Assembly: GCA_945873085.1 (NCBI GenBank)
Contig: CAMCCR010000006.1
Coordinates: forward strand, 1 to 43,550
Reading direction: 5' to 3'
DNA: 43,550 bases
DNA from: Candidatus Kuenenia stuttgartensis
GTDB taxonomy: Bacteria; Planctomycetota; Planctomycetia; Pirellulales; UBA1268
Shown here: one piece after another, positions 1 to 43,550 of the stretch
Position numbering within the stretch: position 1 is the stretch's first letter
Layout of the letters: every line of letters begins with the position of its first letter
Notes under the pieces: generated by a model
Told to the model about the DNA's origin: nothing
Seen by the model: the letters and a program-made list of their open reading frames with translations, nothing else
The model's database searches: none
Translations under genes and position numbers: made by a program

Positions 1-939
1 GGCGAGCAGCGCCGCCGAACTGGCGGTATTGTTGCCCGGCACGGGCCAGGGCACCAACCCCAGCCCCACGACGAGAACCTGGTTTGTCGGCCAGCGGAAG
101 CGCTCCCCGACCCGGACGGCCGAGACCTGCGGCACCTCGATCTGGGCCCGCTGGCGATCGGGGGTCGGAAGCGTGACCGGCACGATCGCCATCCGCTCGA
201 CTTGATCGATCCGACAGCGGATGACCGCCTCGACGGCACTGCCATCGCGGCTCAGAAGCGGTTGGACGTCGAGGGTGATCCCCTCGTCGCAAGCAGCTGA
301 GAGCGACTGCCACCCCGGGGGCGCCTGCAATGGCTGGATCTCCTGGACGTAGGGCCGCTTCCGTCCGCCGGCGAGCACCGCCGGAAGGCCATTGGCCGCC
401 TGCACGGCGCCGGTGGGAAGCTCGGCGCAGTCGCCGCGCCGGCGGAACATCGCCAGAAGTGTCGCCGCCTCCTCGCGCGACATGATCCAAGCCTGGACGC
501 CGGGCGTTGCCGCCGGAATCCCGTGGAGCAGAGCGCGGGCATCGTTCCGCCACGACGGCGTGCCCACCCCCATCACCCTGACGGCGAAGCGGTGGGGAGT
601 ATCAGCCCCGGTGGTGAACCGCGCCACGATCTCCTCGACGCGCTTTTGCATCTCCGGCTCATGGAACACCCGGAGCTGACTTTCGTCGGCCGAGAGCGAC
701 GCCGGCACGGCCCCGTGCCAGGCGGCATAGCCGGTCTCTTGGAGGACCCAATCGACGATGTATTTCTGGCTCCCGGGACCGGCCTGCCTGACCCAGGGGG
801 AAATGTCGTGGACGGCAAATGTCTGCCCCGCCTCGGCCGGAAGTTGGGCCACAGACCGGGTCGCGCCGGGCCCGAGCAGCATCGCCACGAGACATGCGGC
901 CCTCGCCGTGACACAAAGAAGGCGGCGGGGAAAAGGCAT
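1..939 (-). CDS. Secreted protein of unknown function (3' end beyond the window)
   Basis: The minus frame is open from an ATG at 939 to the left edge, giving 313 codons without a stop, so the C terminus is missing. The N terminus is a clear signal peptide: MPFPRRLLC, then a hydrophobic stretch to about residue 27, with likely cleavage near SVAQ. The mature part has no motif I can name. Two stretches look conserved in style: one around residue 45 (DISPWVRQAG) and one around residue 225 (LDVQPLLSRDGSAVEAVIRC), the latter resembling a beta-rich secretin-like or periplasmic repeat. It follows fabF on the same strand after 180 bp containing a hairpin, so it is probably not part of the fatty-acid operon. 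Export to the periplasm is inferred from the signal peptide. No function is assigned. Confidence 0.75.
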   Translation of the reverse strand, partial: MPFPRRLLCVTARAACLVAMLLGPGATRSVAQLPAEAGQTFAVHDISPWVRQAGPGSQKYIVDWVLQETGYAAWHGAVPASLSADESQLRVFHEPEMQKRVEEIVARFTTGADTPHRFAVRVMGVGTPSWRNDARALLHGIPAATPGVQAWIMSREEAATLLAMFRRRGDCAELPTGAVQAANGLPAVLAGGRKRPYVQEIQPLQAPPGWQSLSAACDEGITLDVQPLLSRDGSAVEAVIRCRIDQVERMAIVPVTLPTPDRQRAQIEVPQVSAVRVGERFRWPTNQVLVVGLGLVPWPVPGNNTASSAALLA

Positions 940-1064
940 CGAACGGTCCCCGGGGGAGCGATCCGCAGTCGTCCGGCCGAGACAGCCCGAGCGCCGGAAA
1001 TACTGCCGATCGGCGGCAGGGTAGGGGGCCCGACGCGCCCACAGCAAGCCGAATCAGCATTCGA

Positions 1065-1082
1065 GCCGGCCAGGGGGCCGGC
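1065..1082 (-). terminator. Hairpin downstream of fabF, possible terminator
   Basis: A perfect 7-bp inverted repeat (GCCGGCC / GGCCGGC with a 4-base loop) lies 38 bp beyond the fabF stop codon. There is no T run after it on the minus strand, so it is not a textbook intrinsic terminator. The stem is strong, and the position at the end of the fab block fits transcription ending or mRNA 3'-end protection. Confidence 0.35.
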
Positions 1083-1119
1083 CCTTGCTATCGCCTCCGT
1101 CCGTCCGGCGTGGCCGCCG

Positions 1120-2361
1120 CTAGGTGAACCTGGCGAGCACCAGCGATGCGTTGTGCCCACCGAAGCCGAAACTGTTGCTCATCGTGATGTCGACTCGGGC
1201 CTCGCGGGCAACCCGGGGGACATAGTCGAGATCGCAGTCGGGATCCGGATTCTCGAGGTTGATCGTCGGCGCGATGACTCCGCGAGCAAGCGTCAATGCA
1301 CAGACCACCAGTTCAATGCCGCCACTCGCCCCGAGCGTGTGCCCCAGTTGGCTCTTCGTGCTCGACACGGCGAGCCGGGAGGCGTGGGGGCCGAACACCC
1401 GCTTCATCGCCACCGTCTCTGCCTTGTCGCCGAGCGGGGTGCTCGTGCCATGGGCGTTGATGTATTGGATGCGGTCGGGCGCGAGCCGGGCATCCTCGAG
1501 CGCCAAAGACATCGCTCGTGCCGCACCACGCCCCTCCTCGTCGGGTTGCGTGATGTGGCCGGCGTCGCCGCTGGCCCCATAGCCCATCAGCTCACCATAG
1601 ATCCGAGCGCCTCGGCGACGGGCATGCTCGAGCTCCTCAAGGACCACCACACCGGCCCCCTCGGCAAGCACGAAACCATCGCGCTCGGCGTCGAACGGCC
1701 GACTGGCCCGCTGCGGATCGTCGGTCCTGAACGACAAGGCGCGCATGTTTTGGAAACCGGCCAGGCCCATCGGCGTCAGCGCCGCCTCGCTCCCTCCAGT
1801 GACCATCACATCGGCATCGCCGTTCTGGATCGAACGGAGAGCACAGCCGATCGAGTTGCCGGCACTGGCACACGCGGTGGCCACGGCGAAGTTCGGCCCC
1901 TTGATGCCGTACATGCTCGAGACATGTCCGCTGCCGGAGTTCACCATCAACTTGGGGATGGTGAACGGGGAGACTTTGTCGATGCCCTTCGTCAGCAGCC
2001 GCTCGTGCTGCGTCTCGAACTCCGACAGGCCACCGATCCCGGAGCCGATCACGACGCCACAGCGGTACGGATCCTCGAGGGAGAAGTCAATCCCCGAGTC
2101 GGTCACGGCGTCGGCGGCCGATGCCATGGCGAACTGCGTGAAACGATCAAGGCGACGCAAGTCCTTCGGACTTGCGATTCCTTGCTCCTCCGCCTTCCAG
2201 GGAACCTCACCAGCGAACTGGATCTTGAAACCACTCACGTCAAATAACGTGATCGGCCCGACCCCACTGTCCCCACGGACGAGGCGTTCCCAAAAGACTT
2301 CCACCGGCCGGCCCAAGGATGTGACCACCCCCAAGCCGGTAACGACCGCTCGGCGTTTCAT
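1120..2361 (-). CDS. fabF: Beta-ketoacyl-ACP synthase II
   Basis: The product has 413 residues, the normal size for FabF, and carries out the malonyl-ACP condensation step of chain elongation in the cytosol. The thiolase-fold catalytic triad is complete: nucleophile Cys164 in ATACASAG, His304 in INAHGTSTP and His341 in KSQLGHTLGASGG. The N terminus MKRRAVVTGLGVVT is typical of the family. It is the last gene of the run rpmF-fabD-fabG-acpP-fabF and starts 9 bp after the acpP stop, so the two are surely co-transcribed. FabF rather than FabB is favoured by the two-His active site context and the acpP-fabF arrangement found across bacteria. Confidence 0.97.
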   Translation of the reverse strand: MKRRAVVTGLGVVTSLGRPVEVFWERLVRGDSGVGPITLFDVSGFKIQFAGEVPWKAEEQGIASPKDLRRLDRFTQFAMASAADAVTDSGIDFSLEDPYRCGVVIGSGIGGLSEFETQHERLLTKGIDKVSPFTIPKLMVNSGSGHVSSMYGIKGPNFAVATACASAGNSIGCALRSIQNGDADVMVTGGSEAALTPMGLAGFQNMRALSFRTDDPQRASRPFDAERDGFVLAEGAGVVVLEELEHARRRGARIYGELMGYGASGDAGHITQPDEEGRGAARAMSLALEDARLAPDRIQYINAHGTSTPLGDKAETVAMKRVFGPHASRLAVSSTKSQLGHTLGASGGIELVVCALTLARGVIAPTINLENPDPDCDLDYVPRVAREARVDITMSNSFGFGGHNASLVLARFT

Positions 2362-2370
2362 GGAGCCCCG

Positions 2371-2607
2371 TCAGGACTGGTGCTTCTCGATGAACTCGAC
2401 CGCCTGACCCACCGTTTGGATCTTCTCGGCAGCGTCATCGGGAATATTGATCTCGAACTCCTCCTCGAGCTCCATCACCAACTCGACGGTGTCGAGCGAG
2501 TCGGCACCGAGGTCGCTGATGAACGACGTCTCAGCGGTGATGTTTTCCTTACTGACACCCAACTGCGACGAGACGATCTCGATCACGCGATCTTGGACAG
2601 AAGCCAC
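2371..2607 (-). CDS. acpP: Acyl carrier protein
   Basis: This 78-residue acidic helical protein carries the growing acyl chain on a 4'-phosphopantetheine arm. The attachment site is Ser37 in the invariant GADSLD motif. The downstream helix ([27 protein letters not shown]) is typical of AcpP. The start is a GTG at 2607: there is no in-frame ATG, and a GGAGG sits 9 bases before it. It lies between fabG and fabF, but nearly 400 bp separate it from the fabG stop, and that gap holds a terminator-like stem, a promoter candidate and alternating inverted repeats. acpP-fabF may therefore be expressed separately from and more strongly than fabD-fabG. Confidence 0.97.
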
Positions 2608-2728
2608 CTTATGAATCCTCCCGGCTCGGCACCCCTAAGAGTGACGGCCCAACGAAACAGAGCAAAACGGACGAAACGCGAGTTTATGACGCAGCAAGGT
2701 CCTGGGGCGACGCGTGCGATCCCAGGAA

Positions 2729-2766
2729 GTGTCGGGCGCCAACGCCTCGACACTGAAATTGTGTCG
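2729..2766. repeat. Three alternating inverted 6-mers upstream of acpP
   Basis: Seen directly: GTGTCG at 2729-2734, CGACAC at 2748-2753, GTGTCG at 2761-2766. The middle copy can pair with either neighbour (loops of 13 and 7 bases), so the RNA leader could form two mutually exclusive hairpins, or the DNA could bind a dimeric regulator. It lies about 120-160 bp before the acpP start. Function is inference. Confidence 0.5.
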
Positions 2767-2870
2767 CGGGCGCCGCTCCTCCACAACCTTTCGGGAGTGT
2801 TTCCGAAGTCGGTGAACCCACACCGGCCACCCCAGCCCGAATATCGACGGGGATCGGCACGGTTGGCGAA

Positions 2871-2900
2871 GATATACCTGCTCCGCCCCCAGACTGTCCA
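2871..2900 (-). promoter_or_regulatory. Candidate sigma70 promoter for acpP-fabF
   Basis: On the minus strand TGGACA (2900-2895) and TATATC (2876-2871) are separated by 18 bp. The -35 matches 5 of 6 consensus bases and the -10 matches 4 of 6. A transcript from here would have a leader of about 255 bases before the acpP GTG and would include the alternating 6-mers at 2729-2766. Confidence 0.4.
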
Positions 2901-2967
2901 GACCGAACGAACACACCTTTCCCCCCAGCCTACCAGCCGAGCCTCTTGTGCTCCCGCAGGCTCCTCC

Positions 2968-2991
2968 AAAGGCCCCCTGACGGGGCGCTTT
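2968..2991 (-). terminator. Possible terminator after fabG
   Basis: On the minus strand a 9-bp stem with one bulged base (AAAG-c-GCCCC pairing with GGGGCCTTT, 5-base loop) begins 15 bases past the fabG stop. The stem ends in TTT but no longer T run follows. It could terminate or attenuate the rpmF-fabD-fabG transcript before acpP. Confidence 0.4.
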
Positions 2992-3005
2992 CGAGAGGGG
3001 TTTTT

Positions 3006-3794
3006 TCAGCCGATCATGCCGCCGTCGACCGTGAGCACCTGGGCTGTGATGTAGGCCGACGAGGGAGCCGCGAGAAACAGCACCGCCTCGGCAATCTCCC
3101 AGGGCTCACCGATCCGCTTGGCGGGAACTCGCTTCTTCGCCTCCTCGAGCACCAGAGGTCCCAGGGCCGCGGTCATCTCGCTGGCGACGAAGCCTGGCGC
3201 CACGGCATTGACGGTCACTTTTCGGCCGGCGAGTTCCTTGGCCACGGTGCGTGTCATACCGATGAGGCCCGCCTTGGAAGCGGAGTAGTTGGCCTGTCCC
3301 GGATTGCCGATCTGGCCGACGACGCTCGCCACGTTGATGATCCTCCCGTACCGCTGCTGCATCATCGGCCGGCTCACGGCTCGCATGAACAGGAACGGCC
3401 CACGGAGATTCGTGGCGATCACCTCGTCCCACTCCTCGTCGCTCATCCGGGGGAGGAGCGTATCGCGGGTGACGCCGGCATTGTTGACGAGGATGTCAAC
3501 GCGGCCGAGCTTGGCCACAACCGCTTCGACGACGGCGGCGACGCTCTCCGCCTTCGAAACGTCACAGGAAAACTCCTCTGCCCGGCCGCCGGCGCCACGG
3601 ATCACGGCCGCTACGTCAGCGATTTTGCCGGCATTGCGGGCGACGAGCGCTACGGTGGCCCCGTTGGCGGCAAGCGTCTCGGCAATCGCCCGGCCGATTC
3701 CCTGGGAGGCGCCGGTGACGATCGCCACCTGCCCCGACAAATCGACCTTCAGCCGTGCCGTGGGCCCGTCCTTGGCGTCCGTGTTCCTGCTCAT
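3006..3794 (-). CDS. fabG: 3-oxoacyl-ACP reductase
   Basis: This classical short-chain dehydrogenase performs the NADPH-dependent reduction of 3-oxoacyl-ACP, the first reduction of the elongation cycle. Numbered from an ATG at 3803, it shows the cofactor motif GASQGIG (31-37), NNAG (107-110) and the catalytic Ser160, Tyr173 and Lys177 in the YSASK context. The end (AQVLTVDGGMIG) is typical of FabG. Two ATGs are possible: GAGGAG lies only 3 bases before the one at 3803 but 8 bases before the one at 3794, so I chose 3794 (262 residues). The first 15-20 residues before the Rossmann strand are a polar extension. It sits about 60 bp after fabD and is clearly co-transcribed with it. Confidence 0.96.
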   Translation of the reverse strand: MSRNTDAKDGPTARLKVDLSGQVAIVTGASQGIGRAIAETLAANGATVALVARNAGKIADVAAVIRGAGGRAEEFSCDVSKAESVAAVVEAVVAKLGRVDILVNNAGVTRDTLLPRMSDEEWDEVIATNLRGPFLFMRAVSRPMMQQRYGRIINVASVVGQIGNPGQANYSASKAGLIGMTRTVAKELAGRKVTVNAVAPGFVASEMTAALGPLVLEEAKKRVPAKRIGEPWEIAEAVLFLAAPSSAYITAQVLTVDGGMIG

Positions 3795-3854
3795 GGCATT
3801 CACTCCTCGGTGGATGGTGTGCTGAGGGCATGGCGGGAAAGCCTTCCCCGCCGA

Positions 3855-4838
3855 TCAGTCGATGACTCCGGAGCACGGAACGCTCCGATCGATCCGCTTG
3901 GCCAGACCCCGGAGCACCCGCCCCGGACCGACCTCCCAGAGGGAACGGACGCCGAAACCGCCAGCCTCGCCCGCCGCGAGGAGACGCTCCATCGAGCCCT
4001 GCCACTCAACCACGCCGACGACTTGTCGGGCGAGCAGGCGGCGGATTTCCTCGGGATCGGTATGGGGCTTGGCGTCGACGTTGCTGACGACGGGAATCCG
4101 CGGCGTGCGGATCGGCGTCTGCTCGAGGGCCGCTGCGAGTTTGGCGACGGCGGGCTGCATCAACTCAGTGTGGAAGGCGCCGGCGACGCCGAGCGTCACG
4201 CACTTCATCGCTCCGGCGGCGGTCGCCGCGTCGCGGAGCCGCTCGCAGGCTGCCGAGCTCCCGGAGGCGACGACGTTGCCGGGGCAGAGGACGTTGGCCA
4301 CCTCGAGCACATCCTCCCCGCGGACGTCGTCACACAGCCGCGTGATCCGCTCCCGGTCGAGCCCGAGGACTGCGATCATCGAGCCGGGCCGGGCCTCGGC
4401 GCAGGCCTGCATGGCGCGGCCGCGGACATCGACGAGCCGGACGGCGTCGTCGAAATCGATTGCCCCAGCAAAAACCAGCGCCGTGTACTCCCCGAGCGAA
4501 AGCCCGGCCGTGACCACCGCTCCGTCGACCGCGCATCCCCCCGGCTTGTCGGCATCCCGGGCGCGGAGCACCTCGAGGAGCGCCAGGCTCGTCACGAGGA
4601 TCGCCGGTTGGCTGACGGCCGTCGTGTCGAGGGAGTGAGCGGGCCCCGAACGGCAGACGGCCGCGAGGTCGTATCCAAGGAGATCGGCAGCGCGGGCGAA
4701 GAGTTGGGCCGCCGACGGATGACCGTCGATCCAGTCCCCGAGCATCCCCACGGCCTGAGCACCCTGGCCGGGAAAAAGGACAGCGACAGCCGACCCACCG
4801 GGCGTCACGGCATCGCCACCATCAACGGGGCGGGCCAA
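3855..4838 (-). CDS. fabD: Malonyl-CoA:ACP transacylase
   Basis: The product (327 residues) transfers malonyl from CoA to ACP. Visible features are the N-terminal LFPGQGAQ motif (21-28), nucleophile Ser114 in GLSLGEYTAL, Arg139 in the VRGRAMQ region that binds the malonyl carboxylate, and catalytic His223 in AGAFHTELM. No ATG fits. A TTG at 4838 follows the rpmF stop by one codon, in the same frame, with GAGG inside the end of rpmF as its ribosome site. A GTG at 4808 is the alternative and would drop ten residues. The arrangement implies translational coupling to rpmF. Confidence 0.95.
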   Translation of the reverse strand: MARPVDGGDAVTPGGSAVAVLFPGQGAQAVGMLGDWIDGHPSAAQLFARAADLLGYDLAAVCRSGPAHSLDTTAVSQPAILVTSLALLEVLRARDADKPGGCAVDGAVVTAGLSLGEYTALVFAGAIDFDDAVRLVDVRGRAMQACAEARPGSMIAVLGLDRERITRLCDDVRGEDVLEVANVLCPGNVVASGSSAACERLRDAATAAGAMKCVTLGVAGAFHTELMQPAVAKLAAALEQTPIRTPRIPVVSNVDAKPHTDPEEIRRLLARQVVGVVEWQGSMERLLAAGEAGGFGVRSLWEVGPGRVLRGLAKRIDRSVPCSGVID

Positions 4839-4841
4839 CGC

Positions 4842-5021
4842 TCATTCCTCGATTTTTAGAACCGGACGGCCCATGTAATGCCCGCACGTCCCACAGATGT
4901 GGTGCGTCGGCACGGCCTTTCCGCAGTTCGAGCAGAAGGTCAACTGACGGGGAGTGAGGAAGTCGTGCGCCCGCCGGGAGCGGGTCTTCTGGTTCGATTG
5001 GCGGCGCTTTGGAACGGCCAT
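4842..5021 (-). CDS. rpmF: Large ribosomal subunit protein bL32
   Basis: A 59-residue basic protein begins MAVPKRRQSNQKTRSRRAHD and ends GRPVLKIEE, as in bL32. Two Cys pairs (FCSNCGKA and ICGTCGHY) form the zinc ribbon of the Cys4 version. Start ATG at 5021 with AAGGTG upstream. The stop codon is followed after one codon by the fabD start in the same frame. In many bacteria rpmF leads a plsX-fabH-fabD operon. Here plsX and fabH are missing and rpmF leads straight into fabD, linking ribosome and lipid synthesis. Confidence 0.97.
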   Translation of the reverse strand: MAVPKRRQSNQKTRSRRAHDFLTPRQLTFCSNCGKAVPTHHICGTCGHYMGRPVLKIEE

Positions 5022-5058
5022 GAAATCACCTTGGGGACCGGGACGAGTCGAGCCCGAA

Positions 5059-5088
5059 AATGTAGCCGGACAGGGGGTTGCGGGTCAA
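5059..5088 (-). promoter_or_regulatory. Sigma70-type promoter for rpmF-fabD-fabG
   Basis: On the minus strand TTGACC (5088-5083) and TACATT (5064-5059) are 18 bp apart, placing the transcript start near 5052, about 30 bases before the rpmF ATG. This is one of the best promoter matches in the window, and it separates the fatty-acid genes from the ruv genes upstream. A similar GGCTACATT block precedes leuC. Confidence 0.6.
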
Positions 5089-5179
5089 TCTCCCCTCTGA
5101 AGCGGCCCTTTGAAGCCTCTCTCTTCACCGGATCGGGCTGCAGGGCCCTCCCCCTCGACCAATTCGCTTTTTTCCCGGT

Positions 5180-6205
5180 TCAGAACAGCCTCGCCTGCCC
5201 AGTTCCCCCCGGGGAACCGCCGAGATGCTCCTCCCCCCGGGGGGTGAGCTTGCGGCCCCGCGGGGTGCGGACGACGAGTTCGCAGCGGAGGAGGAAGGGC
5301 TCCACATCGTCTTCGAGGGTGTCGGGGGCACTGCTCATGGTGTGGGCGATCGCCTCGATCCCCACCGGCCCGCCACCGAACACCCGCTGGATCGTCTCGA
5401 GGTAGCGGCGGTCGAAGCTGTCGAGGCCGAGCGCGTCGATCCCCTGCATGTTGAGAGCAGTGCGGGCGATGGCCAGATCGAGCGTTCCCTCCGCCCGGCT
5501 CGTGGAATAGTCGCGGATCCAGCGGAGCCGGTTGTTCGCCAGGCGCGGCGTTCCCCGACTGCGGACCGCGATCTCGTCGGCCGTGGCGTCGTCCATCGGC
5601 ATCGAGAGTTTCGCGGCCGAACGACGGACGATCTCCGCAAGATCCTCCGGGGGATAGAAGTCGAGGTGCTCGCGCATCTGGAAGCGGTCGCGCAAGGGGG
5701 CCGAGAGGAGCCCGGGGCGGGTCGTCGCGCCCACGAGCGTGAAGGGGCGCAGCGGCATGTTGATCGTCCGTGCGGCCACGCCATCACCGAGCGTGATGTC
5801 GATGCGGAAGTCCTCCATCGCCGGATAGAGGAACTCCTCGACGGCGATCGGGAGACGGTGGATCTCGTCGATGAACAGCACCGTTCCCTCGGCGGCGTTG
5901 CTGAGATAGGGCAGGAGGTCCTTGGGCGCCGCCAGCGCCGCTCCGCTAGCGATCTGGAGCGTTGTGCCGAGCTCGCGCGGGATGCAGGTGGCAAACGTCG
6001 TCTTTCCCAGCCCCGGAGGACCGTCGAGGAGAATGTGCCCGAGCACCTCCCCCCGTTTCTGGGCGGCATCGACGGCGATCATCAGACGCTCGTAGACATC
6101 CCGCTGCCCGACCATGTCGGCCATCCGTGTCGGCCGCAGGGCGCGGTCCTCAACAGGCGTCGGTTCATCGTCGCCTCGGATCGTCGGCTCGCGGTAACTG
6201 CTCAT
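5180..6205 (-). CDS. ruvB: Holliday junction branch-migration ATPase RuvB
   Basis: This 341-residue AAA+ helicase motor drives branch migration of Holliday junctions with RuvA during recombinational repair. Motifs: Walker A GPPGLGKT (62-69), Walker B ending FIDEIH (111-116), sensor region GATTRPGLLSAPLRDRF with the arginine finger near 172-174, and a C-terminal winged helix with RGRKLTPRGEEHL. The N terminus (residues 1-20) is acidic and variable, as usual. It follows ruvA by about 98 bp on the same strand and is followed by a 158-bp gap containing the rpmF promoter. Confidence 0.98.
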   Translation of the reverse strand: MSSYREPTIRGDDEPTPVEDRALRPTRMADMVGQRDVYERLMIAVDAAQKRGEVLGHILLDGPPGLGKTTFATCIPRELGTTLQIASGAALAAPKDLLPYLSNAAEGTVLFIDEIHRLPIAVEEFLYPAMEDFRIDITLGDGVAARTINMPLRPFTLVGATTRPGLLSAPLRDRFQMREHLDFYPPEDLAEIVRRSAAKLSMPMDDATADEIAVRSRGTPRLANNRLRWIRDYSTSRAEGTLDLAIARTALNMQGIDALGLDSFDRRYLETIQRVFGGGPVGIEAIAHTMSSAPDTLEDDVEPFLLRCELVVRTPRGRKLTPRGEEHLGGSPGGTGQARLF

Positions 6206-6303
6206 CCGTCCAGTCCTCCTGGGAAGCCGTCAGCCTACCACGCGGCCGAGGGTTTGGCGGCATCGGCAGCGCATGCCCCCCGCCGACCGTTGTTGACGGA
6301 GCG

Positions 6304-6930
6304 TCAGCGCGGCTTGTGCATCGAGCGGTAAATGATCTCGAGCGCCTCCTGGACATCCTTGACCTTCTTTTTCTCGCCACGGAGCGTGTCGCAGAGGCGG
6401 CGGGCGTCGGCGTCGGAATGCCCGAGCGACCGGAGAACCTCGAAGGTTTCCGCGAGGACGTCCCCGGCGGCGGCGGCACTGGGCGTGTCGCGGGCCACCA
6501 AGAGGGCGAACTTGGGCATCCGGCGGCGGAGCTTGGCGATCATCCGCTCGGCCGTGGCCGCCCCGATTCCCGGAAGCGTGGAGAGGGCAGCGGCATCCTG
6601 CTCCTCGATCGCCCGGGCGATTTCGCCGACGGGCCGGACCATCGCCCGCAGGGCCTTGCGCACGCCAACCCCATCGACTTCGCAGATCAGGTCGAAGAAC
6701 TCCCGCTCGACCTCAGAAAGGAATCCCACCAGCCTGGGGACGAGGTTGCCGCGACCGGGGGTGCCTTCGAGGAATTCGAGGGTGTGGAGGGTGATTGACT
6801 GCCCTCCCTTGGTCTGGAGGTCACGGCGGACAAGCTCCGGCACGAGCACTTCGTGCACCACCGGCCCGATCGTCAGTTCGAGCGAGCCGACCTCGACCGC
6901 CCCGAGCGTTCCTGTGAGCCGCTTGATCAT
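6304..6930 (-). CDS. ruvA: Holliday junction DNA-binding protein RuvA
   Basis: The 208-residue product is the tetrameric junction-recognition subunit of the RuvAB machine. It has the OB-fold domain (MIKRLTGTLG onward to about 65), two helix-hairpin-helix motifs (VDGVGVRKAL near 85-94 and LPGIGAATAERMIAKL at 119-134) and the flexible linker plus C-terminal domain III (about 158-205) that contacts RuvB. Its ATG overlaps the ruvC stop in an ATGA, so the two are translationally coupled. Confidence 0.96.
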   Translation of the reverse strand: MIKRLTGTLGAVEVGSLELTIGPVVHEVLVPELVRRDLQTKGGQSITLHTLEFLEGTPGRGNLVPRLVGFLSEVEREFFDLICEVDGVGVRKALRAMVRPVGEIARAIEEQDAAALSTLPGIGAATAERMIAKLRRRMPKFALLVARDTPSAAAAGDVLAETFEVLRSLGHSDADARRLCDTLRGEKKKVKDVQEALEIIYRSMHKPR

Positions 6931-7628
6931 GCGTCATCCTCCTGCGAACCAGCGTCACCTTCGCCATCCCAGCCCCCATCCGATAACGGCGCCCCGCGCT
7001 GCCCCTTCCGGGGAGCGGCCGAGCGGCGCGGCGCGGGCTTGCCCCCCTGGCCGAGCGCCAAGCCACGCTGACGGATCCGCAGGTGCCAATCGGCCAGCGC
7101 CACGGCGAGGGCATCGGCGACGTCGGCCGGTTCGGGGCGGGCGGCAAGGGCCAGTTCCCGCTGGACGGCTGCCTGCATCTGCTCCTTGCCCGCCTGGCCG
7201 CTGCCGGTGAGGAGGCTCTTGACCCGCGTTGGGGGATAGTTGTTGACCGTCAGCCCGGCCTGAGCCGCTGCGAGGCAGATCACCCCACGCGCGTGCCCCA
7301 TGAGGATCGCGGTCCGCGGAAACTTGGCATGCACGAACACCTGCTCGATGGCCATCACCGCCGGCGTGAGGGCCTGCAGGACGTCGCGGACGCCCTCGTG
7401 GATCGTCGCCAGCCGCGTCTCGAGCGTCTCTCCGCGCGAGCGGATCGTGCCCGCCTCGACAAGCCTCACGATCCCTTCTCGGCAATCGATCACCCCGTAG
7501 CCGGTGATGTTGAGCCCGGGATCGAAGCCAACGACCCGCTGCCACGGAAGGGCGGCATCCCCGGCGCTGCCGGGCGACGACGGGCGTGGGGCAGGGGTGG
7601 CGGATGGGGCGGGCAATGGAGGCGGCAT
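6927..7628 (-). CDS. ruvC: Crossover junction endonuclease RuvC
   Basis: This RNase H-fold nuclease cuts Holliday junctions moved by RuvAB. Acidic catalytic residues are visible: Asp36 in GFDPGLNITGYG, Glu95 in AIEQVFV, and Asp169/Asp172 in ADVADALAVALAD. At 233 residues it is longer than the usual 160-190: about 30 Pro/Ala-rich residues precede the catalytic core and about 45 basic and Gly-rich residues follow it. Both extensions look disordered. An alternative start within the N-terminal extension is possible, but ATG at 7628 is the only upstream one I see. It opens the ruvC-ruvA-ruvB run. Confidence 0.95.
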   Translation of the reverse strand: MPPPLPAPSATPAPRPSSPGSAGDAALPWQRVVGFDPGLNITGYGVIDCREGIVRLVEAGTIRSRGETLETRLATIHEGVRDVLQALTPAVMAIEQVFVHAKFPRTAILMGHARGVICLAAAQAGLTVNNYPPTRVKSLLTGSGQAGKEQMQAAVQRELALAARPEPADVADALAVALADWHLRIRQRGLALGQGGKPAPRRSAAPRKGQRGAPLSDGGWDGEGDAGSQEDDA

Positions 7629-7722
7629 CGAGTCAGCCTACCCGCCGGCAATCATGCCCCCCAAGGGCAGTTCCGCGTCCCTGTCCCCGAAAGAATCAGG
7701 GCCGGAGCAGAAACAAAAGAAA

Positions 7723-7796
<74 letters not shown>

Positions 7797-7815
7797 CCAT
7801 GACTCGCACAGCCTA

Positions 7816-7844
7816 AGGATACTCCATGGCGGGCAATCAACCAA
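7816..7844 (-). promoter_or_regulatory. Promoter of the tRNA-Arg gene
   Basis: On the minus strand TTGGTT (7844-7839) and TATCCT (7821-7816) have an ideal 17-bp spacing and lie about 20 bases before the tRNA 5' end. The -35 overlaps the last codons of the long upstream gene. Confidence 0.55.
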
Positions 7845-10797
7845 GATTGCTCTTCGAGCGACGGCTTTCGCCACTACTCTGCCCCCGCGGAGGCTCGCCG
7901 GCGTGGATCACTTCCTCGGCTGTGCCCGGCGGAAACAGGAATCCGTGGTCGTCGACCAGGTACTTCCCGCTGACGGCGCACGACAGGGGCTCCCGCTCCC
8001 GGCCATCCCCCCCACCGGCGGTTCGGCGAGCCGCGGTGGCAGCCACAATCAGGGAGAAATCCGCCTTAGAAGCGCCTTCATCTTCAGAAGTGCCTCCATC
8101 TGAGGCGTCCCCGTCGAGCGGCTCGAGCCCGAGGCGGGCGCGATCAGAAGCCAGCGGCCAGACCACCACCCCCATCACCACCCTCCCGAGCGACTCCGGA
8201 CGGGAGATGATTTCGGCATCGGCTACCAACCGGGAGGGGGGAGTGTTCATCGATACCAGCCCGCCAACGGCTTCGGGGGCGAACGCCACCACCGGTTCGA
8301 TCCCATGGGCCGTGCGGAATGCCGCGGCCGCCTGGCGGGCGATCACGTTCTCGCCACCGTCGCCGATCGGGATCACGATCACGTCCGGGAGCCGACCGAC
8401 CTGCTCTGGGGGGAGGGCCGCGATCGCGGCCACCTGCCCGATCCGCGCCAACCAGATCGTGGCCCGGAGACGCTTGAGTTCCTCGAGCATCGGCACGGCC
8501 GACAGCCCGGGGTCGATCGTGGTCGCCGCAATGCCGAGCAACGGCCCGCCACAGACACCGAGATCGAGGTGGAGCGGATCGGTGGGCACAAGCGACGACA
8601 CCATCCGGTCGTCGCGGCGCACCAGACAACCGGATTCAAACGCCTCGGCCGTGGCGGCAAGCGCTGCCCAGTCTGGCAGCCGACCATCCGCCCGGGCGCC
8701 CGCACCGTGGCCGCGCACCTCGTCGAGGGCCGCTTGCAGCGGCCTGGCATCGGCCGCGTGCCGCCGCAGCCAGGCAGCGATCTCCCGCTCGGCGCTGCGG
8801 GTCGTCAGCATCCGATCACGGATGCCGTGGGTGGTGAGTTCCTGGAGGGCGAAGCGGGCGTCTCGAGGGGAACTGCCGACGGGGAGCGGCCTGCCGAACC
8901 AGACCGTCAACGGCCGCCGCCAGCCCCCGCCGACCAGCCGCGGCCACTTCCGGAAAAACCGCCCCTCCGAAAAGGAGAGGACGCTCCCCCACATCCCGTC
9001 GATGTGGACCGGCACGATCGGCGCCTCGACGCGCCCCATCACCCAATCGAGCCCGCGTTTGAAGCCGAGAATCGGGCCAGTTCGGGAAATGCCCCCCTCG
9101 GAGAAGATCCCGACCGCGTCGCCGGCGGCGAGCCCTTCCTGCACCGAACGCAGGGCCTGCGCGATCGACTTCGGCCGGGGCTCGAAAAGGATGAACCGCC
9201 ACTGGCTGGAGAGCATTCTCAGGAACCGGCCGCGGATGTTCGGCCCGTAGACGAGCATCCGCAATGGCCGGGGCGTGGAGAGGACGAGCACGAATCCGTC
9301 GAGCCAAGAGAGGTGATTGGCCACGACGACGGCCGGGCCTGCGGCGGGGAGCCGATCGGCATGCCGGACGGAATATCGCCATCCGGCATGAACGAGCGAG
9401 GCAACGAACAACCGCAGCGTGGCGCGGGGGGCGCACCAGACGGCGGCGGCCACGGCCCCGAGCGAAAGGATCGCGAAGATCGCGAAGATTGCCCGAGCGG
9501 AGAGCATCGGCGGCCCTCCCGCCACGAGCGGCGCCCGCAGCCCACCGTAGGCGAGCGATGCCAGAAACATGCCACTGAAGAGGAGGAGGTTGGTCGCCCC
9601 GAGCACCCCCCCGAGCCGATCGGGCGGGCTCTTCGCCTGGATAAAGGTCTCCAGCGGCACATCAAACATCCCCGCCCCGAAGCCGAGGACCACCAGCCAT
9701 ACGAAGGGGATCCACGCCGCCACGCCGCCGGCCTCCACGAATCGGCCACCGATGCCGGCTAGCGCCACGAACGCCACACCCATGATCAAGCCACCGAGCG
9801 GCACAAATCCGAGATCGACGCGTGGATCGGCCCCTTCCGGCCGCGCGGCGAGCTTTCCGGTCACGATACTCCCCACCCCGATGCCGGCGACGAGGGCCAC
9901 AAGCAAGGGCACGACCTGCGCCTGCGACGCCGCTCCCGCCTCGCTGGCAAACTGATCGACGTTGGCCTGAGCCACGGCGCCGATCGCCCAGAAAAACACG
10001 ATGCCCGCAGCAGCGGCAGCCAGTTCGGGCTGGCGAACGAGAAGGCTCAGGTCGGTCCACGTCCGCGCCAGAGCGTTCCAGGCGGGGGGAGCATCGGGGG
10101 CCGCGGGGGCAAGGTGCGGCATGAACCCCGCCGCTGCCAGCCCCAGCAGTGCCGTGCCCCCAAGGAGCATCCCCGTTGGCCAGGCGCGCCCCCAGGCCGA
10201 GGCGGCGTCGAGCGCCGTCGCATCGGCCACCCAGTTTCCGGCGGCAGTCCCGGCGAGGACGGCGACGAGCGAAACGAGCGAAAACAGTCCGTTGGCAGAC
10301 GAGAGTCGCGACGGCGGGACGACCTCTGGAATCACGCCGACGATCGACGGCGTCATCAGCGCCGCCTGCGTGCCAATCGCCATCACCGCCCCGAGGAGCA
10401 GCCACAAGCCTGTCGGCAGCCCCAGCCACGCCTCACCCTCCCCCATGCCGAAGCCGAGCACGAGGGTTGCCGCCACGGCGATCAACACCTCGGCCGCTTT
10501 GCACCAGCGAATCACCGCTGTCTTCGATTGCCGATCAGCAAGAGATCCGGCCAGCCACGAGAAGAGCACGTAGGGGAGCGACAGCCCGACCAATCCGATC
10601 GTGAGCACGAGGCTGACGCGCCCCTCGTCGACAAGCTTCTTCCCCAGCCCGATCGCCAGCCACTTGATGGCGTGATCGTTGACGAGCGTCAGCGCGCGGA
10701 CGACCAGCAGCGCGGCGAATCCGCCCCTCCAGAGCGAGTTCCCCGCAGCATTCGGCGGAAGTGCGGAGGGGGTGAGGCTGGGGGATGGGCTATCCAC
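7837..10797 (-). CDS. MFS (LplT-like) transporter / PlsC acyltransferase fusion with degenerate adenylation tail
   Basis: The product has about 986 residues. The N-terminal 430 or so form a major-facilitator domain like LplT, the lysophospholipid flippase, with ten or more hydrophobic segments (for example LVLTIGLVGLSLPYVLFSWLAG). Next is a PlsC-type acyltransferase with NHLSWLDGF near residue 494 (the HX4D catalytic pair) and FSEGGISR near 565. The last 300 residues resemble the second half of an acyl-ACP synthetase: LKRLRATIWLA, GIEPVVAFAPEAVGGLVSMNTPP near 850, and GKYLVDDHGFLF. The nucleotide-binding signature and the N-terminal half of that domain are missing. Known Aas-like triple fusions re-acylate imported lysophospholipids, so a membrane phospholipid repair role is likely, with acyl activation lost or supplied elsewhere. 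Start: GTG at 10797; no ATG is available before the first membrane segment, and a TTG at 10953 would add 52 implausible residues. Confidence 0.88.
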   Translation of the reverse strand: MDSPSPSLTPSALPPNAAGNSLWRGGFAALLVVRALTLVNDHAIKWLAIGLGKKLVDEGRVSLVLTIGLVGLSLPYVLFSWLAGSLADRQSKTAVIRWCKAAEVLIAVAATLVLGFGMGEGEAWLGLPTGLWLLLGAVMAIGTQAALMTPSIVGVIPEVVPPSRLSSANGLFSLVSLVAVLAGTAAGNWVADATALDAASAWGRAWPTGMLLGGTALLGLAAAGFMPHLAPAAPDAPPAWNALARTWTDLSLLVRQPELAAAAAGIVFFWAIGAVAQANVDQFASEAGAASQAQVVPLLVALVAGIGVGSIVTGKLAARPEGADPRVDLGFVPLGGLIMGVAFVALAGIGGRFVEAGGVAAWIPFVWLVVLGFGAGMFDVPLETFIQAKSPPDRLGGVLGATNLLLFSGMFLASLAYGGLRAPLVAGGPPMLSARAIFAIFAILSLGAVAAAVWCAPRATLRLFVASLVHAGWRYSVRHADRLPAAGPAVVVANHLSWLDGFVLVLSTPRPLRMLVYGPNIRGRFLRMLSSQWRFILFEPRPKSIAQALRSVQEGLAAGDAVGIFSEGGISRTGPILGFKRGLDWVMGRVEAPIVPVHIDGMWGSVLSFSEGRFFRKWPRLVGGGWRRPLTVWFGRPLPVGSSPRDARFALQELTTHGIRDRMLTTRSAEREIAAWLRRHAADARPLQAALDEVRGHGAGARADGRLPDWAALAATAEAFESGCLVRRDDRMVSSLVPTDPLHLDLGVCGGPLLGIAATTIDPGLSAVPMLEELKRLRATIWLARIGQVAAIAALPPEQVGRLPDVIVIPIGDGGENVIARQAAAAFRTAHGIEPVVAFAPEAVGGLVSMNTPPSRLVADAEIISRPESLGRVVMGVVVWPLASDRARLGLEPLDGDASDGGTSEDEGASKADFSLIVAATAARRTAGGGDGREREPLSCAVSGKYLVDDHGFLFPPGTAEEVIHAGEPPRGQSSGESRRSKSNLG

Positions 10798-11009
10798 GGT
10801 GGTTGCTCGGAGTGACAGAGGGGGGGGCCAAACGCCCCGGTCCGGGCGTTTCCGACCCCCATCAGGGCGACGATCGCAACGAGGTGTCACACCCGACCAT
10901 TCCCGGGGCCGGCGGGCGGGCGGGCCCAGGCACAATCGGCTTTTCCCCCCCAATCAATCCGAGTGTCGCGGGGGGAACAGCAGCGGACCGGCGGCAGACT
11001 ACCAAAGGT

Positions 11010-11039
11010 TTGCAAACACCGTGACGAGCGACGTATTCT
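11010..11039 (+). promoter_or_regulatory. Sigma70-like promoter for the Ala/Pro/Tyr-rich secreted protein
   Basis: TTGCAA (11010-11015) and TATTCT (11034-11039) are 18 bp apart. The predicted transcript start near 11046 leaves about 44 bases before the ATG at 11090, but only 8 before the ATG at 11054, which favours the later start. The 290-bp divergent gap otherwise shows nothing I can name. Confidence 0.45.
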
Positions 11040-11089
11040 CGAACCGGGAAGGCATGAGGCTTTCCCGCACCCCTCCCAGGAACCCTCCG

Positions 11090-11764
11090 ATGACCGCCTC
11101 CCACACCTTTTCAGCGATGGTTTCCGGCCATTTCGGCGGGTTTTTCCTCGCGTCGGTGGTCGGCCTGCTCGGCACGGGCTGGGTGGGGTTTAGTGCTGCC
11201 GACGCCGTCGGCCAAACGATCGTCTACCGTCCGATCGTCACCGAGTTTGCCCCGGCGGCCGGTCCCTATGTCGCCAACTACAACCCGTCGGGCAACTATG
11301 CCGCCGTCTCGGCGTTCTCGCCGCCCGTGGCCGCTGGCGTCCCGATGGCTGCCATTTCGACTCCGCTCACTGCGATCGTGCCTTCGAGTTCGGTCGCTCT
11401 CACCAGCTACTCTGTTCCCGCGATGACCACCGTTGCCCGTCCGGTCACCGCGTACTACGCCCCCTCGTATGCCGGTGCCCCGACCTTTGCCGCCGCACCA
11501 ATGTACGCCGCTGCACCGACCGTCGTCGGCTATGCCCCGAGTGCTCAACTGATGTCGCCTGTGTCTGGGCCGGTGGCGGTGACGTCTTATTACGCCCCGG
11601 CCTCCACGGCCAATTATGCCCCGACGATGGTCTACGCAGCCGCTCCGGTGGCGGTGGCTCAGCCGGTGCAGATGGTCCCCACGGCCGTGGCCGTCCCCCT
11701 CTATCGCCGGGGCCCGTTCGGTGGTCTGCGGCCGGTCCGCGGCGCCTACTGGCCGGCCTACTGA
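11090..11764 (+). CDS. Secreted Ala/Pro/Tyr-rich low-complexity protein
   Basis: The product is 224 residues from the ATG at 11090, which has AGGA about 8 bases upstream; an in-frame ATG at 11054 would add 12 residues. A hydrophobic signal segment (FGGFFLASVVGLLGTGWVGF) is followed by a mature part made of loosely repeated Ala-Pro-Tyr units such as YYAPSYAGAP, MYAAAPTVVGYAPSA and NYAPTMVYAAAP, ending in a basic Gly/Tyr tail (RRGPFGGLRPVRGAYWPAY). There is no enzyme motif. It looks like a cell-surface or matrix-associated structural protein, common in planctomycetes, but this is inference from composition. It precedes the carotenoid operon by about 215 bp with a separate promoter between them. 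Confidence 0.8.
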   Translation: MTASHTFSAMVSGHFGGFFLASVVGLLGTGWVGFSAADAVGQTIVYRPIVTEFAPAAGPYVANYNPSGNYAAVSAFSPPVAAGVPMAAISTPLTAIVPSSSVALTSYSVPAMTTVARPVTAYYAPSYAGAPTFAAAPMYAAAPTVVGYAPSAQLMSPVSGPVAVTSYYAPASTANYAPTMVYAAAPVAVAQPVQMVPTAVAVPLYRRGPFGGLRPVRGAYWPAY

Positions 11765-11821
11765 TCGCCGACGGCCCTCTTGTGAGCGATGCTGGCACGG
11801 CCTGCCCCTGCTCGGCCGCGG

Positions 11822-11830
11822 TGCTATAGT
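11822..11830 (+). promoter_or_regulatory. Extended -10 promoter of the carotenoid operon
   Basis: TGCTATAGT at 11822-11830 is an extended -10 element (TGn followed by TATAGT, 5 of 6 to consensus). No good -35 is visible 17 bp upstream, which extended -10 promoters can tolerate. The predicted start near 11837 gives a leader of about 145 bases before the ATG at 11981. Confidence 0.5.
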
Positions 11831-11832
11831 AC

Positions 11833-11870
11833 CGACGCCCGCGGGTTCGACGCCCGCGGGTTCGACGCCC
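11833..11870. repeat. 15-bp tandem repeat in the carotenoid operon leader
   Basis: CGACGCCCGCGGGTT occurs twice head to tail at 11833-11847 and 11848-11862, followed by the first 8 bases of a third copy. Each full unit contains the palindrome CCCGCGGG (11838-11845, 11853-11860). It lies immediately after the predicted -10, where a repressor or an RNA structure could act. Confidence 0.8.
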
Positions 11871-11942
11871 CAAGCGGTCGCGGCCCGATGGCTGTGGCCT
11901 GTGATGGCCCGCTGCCCCTCTGGCAGGTCGGGCAAGGCACGG

Positions 11943-11968
11943 TCGTCATGTTCGTCATGTTCGTCATG
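11943..11968. repeat. 9-bp tandem repeat carrying in-frame ATGs
   Basis: TTCGTCATG is repeated nearly three times (first copy lacks its first T). Because the unit is 9 bp, each ATG (11948, 11957, 11966) is in frame with the desaturase ATG at 11981, encoding an FVM repeat if translated. Confidence 0.8.
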
Positions 11969-11980
11969 GACAACGCTCGG

Positions 11981-13528
11981 ATGGCAAAGACAGTCAACAT
12001 CATTGGGGCGGGCCCGGGCGGACTGGGCTGCGCCATGCTGCTCGCTTCCGCTGGCGTCCGGGTGCGGATCCTCGAACGCCTTCCCTTTCCTGGCGGACGT
12101 ACGAGTACGATCTCGACCCCCGAGGGCTACCGCTTCGACCTCGGCCCGACGTTTTTCCTCTACCCGAGAGTCCTCGACGACATCTTCACCGCCTGCGGAC
12201 GCGACCTCCGGCGGGAGGTTGATCTCGTCCCGCTCGATCCCCAGTACCGGCTCGTGTTTGGCGCCGGCGGGGAACTTCTCGCCACCCCCGACATCGCGAG
12301 GATGGAGGCCGAGGTCGCCCGACTGGCGCCGGGAGATGCCGGGGCCTTCACCCGCTTCATGAACGCGACGCGGGAGAAGTTCGTCCGCTTCGCCCCGTTC
12401 TTGGAGCAGCCGTTCGAAAGCTGGCGTGATCTGGTCAACCCCGATCTGATCAAGCTCATGCCGCTGCTCAAGCCGTGGCGGAGCCTCGACGCGGAACTGG
12501 GGAGCTTCTTCAAGGACGAGCGGATCCGGCTGGCCTTCACGTTCCAGTCGAAATATCTCGGCATGTCCCCGTTCCGGTGCCCCAGCCTGTTCTCGATCCT
12601 CTCGTTCCTCGAGTACGAGCATGGGGTCTTTCATCCGATCGGCGGGTGTGGGGCCGTTTCGAATGCGATGGCGCGGATCGCCCAGGAGATGGGGGTGGAG
12701 ATCCACTACTCCGAGCCGGTTGAATCGCTCCGATTCGAGGGGCGACGGATCGCCGCCGTCCAGACGGGGAAGGATGTCTACGAGGCCGATGCCACGGTCA
12801 TCAACGCCGACTTCGCCCGCTCGATGACGCGGCTGGTGCCCGACCGACTGCGCCGTCGCTGGAGCGACCGTCGGATCGCCACGAAGCGGTTCTCCTGCTC
12901 GACGTTCATGCTCTACCTCGGCATCGAGGGACAGTACGACGTGCCCCACCACACGATCTACCTCTCGGCAAACTACCGCGACAATCTCGCCGACATCGAG
13001 ACGCGCCACGCCCTCGGGCCCGATCCGTCGATGTATGTCCAAAACGCCACCGTTACCGATCCCTCCCTCGCCCCCGCTGGCCACAGCACGCTCTATCTGC
13101 TGATTCCGGTGACCCATCGCCACCCCAACGTCGATTGGCGTCGCGAAGCCCCCCGCTATCGCGAAGTGGCCCTCGATCAACTCGAGCGGATGGGGATCCA
13201 CGGTGTCCGGGAGCGGATCCGCTACGAAAAGATGATCACGCCGGACGACTGGCAGGACGACTACGAGATCTACCGTGGGGCGACGTTCAACCTCTCGCAC
13301 GACCTCGGTCAGATGCTCCACAAGCGTCCGCACAACCGCTTCGAGGATCTCGAGGGGGTGTATCTCGTCGGCGGTGGTACCCATCCCGGGAGTGGCTTGC
13401 CGGTGATCTATTCTTCCGCCCGGATCACGAGCGATCTGCTCCTCGATGACCTCGGTCTCGAGGCCCTCCCGCCGGTGTCGCCGGTGACCCAAGGCCGTGG
13501 TCGCCCCCGGGCACCGGCCGCCGTCTAG
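11981..13528 (+). CDS. CrtI/CrtN-family carotenoid desaturase or oxidase (first of two)
   Basis: This FAD-dependent amine-oxidase-fold enzyme, 515 residues from the ATG at 11981, probably dehydrogenates a linear isoprenoid such as squalene, dehydrosqualene or phytoene at the membrane. Seen: dinucleotide motif GAGPGG (9-14), an acidic FAD-ribose residue at the end of the second strand (ILERLPFPGGRTSTI), the substrate-channel block FQSKYLGMSPFRCPSLFSIL and the C-terminal FAD motif GVYLVGGGTHPGSGLPVIYSSA, all as in bacterial carotene desaturases. Start choice is uncertain: in-frame ATGs at 11888, 11948, 11957 and 11966 precede it, none with a strong ribosome site. The pairing with a second family member, an acyltransferase and a CrtQ-like glycosyltransferase suggests CrtN/CrtP-type roles. 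Which one desaturates and which oxidises cannot be told by eye. Confidence 0.88.
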   Translation: MAKTVNIIGAGPGGLGCAMLLASAGVRVRILERLPFPGGRTSTISTPEGYRFDLGPTFFLYPRVLDDIFTACGRDLRREVDLVPLDPQYRLVFGAGGELLATPDIARMEAEVARLAPGDAGAFTRFMNATREKFVRFAPFLEQPFESWRDLVNPDLIKLMPLLKPWRSLDAELGSFFKDERIRLAFTFQSKYLGMSPFRCPSLFSILSFLEYEHGVFHPIGGCGAVSNAMARIAQEMGVEIHYSEPVESLRFEGRRIAAVQTGKDVYEADATVINADFARSMTRLVPDRLRRRWSDRRIATKRFSCSTFMLYLGIEGQYDVPHHTIYLSANYRDNLADIETRHALGPDPSMYVQNATVTDPSLAPAGHSTLYLLIPVTHRHPNVDWRREAPRYREVALDQLERMGIHGVRERIRYEKMITPDDWQDDYEIYRGATFNLSHDLGQMLHKRPHNRFEDLEGVYLVGGGTHPGSGLPVIYSSARITSDLLLDDLGLEALPPVSPVTQGRGRPRAPAAV

Positions 13529-13629
13529 GCCTCGAGCTGCGAAGTTTCCTCACCGTCCCCCGATCGAATGCCGCCGAAAACTGAGCCCGTCATAAGCCAA
13601 CTGCCGGCGAGAGCCGCGCTGAGGAAGGG

Positions 13630-15198
13630 ATGATGCAAACCGTCAAGGAACAGAATCGGGTGGTCGTGATCGGGGCTGGCCTCGGTGGCTTGGCTGCCGC
13701 GTGCACGCTGGCCGCCCGTGGCTACGCGGTGACGCTGTGCGACAAGAACCCCTGGGTCGGCGGAAAGGCCGCGATCCTTTCGGAGCAGGGTTACCGCTTC
13801 GACATGGGGCCGACGATCCTCACGATCCCGGACGTCCTCAGGCGGATCTTCGCCGAGGCCGGGCGTGATCTTGACCAAGCGCTGGACTTGGTCCGGCTCG
13901 ACCCGCAATGGCGGAGCTTCTTCACCGACGGCTCGACGCTCGATCTGTGCGCCGACGTGCCGCAGATGCAGGCGACGCTCGACCGCTACGCGCCGGGGAG
14001 CGGGGCAGGGGATGGGTACGGGCGTTTCATGGAACTCTCGAAACGTCTCCACCGCATCTCCGACGAATTCTTCTTTTGGCGACCGGTCGGCGGGCTCGCC
14101 GATATGTTCGACCCGCGGCGGAGCTTCAATGTCGGCATGCTCCGTGAGGTCATGGGGATGCGGCCGGGCCACACGGTGGCCGGCACCGTGCGGGCCCACG
14201 TTCCCGATGCCCGTGCCGCCCAGATGTTCGATCACTTCACGCAGTATGTGGGGAGCTGCCCCGAGTCGTCGCCGGCCGTCCTCTGCGGCATTGCCAACAT
14301 GCAGTCCCGCGACGGCGTCTGGTATCCGCGTGGGGGCACCGGCGCGGTGCCGAGGGCTCTGGCCTCACTCGCGGTCGATCTCGGCGTCGACATCCGCACC
14401 CGCACTGCCGTCAGCCGGATCATCGTCGAGAAGGGGAAGGTGCGGGGCGTCGTCACGGAGCAGGGGGAGACGATCCCGGCGGCCGTCGTCGTCAGCAATT
14501 CCGACAGCGTTCGCACCCACCGCGAACTCGTCGATGGCGCACCTGCCGCGAAGTTCCTCAGGCGGCGGAAGTACGAACCGGCCTGCTCGGGCGTTGTCCT
14601 CTATCTCGGCCTCGACCGCCGTTACGAACAACTCCTCCACCACAACTTCGTCTTCTCGGCCGACCCGCACGAGGAGTTCGACTTCATCTACCGCAAGGGG
14701 GAGCCGGCGCCCGATCCGACCTGCTACCTCTGCGCTCCGGCCGTCACCGAGCCCGAAGTGGCGCCGCCCGGCGGGGAGGCCCTCTACGTCCTGGTGCACA
14801 CGCCATACCTCCGTCCGCACCACGACTGGTCGAAGATGTTCGCCCCCTACCGGAAGCGGATCATCGAGAAACTCGTCTCCACTGCCGGGCTCGAAGATCT
14901 CGAGAAGCACATCGTCGTCGAGCGATTCCTCACGCCGCAGGACATCAACGACCGCTACCACGTCCTCGACGGCGCGATCTACGGGCTGGCAAGTCACGGG
15001 CGATTCCTCGGGGCGTTCAAGCCCTCAAACCGGTCCCCCGACATCGAGGGGCTCTATCTTGCCGGGGGCTCGTCCCACCCGGGGCCAGGGATGCCGATGG
15101 TGATGATGTCGGGCTGGATCGCGGCCGACACCGTCGACAAGGATCGTCTCATCGAGCCCACCGGCCCTGTGTCATCCCCGGCCCCCTGCGCGGTGTGA
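13630..15198 (+). CDS. CrtI/CrtN/CrtP-family carotenoid desaturase or oxygenase (second of two)
   Basis: A 522-residue paralogue of the preceding enzyme. It has GAGLGG (15-20), the block YRFDMGPTILTIPDVL, which is the substrate-binding signature of phytoene and diapophytoene desaturases, and the C-terminal GLYLAGGSSHPGPGMPMVMMSGWIAAD. Two adjacent ATGs (13630 and 13633) sit directly after GAGGAAGGG, so it has a strong ribosome site. The gap to the previous gene is 101 bp, and the next gene begins 19 bp on. In staphyloxanthin-type pathways one member (CrtN) desaturates and the other (CrtP) oxidises the terminal methyl, so this pair could make a diapocarotenoid aldehyde or acid. No phytoene, dehydrosqualene or squalene synthase is in the window. 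Confidence 0.9.
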   Translation: MMQTVKEQNRVVVIGAGLGGLAAACTLAARGYAVTLCDKNPWVGGKAAILSEQGYRFDMGPTILTIPDVLRRIFAEAGRDLDQALDLVRLDPQWRSFFTDGSTLDLCADVPQMQATLDRYAPGSGAGDGYGRFMELSKRLHRISDEFFFWRPVGGLADMFDPRRSFNVGMLREVMGMRPGHTVAGTVRAHVPDARAAQMFDHFTQYVGSCPESSPAVLCGIANMQSRDGVWYPRGGTGAVPRALASLAVDLGVDIRTRTAVSRIIVEKGKVRGVVTEQGETIPAAVVVSNSDSVRTHRELVDGAPAAKFLRRRKYEPACSGVVLYLGLDRRYEQLLHHNFVFSADPHEEFDFIYRKGEPAPDPTCYLCAPAVTEPEVAPPGGEALYVLVHTPYLRPHHDWSKMFAPYRKRIIEKLVSTAGLEDLEKHIVVERFLTPQDINDRYHVLDGAIYGLASHGRFLGAFKPSNRSPDIEGLYLAGGSSHPGPGMPMVMMSGWIAADTVDKDRLIEPTGPVSSPAPCAV

Positions 15199-15217
15199 GT
15201 GGCGCCCGGAGGCACCC

Positions 15218-16072
15218 GTGAAGAGCGACGCCGCGGCCCCCCGGGACCACGAGGGGCGGGAGCAACTTCCGCCGTTCTCGCGGATGCTGTACCACTGGTT
15301 TATGGTCTACGTTCGGCGGTCGATGCGGCGCCAGTTCCACGCCCTACGTCTGCTGCGCGGAGTTGGCGAACAGCCCGACGCCCCCGATCTCGCCGGGCAA
15401 CCGGTGATCGTCTACACGAACCACCCCGGCTGGTGGGATCCCCTCATGTTCTTCACCGTGGCCCAGGAACTCTGGCCGGGACGGCTCAACTACGGGCCGA
15501 TCGACGCTGCAGCGCTCGGCAAGTACCGGTTCCTCGAACGGATCGGGCTGGTCGGCATCGAGCCAGGCACGCGCCGCGGCGCCGCCCGATTCCTCCGGAT
15601 CGCCCGGGCGGCCGGCCGGCGCCCCGACGTCATCTTCTGGGTGACGGCCCAGGGGGCGTTCGCCGACCCACGGGAGCGTCCGATGGTGATCCGCCCGGGC
15701 GTCGGGCACGCTGCCCAAGGCAACGAGCGGGGAGTGATCGTGCCGATGGCGGTCGAGTATCCGTTCTGGAACGAGCGGTTGCCCGAGGCGCTGGTGGCCT
15801 TCGGTGAACCGATGCCGATGGGCCCGGGCAGCGGCCTCGACGCCCATGCCTGGAACGCCCTCCTGGCAACACGACTCGAGGCGACCCAGGATCGCTTGGC
15901 CCACGCCGCCAGACGTCGCGACCCGGCCCCGTTCCGCACGCTCCTCACCGGGGATGTCGGCGTGGGGGGGGTCTATGACCTCAGCCGCCGCTTCCGCGCC
16001 TGGCTGAAGGGGGAGCGGTTCGATCCCTCGCACGGTGGCGTTTCATCGATCTCCCCGGAGCCGCGACGATGA
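15218..16072 (+). CDS. PlsC-like acyltransferase of the carotenoid operon
   Basis: The 284-residue product has the acyltransferase HX4D pair, His69 and Asp74, in TNHPGWWDP. The usual FPEGTRS block is replaced by FWVTAQGAFADPRERP, so the Glu-Gly pair is Gln-Gly here; the following RPGVGHAA corresponds to the Gly-rich part of motif III and IV. Start is a GTG at 15218 with GGAGG 5 bases upstream. It overlaps the glycosyltransferase start by 4 bp (ATGA), giving tight coupling. It probably esterifies a sugar hydroxyl of a glycosylated carotenoid, the final step in staphyloxanthin-like pigments. A general lysophospholipid role is the alternative. The Staphylococcus enzyme for that step (CrtO) is a different family, so this would be an analogue. 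Confidence 0.85.
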   Translation: MKSDAAAPRDHEGREQLPPFSRMLYHWFMVYVRRSMRRQFHALRLLRGVGEQPDAPDLAGQPVIVYTNHPGWWDPLMFFTVAQELWPGRLNYGPIDAAALGKYRFLERIGLVGIEPGTRRGAARFLRIARAAGRRPDVIFWVTAQGAFADPRERPMVIRPGVGHAAQGNERGVIVPMAVEYPFWNERLPEALVAFGEPMPMGPGSGLDAHAWNALLATRLEATQDRLAHAARRRDPAPFRTLLTGDVGVGGVYDLSRRFRAWLKGERFDPSHGGVSSISPEPRR

Positions 16073-17214
16073 CCCCTGCTTGGCTCGCGCTGCCGGCGCT
16101 GGCCCTCGCCGCGCTCCCGGCCGGGCTGACGCTCGCCAACCTCCGCTTCTTCACCCGCGCGCCGCGGTTAGCCCCCGGGACTCCGCCGCCGCGGGTCTCG
16201 GTGCTCGTCCCGGCCCGCGACGAGGCGAAGGTCATCGGCCGGCTCGCCGCCGCCGTGCTCGCCAACCGCGACGTCGACCTCGAGTTGGTCGTCCTCGACG
16301 ACGACAGCCGGGACGACACCGCGCGGATCATCACCGACCTCGCCGCCGAAGATCCGCGGGTGCGACTCGTCCGTGGTCAGCCGCTTCCGCCCGGATGGTG
16401 CGGCAAACAACACGCCTGCTTTCAACTCGCTCAGGCGGCCCGTCACGACATCCTTCTGTTCCTCGATGCCGACGTCACCCTCGAGCCCGACGCCGTGGCA
16501 CGCACCGTGGCTTTTCTCGACACGCGGGGCGTCGATCTGGCCAGTGGCTTCCCTCATCAGGAGACCGGCTGCCTCCTCGACTGGCTCCTCCTCCCGCTGA
16601 TCCACTTCGTGCTCCTCGGTTACCTCCCGCTGGCGATCGCCCGCTCCGACAACCGCCCCGGGCTCGCGGCCGGCTGCGGCCAACTGTTCGTCACCCGCCG
16701 GGAGGCCTATCTGCGCAGCGGGGGCCATGCCGCCATCAAGGCCTCCCTCCACGACGGGATCAAGCTTCCCCGCGCCTACCGGGCGGCAGGCCTCTCGACC
16801 GATCTGTTCGATGCCGGCGACATTGCCCGCTGCCGGATGTACGGCACGAATCGGGAGGTCGTCCGCGGCCTCGGCAAGAACGCCACCGAGGGGATCGCGG
16901 CGCCGGGGAGCATCCTCCCCTTCACCCTTCTCCTCGCCGGAGGGCAGATCCTCCCGGTGATTCTCCTCATCCGCGGCCTTGCCGACGGTTGGGATGGATG
17001 GCCAGCCTGGGGGGTGGCTGCGACGCTCGCCGCCGTCTTCGCCGCCTGGCTCCCGCGAGGGCTCGCCGTCAATCGCTTCGGCCACAGCCTCTCGAGCGCT
17101 CTGGCCCATCCGCTCGGCGTTGCGGTGTTCCTCGTCATCCAGTGGAGCGCCCTGATCCGCCGGACACTCGGATTGCAGACGAGTTGGCGGGGAAGGACGC
17201 TCTCGCCCCAGTAG
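16069..17214 (+). CDS. CrtQ-like membrane glycosyltransferase (GT2)
   Basis: This 381-residue family 2 glycosyltransferase has an N-terminal membrane anchor (about 5-25), the nucleotide-binding acidic cluster VVLDDDSRDDT (75-84) and FLDADV (131-136, the DXD metal site), then three or four hydrophobic segments in the last 110 residues. The block PLPPGWCGKQHACFQLA (105-121) is characteristic of the CrtQ and HpnB-like group, which glycosylate carotenoid or hopanoid end groups. Its ATG overlaps the acyltransferase stop. Position last in the carotenoid operon supports transfer of a sugar to a C30 carotenoic acid or alcohol. It converges on purK with only 15 bp between them and no clear terminator. 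Confidence 0.87.
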   Translation: MTPAWLALPALALAALPAGLTLANLRFFTRAPRLAPGTPPPRVSVLVPARDEAKVIGRLAAAVLANRDVDLELVVLDDDSRDDTARIITDLAAEDPRVRLVRGQPLPPGWCGKQHACFQLAQAARHDILLFLDADVTLEPDAVARTVAFLDTRGVDLASGFPHQETGCLLDWLLLPLIHFVLLGYLPLAIARSDNRPGLAAGCGQLFVTRREAYLRSGGHAAIKASLHDGIKLPRAYRAAGLSTDLFDAGDIARCRMYGTNREVVRGLGKNATEGIAAPGSILPFTLLLAGGQILPVILLIRGLADGWDGWPAWGVAATLAAVFAAWLPRGLAVNRFGHSLSSALAHPLGVAVFLVIQWSALIRRTLGLQTSWRGRTLSPQ

Positions 17215-17229
17215 CGCCGTGCCCGCCGT

Positions 17230-18420
17230 TCACCCCACTGCGCCCCGCGCCAGGGCCCGACGCGCCGCGCGGGCCGCCGCTTCGGCCTCGGACGCACTGC
17301 CGGCGAGGGCCGTCAGGTGCCCCATCTTCCGGCCCGGCCGGGGGGCGGACTTGCCGTAGAGGTGGAGGCTCACCCCCTCCACCGCCAGAGCTGCGTTCCA
17401 GTCCGGCTCCCCCAGTTCCCAACAATCGCCGAGGAGATTCACCATCGCCGCCGGGGCCCGGAGCCTGGTCGAGCCGAGCGGCAGTCCGCACACGGCCCGC
17501 ACCTGCTGCTCGAACTGGCTCGTCGTGGAAGCTTCGATCGTGAGATGGCCGGAGTTATGCGGTCGCGGAGCGATCTCGTTGACCAGCAGCCCCCCATCGG
17601 CCGTGACGAAGAACTCGACACAGGCGACGCCGACGACATCGAGCGCCTCGAGGACCTGCTCCGCCATCCGCCGCGCGCCGTCGACGGTGGCGGCGGGAAG
17701 GCCCGAAGGGACGAGCGAACAGTCGAGGATGTGATGACGATGGTGATTGAGGGAGGGCTCCCAGGTGAACGTCTCGCCATGGAGGCCCCGGGCGGCGACG
17801 ACCGAAATCTCGCACGCAAACGGCACAAAACCCTCGAGCACCAGCTCCTCAGGCCCGAGTGCCCCCCAGGCGGCATCAACCTCCGCCAGGCTGTCGATCC
17901 GTCGCTGCCCCTTCCCGTCGTAGCCAGAGGCACAGGTCTTGAGCACGGCGGGAAGCCCCGTCCGCGCTGCAGCGGCAACGAGATCGTCCCGCGAGCGTAC
18001 GAAGGCGTGGGGCGCGCAGGGCAGGCCGTGGGCGACCAGAAACGCCTTCTCACGGCCCCGATCCTGCGTCGTGAAGAGCACGTTCGGGCCCGGCCGGACA
18101 GGCACCACTCCATCGAGGGCCCGGGCCGCGGCAACCGGCACGTTCTCGAACTCGTACGTCACCGCGGCGAACCGCCGCCCCAGCTCCACCAACCGGGCTG
18201 GGTCGTCGAGGAGTCCGACGTGGACGCGGTCGCAGTGCCGGGCAGCAGGGCAGTCGGCATGGTCGACGACCGCCTCGACGCGGTAGCCCATCCGCCGGGC
18301 AGCGGAGGCGAACATGGCGCCGAGTTGGCCGCCACCGAGCACGCCGAGCGTGGCCCCAGGGAGGACCGGGGAGCGATCGCAGGGAGCATGGAAAGGACTG
18401 GGATGGCTCACGCTGTTCAC
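17230..18420 (-). CDS. purK: 5-(carboxyamino)imidazole ribonucleotide synthase
   Basis: The 396-residue ATP-grasp enzyme uses ATP and bicarbonate to make N5-CAIR from AIR in purine synthesis. Seen: [22 protein letters not shown] near the N terminus, [10 protein letters not shown] (ATP-binding loop), [14 protein letters not shown] and [25 protein letters not shown], the PurK signature with metal ligands. The C terminus [18 protein letters not shown] is also typical. Start is GTG at 18420, overlapping the purE stop by 4 bp (GTGA); a second GTG lies 9 bp on. About 20 polar residues precede the fold. Confidence 0.96.
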
Positions 18421-19106
18421 GCTTGGCTGGGGCTGGCGAGATCGTCGGCGAGCACCCGCTGCGTCTGCGCGGCTCGGTAAACCCGGAGCGCTTCGGCGAG
18501 GCGGTCGTCGTGGAGGGCGAGCACCGCCACCGCCAAAAGCGCCGCATTCGTAGCCCCGGCCGGCCCGATCGCGAGCGTACCGACCGGGATCCCGGCCGGC
18601 ATCTGCACGATCGAGAGGAGCGAATCGACCCCCCGGAGCACCGCCGATTCGACCGGCACTCCAAACACCGGCAACGCCGTCTGGGCCGCCATCATGCCGG
18701 GAAGATGGGCCGCCCCACCGGCCCCGGCGATGATCAAACGGAGCCCCCGGCCGGCCGCGCTGGCGGCGTAGTCGGCAAGCTTGCCGGGGGTGCGGTGAGC
18801 CGAGACGATCTCACACTCGTGCGCGACACCGAACTGCGTCAGCACCTGGGAGGCCCGCTCGAGCGTCGCCCAGTCGGAGCGGCTCCCCATCACGATCCCG
18901 ACCAGTGGCGCAGCAGCGCTCTCGGCGGGGGGAGGAGCCGGCGTGGGACGAGGAATGGTCAAGGGAAGGGCCTCCACGAACGGGGCAGGAGAAGGGGGGG
19001 CACGTCTCCGCAGGGTGCCATCTTCCGTTGCCGCCGCAGGCCTTGCAACGGAGCCCTCGCGCCGGGCCGGCTGGGGCCGGGCGCGCTGCCCTCGCTCGAC
19101 CGGCAT
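18417..19106 (-). CDS. purE: N5-CAIR mutase, with an N-terminal extension
   Basis: PurE converts N5-CAIR to CAIR, the step after PurK. The class I signature is present: MGSRSDW (73-79), SAHRTP (102-107) with the catalytic His104, and [12 protein letters not shown] (127-138). The core occupies about residues 67-229. The first 66 residues from the ATG at 19106 are Arg, Pro and Ala rich and have no match to the enzyme, so the true start may be later (GTG at 18977 is one option) or the extension may be real; no strong ribosome site decides it. purE overlaps purK by 4 bp and is divergent from sua5. Confidence 0.93.
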
Positions 19107-19218
19107 GGCCGACGATTGACACCGTCTCCCTGACGGCTCGACAACAAGGCATGAATCTTCGACAGCAGGAATTGTCACCCTTCCCCACGGCGAATCCCCC
19201 AGACCGCGGAGCAATCCC

Positions 19219-20313
19219 ATGCCGATGGACCATGCCCTACCCGACACCCTCCCCGTCCGCTGGCCAGCCGGAGCCGCCGCGCCGCCGGCCGAGACCGACG
19301 CCGCACTCGACCGCGCCGTCACCGTGCTCCGCGCGGGGGGACTGGTGGCGATTCCCACCGAGACGGTCTACGGGCTGGCGGGCCTGGCGCTTTCGGAAAG
19401 CAGCGTCGAACGGATCTTCATCGCCAAGGGCCGGTCATCGACCAATCCGCTCATTGTCCATGTCGATGGCGTCGAGATGGCGCGGGCCCTGGCCTCGGAA
19501 TGGCCCGTGGCCGCCGAGAGGATCGCCCGGGCGTGCTGGCCGGGCCCAGTGACCGTCGTCGTCCCGAAGGCGCCCCACGTTCCCGACATCGTCACCGCCG
19601 GCGGGCCGACGGTGGCGATCCGTTGCCCCGACCAGCCAGTCGCCCGCGAGCTCATCGCCCGACTCGGCGAGCCGCTGGCGGCGCCGAGCGCCAACCGCTC
19701 GCTCCGTCTCTCTCCGACAACGGCCGCCCACGTCCTCGAGAGCCTCGGGGCGAAGGTCGACCTGATCCTCGACGCCGGTTCCTGCGGGTGCGGCATCGAA
19801 TCGACCGTCGTCGACTGCACCGTGTCACCGCCGGCGATCCTCCGTCCCGGGCCGCTCTCCGCCACGGCACTCGCCGCGGCACTGGGGGAAACGCTCGCCG
19901 CCCCCGCCACCGGCCCCTCGGGCCCCGCCCGCTCCCCCGGGCAAGCCGCGCGGCACTACGCACCGCGGACGCCGCTCGAGATCTCCCCCTGCGCCGCCGA
20001 ACGCGTCAGCGCCCTCCTCCGCGCGGGGAAGCGGGTCGGATGGCTGACGACCCAGACCGCCGACGCGCTGACACGACGAATCGCCACGAGCGCCGAGGTG
20101 GTCGTCGTGCCGATGCCAGACGATCCCGTCACCCACGCCGCCATGCTCTACGCCGTCCTCCATGCCATCGACAAGCGATCCCTCGATTGGATCATCGTCG
20201 ATGAACCGCCGGCCGGGGATGACTGGCAGGCGATCCACGATCGTCTCACGCGGGCCGCCAGCCCTGACGAAGCCCCGACCGACGACGATGCCTCACCGTC
20301 CTCCTCGGACTGA
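19219..20313 (+). CDS. sua5: Threonylcarbamoyl-AMP synthase (Sua5 type)
   Basis: The 364-residue enzyme makes threonylcarbamoyl-AMP from Thr, bicarbonate and ATP for t6A37 modification of ANN-decoding tRNAs. The YrdC domain (about 30-215) shows IPTETVYGL (45-53), KGRSSTNPL (70-78) and PSANRS. A C-terminal Sua5 domain follows, opened by the linker [17 protein letters not shown], so this is the long Sua5 form, not short TsaC. The acidic, Ser-rich tail ([15 protein letters not shown]) looks disordered. It is divergent from purE and converges with the epimerase gene after 21 bp. Confidence 0.95.
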
Positions 20314-20334
20314 AGCTGGATCCTGCTTGGCCAC

Positions 20335-21246
20335 TCACGCCGCCGGAGCAAGGATTTCCTTGAGCGCCACGGCGATCTCCGGGTACTGAAACGTGAATCC
20401 GCTCTCCAGGGCGACTTTGGGAATCACCCGCTGCGAATCGAAGAGCACCTGCGCAAACTCCCCAAAGGCGAGCCGGAGCCCGAAGTAGGGGGCCGGCAGG
20501 AAGGCGGGACGATGGAGTTGTCGACCGAGGGCCCGCGTGAACTCGCTGTTCCTCACCGGATTGGGAGCCACGGCGTTCATCGGGCCGTTGATCGCTGCGG
20601 CAGTGGCGGCGTGGTGATAGAGCCTCGCCAGATCGGTGACGTGCACCCACGGCATCCACTGCTTTCCACTTCCGAGCGGTCCCCCGGCACCCAACTTGAA
20701 CGGGAGGAGCATCTTCCCAAGGGCCCCGCCGCCTGCGCCCAGGACGATCCCCGTCCGGGCGGTCACGACCCGGACACCGAAGGTCTGGGCGGCCAAAGCC
20801 TCCTCCTCCCAGGCAGCGCAGACTTCCGCCAGAAAGTCGCGGCCCGCGGGAGCGGATTCGGTGAGCTCGTCATCCCCCCGATTGCCGTAATAGCCGACCG
20901 CGGAGGCCGACACGAGCACGGCGGGACGGGCCGATGCCTGACGAATCGCCTGCACGAGATGCCGCGTGCCGAGGACGCGGCTGTCCCTGATCCGTTGCTT
21001 TTGAGCCACCGTCCAGCGCCCCTCGGCGACCGATTCGCCGGCCAGATGAAAGACCGTGTCGACCCCCTCCAGGGCGTTTGCGGGAGGCGGTCCCTTGAGC
21101 GGATCCCAGGCGACGATCTTGCCGGCGAGATGGCCGATGGCAGCCTGGGCACGCTGCGGATTCCGCGTCAGCACCACCGGGCGGTCGAGCATCCGCAACA
21201 GCCGCGGCCCCACGAACCCGGTCGCACCCGTGACCAATGCCTGCAT
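20335..21246 (-). CDS. SDR39U1/TIGR01777-type NAD(P)-dependent epimerase
   Basis: The 303-residue protein has the extended-SDR Rossmann motif GATGFVG (7-13), the family block SASAVGYYGNRGDDELTE with the active-site Tyr, and a C-terminal DUF1731-like segment (VALESGFTFQYPEIAVALKEIL). These mark the TIGR01777 family, whose substrate is generally unknown. Start ATG at 21246 has GGAG 6 bases upstream; an ATG 12 bp earlier would add four residues. It is divergent from the MFS gene. Confidence 0.93.
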   Translation of the reverse strand: MQALVTGATGFVGPRLLRMLDRPVVLTRNPQRAQAAIGHLAGKIVAWDPLKGPPPANALEGVDTVFHLAGESVAEGRWTVAQKQRIRDSRVLGTRHLVQAIRQASARPAVLVSASAVGYYGNRGDDELTESAPAGRDFLAEVCAAWEEEALAAQTFGVRVVTARTGIVLGAGGGALGKMLLPFKLGAGGPLGSGKQWMPWVHVTDLARLYHHAATAAAINGPMNAVAPNPVRNSEFTRALGRQLHRPAFLPAPYFGLRLAFGEFAQVLFDSQRVIPKVALESGFTFQYPEIAVALKEILAPAA

Positions 21247-21326
21247 TGCTTTCTCCATGTCGCGATCAAAGTCGCGGTCGCGGGCCCGGCACCCTCGTCG
21301 TGGAGCGGAAGCTCCGGAAAAAACGA

Positions 21327-21357
21327 CTGACGTCTCAGCGGCCCGCGGGAGTATAAA
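21327..21357 (+). promoter_or_regulatory. Candidate promoter for the MFS transporter
   Basis: CTGACG (21327-21332) and TATAAA (21352-21357) with a 19-bp spacer. The -10 is good, the -35 fair and the spacing long. It is the only A/T-rich element in the 200-bp divergent gap. Confidence 0.35.
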
Positions 21358-21442
21358 CGAGGCCCCTCCATCTGGCCTGCCCACCCCGCGCTTCGGACTG
21401 CTCCCTTTGCCCTCCCGCTCGCCGAGGCCCCGCGCCAAGGTC

Positions 21443-22756
21443 GTGGAGTTTCTCGCCCGAGGCCTCCCGCCCCGGACGGGGCTCCGCCGCGATCTTTGGA
21501 TCTCCACCGCCGACGCCTCCGCCTACAGCGTGATGGTCGGCTGCGGGGAGCACTACATCCCGGCCTTCGCTCTGGCCCTCGGATTCGGCCCGGTGGCGAC
21601 CGGGCTGACGGCCTCGGCTCCGCTGTTCGTCGGGGCCGTGCTGCAATTGGTGACGCCGCTGGCCGTGCGCCGGCTGGGGACGAATCGGGGTTGGGTGGTG
21701 GCGACGACGGCGGTGCAGGCGATCAGCTTCCTTCCCCTCATCTGGTGGGCGCTGCGCGGCCGTGCCGAGCCGTGGGAACTGCTCATCGCCGTCAGCATTT
21801 ACTGGTCGGCCGGCATGGCGGGAGCACCGGCGTGGAACGCCTGGATGGGAACACTCATCCCGGAGCGGATGCGGACCCCCTACTTTGCCCACCGCAGCCG
21901 CCTTGGACAGTTCGCGGTCCTCGCCGGCTTTGTGGCCGGGGGGTTGCTCCTGGAGTGGGGAAAACGCCGCGGCGTTCTCCTCCCCACGTTTGCGGTTCTG
22001 TTCTCGCTGGCCTCGGGCTGCCGGCTCGTGTCGACGCTCTGCCTGGCCGCCTGCCGCGAACTCAAGCCCCCGTCAAAGGAGGTGCAAACCGAAACGCATC
22101 GAGGCACCGGGGGAGAGGAATCGGCGCGAGCCGGATTGGCCGATGGATGGCGGCGGGTGCGGGCGCTCGCCGCGGGACCAGCGGGCACGCTCGTCACCTA
22201 CCTCTGGGCGATCACGTTCGCCTGCCAGTTCTCCGGAGCGTACTTCTCCCCCTACATGCTCAAAGACAGGCAGTTCTCCTACCTCTCCTACATGCTCGTC
22301 GTGGCGGTGAGCTTTCTCGCCCGAGCGCTGGTGCTGCCGAGTCTGGGGCGTCTCGGGAGTCGGATCGGCTCCCTCGGCTTGCTCTGGCTGGGGGGACTGG
22401 CAATCGCGCCGCTGACGCTCTTCTGGCTCGTGTCGGCCGACATCCCCTACCTGGTTGGCGTCCAGGTCGTCGCCGGCGCGTCCTGGGCAGCGTACGAGCT
22501 CGCCGTCGTGCTCCTGTTTTTCGAAACCGCCTCACACCGGGAACGAACCGGCGTGGTCACGGCCTACAACCTCGGGCATGCGGTGGCCTGGGTCAGCGGC
22601 GCCGCCTGCGGTGGCCTGCTCCTTCGCGCGCTCGGCGAGGATCGCAACGCCTACTACGCGGTGTTCGTGGTCTCGGCGATCCTCCGCGTGGCGGCCATCC
22701 CGCTCCTCCGCCGGGTCCACCTCCCGCAGCAGCCCTCGGCGAACGCCACTCGATGA
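21443..22756 (+). CDS. MFS transporter
   Basis: This is a membrane protein of about 437 residues with roughly eleven to twelve hydrophobic segments, among them FGPVATGLTASAPLFVGAVLQLV and LGLLWLGGLAIAPLTLFWLV. The loop after the second pair (RRLGTNRGWVVATTAVQAI) and the long polar central loop near the middle (CRELKPPSKEVQTETHRGTGG) fit the two-halved MFS fold. No substrate can be named. The start is uncertain: GTG at 21443 with a weak AAGG just upstream is the best I see; no ATG occurs before the first membrane segment. Confidence 0.8.
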   Translation: MEFLARGLPPRTGLRRDLWISTADASAYSVMVGCGEHYIPAFALALGFGPVATGLTASAPLFVGAVLQLVTPLAVRRLGTNRGWVVATTAVQAISFLPLIWWALRGRAEPWELLIAVSIYWSAGMAGAPAWNAWMGTLIPERMRTPYFAHRSRLGQFAVLAGFVAGGLLLEWGKRRGVLLPTFAVLFSLASGCRLVSTLCLAACRELKPPSKEVQTETHRGTGGEESARAGLADGWRRVRALAAGPAGTLVTYLWAITFACQFSGAYFSPYMLKDRQFSYLSYMLVVAVSFLARALVLPSLGRLGSRIGSLGLLWLGGLAIAPLTLFWLVSADIPYLVGVQVVAGASWAAYELAVVLLFFETASHRERTGVVTAYNLGHAVAWVSGAACGGLLLRALGEDRNAYYAVFVVSAILRVAAIPLLRRVHLPQQPSANATR

Positions 22757-22774
22757 CTCGAATGACTCAATTGA

Positions 22775-23539
22775 TCAGCCCGCCGGGAAGCGGGGCTCGT
22801 TGCCAAGGCTGTCGAGGAACGTCCGAGCGCGGCCGTAGTCGCCGGCCGGGTAGCGGCTGACATTCGTCTTCAGGGCATCGATGAACTTCGAGACCGTCCC
22901 GCGGATCCTCTCGAACTCCTCGAACTGGAGGCTGCCGCCACTCGAGGCGCGATCGGCAAACAGCTTGTTGAGATCGGTGCGGTAGGCGTCGTAGTCCTTG
23001 TCGGTGAGCAGGAGCGGATACTCGATGTGGCCAGTGACCGGATCGAGCTGCGCCGACGTCAGCCGCGGCGGGGCCGCCGCCTTGGCAAACCGGATCGCCT
23101 GGTCGTGCGTCACCGCCGGGCCGTTCTCAGCCTGACGGGATTCCTTGTTCGTGCGCCGCATGTCGAAGTAGGTGTTCGTCCACTTCTGGCGGTTGTCGAT
23201 TTCCTTTGTCTTGGCATCTTCCCAGTTCTTCGCCGCCTCGGAGTTTTGGAGGTTCGCATACCCCTCCGAGCGGATTACATCGGAGAGCCCGTAGGCCGCG
23301 GCCTGACCGGCCGTCGAGGCGTAGCCGCCTCCCATGCCTCCCATGCCTCCCATGCCCCAGCCGCCCCACTGGGCCGAAGCCGACCCAGGCACGCCGGCCA
23401 CCATCAGGGCGAGTGCGGCGGCAAGACCGGCCCGGGCGAGGCACCGTGCTGCCGAGCGGCCCCGGGAAAGCTGGGCCACGGAAGCCAGAGCCGGGAAACG
23501 ACGAAATGACGCGGCGATGGTGGGGGCACAGCGACGCAT
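22775..23539 (-). CDS. Secreted protein of unknown function with Gly/Met/Trp-rich N terminus
   Basis: The 254-residue product starts at an ATG with AGAGG and AGG upstream. The signal peptide runs to ASAQ near residue 56 (hydrophobic LAAALALMVAGVPGSA, preceded by a long basic N region). The mature protein opens with QWGGWGMGGMGGMGGGYAS, then a charged helical part (SEAAKNWEDAKTKEIDNRQKWTNTYFDMRRTNKESR) and a C-terminal domain containing YPLLLTDKDYDAYRTDLNKLF. No family recognised. It points away from the HEAT-repeat gene. Confidence 0.8.
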   Translation of the reverse strand: MRRCAPTIAASFRRFPALASVAQLSRGRSAARCLARAGLAAALALMVAGVPGSASAQWGGWGMGGMGGMGGGYASTAGQAAAYGLSDVIRSEGYANLQNSEAAKNWEDAKTKEIDNRQKWTNTYFDMRRTNKESRQAENGPAVTHDQAIRFAKAAAPPRLTSAQLDPVTGHIEYPLLLTDKDYDAYRTDLNKLFADRASSGGSLQFEEFERIRGTVSKFIDALKTNVSRYPAGDYGRARTFLDSLGNEPRFPAG

Positions 23540-23967
23540 AACCTGCCTCTTGGTGGCCCCAGGGGGCCGGATGAGATGGTGAGGGGAGGAACCAGCCGGA
23601 ACCGACCAGTCCTCCGCGATGGAACAATCTCCGCCACCGGAAAACTCCGATGGGAGAAACAGTGCAAAGGAGTATACAATCCGTTCGCTGGAGGGGCGAC
23701 ACCGCTTTCGCGCCTGGCAGGCTGGAAAACTGCATCCGAATGTGTCCGCCGGGACACTCGACGGCAGCCTTCTGGCCGGCAGACGCGACCGACGGTGCCG
23801 GACGGCGCGGTCGTAACGGTCGTGCCGCCTTCAGTCGGGAATCCGTGTCGGAGGTTTCGTCCACCGCCGTCGGTTCCACGGGCCGGCCATGCTAAGCCTT
23901 TCGAGAGCGGAATTGCGTCGCGCGTCGCCGCGGGCTTTTCCCGGAGCACATCCTGGAGTGAATCGAG
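23540..23967. other. Divergent intergenic region without a gene
   Basis: The 428 bp between the two secreted-protein genes hold no credible coding frame. The only A/T-rich element is AGTATACAAT at 23671-23680, which contains -10-like hexamers on both strands and the palindrome GTATAC, but no matching -35 is seen at proper spacing. Confidence 0.5.
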
Positions 23968-26049
23968 ATGAGGTTCAAGGGAACGATCGTGGTCGTGGGT
24001 GTCGTCTGCGTGATGGCGACGCTCGGGTGCACCGGGACGAAGAAGCCAGCGTCCGATCAGAAGCCGCCGGAGGTCACCTTCGGCGACCAGAAGCGCGGTG
24101 ACGAACCGCCGACCCAGCCGAAGGCTGGAGGCGTGCCAAAGCCGCCGGCGGCCGCGACGACAGTCGCGCCCGCTGACGAAGCGGCTGCCAAGGCCGACAC
24201 CCCCGCCAGCGACACCCTCGAACTCCCCGGCGCTGCACCCGCCGCGCCGGCTGCACCCGCCGCGCCGGCTCCGGCGGCGGCTGACGCCGACCGCAGCGCC
24301 CCTGGCGCGGATACCATCGGTGACCTCCGCAAGGCACTCGCAGACGCGACCAACGAAGATGGCCGCGTTTTGGCGGTCGATGCGATCGCCGACCTCGGCC
24401 AAAACGCCCTCCCGGCCCTCGACGATCTCGTCGCGGCGCTCGGCGACGAGAACATCCGTCTCCGCTGGCACGCGGCCCGGGCCATCGGCCGCATCGGCGA
24501 GGATGCCTACCCGGTTCTCCCCAAACTCGTCGCGCTCCTCAAGGATCCCGACCCGATCGTCGTCACCCAGGCCGCCGGCGCCATCCGTGAGATCCGGGCC
24601 GACGAGGGAAACGCCCCGCTCGCCGATGACCACACAAAGGCCTACGCCGAGGCGGTCGACGCCCTCTCCGCCACGCTCGTCCACGCCGATCCGCGCGTCC
24701 GTCGCGGAAGCCTCAAGGCGATCGCGGCCCTTTGCCCCGCGCCGGGCAAGCTTGCCGACCTCCTCGACGACACGCTCTCCGATGCCGATCCCTCGGTCGT
24801 CATGCCGGCCTTGGAATCGCTCGCCGACCTCGGCGCCGACGCCGTGCCGGTGCTCGTCGAATCGCTGAAGCACCCGAAGTCTCGCTACTGGGCGACGGTC
24901 GCGCTGACGGAGATCGGCCCGGCCGCTGCCCCGGCTGCCGGGGCCCTCACCGCCGCTGCCCTCACTGGCGAGCCGGAAGAACGGATGCAGGCGATGCTCG
25001 CCTTGGCTGCAATCGGAGAGCCCGCTGCCGAAGCGGCCGATGAGCTTTCCACCGCCCTCGACTCCCCAGACACGGCCGTGAAGTCGTCGGCGGCCTACGC
25101 CCTCGGACGGATGCGGGTTGCTTCGGCCGACGCCGCGCTCGAAAAGGCCTCGGCGGATGGCGATCCATTCCTCGCCGGAATCGCCTCGTGGGCCCGGGCC
25201 CGAATCCACCCCGAAGACAAGACGCTCGTCTCGGCGGCGCTTTCCACCCTCTCCACCGCCCTCGGCTCCGATCGTGTCAATACGCGGATCGCGGCGATGT
25301 CGGCGCTTTCCGACCTCACCGGAAGCCTTGACGACGCCGAGGAGGCGACACTCGCCGACCGCTTCGTCGCTCTGCTCGAGGATGGCCATCCGGCTGTCCG
25401 TGGGGCAGCCGCCACGTCGCTTGTGCGACTCGGGCCGACGGCGATCGCCGCGTTGGAAAAGGCGCTCGACAAGCCGGCTCTGCGAACGCTCGCGATGGAG
25501 CTTCTCGCTGCGAGTGGCTCCAAGGCAAAGCCTGCGGTCGACAATCTCGTCGCGGCGCTTTCCGACGCCGACCCGGCTACGCGTGGCGACGCCGCGGTGG
25601 CCTTGGCCGCCATCGGTCCCGATGCCGCCGAGGCAGTTCCGGCCCTTTCGAAGCTCCTTGCTAGCGACGAGAAGGAAGCTGCCCTGCGGTACGCCGCTGC
25701 CTACGCCCTCGGCCGAATCGGCCCGGCAGCGGCTCCTGTCGCTGAGACGCTCCGCGGCCTGGCGAAGTCAGACGATGAGCTCATGGCGTCCGTCGCCGTC
25801 TGGGCGCTGCTCAAGATCGAGCCGGACAACAAGGCTCAGGTGGCCGCTGCGGTGCCCCTCCTCCGCAAGGCCCTGCGTGGCAAGCGTGATCTGGCCCGCC
25901 TCGAGGCGGCGGCGGCGCTCGGCGATCTGGGCGGCGCGGCTGCGAGCGCCGTACCGATTCTCGAGCTCGTCAGCGAGGACGACCCCCTCCCGGCAGTCCG
26001 CACTGCCGCCGCGGCAGCCCTGGCGAAGATCAAGTCGGCGGGGAACTGA
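23968..26049 (+). CDS. Secreted HEAT-repeat protein (possible lipoprotein)
   Basis: The 693-residue protein has a signal segment (MRFKGTIVVVGVVCVMATLGC) ending in a possible but imperfect lipobox, TLGC with Cys21. Then comes a Pro/Ala-rich linker to about residue 115, including a run of APA repeats, followed by some 15 HEAT or PBS-lyase-like helical repeats to the end. Typical units read LRWHAARAIGRIGEDAYPVLPKL and VRTAAAAALAKI. Such alpha-solenoids are protein-binding scaffolds on the cell envelope. Start ATG has GGAG 9 bases upstream. The repetition makes DNA internally similar, yet I see no frameshift. No partner can be named. Confidence 0.9.
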   Translation: MRFKGTIVVVGVVCVMATLGCTGTKKPASDQKPPEVTFGDQKRGDEPPTQPKAGGVPKPPAAATTVAPADEAAAKADTPASDTLELPGAAPAAPAAPAAPAPAAADADRSAPGADTIGDLRKALADATNEDGRVLAVDAIADLGQNALPALDDLVAALGDENIRLRWHAARAIGRIGEDAYPVLPKLVALLKDPDPIVVTQAAGAIREIRADEGNAPLADDHTKAYAEAVDALSATLVHADPRVRRGSLKAIAALCPAPGKLADLLDDTLSDADPSVVMPALESLADLGADAVPVLVESLKHPKSRYWATVALTEIGPAAAPAAGALTAAALTGEPEERMQAMLALAAIGEPAAEAADELSTALDSPDTAVKSSAAYALGRMRVASADAALEKASADGDPFLAGIASWARARIHPEDKTLVSAALSTLSTALGSDRVNTRIAAMSALSDLTGSLDDAEEATLADRFVALLEDGHPAVRGAAATSLVRLGPTAIAALEKALDKPALRTLAMELLAASGSKAKPAVDNLVAALSDADPATRGDAAVALAAIGPDAAEAVPALSKLLASDEKEAALRYAAAYALGRIGPAAAPVAETLRGLAKSDDELMASVAVWALLKIEPDNKAQVAAAVPLLRKALRGKRDLARLEAAAALGDLGGAAASAVPILELVSEDDPLPAVRTAAAAALAKIKSAGN

Positions 26050-26238
26050 GGCTTCGGGAAAGGAAAGGGGCTCTCCGCGGGCAACCATCCTGCTATGAGT
26101 TTCTTTTCAGGGCCCTACGGGGGGCGGGGCAAGGTCTGCGGCTCACGCCGCCCTGGGCTCCAGCGGTCTGCACCAGCGACCGATAGAGAGGGGTGGCCCG
26201 ATGGACCGGGCCGTCTCCCCGTACACCGGTGTGGTGCC

Positions 26239-26784
26239 ATGGCTCTCCCTGGGTGGTTCGGCTCGCTGTGGTTGACCCGCTTCTCCCGCCCCGCGGGGGA
26301 ACGGCCGCTGTGGCGGCATCTCCTCCGCACGCCCCCGAAGAGGATCCTGGAAATCGGCCTGGGGGGGCTGTCTCGGACGGAACGGATGCTCGCGCTCGTT
26401 GGGCGAACCAGCGACGGCGACCCGATCCAGTACGTCGGCATCGATCGATTCGAGAGCCGCACCCCCACCGATCCGCCCGGCGTGACCCTCAAAACTGCTC
26501 ATCAGCGGCTCACGCCCCTCGCGAAGGTCCAACTCGTTCCGGGCAACGCCGACTCGGCTCTGGCCCGGGTGAGCAACCATCTCGGGGTGTTTGATCTGGT
26601 CCTTGTGTCGGCCGACGACGAGGCGAAGCATCTCGAGCGAAGCTGGTTTTTCGTCCAGCGACTCGTGCGTCCGACCTCCACGATCCTCGTCGAGCCGGCC
26701 CCCGGCCGCCCCTGGGAGCCCCTCGAAGCGGCTCGGCTGGAGGCCCTGGCGTCTCGGACGGTGCAGCGACGGGCAGCCGCCTGA
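26239..26784 (+). CDS. Rossmann-fold, SAM-methyltransferase-like protein of unknown function
   Basis: The 181-residue product shows the order of a class I methyltransferase fold: ILEIGLGGL (motif I), YVGIDRFE (acidic end of strand 2), [12 protein letters not shown] and [11 protein letters not shown] (strand 4). Residues for catalysis are not evident. I start it at ATG 26239 (MALPGWFGS); an upstream in-frame ATG at 26095 would add 48 residues of low-complexity sequence. A TGCTATGAG element at 26091 could be an extended -10 promoter. It could be a pseudo-enzyme or a sugar/lipid methyltransferase. Confidence 0.7.
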
Positions 26785-26850
26785 CAACGGCCGACGGGCG
26801 GCCCAGCGGCAGCAAGGAGCCACCCCGTGGTCCCGCCAGCCACCGGCGGC

Positions 26851-26856
26851 TACATT
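26851..26856 (+). promoter_or_regulatory. Possible -10 element for leuCD
   Basis: TACATT at 26851-26856 within GGCGGCTACATTGCGGG resembles the rpmF promoter region (GGCTACATT). No good -35 is visible. It lies about 75 bases before the leuC ATG in a 145-bp gap. Confidence 0.35.
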
Positions 26857-26929
26857 GCGGGTTCGGGCGCCCGGCTCCCGGCCCATCGGGGCCGACCGAG
26901 CGCCCAAAAGGCCCCGCGTCATCCCCGCC

Positions 26930-28336
26930 ATGCCCGCTCCGCGCACGCTTCTCGACAAGATCTGGGACGACCACCTCGTCTGCAGCCCTGACGGCGAACA
27001 GCCGTTGATCTACATCGACCGACACCTCGTTCACGAGGTCACCAGCGCCCAAGCCTTCGAGGGGCTGCGCGTGGCCGGTCGCCGGGTTCGGCGCCCCGAG
27101 GCGACGTTCGCGACGCCCGACCACAACATCCCCACCACCGATCGCCGCCTTCCGATCGCCGACCCGATCTCGAAGCAGCAGATCGACACGCTGCGGTCGA
27201 ATTGCCGGGAGTTCGGCGTCCGCCTGTTCGACCTCGGCGATGCCGATCAGGGGATCGTCCACGTCATCGGTCCCGAACTGGGGATCACGCAACCGGGGAT
27301 GACGATCGTCTGCGGCGACAGCCACACGGCCACCCACGGCGCCCTGGGGGCGCTGGCGTTCGGGATCGGCACGAGCGAAGTCGAGCATGTCCTTGCCACG
27401 CAGACGCTGCGGCAGTCGAAGCCGAAGTCGTTCGAGGTCCGCGTCGAAGGAGAACTCCATCCCGGCGTGACCGCCAAGGATCTCGTCCTCTATCTCATCG
27501 GTCGGCTCACGACCGAGGGGGGCACCGGCTACGTCATCGAATACACCGGCCCCTGCATCCGCCGCCTCGGGATGGAGGAGCGGATGACGGTCTGCAACAT
27601 GTCGATCGAGGCCGGTGCCCGGGCCGGCATGATCGCTCCCGACCAGATCACGTTCGACTACCTCCGTGGCCGCGATCTTGTCCCGAAGGATTTCGATCGG
27701 GCCGTGGCCCAGTGGGCTATCCTCCCCAGCGATGCCGGTGCCCGCTATGACCGGAGCGAGACATTCTCCGGCGGCGACGTCGTCCCGCAGGTCACCTGGG
27801 GGACAAATCCGGCCCAGGTCGTCGGGGTCGATGCGACCGTGCCCGATCCGGCCTCGATGAACGATCCGAGCGATCGATCGAGCGCCTCGCGGGCGCTTGA
27901 GTACATGGGGCTCGAGAGTGGCACGCCGATCGCGGCGATTCCGATCGATCGGGTGTTCATCGGCTCGTGCACCAACAGCCGCATCGAGGATCTCCGCGCG
28001 GCGGCCAGCGTCGTCCGCGGCCACACGGTGTCCTCGCGGGTGCGGGCGATGGTGGTGCCCGGGAGTGGTCGTGTGAAGCGTCAGGCCGAGGCCGAGGGTC
28101 TCGACCAGGTGTTCACCGCCGCTGGATTTGAGTGGCGCGAGGCGGGCTGCAGCATGTGCCTCGGCATGAATCCCGACACCCTTGCCCCCGGCGAACGCTG
28201 CGCCTCGACGAGCAACCGCAACTTCGAGGGCCGACAGGGCAAGGGAGGCCGCACCCACCTCGTCTCACCGGCGATGGCCGCCGCCGCAGCCGTGGCTGGG
28301 CACTTCACCGACATCCGGCAGTGGCGCTACCTCTGA
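26930..28336 (+). CDS. leuC: 3-isopropylmalate dehydratase large subunit
   Basis: The 468-residue aconitase-family subunit, with LeuD, isomerises 2- to 3-isopropylmalate in leucine synthesis. The [4Fe-4S] ligands are Cys347 in IGSCTNSR and Cys407/Cys410 in GCSMCLGMN. The start [17 protein letters not shown] and the blocks [12 protein letters not shown] and [32 protein letters not shown] are exact family features. Length is normal. Start ATG at 26930 has no strong ribosome site. leuD follows after 79 bp. Confidence 0.98.
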
Positions 28337-28415
28337 TCGCTGTCGTCCGCCCGTTCCCGTTGCCTCCCCGAAAAAACCTCGATCGATCCCCACGCCCCGA
28401 CGGAGTTCCTCCCCC

Positions 28416-29045
28416 GTGCAGCCGTTCACGACCCACACCGGGAACGTCGCCCCCCTCGACCGTGCCAACGTCGATACCGACCAGATCATCCCCAAGCAGT
28501 TCCTGAAGCGGATCGAGCGCACCGGGTTCGGGCAGTTCCTGTTCTTCGACTGGCGTTTCCTCCCGGACGGATCCGCCGATCCGGCCTTCGAGCTCAATCA
28601 GCCGATCCGTCAGGGGGCAAGCATCCTCTTGGCCCGCCGCAACTTCGGCTGTGGCTCGAGCCGTGAACACGCCCCCTGGGCCCTTGACGACTATGGCTTC
28701 CGCGCGGTGATCGCCCCGACCTTCGCCGACATCTTCTTCAACAACTGCTTCCAGAACGGCATGCTGCCGGTGAAACTCGATGAAGCCGACGTCGACGAGC
28801 TTTTTCGTCGCGCTGCGGCCGCCGAGGCCGCAGGCCATCCGTACCGGCTGACGGTCGATCTGCGGGCCTGCGAGGTGCGCGATGATGGCGGATTCACGCG
28901 GTCGTTCGCCGTCGATCCCTTCCGCCGCCACTGCCTGCTCGAGGGGCTCGACAACATCGGCCTGTCCCTCAAGCACGTCGACAAAATAGCAGTCTGGGAA
29001 GACGCCCACGGCCTGGCCCCGCTGCAGGGCGGGGAGATTGGCTAA
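28416..29045 (+). CDS. leuD: 3-isopropylmalate dehydratase small subunit
   Basis: The 209-residue swivel-domain partner of LeuC. Seen: the [15 protein letters not shown] block near the N terminus, [14 protein letters not shown] (the substrate-specificity loop) and [16 protein letters not shown]. The start is GTG at 28416 with GGAG about 10 bases upstream. The usual size is about 200 residues. Its stop lies just before the start of a secreted protein gene, so the leu operon may include two further genes. Confidence 0.97.
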
Positions 29046-29061
29046 CTCGCTGGGGATCACC

Positions 29062-30096
29062 GTGGATCGGCTCAAGACCAACGCGATATCAGCCCTCGTC
29101 TTGATCACTTGGCTGGCTGGCGCCGATGCCTGCGGGCAGACGACGACTCCTGCCGCGCCTCCATCCCGCGCCACGATTGCTGCCACGGGGCGCGAGATGG
29201 AGTCGAAGGTCCTCGTCGACGACTTCTCCGGGCCGCTGCGACTGGCGGCCTCTCCGACCGGCCAAACGCTCTACGCGCTGCGTCTCGAAACCCGCGACGT
29301 TCTCGGCATCGATCTTGAGGATCCGACGAAGCGGTGGACGGCCGTGCCCACGATGCCGGGAGGCGATCCGAAGGCCTTGGGGGTCATCGACTCGAGCACG
29401 CTGGCGTTGGTCGTGCGCGAGAACGAGACCTGGTCGATCAGGGTTCACCGCCTGCCGGCGCCTGGCAGCCCTGGGGCCGCGGATTCGGTCCAGAGCGTCA
29501 AACTCGGCACTTCGGCAACCTCAGGCGCTGAGCCCCGGGTTGTCGTCAGCCCCGCCCGTGACTGGCTCGCTGTCACCGGCTTGCCCGCTCCGATGCCGAA
29601 GATCCTCCGGCTGACGATCACTGGGGCCCGGCTGGGAACCCCTTCGGAGCGCCGTTGTCCCCCCCTTGGCGATCGACCTGAGGCCGTGACGGTGGGGGCC
29701 GCCGGCGAATGGGGAGTGTTCCTGCCCGCGACGCCCGACGCCGCCGGCAGCGGGAGCTTCTTCTCGTGGTTGTCCCCGAGTGGTGGTCAGCGACTGCTCC
29801 ACACCGAAACCGGGCTCGAGCGGGTCGTCGCCGCCGCTTGCTGCCGGGAAACAGGCCTGTTGTGGGCCCTTGCCGGCGGAGCGATCGGGGGCGGGGCAGA
29901 GGGGCTGTGGCGTGTCGATGCAGCCTACGTTGAGGGGCGGCAGGTGACCCGGCCGGTGAGCATCGCGGCATTCCCTGCTCCCACGGCGGTGGTCTGTCTC
30001 CCGAACGGGGAAGTGGCTGTCTCCTACGGCCTCGAGACGTCACGGATTGTTCGTTTCACGCCGCGGGCCGGCGGCACCAAGGAGCCAGACCGATGA
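29062..30096 (+). CDS. Secreted beta-propeller-like protein of unknown function
   Basis: The product is about 344 residues. It has a signal peptide (VDRLKTNAISALVLITWLAGADACGQ) and then repeating beta-rich blades such as FSGPLRLAASPTGQTLYALRLETRDVLGIDLED and PRVVVSPARDWLAVTGLP, the pattern of a YVTN/WD-like propeller. No catalytic residues are evident. The start is ambiguous: GTG at 29062 has GGGG 6 bases upstream; a TTG at 29038 would overlap leuD. The stop overlaps the next gene in an ATGA. Co-transcription with leuCD is likely from spacing; a link to leucine synthesis is not implied. Confidence 0.75.
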   Translation: MDRLKTNAISALVLITWLAGADACGQTTTPAAPPSRATIAATGREMESKVLVDDFSGPLRLAASPTGQTLYALRLETRDVLGIDLEDPTKRWTAVPTMPGGDPKALGVIDSSTLALVVRENETWSIRVHRLPAPGSPGAADSVQSVKLGTSATSGAEPRVVVSPARDWLAVTGLPAPMPKILRLTITGARLGTPSERRCPPLGDRPEAVTVGAAGEWGVFLPATPDAAGSGSFFSWLSPSGGQRLLHTETGLERVVAAACCRETGLLWALAGGAIGGGAEGLWRVDAAYVEGRQVTRPVSIAAFPAPTAVVCLPNGEVAVSYGLETSRIVRFTPRAGGTKEPDR

Positions 30097-30422
30097 CCCC
30101 GACGCGCCGCCAGAAGATCGAGGCGATGCTGACCGACGATCCGGACGACATCTTCCTCCGCTACAGCCTGGCGCTGGAGTTGGAGAATGAAGGGGAGTGG
30201 CAAGCCGGCCTCGACATCCTCGAGATCCTGGCCCGCGAGACGCCCCCCTACGTGCCGGCGTTCCAGATGGCGGCCCAGCATCTGGTCAAGCACGAGCGCT
30301 CCGACGAAGCCCGTGCCTGCCTCCGCGAGGGCATCGAGGCAGCCCGGAGCCAGGGGATGTCGCATGCCGCCGCCGAGATGGCGGAGATGTTGATGGGCCT
30401 TGGCGCTGTTGGCGAAGGGTGA
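30093..30422 (+). CDS. Small TPR-like protein
   Basis: The 109-residue, all-helical protein reads as two to three tetratricopeptide-like hairpins (DDIFLRYSLALELENEGEWQAGLDILEIL, then PAFQMAAQHLVKHERSDEARACLREGIEAA). It is cytosolic (no signal) and acidic. It overlaps the preceding gene by 4 bp. Its stop codon is the first three bases of a 20-bp tandem repeat. Probably a protein-interaction module; partner unknown. Confidence 0.8.
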   Translation: MTPTRRQKIEAMLTDDPDDIFLRYSLALELENEGEWQAGLDILEILARETPPYVPAFQMAAQHLVKHERSDEARACLREGIEAARSQGMSHAAAEMAEMLMGLGAVGEG

Positions 30423-30499
30423 TCCGCCGAAAGCTAGGTTAATCCGCCGAAAGCAAGCGTGATCCGCCGACGACAAGCGTAAGCCGCCGACGGCGGTCT
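30420..30499. repeat. 20-bp tandem repeat, four copies
   Basis: Units start at 30420, 30440, 30460 and 30480 with shared core CCGCCGA: TGATCCGCCGAAAGCTAGGT, TAATCCGCCGAAAGCAAGCG, TGATCCGCCGACGACAAGCG, TAAGCCGCCGACGGCGGTCT. Each begins with a stop triplet; since 20 is not a multiple of three, the four copies put stops in all three plus-strand frames. It fills most of the convergent gap between the TPR gene and bioB. Confidence 0.9.
30483..30497. terminator. Hairpin at the end of the tandem repeat
   Basis: The last repeat unit contains CCGCC-GAC-GGCGG, a 5-bp stem extendable by a G-T pair, in a convergent gap. It could serve as a bidirectional transcription end, though T runs are short. Confidence 0.3.
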
Positions 30500-30531
30500 T
30501 GCCTTCGGGCGGGCGCCGCGCGTGGTGCGCC

Positions 30532-31614
30532 TCACCTGGCAACCGTCTCACACGGCGGCTCGGAAGCCTCCATTCCACGGGTGATCACGAAGCCCATCTC
30601 CTCGATCATGCGGTAATCCGATTCGGGAAGCTGCCCCTTGGTGGTGAGGTAGTCCCCCACGAACATCGAGTTGGCGGCGTAGAGGCCGAGCGGTTGGAGC
30701 GTGCCGAGATGGATCTCGCGGCCGCCGGCGATGCGGATCTCCGCCGACGGGTTGACCAACCGCATCATCGCCAATCCCCGGAGGCAATCCCGCGGCGTCA
30801 GCCGCGCGGTCCCTTCGAGCGGCGTACCGTCGATGGCGTTGAGGAAGTTGAGCGGAATCGACTCGACCCGCAGCGACCGCAGTTCCATCGCCATGTCGAC
30901 CAGATCAGCCCGGGTCTCCCCCATCCCCATGATCCCTCCGCTGCACAGCTGGAGGCCGGCAGAGCGGCACGCCGCGAGCGTTGCCACCCGGTCGGCGTGC
31001 GTGTGGGTCGTGCAGACCTCCGGATAGAAGCGTTCGCTCGTGTTGAGGTTGTGGTTCACCTTGTCGACCCCCGCAGCGGCGAGGGCCTTGGCCTGCTCGG
31101 GGGTGAGGAGGCCGAGGCAGGCACAGATGTTGAGGTCGTAACGGGCCTTGATTTCCGGCACGATCCGGCACACCGCATCGATCTCGCCCTTCGTCGGACC
31201 GCGGGCCGAGATCACGATGCAGAACGTCTTCGACTGCCGCTCGGCGGCGAGTCGGGCGCCCTCGAGGAGCTTCGGCGCCGAGAGGAGGTTGTAGCGCGGG
31301 ATCTCCGCATCGGAGACCTTCGACTGCGAACAGTACCCGCAGTCCTCCGGGCAGAGCCCGCTCTTGGCATTCATGAGGAAGAACAGTTGCACCGTGTTGC
31401 CGAAGTGGTGGTGGCGAACACGCCACGCGGCGGAGAGCACGTCGAGCAATTCGACGTCGGCCGAGTCGAGAACGGCCAGCGCCTCATCCGGTGCGATCTC
31501 CCCGCCGGCGAGGACCCGGTCGGCAAGCGTTACCCAGAAACTGGCCGGGCGCGTGGCGGCACCGACCGCCGGATGGGAGCAGGGGGAGGGAGCGTCCAAG
31601 GGGGTGCTCGACAT
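30532..31614 (-). CDS. bioB: Biotin synthase
   Basis: The 360-residue radical-SAM enzyme inserts sulfur into dethiobiotin. The [4Fe-4S] ligands are Cys88, Cys92 and Cys95 in GLCPEDCGYCSQS. Other family blocks: KTFCIVISARGPT, YDLNICACLGLLTPEQA, VDKVNHNLNTSERFYPEVCTTHT, LCSGGIMGMGE and RIAGGREIHLG (the Arg near the [2Fe-2S] cluster). The start ATG at 31614 gives about 30 variable residues before the fold. No other biotin genes are in the window, so it stands alone. Some related radical-SAM enzymes look similar, but the CPEDCGYC and SGGIMGMGE motifs support BioB. Confidence 0.95.
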   Translation of the reverse strand: MSSTPLDAPSPCSHPAVGAATRPASFWVTLADRVLAGGEIAPDEALAVLDSADVELLDVLSAAWRVRHHHFGNTVQLFFLMNAKSGLCPEDCGYCSQSKVSDAEIPRYNLLSAPKLLEGARLAAERQSKTFCIVISARGPTKGEIDAVCRIVPEIKARYDLNICACLGLLTPEQAKALAAAGVDKVNHNLNTSERFYPEVCTTHTHADRVATLAACRSAGLQLCSGGIMGMGETRADLVDMAMELRSLRVESIPLNFLNAIDGTPLEGTARLTPRDCLRGLAMMRLVNPSAEIRIAGGREIHLGTLQPLGLYAANSMFVGDYLTTKGQLPESDYRMIEEMGFVITRGMEASEPPCETVAR

Positions 31615-31897
31615 GGAAACGGTCTCTGGGGATCGCGGGGGCGGGGAGCGTTTGGAGAGGGCTGATCCCTCGACATAAACGGCGAATGTATGCGAAGCGG
31701 CCTCCCCCCGCCAAACCTCCGGGCCGCGGGCCGGATATCCCCGCCAATCCCCCCAGGCTTCGGAGCGTCGGCGGAATCTACGGGGATGAGGCGAACCGTG
31801 ATGGCTCACCCCCGGTTTGGGGAAATCTTTCGGCTCGGCACATCCGATACACCTCGGACGACTGTCAACCGCAGCGCATCCAGAGGAAGCGTCAATC

Positions 31898-34687
31898 ATG
31901 GTCCGGACACGAATCCCCGAAGCGTCACTCGTCGGGCTGCTCGCGGCGCTGGCCACCTTCTGTGCGCTCGAAGCCCGTGGTGGACAGCCCTATTCGATCG
32001 TGGGTCAATCGAGCCCGGCGACGGCCGCCACAGGGCGCCGGCCGATCGCAGAACGGATCAAGGCGGCCAACCGGCCGATCCGGATCGCCGCAGAGGAAGA
32101 ACTCGCCCCCAACCAGGGGTTGATCCCGTCCCTCGATGATCCGACGACCGTCGAACGGGAATGGATTCCTGGCCCGGCCGTCGTGGAGTTTCCCACCGGG
32201 GGCCCAGACGCCATCTCCGTCGAAGAAACCCTCGCCGTCGAAGAGCCGGGGGTCATGCCGCCCCCCGACTCGACCGCCATCGCCGCCCATCCGACGACGG
32301 GAGACGACGCCGGCCTCGTCGGCGAAGCGTCGACGATCGAAACCGACGCCTCCGCCACGATCACCGACGGAGACGAGTCGACGGGCGATTCCACGGAGGC
32401 ATCCCCGACGGCCACTGAAGTGTCGGCAGCGCCCCCCGATCGGCTCTCCGTGAACGCCACGCCTCGGGCCCAAGCCGCGCGGGCGCCGTCCCCGCGGAGA
32501 ACGAGCGCTCGCGTGACCCCCCAGCGCCGCGAAGCCCTCTTGGATCGGCTCCGGGCGGCCCTCGCCGACGTCCCACGCCCCCTCGGACTGATTCCCGCTT
32601 CCCCCAGGCAGAAGGCCGGCTCCCGGCAGGGCCATACCGCCCCTCGGACCGCCATCGCCCGCCAACCCGTTCCGGCGGCGAGCCTCCCGGTGCCCCTCAC
32701 GGCCCTCCCTGCGACGACAACTCCCACCGATGAGACGCTTCCCTCCGACAGCCTTGCCGAGACGCCGCTGACCGAGGAACCGCCGGCCGACGGATCCGAA
32801 ACCGGATCCGAAACCGAGGGCACTCTGGCGCTCGCCGACCACGGTTCGACGACCGAACCGACCGCCGCCCACGATGTCCCGGCTGTTATCGAGGCGGATT
32901 CGACGCCGACGACTCCTGACGCCACGGATCATCTCGTCAATGCCGATGCCAGCACCGGGGCTGATGCCACCGAAGCCTGCGCGGCCTCGATCGCAGCCGA
33001 GCCGGAGGCATCCACCGAGGTCGTGGCCTCGGCAGATCCCGTCGCCGCGGTCGACAGCACGACGACCACCATCGACTCCACTGCAACGCCGGCGGCCGAA
33101 ACCGCCACGCCTCCCGCCGCGGATCTGACCGCGACGCCAGCCCCCCAGCAGGCCCGCACCACGCAACACGCTCAAAGCCGCCGCCACGGCGGCAGCCAGC
33201 GGCCGGGTGCGTCACACTCCCCCCAACAGCCGATGACGCCGCTCGATCGGTTGCAGGCACGGCTGGAGCAGATGCCGAGGGCGCTCGGTCTGGTGCCGGC
33301 TCCGCGCCCGTCGATGCACGCCAACCGCGTGCCGCAACGTCGCGCCGCTTCGCCCGCACCTGCCGCCGCCAGCCTCCCGAGCGTGGCCGCGGAGTCCACC
33401 CTGGCGACCACCGCACCAACACAGCCTGCCCCGGCCGATCACGACACCGTCGCCAGTGACGAGCCCGGCGAGGCACCTCAGGCCCCCACGACGACCGAGG
33501 GCGACGTCGCCGCGCTCGCTTCGCCTGCAGCGGTAGGGACGATCGGCGACGAGGGCTCATCGGAGCCGACCGTTCCGACGCCTGACGAACCCGCGCTCGT
33601 CTCCGATGCCGTAATCGACCAGGACCACGTCGCGGTCGTCGACGGAGAAGGGGAAGCGACCATTTGCTCCCCTGCCACCGACGCCGAGTCGATCGAAGAG
33701 GAGGTCGACGCTGTCAGCGCGACCGCATCCTCTGACGAGCCGGCGCTGGTGGCAACCACCGTCGAAGAGTCGGTGATGCCCGCGCCTGTGGCCGAGATGC
33801 CTGTGGCCGGGAAGCCAGGCGCCGTCGTGGCCAAGCGGCCCGCGACACGTCAGCCCGCCAGCCAGCCGGCGGCGCCGATTGTCCGCCGCCCGATCCGTGA
33901 TGCGCTCGGCGCGGCCCTGGCGAACATGCCGCGTCCGTTCGGGCTCCTCCCCGAGCCGGAAGCGGCCCCCCGTCGCTCCGCGGCCAGTTCGACCAACGGC
34001 CCAGCGGCTCCCCGGGCCCTGGCCACCAAGTCGATCGGAACGCGGCCGCTCGACGCCGGCACCAAGGCCCAGTCAGGCAACTCCCTGGCGATCGTCGCCA
34101 CTCCGCCCGCACTCCCGCAGTCCGCTGACGACGGCACGACGCTCACCTCCGGGAACGATGCCGAGGGCCATGCCGAGAACGCGGAGATGCCCGCCACGAT
34201 CGCCGACGGCGCGACCGAACCGGCACCACTGGACGTCGATCTGCCGGAGGGTGCCTCGGAAGCCGAGGCTCTTGAGGCAGCGCCGGCCAGCGTCGAGGTG
34301 ACGGTGGATTGCCCGGAGGAAACGACCACCCTCGGGGGACGGGTCACGCTCCTCCTCAAGATCCGCAACACCGGCACCGCTCCGGTCAGCTCAGTGACCC
34401 CCGTGGTCCACTTCGGGGCCGGGCTCGAACCGCTCGGCATCCGGGGGCGCAACGGTCACTTCTCCGCGGATGGATCGGTGATGTTTGACCGACTCGCCGA
34501 GCTTCCCGCCGGCGGATGCGTGGAACTCGAGATCGTCGCCGTCTGCACCGGCACCGGGACGATTCCCTACCGGGGCGCGGCGTGGTGCGGTGACGGCGAG
34601 GATCGTGAGATCGTGCCGGCCGACGACTCCGTCACGGTGACTCCGTCGGCGATGGCAGCCGAGCCGACGAGCGTCAGGCAGCGTTGA
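31898..34687 (+). CDS. Large secreted disordered protein with a thrice-repeated motif and a C-terminal Ig-like domain
   Basis: The 929-residue product starts at an ATG with GAGGAAG upstream and a signal peptide (LVGLLAALATFCALEARGG). Most of it is disordered and rich in Thr, Ala, Glu, Asp and Pro. Embedded at nearly equal distances (about residues 210-236, 445-470 and 665-690) are three copies of one short motif: LADVPRPLGLIPASP, LEQMPRALGLVPAPR and LANMPRPFGLLPEPE, each preceded by a Leu-rich helix. The last 130 residues form a DUF11/CARDB-like beta-sandwich (VTLLLKIRNTGTAPVSSVTPVVHFG). This looks like an exported surface or periplasmic protein tethering partners through the repeats. Function unknown. 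Confidence 0.85.
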   Translation: MVRTRIPEASLVGLLAALATFCALEARGGQPYSIVGQSSPATAATGRRPIAERIKAANRPIRIAAEEELAPNQGLIPSLDDPTTVEREWIPGPAVVEFPTGGPDAISVEETLAVEEPGVMPPPDSTAIAAHPTTGDDAGLVGEASTIETDASATITDGDESTGDSTEASPTATEVSAAPPDRLSVNATPRAQAARAPSPRRTSARVTPQRREALLDRLRAALADVPRPLGLIPASPRQKAGSRQGHTAPRTAIARQPVPAASLPVPLTALPATTTPTDETLPSDSLAETPLTEEPPADGSETGSETEGTLALADHGSTTEPTAAHDVPAVIEADSTPTTPDATDHLVNADASTGADATEACAASIAAEPEASTEVVASADPVAAVDSTTTTIDSTATPAAETATPPAADLTATPAPQQARTTQHAQSRRHGGSQRPGASHSPQQPMTPLDRLQARLEQMPRALGLVPAPRPSMHANRVPQRRAASPAPAAASLPSVAAESTLATTAPTQPAPADHDTVASDEPGEAPQAPTTTEGDVAALASPAAVGTIGDEGSSEPTVPTPDEPALVSDAVIDQDHVAVVDGEGEATICSPATDAESIEEEVDAVSATASSDEPALVATTVEESVMPAPVAEMPVAGKPGAVVAKRPATRQPASQPAAPIVRRPIRDALGAALANMPRPFGLLPEPEAAPRRSAASSTNGPAAPRALATKSIGTRPLDAGTKAQSGNSLAIVATPPALPQSADDGTTLTSGNDAEGHAENAEMPATIADGATEPAPLDVDLPEGASEAEALEAAPASVEVTVDCPEETTTLGGRVTLLLKIRNTGTAPVSSVTPVVHFGAGLEPLGIRGRNGHFSADGSVMFDRLAELPAGGCVELEIVAVCTGTGTIPYRGAAWCGDGEDREIVPADDSVTVTPSAMAAEPTSVRQR

Positions 34688-34736
34688 TGCGTCTTCCTCG
34701 ATCCTGCCGCCGATAACTCGTGCCAAGGCCGACCGA

Positions 34737-35864
34737 TCAGCCGACGAGCCCGAGGGGGAAGGGCGAGAGGTTTTCCAGGCCGGCGGCGGTGACGAGGTAG
34801 TCGTTCTCAATCCGGATGCCGACACCGAGATCGGGGCCGTAAAGCGCGGGCTCGACCGCGATCACGTCCCCCTCCTCGAGGGTGTCGTCCCAGGAGGGAT
34901 TGAGGTGGGGCGTCTCGTGGACGAACAGCCCGATGCCATGGCCGAGGTGGCTGTTCCAGGATCCGAGTGACGGCACACCGTTAAGCCAGGCGTGGACCTC
35001 GGCGTAGATGTCGCGGCAACGGACGCCGGGACGCCCCATCCGCTCAACGATCTCAAAAGCCCCACAGACCCGCTCACAGGCCGCCGTCTGGGCGTCGGTC
35101 GGCCGCCGATCGACAGACACCGTCCGGGCGTTGTCCGAGAAGTAGCCTCGATAGGCCGGGCCGAGATCGAGGATGTAGAGCTCGCCGGCCCGGGCGCCAC
35201 GCGCCCGGGGAGAGCCTCCGCGGACGCCGGAAGCGTAGTCGTTCCCCGTGTCGGTGAGCATTTCGCCGCACGCCTCGACCGCGGCCCCCTGGAGTGCCGA
35301 GAAGACGGCCAACTCGCTCACGCCAGGCTCGATCATCGCGCGGGCCGTGCGGTACATCGCGCCGGTGGCGTTGATCGCCCGGCGGAGGAGGCCGAGCTCG
35401 TCGGCGTCCTTGCGGCGGCGGAGATCCCAGAGGACCGGATCGACATCGATCAATTCGGCGTCAGGGAAGAGGCGGGTGACATGGGGACAGCAGGCGGAGA
35501 ACTCGACGGCGACGCGCCCCGGCGCCGCCCGGCCTGCGAGCCAACCGGCGAGCACGGCCGCCGACGCCTGCCGCTGGTCGAGCCGGAGCGTCGATCGCCA
35601 CTTGCTCTCGTAGGTGCGAACATCGTCTGCCGCGGCGGCATCGACGACCTTGTCGGGGCAGACGAGGAGCACGTTTCCTGACCCGTCGATCGCTGCCAAC
35701 GGGGCCCTTGCCCAGCGGTAGTCCCAGCGGTGGCCGGTGAGGTATTGCACGTGCTCGGGGGAGGTGAGGACGACAAGATCGGGGGCCGAACCGGCGAGGC
35801 GTTCACGGAGTCGGCGCTGCCGCACCAGGCAGGTGTCGAGATCGAGAATGGGAACGCCGTTCAT
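34737..35864 (-). CDS. M24 family metallopeptidase (Xaa-Pro aminopeptidase-like)
   Basis: The 375-residue protein has a creatinase-like N-terminal domain (to about 150) and a pita-bread catalytic domain. The five metal ligands are all visible: Asp233 (LYILDLGPAY), Asp244 (FSDNARTV), His309 (HLGHGIGL), Glu338 (AVEPALYG) and Glu353 (RIENDYLV). It should be a dinuclear metal peptidase that removes N-terminal residues before proline. There is no signal peptide, so it is cytosolic. It converges with the large secreted-protein gene, and follows ppk2 on the same strand after about 66 bp. Confidence 0.93.
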   Translation of the reverse strand: MNGVPILDLDTCLVRQRRLRERLAGSAPDLVVLTSPEHVQYLTGHRWDYRWARAPLAAIDGSGNVLLVCPDKVVDAAAADDVRTYESKWRSTLRLDQRQASAAVLAGWLAGRAAPGRVAVEFSACCPHVTRLFPDAELIDVDPVLWDLRRRKDADELGLLRRAINATGAMYRTARAMIEPGVSELAVFSALQGAAVEACGEMLTDTGNDYASGVRGGSPRARGARAGELYILDLGPAYRGYFSDNARTVSVDRRPTDAQTAACERVCGAFEIVERMGRPGVRCRDIYAEVHAWLNGVPSLGSWNSHLGHGIGLFVHETPHLNPSWDDTLEEGDVIAVEPALYGPDLGVGIRIENDYLVTAAGLENLSPFPLGLVG

Positions 35865-35930
35865 GGGGGCCTCGCAAAGGTGAAAGACTGAGAAGCATCG
35901 GCGCCCGCTGTGCGGCCGCCGGATCCCCGC

Positions 35931-36728
35931 TCAGGTGAGGCGGGAGAGGAGCGTCGGATCGAAGGGGGGGAAGTGGGGATCGAGCTTCTCGAGGGTCTCG
36001 CGAACGAGTCGGGCGACGACGAGGTTGCGGTACCACTTCTTGTTGGCCGGCACGATGTGCCAGGGCGCCTCGGGGGTGCTGCACTTCGTGAGCGCCTCCT
36101 CGTAGGCAGCGGTGAAGTCATCCCACAGCAGCCGGTCATCGAGATCGGCCGGCCCCAGCTTCCACTGCTTCGTCGGATCCTTGAGACGATCCTCGAGGCG
36201 CTTGCGCTGCTCCTCACGGCTGATGTGGAGGAAACACTTCACAAACTCGATCCGCCCCTCGTGGAGGAGTTTCTCGAAGGCGTTGATCTGTGCATACCGT
36301 TCCTTCCACACCTCCTTCGCCACCAGCTTCCGCACGCGGACGACGACCACGTCCTCGTAGTGGGAACGGTTGAAGATCCCGATCTTGCCGTGGGGCGGCA
36401 CCTTGGCATGCACGCGCCACAAGAAATCGTGGGACAACTCCAGGGCGCTGGGAGCCTTGAAGCTCTCCACCCCGAGGCACTGCGGGCTGATCCCGCCGGA
36501 GAGCATGCGGATCGTGCCGTCTTTCCCCGAGGTGTCGATCCCCTGGAGAACGACGACCACGGCACGCTGCGATTCCGCGAACAACCGGTAGGCGAGTTCG
36601 TCGAGCTTCGCGCAGTGCAGGCGGGTCTCGGCTTCGGCCTCTTCCTTCTCGAGACCCTCGCGATAGCCGGGGTCGAAGTCCTCGAGCCGGCACTTCGTAC
36701 CGGGGGCAAGCTGAACGGGCTGTGGCAT
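35931..36728 (-). CDS. ppk2: Polyphosphate kinase 2
   Basis: The 265-residue PPK2-family enzyme transfers phosphate between polyphosphate and nucleotides. The Walker A motif is GIDTSGKDG (63-71), the Walker B/lid region FNRSHYEDVVVVRV (119-132). The order AVVVVLQGIDTSGKDGTIRMLSGGISPQ...VESFKAPSALELSHDFLWR matches the one-domain forms that phosphorylate AMP or ADP. Which of these cannot be told by eye. It starts with ATG and precedes the peptidase gene on the same strand. Confidence 0.95.
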   Translation of the reverse strand: MPQPVQLAPGTKCRLEDFDPGYREGLEKEEAEAETRLHCAKLDELAYRLFAESQRAVVVVLQGIDTSGKDGTIRMLSGGISPQCLGVESFKAPSALELSHDFLWRVHAKVPPHGKIGIFNRSHYEDVVVVRVRKLVAKEVWKERYAQINAFEKLLHEGRIEFVKCFLHISREEQRKRLEDRLKDPTKQWKLGPADLDDRLLWDDFTAAYEEALTKCSTPEAPWHIVPANKKWYRNLVVARLVRETLEKLDPHFPPFDPTLLSRLT

Positions 36729-36880
36729 GGCAGGGGATGCTGGTCGGGGAATCCGACGGCACCCGGCCCGGAGGGCGCGGATGGCGACAGCATCAGGGCA
36801 GACACGCCTGCCGTCGCGGCGACGAGTCTACCTGCTGGCCGCCGAAGCCTTCCATGGCCCCGCAGTTCGGCCGACGGACT

Positions 36881-37192
36881 TTAGCCCTGCGGGCCGGCAA
36901 AGAACATCGCCCGGGACGACAGGGCCCGCTGACGCCGGCGGAGGCGCGGGGCGGAGATCATTCCACCGCCGAATGAACGGGCGTCCCCCGTGTCGTCCGT
37001 GGAATCGATGACGCCCAACGCCTCCATCTCCTCCCAGCCGAGCCGCTCCGCCTCGGGGGCGGAGAGCACATCGGCGATCGGGCAGACAGCAGTGGCGCGA
37101 ACGGTGCACGGATCGTCGCCGACCATGACGACGAAGGTCGATCCATGGAGAGCGCCGGGACGGCTGGTGACGTTCGGCTGGATGGCTGGCAT
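36881..37192 (-). CDS. Small protein of unknown function
   Basis: A 103-residue frame begins with ATG at 37192, preceded by GGGAGA 7 bases upstream. The sequence (MPAIQPNVTSRPGALHGSTFVVMVGDDPCTVRATAVCPIADVLSAPEAERLGW) has two Cys and no known motif; the last 25 residues are basic. A good ribosome site and plausible amino acid composition favour a real gene, but it may be spurious in such GC-rich DNA. Confidence 0.45.
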   Translation of the reverse strand: MPAIQPNVTSRPGALHGSTFVVMVGDDPCTVRATAVCPIADVLSAPEAERLGWEEMEALGVIDSTDDTGDARSFGGGMISAPRLRRRQRALSSRAMFFAGPQG

Positions 37193-37540
37193 GGGGAAGT
37201 CTCCCGTGGGAGGAGGGTTGCGTCACCGGCACTCGGCCGGCGTGTGGAAAGGAATCTGCAAACGGCGCGCCATTCGTGGCGAGGTCTCCAAACTCCGTTT
37301 TGAACCGGCAAAATCCCCCCAGACTTCCCCCCCCGTTGCCGCCGACACCCCTCCGCTGCAATTCCTGCAACGGACAGGCGATCTGCGGCTCCCAGGAAAG
37401 CTGGGAGACCTGCAATTTCTTCCATCGTCGCGCCGTGACGGACTGCTTGAGACTGGGCAGGGGAGGGGCGAAGGTACCGCCCCGGCAAACCCTGACGGGC
37501 TCCACGAGGCTCCGCATCACCGTCGATAAGCGCTTGCAGG
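37193..37540. other. Intergenic region with a strong hairpin
   Basis: I see no convincing gene in these 348 bp. It contains a perfect 7-bp inverted repeat, CTCCCAG-GAAAG-CTGGGAG at 37389-37407, without a following T run, flanked by TGCAATT-type direct repeats (about 37359 and 37411). This could be a terminator of the UVR-domain gene or a small RNA. Confidence 0.4.
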
Positions 37541-38356
37541 TCAGGCGTCGGGCGCAGCGTGGTCCACCCTGGCAAACCCGTCATCAGGGCCATCGCCGAG
37601 GCCGTCGGGCTGATCTCCCCCGGCCGGCGGCCGCGTCCGCATCTGGTCGCGGAGCGACGCGGCGCGTTCGTAATCCTCGTCCCGGACCGCAGCGGCGAGT
37701 TGCTCCTCGAGCGTCTGCCCCACCTCGTACTTCTTCCGGACACTCTCGCGCATCTGCTCGAGGCGACGGACCAACTCGTCGTCGGAGAACTGCTCCGCCG
37801 CGTCGTAGCGGGCGAAGAGGTCCCGGAATTGATCGAGCCCGACGTTGATCTCCTTGATCGCCGAAGCCGCCCCGTTCTCTTCGAGCGTTGCCAGCGCCGT
37901 CGCTTGGACGCGGTGAAAGAGGACGAATGGACGGTATTGCTCGTGCGAGAGCGTCCATTCCTCGTCGGGCGAATGCTCGCGGACGAAGTCCATGAACGCC
38001 AGGCTGTGGTCGGCGTCACGGGCGGCCCGCCGGTATTCCCGCAGCGACAACCAGCAGATGCGGCGATGGTAGTACTGGACAAACTCGCGGTCCGCCTCGG
38101 CACACTGCTCCTTCGTGAGCCGGAAGCGTTCGCCGGTCCGCACCGCCTCCCCCACGAGGTAATCGAAATAGGTCTCGGCGCCGTTGGGGTGGAGTCCATC
38201 GGGGCGGAGGTCGGTCTCCATCTGGAGCAGACCCATGTCGACCCGCATCTGGATGACGTCGCGGCCGTTCCGGGCTTTGACGAGCCGGGCGCTGACTTCT
38301 CCGGGCTGGAAATCCCATCCCTTGAGGAGCGAATCGATGTCGCGGGCACCAGCCAT
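37541..38356 (-). CDS. UVR-domain (UvrB/UvrC motif) protein
   Basis: The 271-residue protein has a conserved central helical part (YFDYLVGEAVRTGERFRLTKEQCAEADREFVQYYHRRICWLSLREYRRAARDADHSL) and near residues 210-240 a UVR motif, TLEEQLAAAVRDEDYERAASLRDQMR, as found in UvrB, UvrC, ClpC and McsA. No zinc ribbon of the McsA kind is present. Its first 60 residues (PGEVSARLVKARNGRDVIQMRVDMGLLQMETDLRPDG) resemble a conserved planctomycete domain of unknown role. An adaptor or stress role is possible. A perfect extended -10 lies 79 bp upstream. Confidence 0.88.
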   Translation of the reverse strand: MAGARDIDSLLKGWDFQPGEVSARLVKARNGRDVIQMRVDMGLLQMETDLRPDGLHPNGAETYFDYLVGEAVRTGERFRLTKEQCAEADREFVQYYHRRICWLSLREYRRAARDADHSLAFMDFVREHSPDEEWTLSHEQYRPFVLFHRVQATALATLEENGAASAIKEINVGLDQFRDLFARYDAAEQFSDDELVRRLEQMRESVRKKYEVGQTLEEQLAAAVRDEDYERAASLRDQMRTRPPAGGDQPDGLGDGPDDGFARVDHAAPDA

Positions 38357-38434
38357 GGAGATTCACCTCGGATTCGGTTGACGCCCTTTCAAGACCGCCC
38401 TCGCGGCGCTCCGGCAGGCGTTTCCAGAGGATCG

Positions 38435-38443
38435 ATTATAGCA
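38435..38443 (-). promoter_or_regulatory. Extended -10 promoter for the UVR-domain gene
   Basis: On the minus strand TGCTATAAT (38443-38435) is a consensus -10 hexamer with the TGn extension. No -35 is evident. The transcript start near 38428 leaves a leader of about 70 bases. The element is nearly identical to that of the carotenoid operon (TGCTATAGT). Confidence 0.6.
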
Positions 38444-38483
38444 TCGTCTCCAACCAGCCCGGACGGGCCTCAGGGGGAGCGAC

Positions 38484-38918
38484 TCAGTCGGCCGGTCGAC
38501 GGCGGAGCGACTTCGTCTCGCCCCGGTGCCGTTTGCCGGCCAGTCTCCGGGCCACAGCCGACTTCGGCACCTTCGTACGCCGTCGAACAACCGGCGGACG
38601 CAGCGCACGTTCGACGAGCGCGGACAGTTTCGCGAGGCAGTCGGAGATGTTTTGAGGTTGATCGCGGAAGCGTTGGCCGGTGATCACGAGGTGGCCCTCA
38701 TGGGTCAGTCGCGAAGCCACCAGCGCCATCAACCGCCGTCGGACCGGGTCGGGCAGGGCAGGGGAGTTGCGCACGTCGTAGCGGAGCACAGCCTTGCTGC
38801 TGGTGCGGTTGACGTTTTGCCCCCCGGGCCCACCGCTGCGCACGAAATGCCACGACAATTCATGCGCGGGGATGACCACCGCGTCGTCGCCGACCCTGAT
38901 TTCCTTCTCGCGTGCCAT
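38484..38918 (-). CDS. arfB: Alternative ribosome-rescue factor ArfB
   Basis: The 144-residue protein is a short class I release-factor-like hydrolase that frees stalled ribosomes. Seen: the GGQ loop in VRSGGPGGQNVNRTSSKAVLRYDV (GGQ at 32-34) and a long, basic C-terminal tail (VVRRRTKVPKSAVARRLAGKRHRGETKSLRRR) that probes the empty mRNA channel. There is no codon-recognition domain. Start ATG 38918; a TTG 21 bp upstream would add seven residues. Confidence 0.95.
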   Translation of the reverse strand: MAREKEIRVGDDAVVIPAHELSWHFVRSGGPGGQNVNRTSSKAVLRYDVRNSPALPDPVRRRLMALVASRLTHEGHLVITGQRFRDQPQNISDCLAKLSALVERALRPPVVRRRTKVPKSAVARRLAGKRHRGETKSLRRRPAD

Positions 38919-38939
38919 CTGCGGTAGCCTTGTCTTCAA

Positions 38940-38996
38940 GGATCGCTTGTCCCCAAGGATCGCTTGGTTCCGGGATCGCTTCGTCCGGGATCATTT
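38940..38996. repeat. Four degenerate copies of GGATCGCTT in a divergent promoter region
   Basis: GGATCGCTT at 38940-38948, 38957-38965 and 38973-38981, and GGATCATTT at 38988-38996, with spacings of 17, 16 and 15 bp. They lie between arfB and the beta-propeller gene, which are transcribed away from each other. Confidence 0.7.
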
Positions 38997-39079
38997 GGTG
39001 TACGCGATTCTCCCCGGACCGGAAAGGTCCCGGCCGGCGCGTTGCCGGTCGTCGTCACCCCTCCACCGCAGAGTCTCCC

Positions 39080-40486
39080 ATGGTCCGGTCCACGGCCATC
39101 CTCTTCGTCGCCATCGCCCTCATCACTCCATCATCGCCACTGCCTGCGGCCGAACCGGCCCCGGCGGCCGATCTTTCGACCCGCGAGGGGGAGGATTGGG
39201 GCACGTTCCTCGGCCCCTCCGGCACCGGTTCGAGCAGCCTGGCCGGGATCGCGTCCCCCTGGGAGGCCAATGGCCCGAGGGTGGTGTGGCAGGCGGCGAT
39301 CGGGGAAGGGTATTGCGCTCCGGCCGTCGCCGGCGGCCGGGCGTTCCTCTTTGACCGCGTTGCCAACCGCCTTCGTCTCCGGGCCGTCGAGGCCGAGACG
39401 GGCCGTCCGCTCTGGGAAGCCGGTCGCGAGGTCCTCTACACCGACTCCTTCGGCTACGACGGCGGCCCGCGGGCCCAGCCCGTTGTGGCCGGCCACCGCG
39501 TTCTCACCTTCGGGCCGGACGGGAGGCTCGAGTGCCGGGCCATCATCGATGGCAGTCTTCTTTGGGAGGTCGACACCTCGTCCACCTACCACGTCGTCCA
39601 AAACTTCTTCGGCGTCGGCACCGCCCCGCTCGTCGTCGGACCGCTGCGTGTCGGTGCGGAGGAGCGGACGCTTGTGGTCGTGCAGGTGGGAGGGAGCCGG
39701 GAGGGGGCAAACCCGGCAGCTCCCGAACGCCTCGACCTGGTGAAGGGGCTCGACAGCGGTCTGGTGGCCTTCGACATCGTCTCAGGCGCCGAGGTGTGGC
39801 GGGCCACCAACCAACTCGCCAGCTACAGCGTGCCGGTGCTTGTGACGATCGGCGGCCGCCCGCTGATCCTTGCCTGGATGCGCGACGAACTCGTGGCGGT
39901 CGAGCCGGCGACCGGCAAGCTCCTCGATCGCTTCCGGTGGCGGTCAGACGAACTGTTTAGCGTCGTCGCTGCAAGTCCGGTGGTGTCCGGCGACCAGGTC
40001 CTCCTCTCCGAATGCTACGGCCCCGGCAGCGTCCTGCTCGCCCTGGAAAACGATGCCTTCCGCGAAGTCCGTCGCGACAAGCCCGGTGCGCGGCCCCGAC
40101 AGGCCCTCAAGACCCACTGGAACACTCCCGTCCTCCGCGATGGATACGTTTACGGCTCGAGCGGCCGCAACGCCGGCGACGCTCAACTCGTGTGCGTCAA
40201 TTGGGCCACCGGCGTGGTCGGCTGGAGTGAGGGGGGACTGGGGCGTTCGAGCGTCACGCTCGTCGACGACCACCTCCTCATCCTCGGCGAGTACGGCGAT
40301 CTCGTCCTGGCACGAGCGACGCCGGAAAAGTACGAGGAGGTCTCGCGCGTCCGCCCCCTCGATGCTGCCAGCGGCCGCGAGCTCCTCGCGCCGCCATGCT
40401 GGGCGGCACCGGTGATCGCCCGGGGCTTGGTGTTCGTCCGCGGCACCGGTCGCGTGGTCTGTCTCGACCTCATGCCGACACGCTGA
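39080..40486 (+). CDS. Secreted PQQ-like beta-propeller protein
   Basis: The 468-residue protein starts at an ATG in front of a signal peptide (MVRSTAILFVAIALITPSSPLPAAEP). Repeats of the kind SGAEVWRATNQLASYSVPVLVTIGGRPLILAWMRDELVAVEPATGKLLDRFRW are blades of a PQQ-type, BamB-like eight-bladed propeller, with W motifs and Ala-Gly turn residues. The block RGEDWGTFLGPSGTGSS is usual in planctomycete versions. No PQQ ligand set is visible, so it is probably a binding or scaffold protein rather than a dehydrogenase. Located in the periplasm. Confidence 0.88.
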   Translation: MVRSTAILFVAIALITPSSPLPAAEPAPAADLSTREGEDWGTFLGPSGTGSSSLAGIASPWEANGPRVVWQAAIGEGYCAPAVAGGRAFLFDRVANRLRLRAVEAETGRPLWEAGREVLYTDSFGYDGGPRAQPVVAGHRVLTFGPDGRLECRAIIDGSLLWEVDTSSTYHVVQNFFGVGTAPLVVGPLRVGAEERTLVVVQVGGSREGANPAAPERLDLVKGLDSGLVAFDIVSGAEVWRATNQLASYSVPVLVTIGGRPLILAWMRDELVAVEPATGKLLDRFRWRSDELFSVVAASPVVSGDQVLLSECYGPGSVLLALENDAFREVRRDKPGARPRQALKTHWNTPVLRDGYVYGSSGRNAGDAQLVCVNWATGVVGWSEGGLGRSSVTLVDDHLLILGEYGDLVLARATPEKYEEVSRVRPLDAASGRELLAPPCWAAPVIARGLVFVRGTGRVVCLDLMPTR

Positions 40487-40621
40487 CGCCTGAGGCGATG
40501 AACGGCTGTTCCGCCCTCTTCGGAACGCCTTCCCGCGCGCTGTCAACCCCGGATACGTCGCTGTTGAAAGGCGGTCGGCGGAGCGAGTGCAAGCGGATGG
40601 AGCGAGTCCCACCGACTTCTC

Positions 40622-40651
40622 TTGCCTGCCTGCGAGGGGGTGTCCCATACT
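40622..40651 (+). promoter_or_regulatory. Possible promoter for the isomerase-like gene
   Basis: TTGCCT (40622-40627) and CATACT (40646-40651), 18-bp spacing, each 4 of 6 to consensus. It is the best candidate in the 237-bp gap, about 70 bases before the ATG. Confidence 0.3.
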
Positions 40652-40723
40652 TCCGCCTCTGATAGCGGTTCGCCGTCGCGGCAACGCCTGAGTTCACCGG
40701 TTGGCAGGAGATCGATCCGACCC

Positions 40724-41611
40724 ATGTCCGAGCCCATGCCCCGCGTTTCGCGTCCGCAGATGTCGATCAGCCAGCTGACCACCTACCGCTGGGATCTGCC
40801 TGTCGAACTCGAGCATCTTGCCTACCACGGCTTCGACGCGATCTCGTTGTGGCGGACGAAGGTTTCGGATGTCGGGGTCGACGCGGCGCGGCAGCTTCTC
40901 GATCGCTCCGGGATCCGTGTCTCGAGCCTGCAGTGGGCCGGCGGGTTCACCGGAAGCGACGGGCGGACGTTCCGCGAGAGCGTCGATGATGCCGCGGAGG
41001 CGATCACGACCGCCGAGCGGGTCGGCGCCGAGGTGCTCGTCGTCCACACCGGCTGCCGCGGCGGCCACACCCTCGGCCACGCCCGCCGGCTTCTCCAGGA
41101 ATCGCTCGAGATCCTCGGCCCGCTCGCCAGCGAACGGGGCGTGACCCTCGCGCTCGAGCCCCATCACCCCGCGGCCGCCGCGGGCTGCGGCTTCATGCCC
41201 AGGCTCACCCAGGCCCTGGAATGGGTCGATCGCTTCGACCACCCGGCGGTGCGATTGGCCCTCGATCTGTGGCAGTTCGGCCACGATGCGACCCTTCCAG
41301 GCCTCCTCCCCGATCTCGTCAAGCGTCTTGCCCTGGTCAAGCTGGCCGATCGGATCGGCCCCCCCTCGTCTGACCGGGAGCGTCTCCCCCCGGGGGCTGG
41401 CCAGCTCCCCCTCGAGGAACTCGTCGGCGAACTGCACGCTGCCGGGTATCGGGGTGACTTCGAGTTCGAGATCGTCGGCGAGGCGGTCGAGGGGCTCGGC
41501 TACGATTCGGCCCTCCGGCACCTCCGCCGGGTGACTGATGGATGGACGCGGCCGGTGCGCCGCCCGATCCAGCGGGAAGTCGTCCGCGTCGCCAGCCCCG
41601 TCAGACGCTGA
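40724..41611 (+). CDS. Sugar-phosphate isomerase/epimerase-like TIM-barrel protein
   Basis: The 295-residue protein belongs to the AP-endonuclease family 2 (xylose isomerase-like) TIM barrel. Strands and metal-binding positions appear in order: ISLWRTKV, VLVVHTGC, ALEPHHP (Glu, first metal ligand), LALDLWQFGHD (Asp and His), and EFEIVGEAVEGLGYDSAL (last Glu). The substrate is not known; relatives include IolE, IolH and hydroxypyruvate isomerases. Start ATG 40724 has AGGAG about 14 bases upstream; later ATGs at 40736 and 40760 are possible. It converges on the TraB-like gene. Confidence 0.85.
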   Translation: MSEPMPRVSRPQMSISQLTTYRWDLPVELEHLAYHGFDAISLWRTKVSDVGVDAARQLLDRSGIRVSSLQWAGGFTGSDGRTFRESVDDAAEAITTAERVGAEVLVVHTGCRGGHTLGHARRLLQESLEILGPLASERGVTLALEPHHPAAAAGCGFMPRLTQALEWVDRFDHPAVRLALDLWQFGHDATLPGLLPDLVKRLALVKLADRIGPPSSDRERLPPGAGQLPLEELVGELHAAGYRGDFEFEIVGEAVEGLGYDSALRHLRRVTDGWTRPVRRPIQREVVRVASPVRR

Positions 41612-41624
41612 CGGCGAGGCCGCC

Positions 41625-42650
41625 TCAGCGTTCCCCCGGCATCCGCAGATCCCAGGCCTCGACCCATTCGACCTCCCCCGGCTCCATGCCGAAATCCTCC
41701 CTGAGGCGGCGGTCGAAGTCTTCCATGTGAGCGGCACCATAGAAGATGGCCATCCGCTTCTTCCCGTTGGCGATCTGTTCGGAGAGCACCTCGAGCGCGG
41801 CGCCGTTGCGGTCGGTGATCAGGCTCGATCCCTCTTCGCCACCGAAGGCCGCGGTGAGGACCTCCATGTCGGTGAACTGCTCGGCCATGATGCGGCGGAG
41901 CCGGACTTCACGGTCCTTGCCGAAGAACAGTCCCCACAGGTCGCCGATCCCCAACTCGGGGCCGGTCGGCTTTCCCCGTTCGGCACGCTCGACCCCTTCA
42001 GTCATGAGGCGGGTGAACATCGTCCACCACGATTCGCCGCGCTTCTGCATCGCCGCATCGAACTCCTTCGGCGACATGTCGGCATGGACGAAGTTCTCTG
42101 CGGAATAATCGATTTGGTCGAGTTGGAACTCGAGCCCCAGCATCTTCGTCATGCCGTGCTGGGCATTGCCGATCGCCCCGGAGGCCTTCCGCCCCGGCTT
42201 CGGGATCCGGGCATTGTCGGGGGCGACGAGTTCATAGAGGACAGCGTCGTACTCCTCGAAGAGCCGGTCGAGGGTGTCGTAGTAGCCCTTCCCTCCGAGA
42301 TGGACGGCTCCGACGAGGTCGACCTCGACGGGCGTCCGGCGGCCAGCGGCCCGGGCCGAGGCTTCAGTCTCCCGGTAATGGACGATCGACGTGTCGAGCG
42401 ACGCAGGCCGCCCCTTGGCATCGCGGGAGAGACGGAGGAACTCGACCTCGTCGACCGGGGCAGCCTCCTCCTCCGCGACAGCTCCCCCGCGCGGCCGGGC
42501 CGGCTCCGCGGCCCCCGACAGGGCCATGCCCCACCCTCCCCAAACCACCGCAACGAGCAGCCATCCGCACCGGCTCGCGGTCTTACGGCAAAAAATTGTG
42601 GCCCGCGGGGGACGGCCCCCGTGCTGAGAGACCTCGAGGCAGGTCCGCAT
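41625..42650 (-). CDS. TraB/GumN-like secreted protein
   Basis: The 341-residue product has an N-terminal hydrophobic signal (about 30-48, ending SGAAEP). It contains the hallmarks of the TraB/PrgY/GumN/TIKI family: VEVDLVGAVHLGGKGYYDTLDRLFEEYDAVLYELV with His117 and Glu140, and near the end KRMAIFYGAAHMEDF with His308. TIKI homologues are metalloproteases, so a peptide-degrading role is possible but untested. I chose ATG 42650 because GGGAG lies 8 bases before it; the ATG at 42671 would add seven residues. Confidence 0.85.
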   Translation of the reverse strand: MRTCLEVSQHGGRPPRATIFCRKTASRCGWLLVAVVWGGWGMALSGAAEPARPRGGAVAEEEAAPVDEVEFLRLSRDAKGRPASLDTSIVHYRETEASARAAGRRTPVEVDLVGAVHLGGKGYYDTLDRLFEEYDAVLYELVAPDNARIPKPGRKASGAIGNAQHGMTKMLGLEFQLDQIDYSAENFVHADMSPKEFDAAMQKRGESWWTMFTRLMTEGVERAERGKPTGPELGIGDLWGLFFGKDREVRLRRIMAEQFTDMEVLTAAFGGEEGSSLITDRNGAALEVLSEQIANGKKRMAIFYGAAHMEDFDRRLREDFGMEPGEVEWVEAWDLRMPGER

Positions 42651-42852
42651 CGCTCTTCTCCCTGAAAACATCGGGAATCCGCGGGAATCGGCCGCAGTCC
42701 GGGGCCGCGTAGGGCGGTTCCTGCAGGATACCCGAGGTTGCCGCGGCTGCCAGCCTTTCTTCCTCCGGGACCGTTGCGACCCCCCGATTCGTCAGGGTCT
42801 GCCAAGTTTCGTCAACTCGGATCCCCGGCACGACCGATACCAAATGAGCAAT

Positions 42853-42864
42853 CCGCAATTGCGG
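42853..42864. promoter_or_regulatory. 12-bp palindrome upstream of the right-edge gene
   Basis: CCGCAATTGCGG is a perfect palindrome 34 bp before the ATG at 42898, in a divergent gap. Its size and place suit a dimeric regulator or a short RNA hairpin. No clear promoter elements flank it. Confidence 0.4.
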
Positions 42865-42897
42865 AACAACGGCTCCTGCTCCCCAGGACACATAGCG

Positions 42898-43550
42898 ATG
42901 GCCACACACCCCCGTGTCAAGCGCGTTACCGGTCTCGTCTCCAAGCTGGCGACTATCCTCGCCCTGGCGGCGCCGCTGGCCCCGGTCCCTCAGGCCCGTG
43001 GCGGAGACTGGATGCCGCTCCTGCCAGACCAGGACTTCTACGACTTCCAGCTCTTCGCCCCGCCCGACCTCCAGGAGTACGAGATGTACCCTGAGCCGAG
43101 CGAGGGGATCTTCTTCTCCTACGACCGCCTCGCCTACGGCATCACCGTGCCGCGGGTGACCGGGGTTGGCAGGACAGACACGGGTGGGTATCTGATCCCC
43201 ACCCAGCCGATCTCGCCGCAGACGCTCGTCCAGCTCAACAACGGCAACATCCAGGCCGGAGCGCAGGCCGGCGGCGGGAGTGGCGCAGGGCAGGGGGGCA
43301 GCATCATCGGCGGCATCTACATCTTCGGTGGCGATCCGATGCAGCTCGACCTCAACACGAGCTGGATGCGGACGAAGATCACCTGGGGCAACCGCTACGA
43401 AGGCGGCTGGATCTACGACAACCGCGGCGTGCTCCTCTCCTATACCGATATGGGGAGCCAATCGCAGAGCTTCCAGAGCAACAGTGAGTTTGCGGCCTCG
43501 TCGCCGACGCAGACTTTCACCCAGGAGACCGCCTCCGGCACCGGCACGAC
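42898..43550 (+). CDS. Secreted protein of unknown function, cut by the right edge
   Basis: An ATG at 42898 opens a frame that runs to the window end (217 codons). The N terminus MATHPRVKRVTGLVSKLATILALAAPLAPVPQA is a signal peptide. The mature part (WMPLLPDQDFYDFQLFAPPDLQEYEMYPEPSEGIFFSYDRLAYGITVPR) is rich in aromatic and acidic residues, followed by a Gly-rich loop and alternating polar/hydrophobic strands (LDLNTSWMRTKITWGNRYEGGWIYD). This suggests a beta-barrel or surface protein of the planctomycete outer membrane, perhaps of the BBP7 type; that is inference. The C terminus is missing. Confidence 0.7.
   Translation, partial: MATHPRVKRVTGLVSKLATILALAAPLAPVPQARGGDWMPLLPDQDFYDFQLFAPPDLQEYEMYPEPSEGIFFSYDRLAYGITVPRVTGVGRTDTGGYLIPTQPISPQTLVQLNNGNIQAGAQAGGGSGAGQGGSIIGGIYIFGGDPMQLDLNTSWMRTKITWGNRYEGGWIYDNRGVLLSYTDMGSQSQSFQSNSEFAASSPTQTFTQETASGTGT

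Follow-up and report, generated by a model that had tools for sequence, protein, structure and literature searches.

A predicted flippase–acyltransferase of one planctomycete family with a conserved, non-catalytic part of an adenylating domain as its C-terminal tail

The window (the whole stretch of 43,550 nucleotides that was analysed) encodes on its minus strand, at 7837..10797, a protein of 986 residues in which an LplT-type MFS transporter and a PlsC acyltransferase are followed by a degenerate tail, a stretch of approximately 250 residues which derives from an adenylating (ANL) domain of the Aas type. The explanation that we consider probable is that this flippase–acyltransferase carries a folded, non-catalytic ANL half-domain which was reduced in the ancestor of the family, that a separate synthetase performs the activation step, and that the tail is likely a platform for docking or regulation. 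The analysis established the domain architecture, the loss of the catalytic motifs, the sharing of this loss across the family, the fold of the tail, the selection that acts on it and the existence of the separate synthetase.

The reading frame has no internal stop between a GTG at 10797 and position 7837. The same frame is open further upstream, to a TTG at 10953 (1038 residues), and the GTG start is therefore provisional. A Pfam scan of the 1038-residue frame returns MFS_1 at residues 109-465 and Acyltransferase at residues 528-651, and nothing beyond these two, so that AMP-binding is not matched. On the DNA, the transporter domain corresponds to 9439..10740 (minus strand; MFS_1, 8.9e-14, and the PRK08633 and LplT models) and the acyltransferase domain to 9001..9372 (minus strand; PF01553, 5e-17). 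Both PlsC motifs are intact: the catalytic motif NHLSWLD (NHX4D; 9298..9318, minus strand), read in the sequence and in a motif scan of the orthologues, and EGGIS. The NCBIfam model PRK08633 matches residues 72-733 of the 1038-residue frame (3.5e-128), only over model positions 4-629 of 1147, and the protein scores 429 against a cut-off of 1221. These matches bear out the original prediction that the first two domains are the LplT–PlsC part of an Aas-like triple fusion. Regarding the neighborhood, ruvC, ruvA and ruvB lie in a row downstream of the gene on the same strand (5180-7628, minus), and two adjacent genes for amine oxidoreductases (phytoene-desaturase-like, carotenoid type) lie upstream on the opposite strand (11789-13528 and 13630-15198, plus).

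The tail proper (7936..8673, minus strand), delimited from hhalign, structure and conservation, is preceded by a linker (8674..8853, minus strand) which is variable in the alignment. Some genera keep there the sequence xADGxxxTGaDvL, which is the start of an ANL domain, and others have lost it, which indicates that the trimming differed between genera. The comparison of 32 orthologous tails with 12 complete domains by hhalign gives a probability of 98.4% (E 7.7e-15, columns 208-434 of 553); the tails of the family align from directly after the P-loop (A3) to the DxDGF that stands directly before the hinge (A8). In this alignment the A3 P-loop, the A5 TE, the A7 TGD, the A8 hinge and the A10 lysine are each missing or replaced. 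The phosphate-binding signature and the half that precedes it are thus absent, as had been predicted from the sequence. The tail had also been described as the second half of an adenylating domain: it is indeed an ANL remnant, but the description is incomplete, for the C-terminal small domain, the hinge GR and the A10 Lys are missing too. The Thr–Glu pair was thought to be replaced by AV, contrary to the alignment, which places EA there (FAPEAVGG under YGATELSP, the former A5 motif, 8260..8283, minus strand); this position is variable across the family. The ancestral stretch MNTPPSR (8230..8250, minus strand; VNxPPSR in complete enzymes) is still kept. On single tails, Pfam detects AMP-binding in only 2 of 32 (best E 0.0015), and no matches appeared when PDB sequences were searched with the profile of the tails (hmmsearch); the kinship with ANL enzymes is seen by hhalign.

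The model of the tail calculated with AlphaFold2 (278 residues, 52 sequences) has a mean pLDDT of 87.7 and a pTM of 0.86. The best Foldseek matches listed for it are ANL enzymes (E from 3.9e-10), and VIA-align superimposes it on residues around 180-432 of these enzymes with Z of about 14-16.7 over 203-225 residues, typically 203-216 at 3.1-4.3 Å. The predicted structure therefore has the N-domain alpha/beta fold of the ANL superfamily, as a partial domain only, and this match suggests that the tail is a folded part of an ANL N-domain rather than a disordered remnant. The structural comparison that had been proposed as a check on the tail thus gives a clear answer, and together with hhalign it rules out a chance likeness.

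A match to the protein was found in 59 of the 59 genomes of the relatives search, in some of them to the MFS or PlsC part only. The short tail is common to the window's own family (12 genera searched), whose genomes are mostly, by title, lake planctomycete MAGs; it is not visible in one g12 and one g9 genome (contig end, or gene not found). The open frames of the family mostly measure about 900-1120 residues, and the length outliers are explained by a contig end, by a frame that extends further upstream or by a frameshift. In one orthologue (G033:C6; L061, L094), the gene is split within the MFS part into frames of 256 and 818 residues by a frameshift or assembly error, and the tail is intact. 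When 84,980 species genomes were scanned for two motifs of the tail, 55 loci were obtained, and nearly all of these lie in MAGs whose titles name planctomycetes. The fused orthologues from other families of the order are complete triple fusions of 1180-1360 residues, whose Aas-type adenylating domain is normal (TSGSTGxPK, YGxTE, TGD, ITGR, GxGK). The contig of the window belongs to a fragmented MAG of 385 contigs, so that an assembly or sequencing artefact that cut a piece out of a normal triple fusion had to be considered; however, many independently assembled genomes of the family have the same truncated architecture, and since the complete fusions are found in other families, we give such an error practically no chance and regard it as excluded.

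The activation pathway has not disappeared from the genome. A search with a profile of the complete domains detects a separate synthetase gene (above 600 bits) in 56 of the 60 genomes of the family, including that of the window; the four others are only 62-81% complete. In the window's genome, it encodes a protein of 575 residues (G000:C2:43051-44622), near a ThiF-family gene and glgC, which has Aas-type similarity and the full set of catalytic motifs from A3 to A10. It matches PRK08633 over positions 615-1143, and the window protein over 4-629, the one being a clean complement of the other. The stand-alone synthetases of the family that were read in sequence have TSGSTGDPK, YG[AS]TE, TGD, ITGR (with one exception) and G[ST]GK. 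Across the order, most genomes have a single strong synthetase of the Aas type, in fused or in stand-alone form, and a few have both. The survey of orthologues thus shows a truncation that is common to the family, the absence of the TSGSTG motif there too, and a separate synthetase gene. The original prediction had hesitated between an enzyme losing its activation step and a non-catalytic domain. The former wording misleads, since in the 56 genomes the step now belongs to a separate gene; the latter is better supported by a tail that is shared by the family, predicted to fold, under selection and endowed with invariant residues of its own. We also note in the window's genome a frame of 900 residues (L202; G000:C54:10759-12276) whose C-terminal end is an Aas-like adenylating domain of more distant relationship (about 298 bits); frames of 880-1070 residues in other genomes of the order resemble it.

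The absence of stops over 300 codons had been taken as an argument for selection. This argument is weak, since the DNA is GC-rich and antisense open frames of 474 and 485 residues overlap the gene; conservation across the family and a test on codon positions are better evidence. The dN/dS values (NG86) of close within-genus pairs are 0.07-0.13 for the MFS domain, 0.07-0.15 for PlsC and 0.22-0.55 for the core of the tail, which is about 3-5 times the value of the two other domains. The differences in the tail core distribute over the codon positions as 43/29/78 (three separate pairs; p 3e-6 against equality). From the excess by codon position and the dN/dS values, it follows that the tail is protein-coding and under purifying selection, which is weaker than that on the remaining protein. 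Across 52 tails, 19 columns are invariant, and neither stops nor frameshifts occur in the tails of the orthologues aligned.

What is conserved in the tail is to a large extent different from what is conserved in the enzymes. Among the tail positions with at least 90% conservation, about half hold a residue that occurs in fewer than 20% of 72 complete domains; at about one third of them, the ancestral residue is retained. Where the complete enzymes are near-invariant, the tails have replaced (residue 1 of the tail being at 8673) H by D32, S by P33, F by Q80, G by A132, P by G138, P by V165, P by A212 and T by L234 (the window itself has V at 234); W74, M142 and W172 are also conserved in the tails and rare or absent in complete enzymes. 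Judging from the alignments, these derived residues point to a shift of constraint rather than to mere decay. They include the sites of the former A4 and A5 motifs, which suggests that a new conserved surface has formed on the face where the active site used to lie. As the residues at about half of the most conserved tail positions are absent from its catalytic relatives, the tail looks repurposed rather than decaying.

The same observations have to be confronted with other explanations. If the tail were the leftover of a fused synthetase, eroding slowly since a stand-alone copy took over, one would understand that its dN/dS is above that of the rest of the protein, that both of its ends have already been deleted, that the N-terminal remnant persists in some genera and is gone in others, and that family f8 has a version with no tail at all (an MFS–PlsC protein, L200, which ends cleanly after PlsC in a genome with a stand-alone synthetase). 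But erosion does not easily account for aligned tails free of stops and frameshifts, for the invariant columns, for invariant residues which are new and specific to the family, or for the confidence of the predicted fold, and we judge it unlikely.

The tail may also have a purely structural role, packing on PlsC for its folding and binding no partner. The fusion point behind PlsC is always the same, and the half of the ANL domain that once packed on the tail is lost, which would leave an exposed surface in need of cover; against this stands the MFS–PlsC protein of f8, which exists without a tail, and a purely structural tail seems unlikely to us. In fatty-acyl ligases, the acyl pocket is lined by a region that should lie within the segment retained in the tail. 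This, and the presence of the former A4 and A5 positions among the derived invariant residues, are what speaks for a sensor, in which a fatty acid, an acyl-adenylate, a nucleotide or another small molecule bound in a remodelled pocket would regulate flipping or acylation; the tail lacks the motifs for nucleotide binding (A3, A7 and A8), however, and a sensor appears equally improbable.

How the tail and the stand-alone synthetase arose can be described only softly. The tree of the complete domains largely tracks the families, and the domains have changed several times between the fused and the stand-alone state; the stand-alone synthetases of the window's family form one clade in it. The tails also form one clade. 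A free tree that includes them places the tails beside one fused sequence, where long branches meet; a tree in which the tails and the stand-alone copies of the family are constrained to a single clade is not rejected (p-AU 0.925), and its likelihood is above that of the free search. We make no firm claim about the placement of the tails, as they and the stand-alone sequences are both long branches. The most likely scenario is that the fused domain was duplicated on the stem lineage of the family and so gave rise to the stand-alone synthetase, a scenario which these long branches make soft.

In E. coli, the lysophospholipids that LplT flips inward are re-acylated by Aas with acyl-ACP which its own synthetase domain has made and, to a lesser extent, with de novo acyl-ACP (PMC11416262, PMC13170283). 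LplT binds to Aas at the transferase domain, and Aas also associates with itself (PMC11416262). By analogy with this system, the window protein would transport and acylate lysophospholipids: the LplT part would carry the lysophospholipid to the inner leaflet, and PlsC would re-acylate it with acyl-ACP. Fatty acids would be activated by the separate, complete synthetase, and the acyl-ACP would come from this enzyme or from fatty-acid synthesis. Under the explanation that we favor, the tail would most likely be a platform, for docking or regulation, by which either acyl-ACP or the separate synthetase is kept beside PlsC. Two observations speak against this explanation: the constraint on the tail is relaxed in comparison with MFS and PlsC, and the tail-less protein of f8 shows that a tail is not generally needed once the genes are split. 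It is conceivable, and we propose it tentatively, that in this one family an ANL half-domain deprived of both catalytic ends has become a dedicated docking or regulatory domain which works with the relocated active synthetase.

Within a single order, the synthetase is thus fused, separate, or separate and accompanied by a conserved non-catalytic double, which amounts to a natural experiment on fused lipid-recycling machines. It lets a non-catalytic job of the synthetase domain, such as holding acyl-ACP or a partner, be tested directly. There is also a hazard for annotation: the name "acyl-[ACP]--phospholipid O-acyltransferase", which proteins of this kind will probably receive, ascribes to them an activation step that is missing.

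We observed a second type of MFS protein in families f8, f16, f18 and f20 (L197, 1027-3366, minus strand, L198, L199 and L201; also G091, G093, G101, G095, G054 and G084), and a likely relative of it in one genome of the window's family (G012). Its PlsC-like C-terminal part seemingly lacks NHX4D (with, for instance, TNCHETDAW, SNSHDFDHW or TNAGTLGEA in its place), and it may be that here, in parallel, a similar transporter carries another retired domain.

Fused homologues of LplT and Aas are known and are stated to be uncharacterised (PMC11416262); a truncated fusion with a conserved pseudo-synthetase tail was not found described in the open-access literature. The closest known arrangement is the LplT–Aas triple fusion of PRK08633 and PRK06814 (acyl-[ACP]--phospholipid O-acyltransferase), which has the same domain order and to which the window protein is homologous over MFS and PlsC; contrary to these fusions, its third domain lacks everything through A3 and from the A8 hinge on, and the synthetase is a separate gene. 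With the enzymes of the ANL superfamily (acyl-CoA and acyl-ACP synthetases, 4-coumarate:CoA ligase, fatty acyl-AMP ligases), the tail shares the predicted fold of residues ~180-432, and it differs from them in having no P-loop, TE pair, TGD, hinge, C-terminal domain or catalytic lysine. Like LplT and Aas of E. coli, whose transferase part contacts LplT, the window protein couples a flippase to an acyltransferase; E. coli uses two proteins and has an active acyl-ACP synthetase on Aas, whereas in the window flippase and transferase form one chain and the synthetase is separate.
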